A stretch of DNA of 24,485 nucleotides. It comes from a virus. This document shows, one piece after another, positions 1 to 24,485 of this stretch. The stretch lies in the IMG/VR virus record IMGVR_UViG_3300006870_000085, positions 1-24,485 of that record; one strand, 5' to 3'. Each line of letters starts with the position of its first letter. Position 1 is the first letter of the stretch. The translations under genes and the position numbers were made by a program. A model generated the notes under the pieces. The model did no database searches. It was not told the origin of the DNA and saw only the letters and a program-made list of their open reading frames with translations.

Positions 1-279
1 AACTCAACTTTGACTGGTGCGAATTGGACAGATCATCCAGATCCAAACTCCTTTATGCAATATGATACTACAGCAACTGCACTCACTGGAGGCCAAGCAC
101 TTCTTTCAGGATTTACGATTTCTGGTGGTGCCTCTTTGGTTGATGTTGATGATAAAGCAGCACTGCAGATTGGAAGATCTGGTATTGGTACAATCAGCGA
201 TACTTACACTCTTGCCTGTGCATCTCCCAACACAAACAAAGCAGCACTTGCAGTACTGAACTGGATTGAACAACGGTAA
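1..279 (+). CDS. Virion structural protein, C-terminal part (start outside window)
   Basis: The frame is open from the first base and ends with TAA at 277-279, giving about 92 residues of a protein that begins upstream. The fragment contains GGQALLSGFTISGG, then LQIGRSG, ISDTYTLACAS and a closing LNWIEQR. From memory, this pattern resembles the C-terminal beta-rich segment found in many marine-phage structural proteins, where a Q-Y-D-T-T-A line leads into GG..L.SG.., LQ.GR, SDTYTLA and a final L.W. Its place directly before the terminase, at the end of the virion block, fits a structural role. A small terminase (gp16) would also be expected just before gp17, but this text does not look like gp16. 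The exact part (neck, tail, fibre) cannot be told from the fragment. Confidence 0.6.
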   Translation, partial: NSTLTGANWTDHPDPNSFMQYDTTATALTGGQALLSGFTISGGASLVDVDDKAALQIGRSGIGTISDTYTLACASPNTNKAALAVLNWIEQR

Positions 280-285
280 TTTTTT

Positions 286-1935
286 ATGAGTGACAACATT
301 TATCTTGGTAATCCTAATCTAAAGAAAGCCAACACGAAAATAGAATTCACAGAAGATGATGTTCGTGAATTTTTGAAATGTAAGGAAGATCCTGTATATT
401 TTGCTAAAAATTATATTCAGATCGTTTCTCTTGATGAAGGCCTTGTACCATTCAAGATGTACAAGTTTCAAGAGAAACTTGTAAAGAACTTCCATAGAAA
501 CAGGTTCAATATCTGTAAGATGCCACGACAGACTGGTAAGTCAACTACCGTGGTGTCATATCTTTTACATTATGCCGTCTTCAATGACAACGTTAATATT
601 GCCATTCTGGCAAACAAAGCATCTACGGCTAAGGATCTTCTCGGAAGATTACAACTTGCTTATGAGAACTTGCCTAAATGGATGCAACAGGGTATTGTAT
701 CCTGGAACAAACAATCATTAGAACTGGAAAATGGCTCTAAGATTATCGCCGCATCTACGTCTGCATCTGCTGTCCGTGGTGGATCGTATAATATCATCTT
801 TTTGGACGAGTTCGCCTTCATCCCAAATCACATTGCTGATGCGTTCTTTGCCTCTGTTTATCCTACTATCTCGTCTGGTAAAAACACCAAAGTAATTATT
901 GTTTCCACACCACATGGTATGAACCATTTCTACCGCATGTGGCATGATGCTGAAAGAAAGAAGAATGAATATATTCCAACCGCAGTTCATTGGTCTGAGG
1001 TTCCTGGAAGGAATGCAAAGTGGAAGGCCCAGACTATTGCAAACACATCAGAACAGCAGTTCAAGGTTGAGTTTGAGTGCGAGTTCCTAGGATCTGTTGA
1101 TACTCTTATTGATGTCACTAAACTCAGAAACTTAGTATATGAAGATCCAGTTAAAAGAAATAAAGGATTGGATATCTATGAAAATTCAATAAAAGATCAC
1201 AATTATATGATGACAGTAGACGTTGCTCGGGGAGTCGAACACGACTACTCAGCCTTTATTGTCTATGATATCACACAATTTCCATATAAAGTTGTAGCAA
1301 AATATAGAAATAATGAAATCAAACCGATGCTATTTCCTAGCATCATTAAACAAGTTGCCGATGCATATAATCAATCTTGGGTATTGGTTGAGGTGAATGA
1401 TATTGGTGATCAAGTGGCATCAATTTTATACTTTGATCTTGAGTATGAAAACATGCTCATGTGTGCCATGAGGGGTAGGGCTGGACAGGTTGTTGGTTCT
1501 GGATTCTCTGGAAAGAAATCACAACTTGGTGTCAGGATGACATCTGCCGTTAAGAAGTTGGGATGTTCAAATCTCAAAACACTTATCGAAGATGATAAGT
1601 TAGTTACCAATGACTACGATATTATATCAGAACTTACAACTTTTGTACAGAAGAGGCAGTCTTTTGAGGCTGAGGAAGGTTGTAATGATGACCTAGCAAT
1701 GTGCCTTGTTATTTTCTCTTGGTTGGTAGCTCAAGATTATTTTAAAGAGATGACGGATAATGATGTCCGTAAGAGAATTTATGAAGAGCAAAAAAATCAG
1801 ATTGAGCAAGATATGGCCCCGTTCGGATTTATATTAGATGGTGTCAATGATGTTGGTGGATTTGTTGATAATGAAGGTGATCGCTGGCACATCGATGAGT
1901 ATGGAGATCAATCATATATGTGGGAATATAGGTAA
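286..1935 (+). CDS. gp17: Terminase large subunit gp17 (TerL), DNA-packaging ATPase/nuclease
   Basis: This is the 549-residue motor protein that pumps DNA into the prohead at the portal and cuts the concatemer. The N-terminal ATPase has a Walker A-type MPRQTGKST at residues 79-87, Walker B IIFLDE ending at D174-E175, and a coupling motif STPHG at 207-211. The C-terminal RNase H-like nuclease shows the expected acidic residues: D312 in TVDVARG, E369 in VLVEVND and D468/D469 in CNDDLAM. The length is a little under that of T4 gp17 (about 610 residues). The start follows the upstream gene by six bases with no clear Shine-Dalgarno, which suggests translational coupling. The stop overlaps the next start (TAATG). 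It lies immediately before the sheath and tube genes, as in other T4-like cyanophages. Identity is very secure. Confidence 0.97.
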   Translation: MSDNIYLGNPNLKKANTKIEFTEDDVREFLKCKEDPVYFAKNYIQIVSLDEGLVPFKMYKFQEKLVKNFHRNRFNICKMPRQTGKSTTVVSYLLHYAVFNDNVNIAILANKASTAKDLLGRLQLAYENLPKWMQQGIVSWNKQSLELENGSKIIAASTSASAVRGGSYNIIFLDEFAFIPNHIADAFFASVYPTISSGKNTKVIIVSTPHGMNHFYRMWHDAERKKNEYIPTAVHWSEVPGRNAKWKAQTIANTSEQQFKVEFECEFLGSVDTLIDVTKLRNLVYEDPVKRNKGLDIYENSIKDHNYMMTVDVARGVEHDYSAFIVYDITQFPYKVVAKYRNNEIKPMLFPSIIKQVADAYNQSWVLVEVNDIGDQVASILYFDLEYENMLMCAMRGRAGQVVGSGFSGKKSQLGVRMTSAVKKLGCSNLKTLIEDDKLVTNDYDIISELTTFVQKRQSFEAEEGCNDDLAMCLVIFSWLVAQDYFKEMTDNDVRKRIYEEQKNQIEQDMAPFGFILDGVNDVGGFVDNEGDRWHIDEYGDQSYMWEYR

Positions 1936-2159
1936 TGAACTTTGATGATCAATTATCCTTAGAACATTTACTATTCAAAGAAAGAAAGTGTAGAGTATGT
2001 AAAAAGACAAAGGACTTGATCGAAGGTTATTACTTGACTAGAAAGGATAGGGGAGAGTTTCCATCATCATATTCTTATGAATGTAAAGAATGCACAAAAA
2101 AACGAATACTCAATACTAGAAAAACGGACAATAAAAGGTGGGAATATCCAGACTGGTAA
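1935..2159 (+). CDS. Small Cys-rich, probably zinc-binding protein
   Basis: This 74-residue protein carries two CxxC pairs, CRVC at residues 19-22 and CKEC near residue 50, separated by a basic and aromatic stretch (LIEGYYLTRKDRGEFP). The spacing and the surrounding Lys/Arg residues resemble the zinc-knuckle part of phage HNH or endonuclease VII-like proteins (C..C....L..F......S.C..C...), but no HNH or other catalytic motif follows. It may therefore be a stand-alone zinc finger that binds nucleic acid or protein. Its ATG overlaps the terminase stop by one base, so it is probably translationally coupled to gp17. A role in packaging, or in helping the nuclease, is only suggested by position. 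Confidence 0.72.
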   Translation: MNFDDQLSLEHLLFKERKCRVCKKTKDLIEGYYLTRKDRGEFPSSYSYECKECTKKRILNTRKTDNKRWEYPDW

Positions 2160-2198
2160 TGTTCACGTATAGTTTCCCCAGTCAAAACATACTAAACA

Positions 2199-2205
2199 AT
2201 AAATA
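2199..2205 (+). promoter_or_regulatory. Late (gp55-type) promoter element before gp18
   Basis: The sequence ATAAATA (in CAATAAATAAG) sits 38 bases upstream of the gp18 ATG, inside the only gap of notable size between gp17 and gp18. It matches the T4 late consensus TATAAATA at seven of eight positions, and the NATAAATA form described for cyanophages in full. It would act as the -10-like element for RNA polymerase carrying gp55, which is encoded later in this window. It would start transcripts of the tail genes. Confidence 0.65.
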
Positions 2206-2243
2206 AGTTTAGATTAATTTTGGACCTCATAGGAGAACAAAAG

Positions 2244-4424
2244 ATGCCGCTAAATTTAGCATCTCCTGGTATCGTAGTAAGAGAGGTTGATCTTACTTTA
2301 GGGAGAGTAGATCCCGTATCTGATAAAGTTGCTGCTGTAGTGGCACCTTTTGCACAAGGACCAGTAGAAGTTCCAACTCTCGTTGAAAACGAGTCTGACT
2401 TACTTGCAAACTTTGGTAAGTCATATGAAGCTGATAGACATTATGAGCATTGGTTAGTTGCTTCATCATATCTTGCATATGGTGGCTCACTAAGAGTTGT
2501 CAGAGCAGATGATTCTGACATGAAAAATGCATTTTTTGGATCAACAACCACAGCTCCAAAAATCAAGAGTGTAGATCACTATGCAGATCTTGGTTATGAT
2601 GAAAACACTATTTCAGGTATAACTTTTGCTGCTAGAAACCCTGGATCTTGGGGAAATAACATGAAGGTTGCCATCATTGATGGCCGTGCTGACCAAACTA
2701 TCAGTGGAATCTCTACCTCTGGAATTACAGTTGGTATGGGTGTTAGTCAGTCTGTTCCTGATAATTTGATTGTTCCTGGTATTGGGACAACATCAATTCT
2801 AGATGGATCCTTTAAGGCAGTTGTTACTGGTGTTGGAACCAATTCTATTGATCTCAAATTTGTACAGCACGTTTCTGCTGCTGGTGTTACAACTCAAAAA
2901 GATTATCAAGAAAACGGTGTATATAGATTTACAAATCCCAGCACAAAAGATCTAGTTGTTTATAACAGTTCAGGTGTTGCTGTTACCACAATCACGACAA
3001 ATTCAACTCCAACTGATTGGTTCGATGCTCAAAAGATTGAGCTAACTGGAACCGAAATTTACTGGAATCAACTAGCATCAAGACCTGGAACTTCCGAGTT
3101 TGCAGCAAATAGAGGATCCAGATTTGACGAAACTCATATTGTTGTTGTCGATGACAGTGGAGATATCACTGGTAATCCTGGAACAATTCTTGAGAAGCAC
3201 CTAAATCTTTCAAAGGCTAAGGACGCACTATTTGAGAATGGTTCGGTTTCTTATTATAGAGAATTTGTAAGATCAGGTTCTGGATATATTTTTGCTGGTG
3301 GTGCTCCTGCTGGAACCACTGCAATTGATTTCAAAACTGGATCAGCTGCAGGAAATGGATTTTCTGTGGTAACTGACATTGCCTGGGATCAAAATGCTTC
3401 TGGAATCTCATTCGCTGGATATGGAAACACCACTGCAGCATTAGCATCTGGTGTAAACTATGGTGCAAGCATTGGTCTACAAACAACTGGTTCATTAAGT
3501 GCATCCGTTGCAAATATAAATGCTGGTTACGAATTACTCAACAATCCCGATGAGTATTCAGTAGATTTCATCCTACAAGGATCTGGCAACTATACTAAAG
3601 AACAGACTCAGGCAATTGGCCAAAAAGCAATTGATATTGCAGAAAGAAGAAAGGATGCAATCGCATTCCTCTCACCATATAGATCTGCAATCTTTAATGA
3701 GTCCGCCACTGACTCTGTTGTAAGAGATGCTGAAACAATTACCGATAATGTAATTGGACACTTCTCACCAATTACTTCTTCATCCTTTGCTATCTTCGAT
3801 AGCGGTTATAAGTACATGTATGATCGTTTCGCTGATAAGTTCCGCTATGTTCCTCTAAATGGAGATGTGGCTGGTACTTGTGCAAGAACTGATATTAACA
3901 ACTTCCCTTGGTTCTCACCTGCTGGAACCCAGAGAGGTGCAATTTTGAACGCAGTCAAACTGCCATACAATCCAAACAAGACACAAAGAGATCGCCTCTA
4001 TTCAAATAGAGTCAATCCAGTAACATTCATTCCTGGATCTGGTATCGTACTATATGGTGATAAGACTGGTCTTGCCAAGGCTTCTGCTTTTGATAGGATC
4101 AATGTTCGCAGACTCTTCCTCTATCTAGAGAAAGCAATCTCCGCAGTTGCTAGAGATCAACTCTTTGAATTCAACGATGAAATCACCAGAACAAACTTTG
4201 TAAATGCTGTTGAACCTTTCCTACGCGAAGTTCAATCAAACCGTGGTGTTCAAGATTTCGTAGTTGTTTGTGACGAGACAAACAACACTGCTGCTGTTAT
4301 TGATCGCAATGAATTTGTTGCTGACATTTACATCAAACCAGCTCGCTCTATCAACTTCGTCGGTCTCACCTTCGTTGCTACCCGCACTGGTGTTTCCTTT
4401 GAAGAAATCATCGGAAACGTTTAA
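2244..4424 (+). CDS. gp18: Contractile tail sheath protein gp18
   Basis: This is the main subunit of the contractile tail sheath. The frame is open a little further upstream (a TTG at 2220), but ATG 2244 is chosen because AGGAG at 2231-2235 lies eight bases before it and the protein then begins MPLNLASPGIVVREVDLT, the typical sheath N-terminus. The product is 726 residues, somewhat longer than T4 gp18 (659). The extra length seems to lie in the middle, where Gly/Ser/Thr-rich text such as TTAALASGVNYGASIGL suggests an exposed insertion domain. The C-terminal part is the conserved sheath core, with DKFRYVPLNGDVAG, FPWFSPAG, FIPGSGIVLYG, DRINVRRLF and a closing INFVGLTFVATRTGVSFEE. A late promoter element precedes it and the tail tube gene follows. 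Confidence 0.97.
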   Translation: MPLNLASPGIVVREVDLTLGRVDPVSDKVAAVVAPFAQGPVEVPTLVENESDLLANFGKSYEADRHYEHWLVASSYLAYGGSLRVVRADDSDMKNAFFGSTTTAPKIKSVDHYADLGYDENTISGITFAARNPGSWGNNMKVAIIDGRADQTISGISTSGITVGMGVSQSVPDNLIVPGIGTTSILDGSFKAVVTGVGTNSIDLKFVQHVSAAGVTTQKDYQENGVYRFTNPSTKDLVVYNSSGVAVTTITTNSTPTDWFDAQKIELTGTEIYWNQLASRPGTSEFAANRGSRFDETHIVVVDDSGDITGNPGTILEKHLNLSKAKDALFENGSVSYYREFVRSGSGYIFAGGAPAGTTAIDFKTGSAAGNGFSVVTDIAWDQNASGISFAGYGNTTAALASGVNYGASIGLQTTGSLSASVANINAGYELLNNPDEYSVDFILQGSGNYTKEQTQAIGQKAIDIAERRKDAIAFLSPYRSAIFNESATDSVVRDAETITDNVIGHFSPITSSSFAIFDSGYKYMYDRFADKFRYVPLNGDVAGTCARTDINNFPWFSPAGTQRGAILNAVKLPYNPNKTQRDRLYSNRVNPVTFIPGSGIVLYGDKTGLAKASAFDRINVRRLFLYLEKAISAVARDQLFEFNDEITRTNFVNAVEPFLREVQSNRGVQDFVVVCDETNNTAAVIDRNEFVADIYIKPARSINFVGLTFVATRTGVSFEEIIGNV

Positions 4425-4443
4425 TTTAGAGGTCTAACCTAAA

Positions 4444-5034
4444 ATGGCATCCAAGAATCAACAAAATCCTCCTGCTTTAAGGACTATCTCAGACTTCAAA
4501 AATAAACTATCAGGAGGTGGCGCAAGGCCCAATCTATTTGAAGTTGTCCTTTCATTCCCAGCTGATCTGGGAATTGGGGAGAGTGTTTTAACCGAGTCAA
4601 GATTTTTAGTCAAGACAGCAGCTCTACCCGCATCTAACGTAGCTCCAATTGACGTTGCTTTCCGTGGTCGTCTCCTCAAGATTGCAGGGGACAGAACCTT
4701 TGATACCTGGACAATCACCGTCATCAATGACACTGATTTCAAAATCAGAGGTGCATTTGAAAGATGGATGAACAGTATCAATAATGTTATTGATGCTACT
4801 GGTTCTACAAACCCAGCAGACTATCAGGCTGATGCATTTGTATATCAATTAGATAGAGATGGTTCTGTACTAAGAAAGTACAAGTTCCATGATGTATTCC
4901 CAACAAACATTAGTCAGATTGATCTTTCATACGATTCTTCTGACACCATTGAAGAATTCACTGTTGAACTACAAGTTCAGTGGTGGACAGCTGCTGGAAG
5001 TGGAAATGGTGCCGCTGCTGGTGACATTAACTAA
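4444..5034 (+). CDS. gp19: Tail tube protein gp19
   Basis: This 196-residue protein should form the inner tube of the contractile tail, through which DNA passes. It shows typical tube-protein features: an N-terminal arm, PNLFEVVLSFPADLG, KTAALPASNVAPIDVAFRGR (the conserved A.LP...I....F.GR region), GDRTFDTWTITVINDTDF and FERWMNSIN. The last part contains KYKFHDVFPTNISQIDLSYD and the beta-strand EEFTVELQVQWW. A short Gly/Ala/Asn-rich tail closes it. T4 gp19 is about 163 residues, so this version is slightly larger. It starts 19 bases after gp18, with AGAGG at 4430-4434 as a possible ribosome site, and is probably co-transcribed with the sheath gene. Identity rests on motif and order and is secure. 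Confidence 0.95.
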   Translation: MASKNQQNPPALRTISDFKNKLSGGGARPNLFEVVLSFPADLGIGESVLTESRFLVKTAALPASNVAPIDVAFRGRLLKIAGDRTFDTWTITVINDTDFKIRGAFERWMNSINNVIDATGSTNPADYQADAFVYQLDRDGSVLRKYKFHDVFPTNISQIDLSYDSSDTIEEFTVELQVQWWTAAGSGNGAAAGDIN

Positions 5035-5039
5035 GATTC

Positions 5040-5046
5040 ATAAATA
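5040..5046 (+). promoter_or_regulatory. Late promoter element before gp20
   Basis: ATAAATA, in the context TTCATAAATAATC, lies 27 bases before the portal ATG and five bases after the gp19 stop. It matches the late -10-like consensus used by gp55 in T4-like phages, so the head genes could be transcribed separately from the tail genes. Confidence 0.65.
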
Positions 5047-5073
5047 ATCTTATTAACGTAGTCACTTTATAAC

Positions 5074-6726
5074 ATGGCGAGACTGTTTGGATTCTCAATT
5101 GAAGATAGCGAGAAAAAATCTAAAACTATAGTGTCCCCCGTTCCTCAAAATAATGAGGACGGGGTTGACCATTATATTGCTAGTAATTTTTATGGCCAAT
5201 ACCTTGACTTAGAAGGAGTATATAAATCAGAGTTTGAACTTGTAAAAAGATATCGTGAAATGGCTCTTCATCCCGAAGCGGATACTGCCATCGAAGATGT
5301 TGTAAATGAGGCAATTGTTAGTGATCTTAATGATACTCCCGTTACTATTAACCTTGATAATCTCCCAGCTAGTGATGGCATCAAAAAGAGAATTAGAGAA
5401 GAATTTAAAAATATAAAAGATCTTCTAAACTTTGATGCGAAGTCACATGAGATCTTTAGAAACTGGTATGTTGATGGAAGACTTTATTATCATAAAGTAA
5501 TTGACATCAAAAATCCACATGAAGGGATCAAAGAGTTAAGATATATTGATCCTCTCAAGATGAGATATGTTCGTGAAGAAAAGAAAAAACAAGAAGGTAA
5601 TGCAATATTCAGACAACCAAATGGAGCAAATCCAAATGAGGTTGTTCAGTTCCCTGAAATTGAAGAATACTTCATGTATACACCAAGACCAACCTATGCT
5701 GGTGGTGTTGGTAGTAAATATTCTGGAACAAAAGGAATTAAGTTTGCCAAAGATGCAATCACATATTGCACTTCTGGACTAGTAGATAGAAATAAAGGTG
5801 TAGTTCTATCATATCTTCATAAGGCAATCAAATCACTCAATCAACTTCGTATGATTGAGGACTCCCTAGTTATCTACAGACTATCAAGAGCTCCTGAGCG
5901 TAGAATTTTTTACATTGACGTAGGCAATCTACCTAAGATTAAAGCTGAGCAATATCTTCGTGATGTAATGAATAGGTATAGAAATAAACTTACCTATGAT
6001 GCTTCCACTGGAGAAGTTCGTGATGATAAGAAATACATGTCTATGCTAGAAGATTTCTGGCTACCAAGACGTGAAGGTGGTAGAGGAACTGAAATCTCCA
6101 CACTTCCTGGTGGACAAAATCTTGGCGAACTGAGTGATGTTCAGTATTTCCAGAAGAAATTATACAGATCACTAGGAGTTCCAGAATCAAGAATTGCAGC
6201 TGAGGGTGGATTCAATCTTGGCCGTTCTTCTGAGATTCTAAGAGACGAACTTAAGTTCTCCAAATTTGTTGGTCGCCTTAGAAAGCGTTTCAGCAATATG
6301 TTTATTGATATGCTGAAAACTCAGTGTCTTCTTAAAAATATTTGCACCCCTCAAGATTGGAAGATGCTTGAGGAGCACATTCAATTTGATTATATGTATG
6401 ATAATCATTTTGCAGAACTTAAGGAGAAAGAACTTCTTGAAGGGAGACTTGGATTAGCTCAACTCGCAGAACCTTATCTTGGTAAGTATTACTCTGTCGA
6501 ATATCTCCGTAGAAAAGTTCTTCGCCAAACTGATGAAGAAATCATTGAAATTGATGAGCAAATTCAGGATGAAATTGAGAAAGGAATTCTCCCCGATCCC
6601 AATGCACCAGTAGATGAATTTGGAAATCCCATTCCAGAAGACCCAAATATGATGGGTGAAGTTCCGCAAGATGAGGAGATTGATGCTGGGCCTACACAGG
6701 CAGATATGAAAGGTGGAGAAATCTAA
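5074..6726 (+). CDS. gp20: Portal vertex protein gp20
   Basis: This is a 550-residue portal protein, close to T4 gp20 (524 residues). Portal subunits form the dodecameric ring through which DNA enters the head and to which the terminase and tail attach. Recognisable features are the early EMALHPEADTAIEDVVNEAI block, IRYIDP-like ELRYIDPLKMRYVRE, the central SYLHKAIKSLNQLRMIEDS and YRLSRAPERRIFYIDVGNLP segments, and the clip/stem region with LEDFWLPRREGGRGTEI and LPGGQNLGELSDVQYF. The C-terminal stretch is acidic and Pro-rich (residues about 500-550), as in cyanophage versions. The start has no obvious Shine-Dalgarno but lies 27 bases after a late promoter element. Identity is secure. Confidence 0.96.
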   Translation: MARLFGFSIEDSEKKSKTIVSPVPQNNEDGVDHYIASNFYGQYLDLEGVYKSEFELVKRYREMALHPEADTAIEDVVNEAIVSDLNDTPVTINLDNLPASDGIKKRIREEFKNIKDLLNFDAKSHEIFRNWYVDGRLYYHKVIDIKNPHEGIKELRYIDPLKMRYVREEKKKQEGNAIFRQPNGANPNEVVQFPEIEEYFMYTPRPTYAGGVGSKYSGTKGIKFAKDAITYCTSGLVDRNKGVVLSYLHKAIKSLNQLRMIEDSLVIYRLSRAPERRIFYIDVGNLPKIKAEQYLRDVMNRYRNKLTYDASTGEVRDDKKYMSMLEDFWLPRREGGRGTEISTLPGGQNLGELSDVQYFQKKLYRSLGVPESRIAAEGGFNLGRSSEILRDELKFSKFVGRLRKRFSNMFIDMLKTQCLLKNICTPQDWKMLEEHIQFDYMYDNHFAELKEKELLEGRLGLAQLAEPYLGKYYSVEYLRRKVLRQTDEEIIEIDEQIQDEIEKGILPDPNAPVDEFGNPIPEDPNMMGEVPQDEEIDAGPTQADMKGGEI

Positions 6727-6730
6727 GAGA

Positions 6731-6737
6731 ATAAATA
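6731..6737 (+). promoter_or_regulatory. Late promoter element before the gp67-like gene
   Basis: ATAAATA occurs four bases after the gp20 stop, in GAGAATAAATACTT, and 27 bases before the next ATG. Both the element and the distance to the start are the same as before gp20, which supports a real late promoter rather than a chance AT-rich match. Confidence 0.6.
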
Positions 6738-6763
6738 CTTTCTAGTTAGTTCATAACCTTTTC

Positions 6764-6931
6764 ATGGAAAATATTGTTGATTTAATTTTTTCTGATGCAA
6801 GTGCATCTGAGATTAGTGATAATATTAAAGATGCTCTTTATGGCAAGGCTGCAGAAAAAATTGATGCTCTTCGTCCATATGCTGCAGCATCATTATTTGG
6901 AGATGAAATCGAAGATTCTGGAGAAGAATAA
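6764..6931 (+). CDS. gp67: Prohead core protein, gp67-like
   Basis: A 55-residue reading frame (MENIVDLIFSDASASEISD at the start, ending in EDSGEE) fills the space between portal and protease genes. From memory of cyanophage genomes, small proteins here begin ME..IDLI.SDASPS.ISD.IKD.LY.K.AE.ID..RP, and this one fits that pattern well; those are annotated as prohead core protein gp67. It is shorter than T4 gp67 (80 residues) and acidic at the C-terminus, like scaffold components that gp21 cleaves during head maturation. Its TAA overlaps the next ATG (TAATG). The late promoter element 27 bases upstream supports expression with the head genes. Confidence 0.82.
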   Translation: MENIVDLIFSDASASEISDNIKDALYGKAAEKIDALRPYAAASLFGDEIEDSGEE

Positions 6932-7197
6932 TGGCAAGATCACTTGTCCTTGGACCACAGGAAAATTGTCCTACTAGTGTTGGTGGTGCTTCTAGCATTG
7001 GAGCTGCTACAGTAGTACGTTTATATAATAGCAATGCAGGTGATCAGTTGATTACCATATTAGATGAAAATTATCAGGGTATTGGTTCTATGACTATGCC
7101 AACTGGTACTGTTGAATATATTGAAAAGAAGCATAAGGATATGATCTTAGCAGGATCTACCGATGTAAAAGCAACCAAAGTAGGATTTACCGTATAA
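6931..7197 (+). CDS. Conserved small head-region protein of unknown function (gp68 position)
   Basis: This 88-residue protein occupies the slot where T4 has gp68, a prohead core protein. It does not look like T4 gp68, which is longer and charged. Instead it reads as a small beta-rich domain: MARSLVLGPQENCPTSVGGA, then AATVVRLYNSNAGDQLITI, a central TMPTGTVEYIEKKHKD and a final ATKVGFTV. This alternation of strands, ending in a Lys-rich turn and a hydrophobic strand, resembles small decoration-like or fibre-like domains seen in cyanophages. The start overlaps the gp67 stop, and gp21 follows after four bases, so it is most likely made with the head proteins. It could be a minor virion protein; the function is not known. 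Confidence 0.75.
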   Translation: MARSLVLGPQENCPTSVGGASSIGAATVVRLYNSNAGDQLITILDENYQGIGSMTMPTGTVEYIEKKHKDMILAGSTDVKATKVGFTV

Positions 7198-7201
7198 AAA
7201 A

Positions 7202-7852
7202 ATGAAACTCATCAGAGAAGAGATCGAACAGGTAGAGATTATCGTTGAGCAACGCAACGGTCAAAAACATCTCTATATTGAAGGAGTTTTCCTTCAGGGA
7301 AACATCCCCAATAGAAACAGAAGAATGTATGACTGCAATCTTCTTGATAGAGAAGTAAAGCGTTATAATGAAAGTTTTGTTTCTAAGGGTCGTGCTCTGG
7401 GAGAACTAGGCCATCCCGATGGACCTTCCATTAATCTTGATAGAGTTTCCCATAAAATTGTTTCACTCCAAAGAGAGGGTAACAACTTTATTGGAAAGGC
7501 TAAAATCCTTTCAACCCCCATGGGTAAGATTGCCGAAGCTCTCCTTAATGATGGTGTAAAACTTGGCGTATCTTCTCGTGGTGTTGGAACACTTTCTCCA
7601 ACTAGAGAAGGTTATAGTATGGTTAATGACGATTTCTCTCTAGCAACTGCTGCTGATATTGTAGCAGATCCCTCAGCTCCTGATGCATTTGTTAATGGCA
7701 TCATGGAAGGAAAAGAGTGGGTTTGGGATGGCGGCATTCTCCGCGAAAGACTTGCAGAAAAAACATACAAGCAGATCAACACCATGGTTGATCAAAAAAG
7801 ACTAGAAGAGAATAAGTTAAACTTATTCCAAAACTTCCTATCAAATCTATAA
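7202..7852 (+). CDS. gp21: Prohead core protease gp21
   Basis: This 216-residue serine protease cleaves scaffold, core and capsid proteins inside the prohead. Its sequence fits the T4 gp21 / herpesvirus assemblin-like family: an N-terminal strand region with YIEGVFLQGNIPNRNRRMY, a conserved GELGHPDGP placing the catalytic His at H71, and the Ser motif LGVSSRGVG at 121-129, where S124 or S125 would be the nucleophile. The segment ADIVADPSAPDAFVNGIMEG is also typical. It lies between core proteins and the scaffold, the usual order (21-22-23). A four-base gap after the 88-aa gene suggests coupling. A likely target site is visible in gp23 (L-Q-E followed by A at residues 56-59). Confidence 0.95.
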   Translation: MKLIREEIEQVEIIVEQRNGQKHLYIEGVFLQGNIPNRNRRMYDCNLLDREVKRYNESFVSKGRALGELGHPDGPSINLDRVSHKIVSLQREGNNFIGKAKILSTPMGKIAEALLNDGVKLGVSSRGVGTLSPTREGYSMVNDDFSLATAADIVADPSAPDAFVNGIMEGKEWVWDGGILRERLAEKTYKQINTMVDQKRLEENKLNLFQNFLSNL

Positions 7853-7854
7853 TT

Positions 7855-7862
7855 TATAAATA
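7855..7862 (+). promoter_or_regulatory. Late promoter element before gp22 (full T4 consensus)
   Basis: TATAAATA, eight out of eight positions of the T4 late consensus, occurs just after the gp21 stop and 46 bases before the gp22 ATG. It is the best late-promoter match in the window and would serve the scaffold gene and, by read-through, the major capsid gene. Confidence 0.75.
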
Positions 7863-7907
7863 AGTATAGATTTCAACAATATAGATCTATTTTCGGAGAG
7901 TTCCCAA

Positions 7908-8864
7908 ATGTCCGCTAATTTACAAGAAATGGATAACGTCGTGAAAAAAGGCGCAGCTGCAGGCGAACCTATGGTTGCTGGCGGTGCTCAAATCGAAGAT
8001 CTCGGTGGTCCTACCCCCGAGAACTACAGACCCGACGACGATTCCGCTAAACTAAAAGATCCTGGTGCTTCGCTAGGAAGAGCCCCTATGCCCACTGCTC
8101 AGGGTGCTACCAAGAAAGAAGAAGTAGAATCAGAAGAAACCACCATCGAAGAAGTCAACGTTGATGAAGACGTTGCTGCTCTCTTTGCTGGTGAAGAACT
8201 CTCCGAAGAGTTCCAAGAAAAAGCAAGAACCGTATTTGAGGCTGCTCTTCACGCTCGCGTAGAAGAAGTCAAGGCTCAAATCCAAGAAAACTATGAGGCA
8301 ACTATTGCCGAAGAGCTAGAAGGTATTAAAGCTGATCTAGCGGAAAAGATTGATTCATATCTTGAGTACGTTGCTCAAGAGTGGATCGAAGAGAATGCAC
8401 TTCAGATCGAGCACGGTCTGAAGACTGAAATGACCGAATCATTCCTCCAAGGAATGAAGGGTCTATTTGAAGATCATTATGTATCCATCCCTGACGATAA
8501 ATATGATGTTGTTGAGAATATGGTAGAAAAACTTGATGACATGGAAACCAAGCTCAACGAGCAAATCGAGAGAAATATCCAACTGAATCGCAGACTTGGA
8601 GAAACCACCGCTGAAGGTATCTTCGCTCAGGTTTCTGAAGGTCTAGCACTAACTCAGAAGGAGAAACTCGCTTCTCTAGCAGAAGGTGTTGAGTTTGAGG
8701 GTGAAGAATCTTACCGTGATAAGTTAGCGACTCTAAGGGAATCATATTTCCCCGCTGATACAAAAGGTGAAACTACCGAAACCCTTTCTGAAGGTGTAGA
8801 TGCTGGCCCAGATGTTTCTGGTTCAATGTCTCGTTACCTACAGACACTTTCAAGAATTAAGTGA
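7908..8864 (+). CDS. gp22: Prohead scaffold (core) protein gp22
   Basis: This 318-residue protein is the main internal scaffold around which the capsid assembles; it is degraded by gp21 before DNA packaging. It is strongly acidic and Ala/Glu-rich. It has a flexible Gly/Pro-rich N-terminal part (to about residue 70) followed by long helices likely to form coiled coils, for example AELHARVEEVKAQI-like text near residues 110-170 and VENMVEKLDDMETKLNEQ near 205-225. The C-terminus SGSMSRYLQTLSRIK is the conserved end of gp22, thought to contact the capsid. GGAG at 7895-7898 sits about nine bases before the ATG, and a full-consensus late promoter lies upstream. The longer size relative to T4 gp22 (269) is usual for cyanophages. 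Confidence 0.93.
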   Translation: MSANLQEMDNVVKKGAAAGEPMVAGGAQIEDLGGPTPENYRPDDDSAKLKDPGASLGRAPMPTAQGATKKEEVESEETTIEEVNVDEDVAALFAGEELSEEFQEKARTVFEAALHARVEEVKAQIQENYEATIAEELEGIKADLAEKIDSYLEYVAQEWIEENALQIEHGLKTEMTESFLQGMKGLFEDHYVSIPDDKYDVVENMVEKLDDMETKLNEQIERNIQLNRRLGETTAEGIFAQVSEGLALTQKEKLASLAEGVEFEGEESYRDKLATLRESYFPADTKGETTETLSEGVDAGPDVSGSMSRYLQTLSRIK

Positions 8865-8912
8865 TCGTTAACCTAAATTATTTTCATAAAACCTTAAACT
8901 TACCAAAGTAAA

Positions 8913-10337
8913 ATGTATAACAATCCCCAACTCCTAGAGAAGTGGGCTCCCCTTCTAGACTATGAAGGTTGCGAGTCTATCAAAGACAACCACCGTCGTG
9001 CTGTCACAGCCCAACTTCTAGAGAACCAAGAGCGTTTCCTCAGTGAAGAGCGTTCTTTCGCTGAAGGCGGTTTCGACCTTCAAGAAGCTACCCCCACTAA
9101 CTCATTCTCCACTGGTGGTGGTGCATACTATCGTGGTTCTGGTCAGACTGACAGTGGCGCCCCCACTGGTGGTTTCGATCCCGTACTAATCAGCCTCATC
9201 CGTCGCTCTATGCCCAACTTGGTCGCTTATGACCTCGCTGGCGTTCAGCCCATGAACGGACCCACTGGACTCATCTTCGCGATGCGTTCTAAGTACAACA
9301 ACATGAATGGAGACGAAGCTCTATTCAACGAGCCCGATTCTGCATTCTCTGCTCAGAACTCTGGTTACTCTGCTACTCAGGGTGACTACACTGGTGGTTC
9401 TGACAGCGGTGGTAGCGTTGGTTTCGGTACTACCCTACAGCGTGGTTCCAATCCTGGCGTTCTCGATCCTAATGCTGCTCCTAGCACCTACAGCGTAGGT
9501 CAGGGTATGGCAGTTACCGACTCTGAGGCCCTAGGCGAGAGCGGAACTGACTTCAACCAGATGGCCTTCTCAATCGAGAAAGTCACCGTAACCGCTAAGT
9601 CCAGAGCACTCAAGGCTGAGTACTCCCTAGAACTAGCACAAGACCTCAAGGCAATCCATGGTCTAAACGCCGAGGCTGAACTCGCCAACATTCTCTCCAC
9701 AGAGATCATGGCTGAGATCAACCGCGAAGTTATCAGAACCATCTATAAGTCTGCTGAGGCTGGTGCTCAACTCAACACTGCTACCGCTGGTCAGTTTGAC
9801 CTAGACATCGACTCTAACGGTCGTTGGTCTGTTGAGAAGTTCAAGGGTCTACTATTCCAGATCGAGCGCGATGCTAACCAGATCGCCCAGAGAACTCGTC
9901 GTGGAAAGGGTAACATCATCCTAACTTCCGCTGATGTTGCTTCTGCTCTAACCATGGCTGGTGTACTTGATTACACCCCCGCCCTCAACGCTAACCTTAA
10001 CGTTGATGACACTGGCAACACCTTTGCTGGTACTATCAATGGTAAGTATCGCGTGTATATTGACCCCTTCGCTTCCAACAACAGTGCTCTTCAGTACTAC
10101 GTCGTTGGTTATAAGGGTGCTTCCCCCTATGACGCTGGTCTATTCTACTGCCCCTACGTACCCCTCCAGATGGTACGTGCCGTTGGTCAGGACACCTTCC
10201 AGCCCAAGATCGGATTCAAGACCCGCTACGGCATGGTCGCTAATCCCTTCGCTGAAGGAACCGACGCCGCTCTTGGCGCTATCAAGGCTGGCACCAACCG
10301 CTACTATCGTCGCGTTTCCGTCAAGAACCTCATGTGA
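8913..10337 (+). CDS. gp23: Major capsid protein gp23
   Basis: This 474-residue protein forms the hexamers of the head shell (HK97 fold). The start is supported by homology: MYNNPQLLEKWAPLLDYEG parallels the T4 pattern of a short lead followed by LL.KW.PLLE.EG. The N-terminal propeptide probably ends at LQE/A (cut between E58 and A59), leaving about 416 residues. Other family features include LISLIRRSMPNLVAYDLAGV, QPMNGPTGLIFAMRSKY, the central KSRALKAEYSLELAQDLKAI, and the C-terminal KIGFKTRYGMVANPF. Codons are visibly C-rich compared with neighbouring genes (CCC for Pro, TTC, AAC, TAC), as expected of a very highly translated gene. No clear Shine-Dalgarno or exact ATAAATA lies in the 48-base gap before it. 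A strong terminator follows. Confidence 0.98.
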   Translation: MYNNPQLLEKWAPLLDYEGCESIKDNHRRAVTAQLLENQERFLSEERSFAEGGFDLQEATPTNSFSTGGGAYYRGSGQTDSGAPTGGFDPVLISLIRRSMPNLVAYDLAGVQPMNGPTGLIFAMRSKYNNMNGDEALFNEPDSAFSAQNSGYSATQGDYTGGSDSGGSVGFGTTLQRGSNPGVLDPNAAPSTYSVGQGMAVTDSEALGESGTDFNQMAFSIEKVTVTAKSRALKAEYSLELAQDLKAIHGLNAEAELANILSTEIMAEINREVIRTIYKSAEAGAQLNTATAGQFDLDIDSNGRWSVEKFKGLLFQIERDANQIAQRTRRGKGNIILTSADVASALTMAGVLDYTPALNANLNVDDTGNTFAGTINGKYRVYIDPFASNNSALQYYVVGYKGASPYDAGLFYCPYVPLQMVRAVGQDTFQPKIGFKTRYGMVANPFAEGTDAALGAIKAGTNRYYRRVSVKNLM

Positions 10338-10364
10338 TTCTTGCCCAAGCGGGATATATTCAAC

Positions 10365-10389
10365 GGGGACCGAAAGGTCCCCTTTTTTT
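10365..10389 (+). terminator. Intrinsic terminator after gp23
   Basis: A perfect seven-base-pair stem, GGGGACC (10365-10371) with GGTCCCC (10376-10382), closes a GAAA tetraloop and is followed by seven T residues (10383-10389). It begins 28 bases after the capsid stop codon. This should end the late virion transcript and insulate the next unit from it. Confidence 0.9.
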
Positions 10390-10393
10390 ATGG

Positions 10394-10422
10394 TTGACAT
10401 TTTTTCCTTAGTCGTCTAATAT
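10394..10422 (+). promoter_or_regulatory. Sigma70-consensus promoter after the gp23 terminator
   Basis: A perfect -35 box TTGACA (10394-10399) and a -10 box TAATAT (10417-10422) are separated by exactly 17 bases. Transcription should start near 10429, about 20 bases before the ATG of the 90-aa gene. This is of the kind read by the host vegetative RNA polymerase early in infection, unlike the late ATAAATA elements before the structural genes. It sits directly after the capsid terminator. Confidence 0.85.
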
Positions 10423-10450
10423 GTAAACATAGTCAAACGTTCTATTCATC

Positions 10451-10723
10451 ATGGCGTCAACAAACTACACCATCTGCACAGCAAATAGTGTTACTCCTCT
10501 TGGTCAAAGGGGTGGTTCAACTGGTCTCAAATATCCTTGGTTAGACAAATCCATTCCCGTTGGTAGTGGCTTTTTCATTGAGCGTTCTTATGAAGAAGTT
10601 GCATCTGAGAAAGGTCGTCCAACCGTCCCAACTAAAACTCTTTCTAAGTATGGTATTAAGTATAAAACATACAAAGCAAAAAGGGGTTTAACACATGGTT
10701 ATATGTGTGAACGTGTTCAGTAG
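10451..10723 (+). CDS. Small conserved protein of unknown function in its own transcription unit
   Basis: This 90-residue protein starts at ATG 10451, shortly downstream of a consensus sigma70 promoter, and is closed by its own terminator, so it looks monocistronic. No ribosome site is obvious. The sequence has TPLGQRGGSTGLKYPWLDKS, then IPVGSGFFIERSYEEVA, and a basic C-terminal half KTLSKYGIKYKTYKAKRGL followed by THGYMCERVQ. The order (a D/S-I-P-V-G-x-x-FF segment, a Ser/Lys stretch, a YGIKYKT-type strand, then a terminal hydrophobic/Arg strand) resembles small phage proteins that end in K..G.RVWR-like strands, whose function is unknown. The net positive charge and early-type promoter suggest, but do not show, a nucleic-acid-binding or host-takeover role. 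It is flanked on both sides by structural genes (gp23 and gp3). Confidence 0.8.
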   Translation: MASTNYTICTANSVTPLGQRGGSTGLKYPWLDKSIPVGSGFFIERSYEEVASEKGRPTVPTKTLSKYGIKYKTYKAKRGLTHGYMCERVQ

Positions 10724-10745
10724 GGTCTTCGGACCCTCTTTTTTT
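10722..10745 (+). terminator. Intrinsic terminator with UUCG loop after the 90-aa gene
   Basis: The stem AGGGTC (10722-10727) pairs with GACCCT (10732-10737) around a TTCG tetraloop, which is exceptionally stable in RNA. It is followed by C and seven T residues (10739-10745). It overlaps the stop codon of the 90-aa gene (TAG at 10721-10723), so it ends that transcript at once. Confidence 0.9.
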
Positions 10746-10763
10746 ATCTAAATAAAAATAAAA

Positions 10764-11312
10764 ATGGCGTCCCCATATAGAAATCAAATCCAGAACAGGA
10801 ATTTTTTAAGTCCTACTGGATTTGAATTTACGATTAATAAAAACCCGAAGATCAACTTCTTTTGTCAAACGGCCAATATTCCAGAAATATCACTAGGAAC
10901 AGCTGTTCAACCATCGTACCTTAAAAATCTAGATGTTCCTGGAGAAAAACTCCAGTATTCAGACTTTACGATGTCATTTCTTGTGGATGAAAATTTTGAA
11001 AACTATATGGCTGTACACAACTGGTTGACTGGTTTAGGATTCCCAAAGACACCTCAACAGTTTGAAGATCTAACAACAGACAATGAAGGAATTACCGATA
11101 AGTATCAGGAACAGTTCTCTGATGGATCACTCATTGTATTGAGTAGTAATCTTAGGCCTAATTTTAAAATTACTTTTAGGGATTTATTTCCAGTCAGTCT
11201 AAGTGGACTTGACTTTGATAGTAAACTTCAAAGTGAAGAGTTCTTTACAGCACAGGCTGTTTTCAAGTATAGTATATACGAAGTAACTAATTTGTTCGGA
11301 ACTAATTTATGA
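10764..11312 (+). CDS. gp3: Tail completion and sheath stabiliser protein gp3
   Basis: This 182-residue protein is called gp3 from its length (T4 gp3 is 176) and its position between the capsid gene and uvsY/uvsW, where cyanophage genomes carry gp3. In T4 it caps the end of the tail tube and sheath before head joining. Visible features are MASPYRNQIQNRNFLSPTGF at the start, then FEFTINKNPKINFFCQTANI, LPEIS-like IPEISLGTAVQPSYLKNLDV, FLVDENFENYMAVHNWLTGL, and a C-terminal RDLFPVSLSGLDFDSKLQSE. These resemble tube-like folds (N.PKI.F...A.LP), as expected for a protein that stacks on the tube. The ATG is preceded only by an A-rich run. The stop overlaps the uvsY start (ATGA). Confidence 0.85.
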   Translation: MASPYRNQIQNRNFLSPTGFEFTINKNPKINFFCQTANIPEISLGTAVQPSYLKNLDVPGEKLQYSDFTMSFLVDENFENYMAVHNWLTGLGFPKTPQQFEDLTTDNEGITDKYQEQFSDGSLIVLSSNLRPNFKITFRDLFPVSLSGLDFDSKLQSEEFFTAQAVFKYSIYEVTNLFGTNL

Positions 11313-11737
11313 ATCTTGAAGATATTCAGAAGATGTGGGATCGTGATTCTGAGATAGACAGAGATGATCTAGCGAACGAATCACTCAAGACTCCACAACT
11401 TCATGCAAAATATTATGAAATTTACAACACAACTTTACTGCTAAGAGAAAGAGCTAAAGAGACCTACGATAAGGTATATCTTGAGCGTTACAACTACTAC
11501 ACAGGAAAGGCAGATCCTGCGGTCTACGAGGATGAACCATTTCCCTATAAGGTGAGGGAAAAAGAGAGCATACAGAGGCATATGAGTGCCGATGAGAGAC
11601 TTTCTAAAGTAGATCTCAAGATTAAATATTACGATATTATGCTTCGCTATCTGGAGGAAATCATAAAATCACTCTCAAATCGTGGATATATAATAAAGAA
11701 CGCCATCGATTGGTTGAAATTTACATCAGGAATGTAA
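11309..11737 (+). CDS. uvsY: Recombination mediator UvsY
   Basis: This 142-residue protein fits T4 UvsY (137 residues), which loads the UvsX recombinase onto ssDNA coated with gp32. Shared landmarks are the N-terminal LEDIQKMWDRDSEID, the LHAKYYEIYN helix, a basic YLERYNYYTGKAD, and the C-terminal region with MSADERLSKVDLKIKYYDIM and SLSNRGYIIKNAIDWLKFTS, which parallel the T4 text LSADKDVLKVD..L.YW.ILLDF and I.SRGFAIKH..D...F. The start ATGA overlaps the gp3 stop and the gene is followed by uvsW after three bases, so gp3-uvsY-uvsW reads as one operon. UvsX itself is not in this window. Confidence 0.9.
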   Translation: MNLEDIQKMWDRDSEIDRDDLANESLKTPQLHAKYYEIYNTTLLLRERAKETYDKVYLERYNYYTGKADPAVYEDEPFPYKVREKESIQRHMSADERLSKVDLKIKYYDIMLRYLEEIIKSLSNRGYIIKNAIDWLKFTSGM

Positions 11738-11740
11738 TGT

Positions 11741-13204
11741 ATGAGTGATCTGATCATTTCCAAAAAGAATGAAGTATATCTAAGAATCAAAACTGAGCCT
11801 CACATCAAACACGAACTATCCGATCAGTTTACGTTTGATGTTGAGGGTGCAAAATATATGCCACAATATCGAAACAGATGGTGGGACGGAAAGATCAGAT
11901 TATTCAATATTCAGACTGGAGAAATTTATATTGGTCTATTAGACAAACTCCTAAGATTTTGTGATGATCATGGATACAAGTATGAGTTTCAAGATAACAA
12001 ATACTATGGCCATCCGATTGATCTAAATCAAATGATCTCCTATGAGGGAGTCAAAGATTATATGACAAAGATCTCTGTACATAAACCCAGGGATTATCAA
12101 GTACAAGCAGTCTATGATGCACTGAAGTGTAATCGACGACTTATAGTATCACCGACAGGCTCAGGTAAATCTCTCATGATTTACTCCGTGGTAAGATACT
12201 ATGTTGAAAGGGGAAAAGATACTTTAATTATTGTTCCAACCACATCTCTTGTAGAACAGATGTACAAGGACTTTGCGGATTATGGTTGGGATGTTGGATC
12301 ATACTGCCACAAGATCTATGGTGGTAAGGAAAGAGAAACTGATAATCAGGTTATTATCACCACTTGGCAATCCATCTACAAACTCGACAGAAAATACTTT
12401 GAACGATTTGAAGTTGTAGTTGGTGATGAAGCACACCTATTTAAATCTAAATCTTTAGTCAGCATCATGACGAAACTTGCTGATGCAAAATATAGATTTG
12501 GATTTACGGGAACACTTGATGGAAGTCAAACTCACAAGTGGATTCTGGAGGGTTTGTTTGGCCCATCATATTCAACAATTAAAACAAAAGAGTTGATCAA
12601 AGAGAAACACTTATCAGATCTTGATGTAAAAATTATTAGACTACAACATAAACCAAGAATCTTTGATAGTTATCAAGAGGAAATTCGATATCTTTGCGAA
12701 AACCCTCAAAGGAATAAATTTATTAAAAATTTAGCCTTGATTCAAAAAGGAAATACTTTGATTCTTTTTACAAGAGTGGAAACTCATGGAGAACCATTAT
12801 ATGAATTGATAAATAATTCGGTAAAAAATAACAGAAAAGTTTTCTTTGTTTATGGTGGAGTAGATACAGAAGATAGAGAAAGAATTCGCAAAATAACCGA
12901 AACCGAAGAAAACGCAATCATCGTCGCATCTTATGGAACTTTTTCTACTGGGATTAACATCAGGAATCTTCATAATGTTATCTTTGCCTCTCCCTCCAAG
13001 TCAAGAGTCCGAAACCTGCAAAGTATTGGTAGAGTCCTCAGAAAAAGTGAAAAAAAATTGAAGGCCACTCTTTTTGATATTGCGGATGATATCACATTTA
13101 ACAAAAAAAGAAATTACACTCTCAATCATTTAGTTGAAAGACTAAAAATTTATAAGGAAGAAAATTTTAATTATGAGATTATAAACGTTGCTTTAAATCA
13201 ATAA
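11741..13204 (+). CDS. uvsW: UvsW RNA-DNA and DNA helicase
   Basis: This 487-residue superfamily 2 helicase is close to T4 UvsW (503 residues), which unwinds R-loops and drives branch migration, moving the phage from origin-dependent to recombination-dependent replication. The N-terminal ~110 residues form the small UvsW-specific domain with YMPQYRNRWWDGKIRLFN. Then come a Q-like KPRDYQ, Walker A SPTGSGKS (137-144), motif II DEAH (229-232), motif III FTGTL (255-259), and in the second RecA-like domain ASYGTFSTGINIRNLHNV and motif VI QSIGRVLR. A weak ribosome site (CAGGAA, 11727-11732) lies before the ATG. The stop overlaps the next start (TAATG). Confidence 0.96.
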   Translation: MSDLIISKKNEVYLRIKTEPHIKHELSDQFTFDVEGAKYMPQYRNRWWDGKIRLFNIQTGEIYIGLLDKLLRFCDDHGYKYEFQDNKYYGHPIDLNQMISYEGVKDYMTKISVHKPRDYQVQAVYDALKCNRRLIVSPTGSGKSLMIYSVVRYYVERGKDTLIIVPTTSLVEQMYKDFADYGWDVGSYCHKIYGGKERETDNQVIITTWQSIYKLDRKYFERFEVVVGDEAHLFKSKSLVSIMTKLADAKYRFGFTGTLDGSQTHKWILEGLFGPSYSTIKTKELIKEKHLSDLDVKIIRLQHKPRIFDSYQEEIRYLCENPQRNKFIKNLALIQKGNTLILFTRVETHGEPLYELINNSVKNNRKVFFVYGGVDTEDRERIRKITETEENAIIVASYGTFSTGINIRNLHNVIFASPSKSRVRNLQSIGRVLRKSEKKLKATLFDIADDITFNKKRNYTLNHLVERLKIYKEENFNYEIINVALNQ

Positions 13205-13659
13205 TGAATTCAGACTTAGAACAAGAATTTTATTGCACATTGAAACTAGTTTCTGGTGAAGAAATTGTTTCTTTAATCATGGTTGATGATAGTGATCAAG
13301 AAGATCCTATTATTATTCTACAAGATCCAGTCATTTTAAAATACAATGTCCAAGGAAGTTATACTGAATTAAAAATTGAGCCTTGGATGAAATTATGTAA
13401 TGATGATATCTTTTTTATAAGATTGTCAAATGTAATCACCATGAGTGAAATTGATGATATTGAATTGATAGAATTATATAAAAACTTCAATGACTCAAAA
13501 CATGAATATTTGAATGACTATGATGATGAAGATAATGATTCTAAAAATCAAAGAGATGTAACTAAAAATATGGGTTTCCTAGGATCTGTATCAGAAACAA
13601 AAAAGAATCTAGAGAAACTTTTTAAAATAGATATTAAAGATAATCATAAAGAGCTATAA
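13204..13659 (+). CDS. Acidic conserved protein with possible Sm-like N-terminal domain
   Basis: This 151-residue protein begins FYCTLKLVSGEEIVSLIMVD, followed by DPIIILQDPVIL, a PWMKLCNDDIFFIRLSNVIT segment, and then an acidic, Asn/Asp/Glu-rich tail (about residues 90-151). The strand order K.L.GEE.V....V, then a D.I.L..P..I strand and a later F.I....V...  strand recalls an Sm/LSm-like small barrel, but this is a pattern judgement only. The C-terminal half, with YDDEDNDSKNQ and a lysine-rich helix TKKNLEKLFKIDIKDN, looks disordered then helical. It is coupled to uvsW by a TAATG overlap and lies just before the gp55 promoter. A role in RNA handling or recombination is possible but unproven. 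Confidence 0.75.
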   Translation: MNSDLEQEFYCTLKLVSGEEIVSLIMVDDSDQEDPIIILQDPVILKYNVQGSYTELKIEPWMKLCNDDIFFIRLSNVITMSEIDDIELIELYKNFNDSKHEYLNDYDDEDNDSKNQRDVTKNMGFLGSVSETKKNLEKLFKIDIKDNHKEL

Positions 13660-13706
13660 TTTCTTTTCATCCTGGACAAGCCAGAGTCTACTTGATTTTG
13701 GATACC

Positions 13707-13735
13707 TTGTCAAGCTTTGTTTTGTATGATATAAT
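13707..13735 (+). promoter_or_regulatory. Sigma70-type promoter before gp55
   Basis: A -35 box TTGTCA (13707-13712, five of six bases) and a perfect -10 TATAAT (13730-13735) are 17 bases apart, and TGA directly precedes the -10, giving an extended -10 (TGn). Transcription would start near 13742, leaving a leader of about 18 bases before gp55. The late sigma gene can therefore be read by the host RNA polymerase before late transcription begins. Confidence 0.82.
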
Positions 13736-13759
13736 GTTATCAACAGATAAAATAAAATA

Positions 13760-14266
13760 ATGACTAAAAAGAAACCAGAACATTATGTTAACAATAAAGA
13801 GTTCCTTGCGGAGATCAACAAATACAAAAAATTCCTTAAGCAAGCTGAAAAAGAAGGAAAAACAAAGTCAGATTTATTGAGAGAATCAAGAGAGTTTAGG
13901 AAAACTCACGAATATCTTGGCACCTGTTTTAAAAAGATTGGTGATCATTTATCCCACAAACCAAATTTTGTCAACTATATGTTCAAAGAAGACATGATTT
14001 CGGACGGGCTTGAAAATTGTATTGAATATGTTACAAACTTTGATCCAGAGAAAAGTTCTAATCCATTTGCATATTTTACTCAGATTATCTACTTTGCTTT
14101 CTTGAGAAGAATTGGTAAAGAAAAGAAGCAACTTGAGATCAAAAATCGTATTATTGAGAAGTCTGGATTTGCAGAAGTTATGGCTGTTGACGATAGCTTG
14201 CTTTCTCGCACCAGTTCAGACTATAATACGATCAAAGAAAACATTCAGACAAAAATGAACCGATGA
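13760..14266 (+). CDS. gp55: Late-transcription sigma factor gp55
   Basis: This 168-residue protein is recognised as gp55, the small sigma-family subunit (T4 gp55 is 185 residues) that directs host RNA polymerase to ATAAATA late promoters, normally with the sliding clamp gp45 as activator. The characteristic region is KPNFVNYMFKEDMISDGLEN, then CIEYVTNFDPEKSSNPFAYF and TQIIYFAFLRRIGKEKK, which resembles sigma region 2. The N-terminal part is basic, with KKKPEHYVNNKEFLAEINKY. It is driven by the sigma70-type promoter just upstream, and its stop overlaps the next gene (ATGA). The late promoter elements it would recognise lie before gp18, gp20, gp67 and gp22. Confidence 0.93.
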   Translation: MTKKKPEHYVNNKEFLAEINKYKKFLKQAEKEGKTKSDLLRESREFRKTHEYLGTCFKKIGDHLSHKPNFVNYMFKEDMISDGLENCIEYVTNFDPEKSSNPFAYFTQIIYFAFLRRIGKEKKQLEIKNRIIEKSGFAEVMAVDDSLLSRTSSDYNTIKENIQTKMNR

Positions 14267-14523
14267 CCCACGAAGAAATGCTGGATGAAGCTCGCCTCCG
14301 CGAAGAAGAGAACTACGAATGGATTGATGATTCCTTTCGAGTAGAACAAACTCGTTTTATGTGGAAGAGTGTTCGTAAAGATACTGGAAAAGATTTTCTC
14401 TTTGCCTTAACAGAAAAAGAAGTCACTGATATCACACGATGGCATCTCAAGTGTGAACAAGAAGGAACCTTACATTTGTATACAAGAGTTGTTAATAGTG
14501 GAGTTGTTGGAGGGAAACTTTGA
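14263..14523 (+). CDS. Small conserved protein of unknown function between gp55 and gp47
   Basis: This 86-residue acidic protein starts inside the gp55 stop (ATGA) and ends inside the TTG start of gp47. It has MTHEEMLDEARLREEENYEW, then a DDSFRVEQTRFMWKSVRKDT stretch, and a final EKEVTDITRWHLKCEQEGTL followed by a short Gly/Val tail. I do not recognise a named family. The spacing shows co-translation with gp55 and gp47. Its last codons contain the GGAGG ribosome site of gp47, so its own translation may help or control gp47 synthesis. Confidence 0.78.
   Translation: MTHEEMLDEARLREEENYEWIDDSFRVEQTRFMWKSVRKDTGKDFLFALTEKEVTDITRWHLKCEQEGTLHLYTRVVNSGVVGGKL
14509..14513 (+). promoter_or_regulatory. 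Ribosome-binding site that fixes the TTG start of gp47
   Basis: GGAGG lies six bases before the TTG at 14520, an ideal spacing. No in-frame ATG or GTG is near, and the metallophosphatase DxH motif begins at residue 8 of the product only if this TTG is the start. It is one of the clearest Shine-Dalgarno sites in the window. Confidence 0.85.
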
Positions 14524-15569
14524 AAGTCGCAATCATTACCGATCAGCATTTTGGAGCTAGAAAGGGAAACAAGAATCTTCATGACTACTTCAAAAAATTC
14601 TACGACGACATCTTCTTCCCAACCCTCGAAAGAGAAGGTATCACAACTGTTGTTGATATGGGAGACACTTTCGACACTCGTAAGGGGATTGATTTTTGGT
14701 CTCTTGATTGGGCTAAAAAGAACTACTATGATCGTCTCCAGTCTATGGGTGTCACTGTGCATACAATTGTCGGAAATCATACCGCGTATTACAAGGACAC
14801 TAATAACATTAACTCTGTTGATCTACTATTGCGAGAGTATGATAACGTTATTGTTTATGGAAGTCCTACCGAAGTTAAATTTGAAAATCTAAAAACATTT
14901 TTTATTCCATGGATCAACGATGAAAATCGTCAAGAGACAATTAATCTCATTTCCAGGACCGAAGCAAAAGTGGCTTTTGGACATTTAGAAATGAGAGGGT
15001 TTTATGCTAATAAAACCTATATCTGTGAGCATGGTGAAGATAAATCAGATTATAAAAAGTTTGAAAAAGTTTTTTCTGGACATTATCATCATAGAAACTT
15101 CCAAGATAATGTTTACTATCTTGGAAATCCATATGAAATTTATTGGCATGATGTTGAAGAAACAAGAGGATTTCATATCTTTGATACCGAAACTCTAGAG
15201 CACACTCCAGTTAATAATCCACATCGACTGTTCTATGTTGTTCCATATTCAGACACAGCCCACCAAACATTTAAAACTGATATTTACAAAGACAAAATTG
15301 TAAAGGTTATTGTCAACAAGAAGTCAAATGTAAAACAGTTTGATCAATTTATTGATAAATTATACTCTGCTGGTGTGAATGATTTAAAAATTGTTGAAAA
15401 CTTTGATTTCAATGGATTTTACCAATCCGAAGAATTTGAAACCGAAGAATCTGAAAACACACTTTCGATATTGAATAGATATGTTGATGAATCTGAATGT
15501 TCTTTAAACACTTCTAAATTAAAATCAATTCTAGAAAAAGTATACACATCTGCTTGCGAGGTTGAGTAA
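14520..15569 (+). CDS. gp47: Recombination endonuclease subunit gp47 (SbcD/Mre11-like)
   Basis: This 349-residue metallophosphatase-fold nuclease works with gp46 to resect DNA ends for recombination. The first residues MKVAIITDQHFGARKGN carry motif I (D8, H10) and the TTG start is needed to include them. Later motifs are VDMGDTFDTRKG (D49), VGNHTAYY (N86, H87), FGHLEMRG (H155) and SGHYHHR (H188, H190), which together form the two-metal site. T4 gp47 is 339 residues. The start is TTG at 14520, preceded by GGAGG, and overlaps the upstream stop. The next gene begins directly after the TAA. Pairing with gp46 (SbcC/Rad50-like) two genes on is as in T4, but here a DUF3110-like gene lies between them. 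Confidence 0.96.
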   Translation: MKVAIITDQHFGARKGNKNLHDYFKKFYDDIFFPTLEREGITTVVDMGDTFDTRKGIDFWSLDWAKKNYYDRLQSMGVTVHTIVGNHTAYYKDTNNINSVDLLLREYDNVIVYGSPTEVKFENLKTFFIPWINDENRQETINLISRTEAKVAFGHLEMRGFYANKTYICEHGEDKSDYKKFEKVFSGHYHHRNFQDNVYYLGNPYEIYWHDVEETRGFHIFDTETLEHTPVNNPHRLFYVVPYSDTAHQTFKTDIYKDKIVKVIVNKKSNVKQFDQFIDKLYSAGVNDLKIVENFDFNGFYQSEEFETEESENTLSILNRYVDESECSLNTSKLKSILEKVYTSACEVE

Positions 15570-15830
15570 ATGTACATGCTGGTGCATAAATCAGAAACTA
15601 AAGAAGGTGCATATGCCGTTTTCAACAAAAAACGGGAAAAAGTTTTATTTCTCTTTGAAGAAGAGGATGATGCCGAAAGATATGTTATGATGTTAGAAAC
15701 TCAAAACAACTATGATGAGATTGAGGCTGTAGAAATTGATCCAGACCTTGCAATCAAAACATGTATTGTCAAAGGAGTGAACTATGCTATTATTACCAAA
15801 AATGATTTTGTTGTCCCCCCAGTAATTTGA
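15570..15830 (+). CDS. DUF3110-like small protein between gp47 and gp46
   Basis: This 86-residue protein starts immediately after the gp47 stop and ends two bases before gp46. Its sequence follows, from memory, the DUF3110 pattern of cyanobacterial and plant proteins: YAVFNKKREKVLFLFEEEDD, AERYVMMLE, then VEIDPDLAIKTCIVKGVNYA and a closing FVVPP. The features matched are the F-E-x-E-x-D-A-E-R-Y-x-x-x-L-E helix, the -E-I-D-P- strand and the terminal -PP-. DUF3110 proteins have no settled function; the family is mostly found in cyanobacteria. Insertion between the two subunits of a nuclease suggests a role in its regulation or a host-derived acquisition. The family assignment is a recognition by pattern, not a search result. 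Confidence 0.72.
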   Translation: MYMLVHKSETKEGAYAVFNKKREKVLFLFEEEDDAERYVMMLETQNNYDEIEAVEIDPDLAIKTCIVKGVNYAIITKNDFVVPPVI

Positions 15831-15831
15831 T

Positions 15832-17541
15832 ATGATTCTTTTTAAAAATATTCGTTGGAAGAATTTTCTTTCGACTGGTGATCAGTGGACCGAAATAAAT
15901 TTTACGGAATCTAATAATACAATTATTATTGGATCAAATGGATCTGGAAAGTCAACACTTCTGGATGCACTAACATTTGCATTATTTAATAAACCTTTTC
16001 GTAAAATTAATAAACCACAACTTGTCAATACGGTTAATGAAAAGAACTGTTTAGTTGAAGTTGAATTTAAGGTTGGTAACAAAAACTATTTCGTTCGTAG
16101 GGGAATGAAACCAAATGTTTTTGATATTGAAGTCAATGGAAATAAACTCCATAAAGAAGCTGATGATAGAGCGAATCAAAGAATTCTAGAAGATAATATT
16201 CTCAAACTGAATCACAAATCATTCACTCAGGTTGTAATTCTGGGATCATCGACATTTGTTCCCTTCATGCAACTTTCAAGTAGTAATAGAAGGGAAGTTA
16301 TTGAAGATCTTCTTGACATTAAGATCTTTTCGGCAATGAATTCCCTTATCAAAGAAAAGATTAAAATTTTTAGAGAAAAAACAAAAATTCTTGAAGTTAA
16401 GAAGGAAGGCATCATTGATAAAATCAAGATGCAAGAAGAGTTTATAGAAGAACTAGAAAATCGTGGCAATGCCAACATAAATGCCAAGAAAGAAAACATT
16501 GCCAATATTATGAATGAGGTTGGTAATTACACTGAAAAAAATCTGGACCTTCTAGAAGAAACGAATGAATTACAAACAACGATTGTTGGCCTTGAAAGTG
16601 CATCAGAAAAACTTCGTAAACTTGGAAACTTAAAAGGAAAAATTTCTCAAAAAGTTACAACCATCACAAAAGAGCACAAGTTTTTTACTGAGCATACGGT
16701 TTGCCCAACATGTGAACAGGATATAGAAGAAGAGTTTCGGTTAAATAGAGTTGAAGCTGCTCAATCTAAAGCAAAAGAGTTGCAATCTGGTTATAAAGAA
16801 CTAGAGCAAGCAATTAAAGAAGAAGAATTACGAGAGCAGCAATTTAAAACAATTAGTAAGGAGATCGTTAATCTCAATCATGAGATTTCTAAAAACAATT
16901 CGACTATATCTGGATTCCAGAGACAGGTACAACAACTTGAATCTGAAATTCAAACAATTGCCAATCAACTTGAAAACCGAAATACTGAGCATGACAAGTT
17001 AGTCTCCTTTCAAAATCAGTTAGATAAAATTTATGCTGATCTCTCAGATCACAAAGAGTCGTTAAGTTACTATGACTTTGCGTTTTCTCTTCTCAAAGAT
17101 GGTGGTGTAAAGAGGCAGATTATTAAAAAGTATTTGCCTCTCATCAATCAACAAGTAAACCGCTATTTGAGGATGATGGATTTCTACATCAACTTTAAAC
17201 TTGATGAAGAATTTAACGAATCTGTTCAATCACCAATTCATGAAAAGTTTTCTTATGAATCTTTTTCTGAGGGTGAGAAAATGAGAATTGATTTGGCTCT
17301 TTTGTTTACCTGGAGAGAAATAGCAAGGGCCAAAAATTCAGTAAATACAAATCTTCTCATTATGGATGAAGTATTTGATAGTTCTCTGGATGGTTTTGGT
17401 ACGGAAGAGTTTTTGAAAATCATTCGATATGTAATTAAAGATGCAAATGTTTTTGTAATTTCACATAAAGATGGTTTATATGATAAGTTTGAAAATGTCA
17501 TCAAATTTGACAAAGTAAAAGGATTCAGTAGAATAGTCTAA
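15832..17541 (+). CDS. gp46: Recombination endonuclease subunit gp46 (SbcC/Rad50-like ATPase)
   Basis: This 569-residue SMC-like ATPase partners gp47 in processing DNA ends. The N-terminal Walker A is GSNGSGKS (34-41). A long coiled coil (about residues 170-420) is broken by a zinc hook CPTC at 291-294, which would bind Zn and join two molecules. The C-terminal half has the ABC signature SEGEK (479-483) and Walker B ending MDEVFDSSLDG (D512, E513). The final text, SHKDGLYDKFENVIKFDKVK, contains the H-loop histidine typical of the family. T4 gp46 is 560 residues. It begins two bases after the DUF3110-like gene and is the last large gene of this recombination block. Confidence 0.96.
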   Translation: MILFKNIRWKNFLSTGDQWTEINFTESNNTIIIGSNGSGKSTLLDALTFALFNKPFRKINKPQLVNTVNEKNCLVEVEFKVGNKNYFVRRGMKPNVFDIEVNGNKLHKEADDRANQRILEDNILKLNHKSFTQVVILGSSTFVPFMQLSSSNRREVIEDLLDIKIFSAMNSLIKEKIKIFREKTKILEVKKEGIIDKIKMQEEFIEELENRGNANINAKKENIANIMNEVGNYTEKNLDLLEETNELQTTIVGLESASEKLRKLGNLKGKISQKVTTITKEHKFFTEHTVCPTCEQDIEEEFRLNRVEAAQSKAKELQSGYKELEQAIKEEELREQQFKTISKEIVNLNHEISKNNSTISGFQRQVQQLESEIQTIANQLENRNTEHDKLVSFQNQLDKIYADLSDHKESLSYYDFAFSLLKDGGVKRQIIKKYLPLINQQVNRYLRMMDFYINFKLDEEFNESVQSPIHEKFSYESFSEGEKMRIDLALLFTWREIARAKNSVNTNLLIMDEVFDSSLDGFGTEEFLKIIRYVIKDANVFVISHKDGLYDKFENVIKFDKVKGFSRIV

Positions 17542-17565
17542 ATACTAGTGATAGTGAGGATATAT

Positions 17566-17880
17566 ATGCTGTCTACGCAATATCGATTGAGACTCGAATT
17601 CATTTGCAAGTGTATTGTGAATGGGGAAGAAGTAAAACTTGAAGATATGATATGGGCAGAGAAATTGTCAAAGGCAAATACATCTGCCCGAGAGATGTTA
17701 AAAAAAGCAAGAAGACAATCTGCTGGAGATATTGAAGAAGGTAGTATTGATGATTTTATGAATAGGATGGGGCTAGGAGATCCCGACCCATCCAATTATA
17801 AAACGGGATTTGATAGTGCTGATGAAATCGTTGATTGGTTCAAACAAGACAAACCAGATGATTGGCGGCAGAGAGACTGA
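17566..17880 (+). CDS. Conserved cyanophage-type protein of unknown function
   Basis: The frame is open from about 17548, but ATG 17566 is preferred because GAGGA (17556-17560) lies five bases before it. The 104-residue protein begins YRLRLEFICKCIVNGEEVKL, then MIWAEKLSKANTSAREML and KKARRQSAGDIEEG, and ends with an acidic, Trp-containing tail (ADEIVDWFKQDKPDDWRQRD). I recall similar E.I...I..GE.V.L.DM.WA.KLA..N..A...L..ARR proteins in cyanophages as conserved hypotheticals. The tail suggests an interaction surface. The gene ends at TGA 17878-17880 and is followed at once by the first terminator/promoter module, so it is the end of the recombination transcription unit. Confidence 0.78.
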   Translation: MLSTQYRLRLEFICKCIVNGEEVKLEDMIWAEKLSKANTSAREMLKKARRQSAGDIEEGSIDDFMNRMGLGDPDPSNYKTGFDSADEIVDWFKQDKPDDWRQRD

Positions 17881-17886
17881 GGCCAA

Positions 17887-17903
17887 TTTTCAAACTGTCC
17901 ACT
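17887..17903 (+). repeat. Conserved 17-nt box, copy 1 (TTTTCAAACTGTCCACT)
   Basis: The box occurs directly after the stop codon of the upstream gene, just before a terminator hairpin. It differs at one base (T/G) from the copy at 20125-20141. Both copies share the order stop codon, box, hairpin, T-run, TTGTATAAT. Being outside genes and placed identically, it is unlikely to be chance. It might bind a protein or extend the RNA structure of the terminator. Confidence 0.8.
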
Positions 17904-17904
17904 A

Positions 17905-17929
17905 GGGGGTCGCAAGACCCTCTTTTTTT
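17905..17929 (+). terminator. Intrinsic terminator, module 1
   Basis: GGGGGTC (17905-17911) pairs with GACCCTC (17916-17922), including one G-U pair, around a GCAA tetraloop, then seven T residues. It should end the gp55-to-17880 transcript. It sits just before a TATAAT, so one short stretch ends one unit and may start the next. Confidence 0.87.
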
Positions 17930-17930
17930 G

Positions 17931-17936
17931 TATAAT
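17931..17936 (+). promoter_or_regulatory. Putative -10 box before the CobT-like gene
   Basis: TATAAT, preceded by TTG, lies 21 bases before ATG 17958, giving a leader of roughly 15 bases. No TTGACA-like -35 is found 16-18 bases upstream, because that space is the terminator stem. The promoter may depend on an activator, perhaps through the conserved 17-nt box. Identity rests on the perfect -10 and its repetition in module 2. Confidence 0.6.
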
Positions 17937-17957
17937 AGGCCCATACGCAACAGACCT

Positions 17958-20120
17958 ATGGCAGTCCTACACGAAATCAAGTCCCAACTTGCAAAACTGC
18001 TTGCCACGGAAGACTTGATCGTGGAGCATAAGAATGTTGAAACCGCTTGTTTCAATGTTCATACTCGCGTTCTGACTCTTCCTATGTGGGAGAAAGCGAG
18101 TAATGTTGTTTATGATCTTCTTGTGGGTCATGAAGTTGGCCATGCACTGTTCACTCCAGATGAAGACTGGTCAAAAAACCATAAAATTCCTCCTCAGTTT
18201 GTCAATGTTGTTGAGGATGCACGTATTGAAAAACTGATGAAACGTAAATATCCTGGATTGTCCAAGACTTTCTTTAGGGGATATAGTGAACTATCTGATA
18301 ATGATTTCTTTTCTCTTGAAGATGAGGACATCTCCGAATTCAATCTTGCTGATAGGTTGAATCTGTGGTTCAAGATTGGTAATTACGTTGATATTCCCAT
18401 TGAACGTGGTGAAGAGATGGATATTGTCAATATGGTTGCCGACTCAGAAACCTTTGCGGATGCACTTTTAGCCGCAGAAGTACTTTACAAATACTGTAAA
18501 GAACATCAGGATACTAAGAAAAAAGTTGATAACATCAATAATACCGATGGTCAATCAAATTCGGGTTCTGAACCTCAAGATTTTGTTGAAAATGATTCTG
18601 ATAATGGTGAAGAGTCTGATGATACTGGTGAGTCCGATGAAAAAGTGAATGATGATGCTGATCTTGATACTCCCAGTTATGAAGGTCAACAATCTGATTC
18701 TGAGGAACCAAAAGTTCATACTGAAAGTTCTTTTGAGGAAAACCTCAAAGATCTAATCAACAAAAATTCTTTCGAGAATGTTTATATTGAGCTTCCACAA
18801 GTTAATCTCGAAACAGTCGTTGTTGACTATACTGAAATTCACAAATATGCAAATGAGTCATATGCTGAACAGCAGAAAATTTCTGATGATGTGGATAAAA
18901 CATATTCTCGGGTAAATAAAAATATTTTTGCATCTGCAGACAAAGCGTATATGTCTTATAAAAAGTCTGCTCAAAAAGAGGTAAACTATCTTGTAAAGGA
19001 GTTTGAGTGTAAAAAATCTGCTGAATCATATTCCCGTGCAACAGTGTCCAAAACTGGTGTTCTTGACTGTACCAAACTTCATACCTACAAATACAATGAA
19101 GATTTGTTTAAAAAAGTAACCACTCTTGCAGATGGTAAGAATCATGGTCTCGTCTTTGTTCTAGATTGGTCTGGATCAATGGCTGATATTATGTTGGATA
19201 CTGTAAAACAGTTGTTCAATTTGATCTGGTTCTGCAAAAAAACAAATATTCCTTTTGAGGTATATGCATTTACTAATAACTGGAAACGTATAACTTATGA
19301 TGAGAATGATAAACCAGTTTATCCAAAAAAACATTATGAGTACAAAAATGGACTAGTCCAAGTCTCTCCAGATTTTTGTCTGATGAACTTCATCAGCAAT
19401 CGCACCAAAACCAGTCAATTTGAAAATTGTATGCGTAACATCTGGAGGATGGCCTATTCATATCGTAACTATGTTTTCTATTCATCTCCAAAGCAACTTG
19501 AACTTTCAGGAACTCCTTTGAATGAAGCATTGATTTCTCTTAATCAGGTTCTTCCAAAATTTCAAAAAAATAATAAACTTCAAAAGGTTCAGTGTGTGGT
19601 ACTGACTGATGGTGAAGCACATCCATTGAATCGTCACTATGAACTGATGCGTAAGTGGGATACTGAACCATACATGGGAACTCGTTCGATTGATCCATCA
19701 GTAACTTTCCTAAGGGATCGTAAACTTGGAAAAACCTATAAGTTTGGGTACAATTATCATGATTTTACAGAAACCATTTTGAATAATCTTCAGGATAGGT
19801 TCCCATATGTCAACTTTATTGGGATTCGTGTTCTTCTTCCCCGTGAAGCATCTCGTTTCATGCGCCTATATACAAATTATGATCATGAAAAAGTTTCTCA
19901 ACTTGAAAATAGCTGGAAGAAAAACCGTAGTTTTGTCATGAAGAATATTGGATATGATGCATACTTTGGAATTTCTTCAAATGCACTTTCTCAGGAAACT
20001 GAGTTTGATGTAAAAGATGATGCAACTAAAGCCCAGATTCGTTCTGCATTCAAGAAGTCTCTTTCTTCTAAGAAGATGAATAAAAAGATCCTGTCAGAAT
20101 TCATCTCTCTGGTCGTCTGA
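17958..20120 (+). CDS. CobT-like protein with HEVGH motif and VWA/MIDAS domain
   Basis: The frame is open further upstream, but ATG 17958 is chosen because the TATAAT at 17931 falls just before it. The product has 720 residues. The N-terminal domain contains HEVGH at 58-62 with E86-D87 in VNVVEDARIEKLMKRKYPG, a zinc-peptidase-like arrangement (H58, H62 and E86 as ligands, E59 as base). A long acidic low-complexity linker follows (about 200-255). The C-terminal VWA domain has DWSGS (D403, S405, S407), T519 in SGTPLNEAL and D551 in LTDGEAH, a complete MIDAS metal site. An ED.RIE segment, acidic middle and C-terminal VWA are the layout of CobT, the partner of CobS in aerobic cobaltochelatase. 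The next gene is CobS-like, supporting a paired complex. It is cytoplasmic (no signal peptide). Substrate unknown; the function as chelatase is not proven. Confidence 0.85.
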   Translation: MAVLHEIKSQLAKLLATEDLIVEHKNVETACFNVHTRVLTLPMWEKASNVVYDLLVGHEVGHALFTPDEDWSKNHKIPPQFVNVVEDARIEKLMKRKYPGLSKTFFRGYSELSDNDFFSLEDEDISEFNLADRLNLWFKIGNYVDIPIERGEEMDIVNMVADSETFADALLAAEVLYKYCKEHQDTKKKVDNINNTDGQSNSGSEPQDFVENDSDNGEESDDTGESDEKVNDDADLDTPSYEGQQSDSEEPKVHTESSFEENLKDLINKNSFENVYIELPQVNLETVVVDYTEIHKYANESYAEQQKISDDVDKTYSRVNKNIFASADKAYMSYKKSAQKEVNYLVKEFECKKSAESYSRATVSKTGVLDCTKLHTYKYNEDLFKKVTTLADGKNHGLVFVLDWSGSMADIMLDTVKQLFNLIWFCKKTNIPFEVYAFTNNWKRITYDENDKPVYPKKHYEYKNGLVQVSPDFCLMNFISNRTKTSQFENCMRNIWRMAYSYRNYVFYSSPKQLELSGTPLNEALISLNQVLPKFQKNNKLQKVQCVVLTDGEAHPLNRHYELMRKWDTEPYMGTRSIDPSVTFLRDRKLGKTYKFGYNYHDFTETILNNLQDRFPYVNFIGIRVLLPREASRFMRLYTNYDHEKVSQLENSWKKNRSFVMKNIGYDAYFGISSNALSQETEFDVKDDATKAQIRSAFKKSLSSKKMNKKILSEFISLVV

Positions 20121-20124
20121 CCAC

Positions 20125-20141
20125 TTTTCAAACTGGCCACT
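20125..20141 (+). repeat. Conserved 17-nt box, copy 2 (TTTTCAAACTGGCCACT)
   Basis: This copy follows the stop of the CobT-like gene by four bases and matches copy 1 at sixteen of seventeen positions. The distance to the following TATAAT is 29 bases here and 27 in copy 1. The surrounding hairpin sequences differ, so conservation is specific to the box rather than the entire intergenic region. Confidence 0.8.
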
Positions 20142-20144
20142 GAG

Positions 20145-20165
20145 GGGGGTTGGAACCCCCTTTTT
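20145..20165 (+). terminator. Intrinsic terminator, module 2
   Basis: GGGGGT (20145-20150) pairs with ACCCCC (20155-20160) around a four-base TGGA loop, followed by five T residues. It ends the CobT-like transcript before the CobS-like gene. Different stem sequence from module 1 but the same position and shape. Confidence 0.82.
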
Positions 20166-20170
20166 CATTG

Positions 20171-20176
20171 TATAAT
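20171..20176 (+). promoter_or_regulatory. Putative -10 box before the CobS-like gene
   Basis: TATAAT preceded by TTG, 22 bases before ATG 20199, repeats the arrangement of module 1. A poor -35 candidate TTGGAA (20150-20155) is 15 bases away, inside the hairpin. The leader would be short and has no Shine-Dalgarno. Confidence 0.6.
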
Positions 20177-20198
20177 TACTTCAGTTCAAACAAACGAC

Positions 20199-21296
20199 AT
20201 GACCATCTCTTCTGAGTACATCATTACTAGTCTTCAAAATCTTTATGGTAACTCTGTGAGCTCTGGTGACATCCGTGCTTGGTGTGCAATGAATGGTTCT
20301 AACTATCAGACCATTACCAACAAATTGGCCGACTACAAAGTTGGTCGTGGTAAGTGGAACCTTACCGTTCGGGAACAGATGGAACAAACCTATCAAGCAC
20401 CTTCTGTGCAACCTGCTGTAGAACAAAACCTTATTCCTCAAAAAGATGATACCTTCGTCCAGTTTGGTAATTTCAAAGATATTAAAAAAATTATTCAGTC
20501 CCGTCTTTTCTATCCTACGTTCATTACGGGTCTTTCTGGTAACGGCAAAACGTTCTCTGTTGAGCAAGCGTGTGCCTCTCTAAATAGGGAGTTAATTCGT
20601 GTGAACATTACCATTGAGACTGACGAGGATGATCTTATTGGTGGTTTCCGTCTTGTTAATGGCGAAACTGTCTGGCACAATGGACCCGTTATCGAAGCTC
20701 TGGAAAGGGGAGCTGTGCTGCTTCTAGACGAGGTTGACCTTGCCTCTAACAAGATTCTCTGTCTGCAGTCTGTGTTGGAAGGAAAGGGTGTCTTCTTGAA
20801 GAAGATTGGTAAGTATGTCAAACCCGCTTCTGGTTTCAATGTGATTGCTACTGCCAACACCAAGGGTAAGGGTTCTGATGACGGTCGTTTCATTGGCACC
20901 AATGTTTTGAATGAGGCATTTCTTGAGCGTTTCCCTGTGACCTTTGAGCAGTCTTATCCCGCCCCTGCAACCGAGCAAAAGATTCTGGAGGGCATTGCTC
21001 TGGATCTTGGCTTGGAAGATCGTGATTTCTGTAAGCGTCTTGTAGATTGGGGTGATATCATCCGCAAGACATTCTATGATGGTGGCGTTGATGAGATCAT
21101 TTCTACTCGCCGCTTGGTTCACATTATTCGTGCATATTCCATCTTCAACGATAAGGCAAAGGCTATTCAAATTTGCCTGAATCGCTTTGATGATGAAACC
21201 AAACAATCTTTTATTGAACTGTATGACAAAGTTGACGCCGACTTCCAACTCCCTGTGGATGGAGTACAAGAAAGTACTGTGGGAAACATTTCCTGA
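20199..21296 (+). CDS. cobS: CobS-like AAA+ ATPase (MoxR group)
   Basis: This 365-residue protein has an N-terminal extension (1-85) and then a MoxR/CobS-type AAA+ core: Walker A GLSGNGKT (111-118), the pre-sensor insert region DEDDLIGGFRLVNGETVWHN with GPVIEALERG, Walker B LLLDEVD (D177, E178), sensor 1 FNVIATANT with N220, and FLERF with the candidate arginine finger R244. In the family, CobS joins CobT and a magnesium-chelatase-like large subunit to insert cobalt into the corrin ring. Cyanophage cobS genes are known, while their cyanobacterial hosts use another (anaerobic) route, so its actual target is debated. Here the neighbour is CobT-like, implying a MoxR-VWA remodelling pair, possibly with a different substrate. 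The C-terminal codons overlap the PebS frame. Confidence 0.9.
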   Translation: MTISSEYIITSLQNLYGNSVSSGDIRAWCAMNGSNYQTITNKLADYKVGRGKWNLTVREQMEQTYQAPSVQPAVEQNLIPQKDDTFVQFGNFKDIKKIIQSRLFYPTFITGLSGNGKTFSVEQACASLNRELIRVNITIETDEDDLIGGFRLVNGETVWHNGPVIEALERGAVLLLDEVDLASNKILCLQSVLEGKGVFLKKIGKYVKPASGFNVIATANTKGKGSDDGRFIGTNVLNEAFLERFPVTFEQSYPAPATEQKILEGIALDLGLEDRDFCKRLVDWGDIIRKTFYDGGVDEIISTRRLVHIIRAYSIFNDKAKAIQICLNRFDDETKQSFIELYDKVDADFQLPVDGVQESTVGNIS

Positions 21297-21870
21297 TTTA
21301 GAAAACATTTGTGATTGGGCTGACTGGGAGGGAAAAGGCACCTCCCTCTCCGCCAAGATTTACAACAACAAATATATTCTCAAGTCCAGGGAAGTCGAGA
21401 TCTGGGATGACAAGTCCTGCATCTATAACAACATCATCTATCCAAAAACGGGTGAGAATCTACCCTGTTTCGGGATGGACTTGATGGGTTTCTTTGATAA
21501 GAAAGTCATTATTGTATTTGACTTCCAACATCCAGTGGAAAACTATTTGTTCTCCCATCCAGATCTACCAAAGGCAGAAGGAACATTTAGATTCTTTGAG
21601 CCTGGTAATCATTTCTCCGAAAATGTCTTTGTCCGTAAATGTACGATGAGTGAAGTCAACAATTACCTTGATGACTTTGCTGCCTATTTACAAGCATACA
21701 AAGATATGTTAGAATCAAAGAAACCCAGTGGGTCTTCTGTTCAATCTACTTACGGAGATTTCGACAAATATATGAAACGCCTAGATCCTGTAAGTGGATA
21801 TCTTTCCAGCAAGTTTGGAAAAGAAAAAGCAGATTCACTTGTAGATGATTTTCTTTTCTGCTATGGTTAA
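21223..21870 (+). CDS. pebS: Phycoerythrobilin synthase PebS (ferredoxin-dependent bilin reductase)
   Basis: PebS turns biliverdin IXalpha into phycoerythrobilin in two ferredoxin-dependent steps. Recognition rests on NNIIYPKTGENLPCFGMDLM, KKVIIVFDFQHPVENYLFS, TFRFFEPGNHFSENVFVRKC and YMKRLDPVSGYLSSKFGKEK, which parallel P-SSM2 PebS as I remember it. The two catalytic aspartates of the family are present: the D in CFGMD and the D in LDPVSGY. The start is uncertain: TTG 21187, ATG 21190, 21193, 21223 or 21259. Homology (SLWMEYKKVLWETFPDLE against a W..Y...L.ETFP.LE text) reaches upstream of 21259, so 21223 is chosen, giving 215 residues. All starts lie inside cobS in another frame, and none has a good ribosome site. 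PebS typically needs heme oxygenase upstream; none is visible here. Confidence 0.93.
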   Translation: MTKLTPTSNSLWMEYKKVLWETFPDLENICDWADWEGKGTSLSAKIYNNKYILKSREVEIWDDKSCIYNNIIYPKTGENLPCFGMDLMGFFDKKVIIVFDFQHPVENYLFSHPDLPKAEGTFRFFEPGNHFSENVFVRKCTMSEVNNYLDDFAAYLQAYKDMLESKKPSGSSVQSTYGDFDKYMKRLDPVSGYLSSKFGKEKADSLVDDFLFCYG

Positions 21871-22369
21871 TGCTTGGAGTTTGCTATTTGATAAAATGAA
21901 TGGAAATCTTGATCCAGAAGAACATGTGATGAATGATGATCCTCTGGACAAATTAGCTCAAGACACATATGTAAGATATACATCTGCATATGATGATGGT
22001 TGGACTACACAACTAAAACAAAACGATATGAATGAAAATCAAATTGATTTAAATCTAGAATCCACTGAGAAAAATGGATTCTGGAAATATGAAGAAGATC
22101 TCACGATGAAAGAGATTCGTGATTATCTTTCTGGAACATATAAGTCACATTATACATCTCAAGAGTCCAAAACTCAAACTCTTGATCTGATTGAAAGTAT
22201 TGGAGATGCAGAGGCCTTCTGTCGTTCTAATGCGATTAAGTACCTCTCTCGCTTTGGTAAAAAGAATGGCAAGTCACGTCTTGACATTTTGAAGGCAATC
22301 CACTATTGTATCCTTCTCTACCATTTCTCTGGACTCCACAAGAAGAACTCTTCCGATTTCCCCTATTGA
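21845..22369 (+). CDS. DUF3310-like protein
   Basis: This protein of up to 174 residues has, in its C-terminal half, a segment matching DUF3310 proteins: HYTSQESKTQTLDLIESIGD, then AFCRSNAIKYLSRFGKKNGK and SRLDILKAIHYCILLYHF. The family features are HY, D.IE, NA.KYL.R...K....D..KA..Y. DUF3310 proteins are common in phages, sometimes as part of nucleotide-kinase-like proteins, without a settled role. The N-terminal half is acidic and variable (DDPLDKLAQDTYVRYTSAYD). The longest frame (ATG 21845) overlaps pebS by 26 bases; ATG 21863 or 21896 are also possible, and none has a clear ribosome site. It lies directly before the sliding clamp gene. Confidence 0.75.
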   Translation: MIFFSAMVNAWSLLFDKMNGNLDPEEHVMNDDPLDKLAQDTYVRYTSAYDDGWTTQLKQNDMNENQIDLNLESTEKNGFWKYEEDLTMKEIRDYLSGTYKSHYTSQESKTQTLDLIESIGDAEAFCRSNAIKYLSRFGKKNGKSRLDILKAIHYCILLYHFSGLHKKNSSDFPY

Positions 22370-22370
22370 T

Positions 22371-23045
22371 ATGAAACTAACCAAACAAACCCTTTCAATC
22401 CTGACTAACTTTTCTGAGATTAATCAATCCATTCTATTTCAGAAAGGTAATCAACTTCGCACTATTTCAGTGATGAAGAATATTCTTGCCGAGGCCGAAA
22501 TCAAGGAAGAATTTCCAAAAGACTTTGCAATTTATGATTTGCCACAGTTCCTAAAAGTTCTTCGTCTATATCAAGACCCCGAACTTGATTTCTCAGAAGG
22601 TAACTATGTAACCATTCGTGAGGGTCGGAATCGTTCTCGTTATTTCTTTGCAGATCCTAATGTAATTGTTTCTCCACCAGAGAAGAAACTTACTCTCCCT
22701 AGTGAAGACGTTTCTTTTGAGATTACTCCCAGTCATCTCAGTCAACTTCTTCAGGCTGCAAATACTCTAGATCTACCTGATTTGGCTGTTATTGGTGAAG
22801 CAGGTGTTATCCGTCTTTCTGTTCGTGACAAAAAGAACGATACTTCAAACGATCACTCCATCGTAGTCGGAGAGACTGATAAGGAATTCGTTTTCAATTT
22901 CAAAGTTGAGAACATCAAAATTCTTCCTGGAAATTATAAAGTATCGATCTCCAGTAAGTGCCTATCTCAGTTCACGAATGTACTTGAGTCTCAACCACTT
23001 ACTTACTTCATCGCTCTTGAGCCAGATTCTGAATTCAATTCGTAA
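22371..23045 (+). CDS. gp45: Sliding clamp gp45
   Basis: This 224-residue protein is the trimeric DNA clamp that holds the polymerase and, in T4, activates late transcription with gp55 and gp33. The length agrees with T4 gp45 (228). Its start MKLTKQTLSILTNFSEINQS matches the family, as do LYQDPELDFSEGNYVTIREG, YFFADPNVIVSPPEKKL, the linker into domain two (FEITPSHLSQLLQAANTL), and the strand VRLSVRD-like VIRLSVRDKKND. The C-terminus (YKVSISSKCLSQFTNVLESQ, then LTYFIALEPDSEF) carries the typical final strands. It sits two bases after the DUF3310-like gene and its stop overlaps speD (TAATG). Clamp loader gp44 follows two genes later. Confidence 0.94.
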   Translation: MKLTKQTLSILTNFSEINQSILFQKGNQLRTISVMKNILAEAEIKEEFPKDFAIYDLPQFLKVLRLYQDPELDFSEGNYVTIREGRNRSRYFFADPNVIVSPPEKKLTLPSEDVSFEITPSHLSQLLQAANTLDLPDLAVIGEAGVIRLSVRDKKNDTSNDHSIVVGETDKEFVFNFKVENIKILPGNYKVSISSKCLSQFTNVLESQPLTYFIALEPDSEFNS

Positions 23046-23380
23046 TGAGACACATACTATTCACCCTTAAAGGGTGTAAACCAGATCTTCTTGATGATGA
23101 AGGGTGGATTAGAGATACGGTTTATGCTGCATCTAAAAAGTGTAAATCAACTCTTTTGGCATTAAACTCACATAAGTTTGAACCTCAGGGTGTGACTTGT
23201 GTCGCCATGCTTTCTGAGAGTCACATTAGCATCCACACCTGGCCAGAAAAAGGCATGGCAGTATGTGACATTTTTACTTGTGGGGACCACACCATGCCAC
23301 AGGATGGTGTAGAATATATGAAGATGGAACTTAAAGCAAGTGACATCGTTTCTAACGAATTCATCAGACCTTTAGAATGA
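23045..23380 (+). CDS. speD: S-adenosylmethionine decarboxylase SpeD (prokaryotic type)
   Basis: This 111-residue protein fits class 1B AdoMet decarboxylases, which use a pyruvoyl group made from an internal serine to form decarboxylated AdoMet for spermidine synthesis. The sequence SESHISIHTWPEKG contains the self-cleavage pair E58-S59; S59 would become the pyruvoyl group. H64 and C79 (in CDIFTCGDH) match the other active-site residues by spacing (as in the Thermotoga enzyme: Ser63, His68, Cys83). The protein is a little shorter than free-living bacterial SpeD (about 120-130). It is linked by TAATG to gp45 and by ATGA to the next gene, so it is translated with the replication proteins. Some cyanophages are known to carry speD. 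Confidence 0.93.
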   Translation: MRHILFTLKGCKPDLLDDEGWIRDTVYAASKKCKSTLLALNSHKFEPQGVTCVAMLSESHISIHTWPEKGMAVCDIFTCGDHTMPQDGVEYMKMELKASDIVSNEFIRPLE

Positions 23381-23904
23381 ATATTTTTGTCACTGACCCC
23401 GATCCCTGGAAGTCCGCACAAGTTCTACCTGACAAGCACATCGTCAAGATGCCCTTAGAGACCTGTCAGATGCTTGCTATTGTGTGTTCTGACAAATGGG
23501 GTCATGGATTTGGCACCCTTCCCAAGGCAGATGGAACTCCCTATGCCACTGAGAAGGGTGCTTTTCGCAATCATCCATGTACTATATGGGCCAATGAGTT
23601 TGTGATGAATTGGCAGTGGTTGCTTTCACATGGCATTGCACTCTGTGATGAGTACAAAATGCGCTATGGGAAGGTTCACACCTGCTTTCGTACTCTGATG
23701 GTAGCAAAGGAAATTCTGCCCACAGGAGACGCTACAGGGCGCTCTGGTAAGGGTCCAACATCATTTGTTTTTGCTGGGCCTGATGAGTTCAAATATGATA
23801 CAAGCATTGACATCTTCACTGCTTATAAACGCTATATTGCATCTAAACCCTGGGTATGCGATAATTATCTACGTATCCCAGATCGTAAACCTGAGTGGGT
23901 CTAA
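23377..23904 (+). CDS. Conserved phage protein with DPxxAAxxxxDKHxxKMxxE-type motif, possible DNA-repair enzyme
   Basis: This 175-residue protein starts MNIFVTDPDPWKSAQVLPDK, directly continuing HIVKMPLETCQML, a motif pattern (N-I-F-V-x-D-x-D-P, DKH, KM.LE) seen in a group of phage and bacterial small proteins, some annotated near pyrimidine-dimer glycosylases. Further on are FRNHPCTIWA and a conserved Trp-rich WQWLLSHGIALCDEY, then a YGKVHTCF segment with another conserved His. The His, Lys, Glu and Cys residues could form a catalytic site, but the reaction is not known to me. It overlaps the speD stop (ATGA) and stands three bases before the clamp loader, so it is part of the replication operon. 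I treat the repair role as a guess. Confidence 0.7.
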   Translation: MNIFVTDPDPWKSAQVLPDKHIVKMPLETCQMLAIVCSDKWGHGFGTLPKADGTPYATEKGAFRNHPCTIWANEFVMNWQWLLSHGIALCDEYKMRYGKVHTCFRTLMVAKEILPTGDATGRSGKGPTSFVFAGPDEFKYDTSIDIFTAYKRYIASKPWVCDNYLRIPDRKPEWV

Positions 23905-23907
23905 ATT

Positions 23908-24485
23908 ATGAGTCGTAATGAATTTCTTTGGGTCGAGAAATATCGTCCCCAAACAATTGAAGAATGTATTCTCCCTGAGAATATCAAAAAGACATTTCAG
24001 GATTTCCTAGATAAAGGAGAGGTTCCTAATCTTCTTTTGGCAGGACCTGCTGGTTGTGGTAAAACTACTGTAGCAAAAGCACTTTGCAATGAACTAGGAG
24101 TTGATTATTATGTCATTAATGGATCTGATGAGGGACGGTTCTTGGACACGGTACGGAACCAGGCCAAGAACTTTGCTTCGACCGTCTCACTTCAAGGAAA
24201 TGGTAAACCAAAAGTCATCATTATTGACGAAGCTGACAACACGACCCACGACGTACAACTCCTCCTACGGGCGAATATTGAGGCATTTCATAACAACTGC
24301 CGATTCATCTTCACCTGTAACTACAAAAACCGCATCATCGAACCGCTTCATTCTCGGTGTGCCGTTGTTGAGTTCACAACAAACAAATCAGACAAACCCC
24401 AAATCGCATCCAAGTTCTTTAAGCGCATCCAAGAAATCCTTGGTGCAGAAGGTATTGAATATGATAACAAGGTCCTGGTAGAACT
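23908..24485 (+). CDS. gp44: Clamp loader ATPase subunit gp44 (5' part, runs off the window)
   Basis: The frame opens at ATG 23908, three bases after the preceding stop, and runs to the window end without a stop (192 residues seen; T4 gp44 has 319). It is an AAA+ ATPase that, with gp62, opens the gp45 clamp and loads it at primer ends. Motifs are VEKYRPQTIEECILPENIKK at the start, Walker A GPAGCGKT (46-53), Walker B IIIDEAD (104-110), sensor 1 FTCNY, and the SRC motif (149-151) that supplies the arginine finger to the neighbour subunit. The gene order gp45-speD-unknown-gp44 puts the loader with its clamp. Confidence 0.95.
   Translation, partial: MSRNEFLWVEKYRPQTIEECILPENIKKTFQDFLDKGEVPNLLLAGPAGCGKTTVAKALCNELGVDYYVINGSDEGRFLDTVRNQAKNFASTVSLQGNGKPKVIIIDEADNTTHDVQLLLRANIEAFHNNCRFIFTCNYKNRIIEPLHSRCAVVEFTTNKSDKPQIASKFFKRIQEILGAEGIEYDNKVLVE

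Follow-up and report, generated by a model that had tools for sequence, protein, structure and literature searches.

Machines of the MoxR-VWA kind include CobST, NorQD and midasin (MDN1/Rea1). In midasin, which acts in ribosome assembly, the MIDAS grips the client and the AAA+ part pulls. In phages, cobS belongs to the core genes of the most abundant marine myoviruses. It also serves as a marker of communities, and surveys class it as an auxiliary metabolic gene for B12. One of them names it 'cobalamin synthetase', although the same survey calls the function of cobS in phage unknown. The name appears to clash with that of a different enteric CobS.

The cobST pair has been reported as part of the core genome of cyanophages and from viruses whose hosts span eight orders, and a B12 role has been proposed for it (Liu et al. 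2021, PMC8651126). Pairing in cyanophages is thus already published and is not new. The viral CobST of that study (PHROG 459, 1576 and 17276 with PHROG 249) are the genes treated here, and the PHROG label 'peptidase' was judged erroneous there. The present analysis adds a zincin signature that, on alignment, is conserved in phage CobT and absent from the cellular CobT sampled, a predicted midasin-like VWA domain in the cyanophage CobT-like protein, and host evidence against a B12 role. The reading favored here, to which we give a probability of about 0.5, is that the pair forms a machine of AAA+ and VWA parts that remodels proteins and bears a metallopeptidase-like head, and that the phage target would be a protein, not B12 cobalt insertion.

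The gene pair and its setting

The window analysed, 24,485 bp of a virus record, represents part of a T4-like cyanophage genome. Gene identities were taken from the list of open reading frames and from the annotation of the closest phage, Synechococcus phage S-T4, which shows 88% identity across 95% of 9.5 kb. The order is terminase, tail sheath and tube, portal, prohead protease, major capsid protein, UvsW, gp55, gp47 and gp46, followed by the CobT-like gene, the CobS-like gene, the sliding clamp and speD. The CobT-like and CobS-like open reading frames (Table 1) are situated where the earlier note placed them and contain no internal stops. As that note held, the locus carries a pair and not an orphan cobS, with the CobT-like VWA gene and then the MoxR/CobS ATPase gene adjacent to it. 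Ahead of each gene is a terminator-like stem and after it GTATAAT, and an exact-match search of the window shows these two copies only. Since each gene has its own copy, transcription of the two looks separate but similar.

The CobS-like protein displays a Walker A motif GLSGNGKT (position 111), a Walker B motif LLLDE (to position 178), sensor-1 N220, an Arg finger R244 and sensor-2 R304. The motor residues are invariant among 65 phage CobS-like proteins. With all of them present and the Pfam match listed in Table 1, the protein belongs to the MoxR/CobS clade of AAA+ ATPases (AAA_5), and its earlier description as a complete ATPase of this type holds. Relatives in the PDB are CobS (E-value = 2.5e-22) and also midasin, NorQ and CbbQ. 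The protein falls outside the CobS equivalog TIGR01650, with a score of 66.8 against a cut-off of 558.55 bits, about 490 short.

Table 1. Positions in the window of the two genes, their upstream elements and the protein segments discussed
Feature	Position	Strand	Evidence
Terminator-like stem + GTATAAT ahead of CobT-like gene	17891..17957	+	same place in S-T4
CobT-like VWA protein, 720 aa, PHROG 459 'peptidase'	17958..20120	+	phrog_459 E 4.1e-266
N-terminal minigluzincin-like domain (predicted), about residues 1-191	17958..18530	+	model pLDDT 88.6, pTM 0.83; PDB zinc-peptidase matches
HEVGH, residues 58-62	18129..18143	+	H58, E59, H62 invariant in 28 homologs and 14 divergent phage proteins
EDARIE, residues 86-91, candidate third metal ligand E86	18213..18230	+	conservation
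Acidic disordered linker, residues 191-258	18528..18731	+	low complexity; pLDDT below 50
VWA domain, about residues 395-680, MIDAS D403, S405, S407, T519, D551	19140..19997	+	fold match, invariant residues
Second copy of terminator-like stem + GTATAAT, ahead of CobS-like gene	20129..20198	+	same place in S-T4
CobS/MoxR-type AAA+ ATPase, 365 aa, PHROG 249	20199..21296	+	Pfam AAA_5 E 1.6e-18

Domains of the 720 aa protein and its relation to CobT

The full-length model of the CobT-like protein shows an N-terminal domain and a VWA domain split by a linker with pLDDT below 50. The MIDAS is complete, as claimed before, and is carried in a predicted VWA fold; its residues (D403-W-S405-G-S407, T519 and D551) are all invariant in 28 homologs. 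The best match of the VWA model is the midasin MIDAS domain (Z = 15.9, rmsd 3.8, 225 aligned). The NorD VWA is second with Z = 14.8, against about 11 for ordinary VWA domains. It had been expected that the HEVGH and MIDAS residues would come together in a predicted structure. The model lends this no support and places the two in separate domains, with a stretch of some 68 residues between them in which pLDDT is under 50.

Searched directly against the PDB, neither the 720 aa protein nor its profile found a meaningful relative. Foldseek with the whole protein returned VWA matches only, and for this reason the N-terminal domain was folded alone. The resulting model has three strands, a helix at positions 49–65 carrying HEVGH and a helix at positions 79–97 carrying E86. 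A second look at the Foldseek hits, which leaves room for folds outside that list, gave best PDB matches that are for the most part HExxH metalloproteins: ArdC (Z = 7.1), selecase (6.5), abylysin (6.3), ZMPSTE24 (6.2), Wss1 (6.0), BlaR1 (5.7) and PprI (5.3), and M1 peptidases as well. The modelled domain thus resembles minigluzincin-type zinc peptidases; each Z is modest (5–7), and the argument lies in the consistency of the list. By HExxH and a downstream Glu in a matching predicted fold (Z 5–7), the domain belongs with the gluzincins/minigluzincins.

The HExxH site and the EDARIE segment pointed out earlier, at positions 58 and 86, are real and far beyond chance. Invariant residues in the alignment of 28 homologs, 27 of which are 54–66% identical to the window protein, include H58, E59, H62, E86, D87, R89 and E91, together with the five MIDAS residues. 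HExGH, an ED-x-RIE-like segment and DxSxS are found in 80 of 80 IMG/VR homologs. An HExxH near the N-terminus is also found in CobT-like proteins from phages of Ochrobactrum, Pelagibacter, Rhizobium, E. coli, Salmonella, Klebsiella, Roseobacter and Vibrio (ICP2), and in an oyster-associated cobavirus relative. When 14 divergent phage N-domains are aligned, the only invariant columns are P42, H58, E59, H62, N83, D87 and G100. E86 is kept in all of these except ICP2, where it is replaced. The presence of the three HExxH residues among seven invariant columns has a random expectation of about 2 in 100,000 over 215 positions. The CobT-like protein of Stenotrophomonas phage ANB28, which is left out of this count, has lost both histidines while the gene pair is retained.

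Judged by its intact and conserved signature, the PHROG 459 label 'peptidase' is not simply a mistake. Within the open-licence literature no papers describing the viral CobT HExxH were found. Proteolysis by the N-domain in phage is what we infer, but the HExxH may also be an inactive site, or one where a metal has a structural part only.

The antirestriction protein ArdC is the best single match of the N-domain, and this would suit a role in counter-defence or host takeover, with some host protein inactivated by the metallopeptidase-like domain. Such a role seems very improbable, as a PADLOC search was without a match and the pair is core in myo-cyanophages, where it is found with replication genes, whereas most anti-defence genes are expected to be variably placed.

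The similarity to CobT is distant. A Pfam search with the 720 aa protein gives no hit at E<1 to the CobT families PF06213 and PF11775, and a search of the window with PF06213 shows no match. A profile of the cyanophage family against seven phage CobTs gives a probability of 98.2% (E-value = 2.9e-14) in the N-domain, and the motifs align as HEVGHALF/HEVAHILF and NVVEDARIEK/NALEDVFIER. The seven reference proteins all score over the CobT_C cut-off and five of seven over the CobT cut-off; in profile comparison the phage CobT set matches cellular CobT over most of its length (100%, E-value = 2.3e-59). The direct profile match between the cyanophage family and cellular CobT is weak (74.4%, E-value = 2.7e-5). 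This chain, from cyanophage to phage CobTs to cellular CobT, makes the 720 aa protein a distant CobT homolog, a member of the wider CobT superfamily by profile homology and shared architecture. Thus the CobT match proposed in the earlier note stands in profile-profile comparison only; nothing significant for CobT comes from searching Pfam and NCBIfam directly.

No HExxH is found in 130 alphaproteobacterial CobT sequences, consisting of 80 loci, mostly Hyphomicrobiales (0/80), and 50 further open reading frames including divergent ones (0/50). The HHDxxxH of cellular CobT does not line up with the phage HExxH in HHalign of phage against cellular sequences and is therefore not taken as the same site. 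A parentage in DUF2201 (PF13203/PF09967) was also weighed, but was discarded because the phage protein shows no Pfam match to that family.

Distribution of the pair and the B12 question

By tblastn, 463 phage records contain the large CobT-like protein and 460 the full-length ATPase. Both genes tally identically in the named cyanophage groups (Synechococcus 365, Cyanophage 61, Prochlorococcus 24). The CobS gene is downstream of the CobT-like gene in 69 of the 73 IMG/VR loci that have room for it. Co-occurrence over cyanophages, put forward earlier as a check, is found by both approaches. The pair is present in nearly all T4-like ocean cyanophages. CobT-CobS pairing also recurs in unrelated phages. 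In GodonK, a similar protein with HExxH and a MIDAS is encoded near the ATPase. The CobS-like locus of Alteromonas phage R22Y shows no HExxH/VWA partner. ATPases of the same clade in Staphylococcus and Acinetobacter phages were rejected as further pairs, the neighbour being DUF7192, without HExxH or recognisable MIDAS.

In T4-like phages gp46 and gp45 adjoin the pair and gp47 is also nearby. In SSU5 and PhiR41_1 the gene for DNA Pol III alpha is found 181 bp downstream of the pair. RHEph10, ANB28, ICP2 and T5S1 have Pol III alpha, a primase or a polymerase within 1.4 kb of it. Viewed lineage by lineage, CRP-810 and GodonK do not show this proximity to replication genes. Neighbours such as gp46/gp47, the clamp, Pol III alpha and polymerase/primase point to replication or recombination clients. 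The proximity is weak evidence because clustering near replication genes is common to every sort of phage gene and phage modules are compact. It carries no p-value, given that the pattern was spotted post hoc and that phage genes are organised in modules. A replication role drawn from gene neighbourhood is therefore suggestive only.

The published proposal (Liu et al. 2021, PMC8651126) has viral CobST borrowing host CobN, and the genes would then be auxiliary metabolic genes whose products form a hybrid cobaltochelatase and yield more cobalamin. Synechococcus elongatus, which has CobN-family genes and no CobT, is consistent with this, as is T5S1, a phage with the pair whose ribonucleotide reductase, of the B12-dependent class II, scores over cut-off. 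We consider the proposal unlikely to a marked degree. No CobN is encoded with the pair in any of 11 phage records, in line with the absence of CobN from the window given earlier, and class II reductase over cut-off is missing in 9 of 10 CobT-bearing records checked. PhiR41_1, with an HExxH-bearing CobT plus CobS, is a phage grown on E. coli K-12, a host without CobN (CobN was not found in E. coli, which is one control genome). The shortfall of the ATPase under TIGR01650 is against the proposal as well, and true CobT works without the HExxH that phages conserve. To our knowledge V. cholerae, the host of ICP2, has no de novo corrin ring synthesis.

Of 142 alphaproteobacterial genomes sampled, 107 contain CobT and 55 a CobN-family gene. 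More than half of those with CobT (55 of 107) have no CobN-family gene, a count that incomplete assemblies inflate. The control genome of Caulobacter contains CobT and CobS, and CobN was not found in it. Since CobT-bearing alphaproteobacteria are often without CobN, even cellular CobST may often do other work. Thus B12 synthesis as a general role of CobST looks weak, although help with B12 in cyanobacteria is possible, since these carry CobN-family genes. A target other than a tetrapyrrole, as suggested in the earlier note, is plausible.

Another reading is metal-centre activation, a NorQD/CbbQO-like remodelling of a phage or host metalloenzyme in which the HExxH domain would deliver metal and not act as a protease. 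NorQ/NorD are among the closest matches of both proteins, and T4-like relatives carry 2OG-Fe(II) oxygenases and reductases below the class II cut-off. Under this reading the client might be, for example, an Fe oxygenase or the ribonucleotide reductase of a phage. It is judged unlikely, as no metalloenzyme gene consistently adjoins the pair across lineages and the N-domain is likened to peptidases, not metallochaperones.

A proposed remodelling machine and known systems

In the protein-remodelling reading, the two genes would encode a two-component AAA+ machine of the MoxR-VWA kind. The basis taken directly from observation consists of the genes, motifs, conservation, predicted folds, gene order and the absence of CobN. 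The CobS-like protein would assemble as an ATP-driven ring onto which the CobT-like protein would dock. The MIDAS metal of the CobT-like protein would grip an acidic residue of the target protein, and the N-terminal zincin-type domain, with its putative HExxH...ED metal site, would either clip the target or handle metal. The most likely clients would be proteins of the replication/recombination apparatus or proteins blocking DNA. A stronger version, in which phage CobST are AAA+-powered metalloproteases that both unfold and clip replication-fork proteins, as a counterpart of Wss1/SPRTN acting together with an unfoldase, with the B12 chelatase derived from them by loss of the protease site, is improbable.

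If the pair remodels or cleaves proteins, B12 metabolic inferences from cobS surveys need revising. The T4-like cyanophages would then carry a universal, unexplained remodelling or cleaving component open to point-mutant study.

The cellular cobaltochelatase CobS/CobT (PDB 9ujv, 9uka) likewise consists of an AAA+ ring subunit and a VWA partner, and its CobT shares with the phage protein a homologous N-domain, an acidic linker and a C-terminal VWA. The phage system differs from it in the HExxH (0/130 in cellular CobT), in the lack of a Pfam CobT match and in the lack of CobN in the phages. The VWA-like metallopeptidases of DUF2201 carry an HExxH domain before the VWA as in the phage protein, but the motif spacing differs. 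Minigluzincins (selecase, abylysin), Wss1, ArdC and PprI/IrrE are alike to the predicted fold of the N-domain, an HExxH helix followed by a Glu helix. These proteins are stand-alone or have no VWA attached, and the Z values are only 5–7.

NorQ/NorD and CbbQ/CbbO show the same arrangement of a MoxR ATPase and a VWA protein from two genes, but their clients are metalloenzymes, unlike those proposed for the phage pair. We know of no report of an intact HExxH domain in NorD. Midasin, a eukaryotic protein, carries its six AAA domains on one giant chain and lacks an HExxH domain, but it is like the phage pair in giving the best VWA match and a strong ATPase similarity.

CobT without CobN in alphaproteobacteria

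Among 142 sampled alphaproteobacterial genomes, a CobN-family gene is missing from about half of those that carry CobT, Caulobacter included, a proportion inflated to an uncertain degree by incomplete assemblies. In cells, CobST may serve some function beyond B12 that has yet to be described.

Variant and possible divergent pairs in other phages

The CobT of Stenotrophomonas phage ANB28 has lost both zinc-site histidines (DREVSTLLYTD at the site), and the VWA and partner gene are retained despite this loss; from its sequence it is a putative natural inactive variant. Gordonia phage GodonK gp105 displays HETGH and DVSGS, lies near an AAA_5 ATPase and has no match among Pfam or PHROG families. 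The same machine may be represented here by an independent lineage. Staphylococcus Kayvirus has a related AAA_5 ATPase, as does an Acinetobacter phage, and in both the ATPase adjoins a DUF7192 protein (PF23822) that shows neither HExxH nor an evident MIDAS. This is possibly another ATPase-partner pair.

Surroundings and N-terminal region of the cyanophage genes

A repeated element consisting of CAAACTG(T/G)CCACT, a GC stem, a T run and GTATAAT is found too in Synechococcus phage S-T4 (L083) and in comparison loci L001 and L014.

Coordinates of the features discussed
Feature	Locus	Position
Element copy 1, preceding CobT-like gene	window	17891-17957
Element copy 2, preceding CobS-like gene	window	20129-20198
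Small conserved gene between gp46 and CobT-like gene (S-T4 counterpart, T4 GC0049)	window	17548-17880
CobS N-terminal region	window	20199-20400
ANB28 CobT	L092	4846-6831
GodonK gp105	L088	4176-8795
Kayvirus ATPase and DUF7192	L086	3812-5798
Acinetobacter phage ATPase and DUF7192	L089	4479-6695

The short N-terminal region of cyanophage CobS, which might act as an adaptor or bind nucleic acid, carries a conserved RG-x-W-x-L, whereas the Ochrobactrum phage CobS is without this region.
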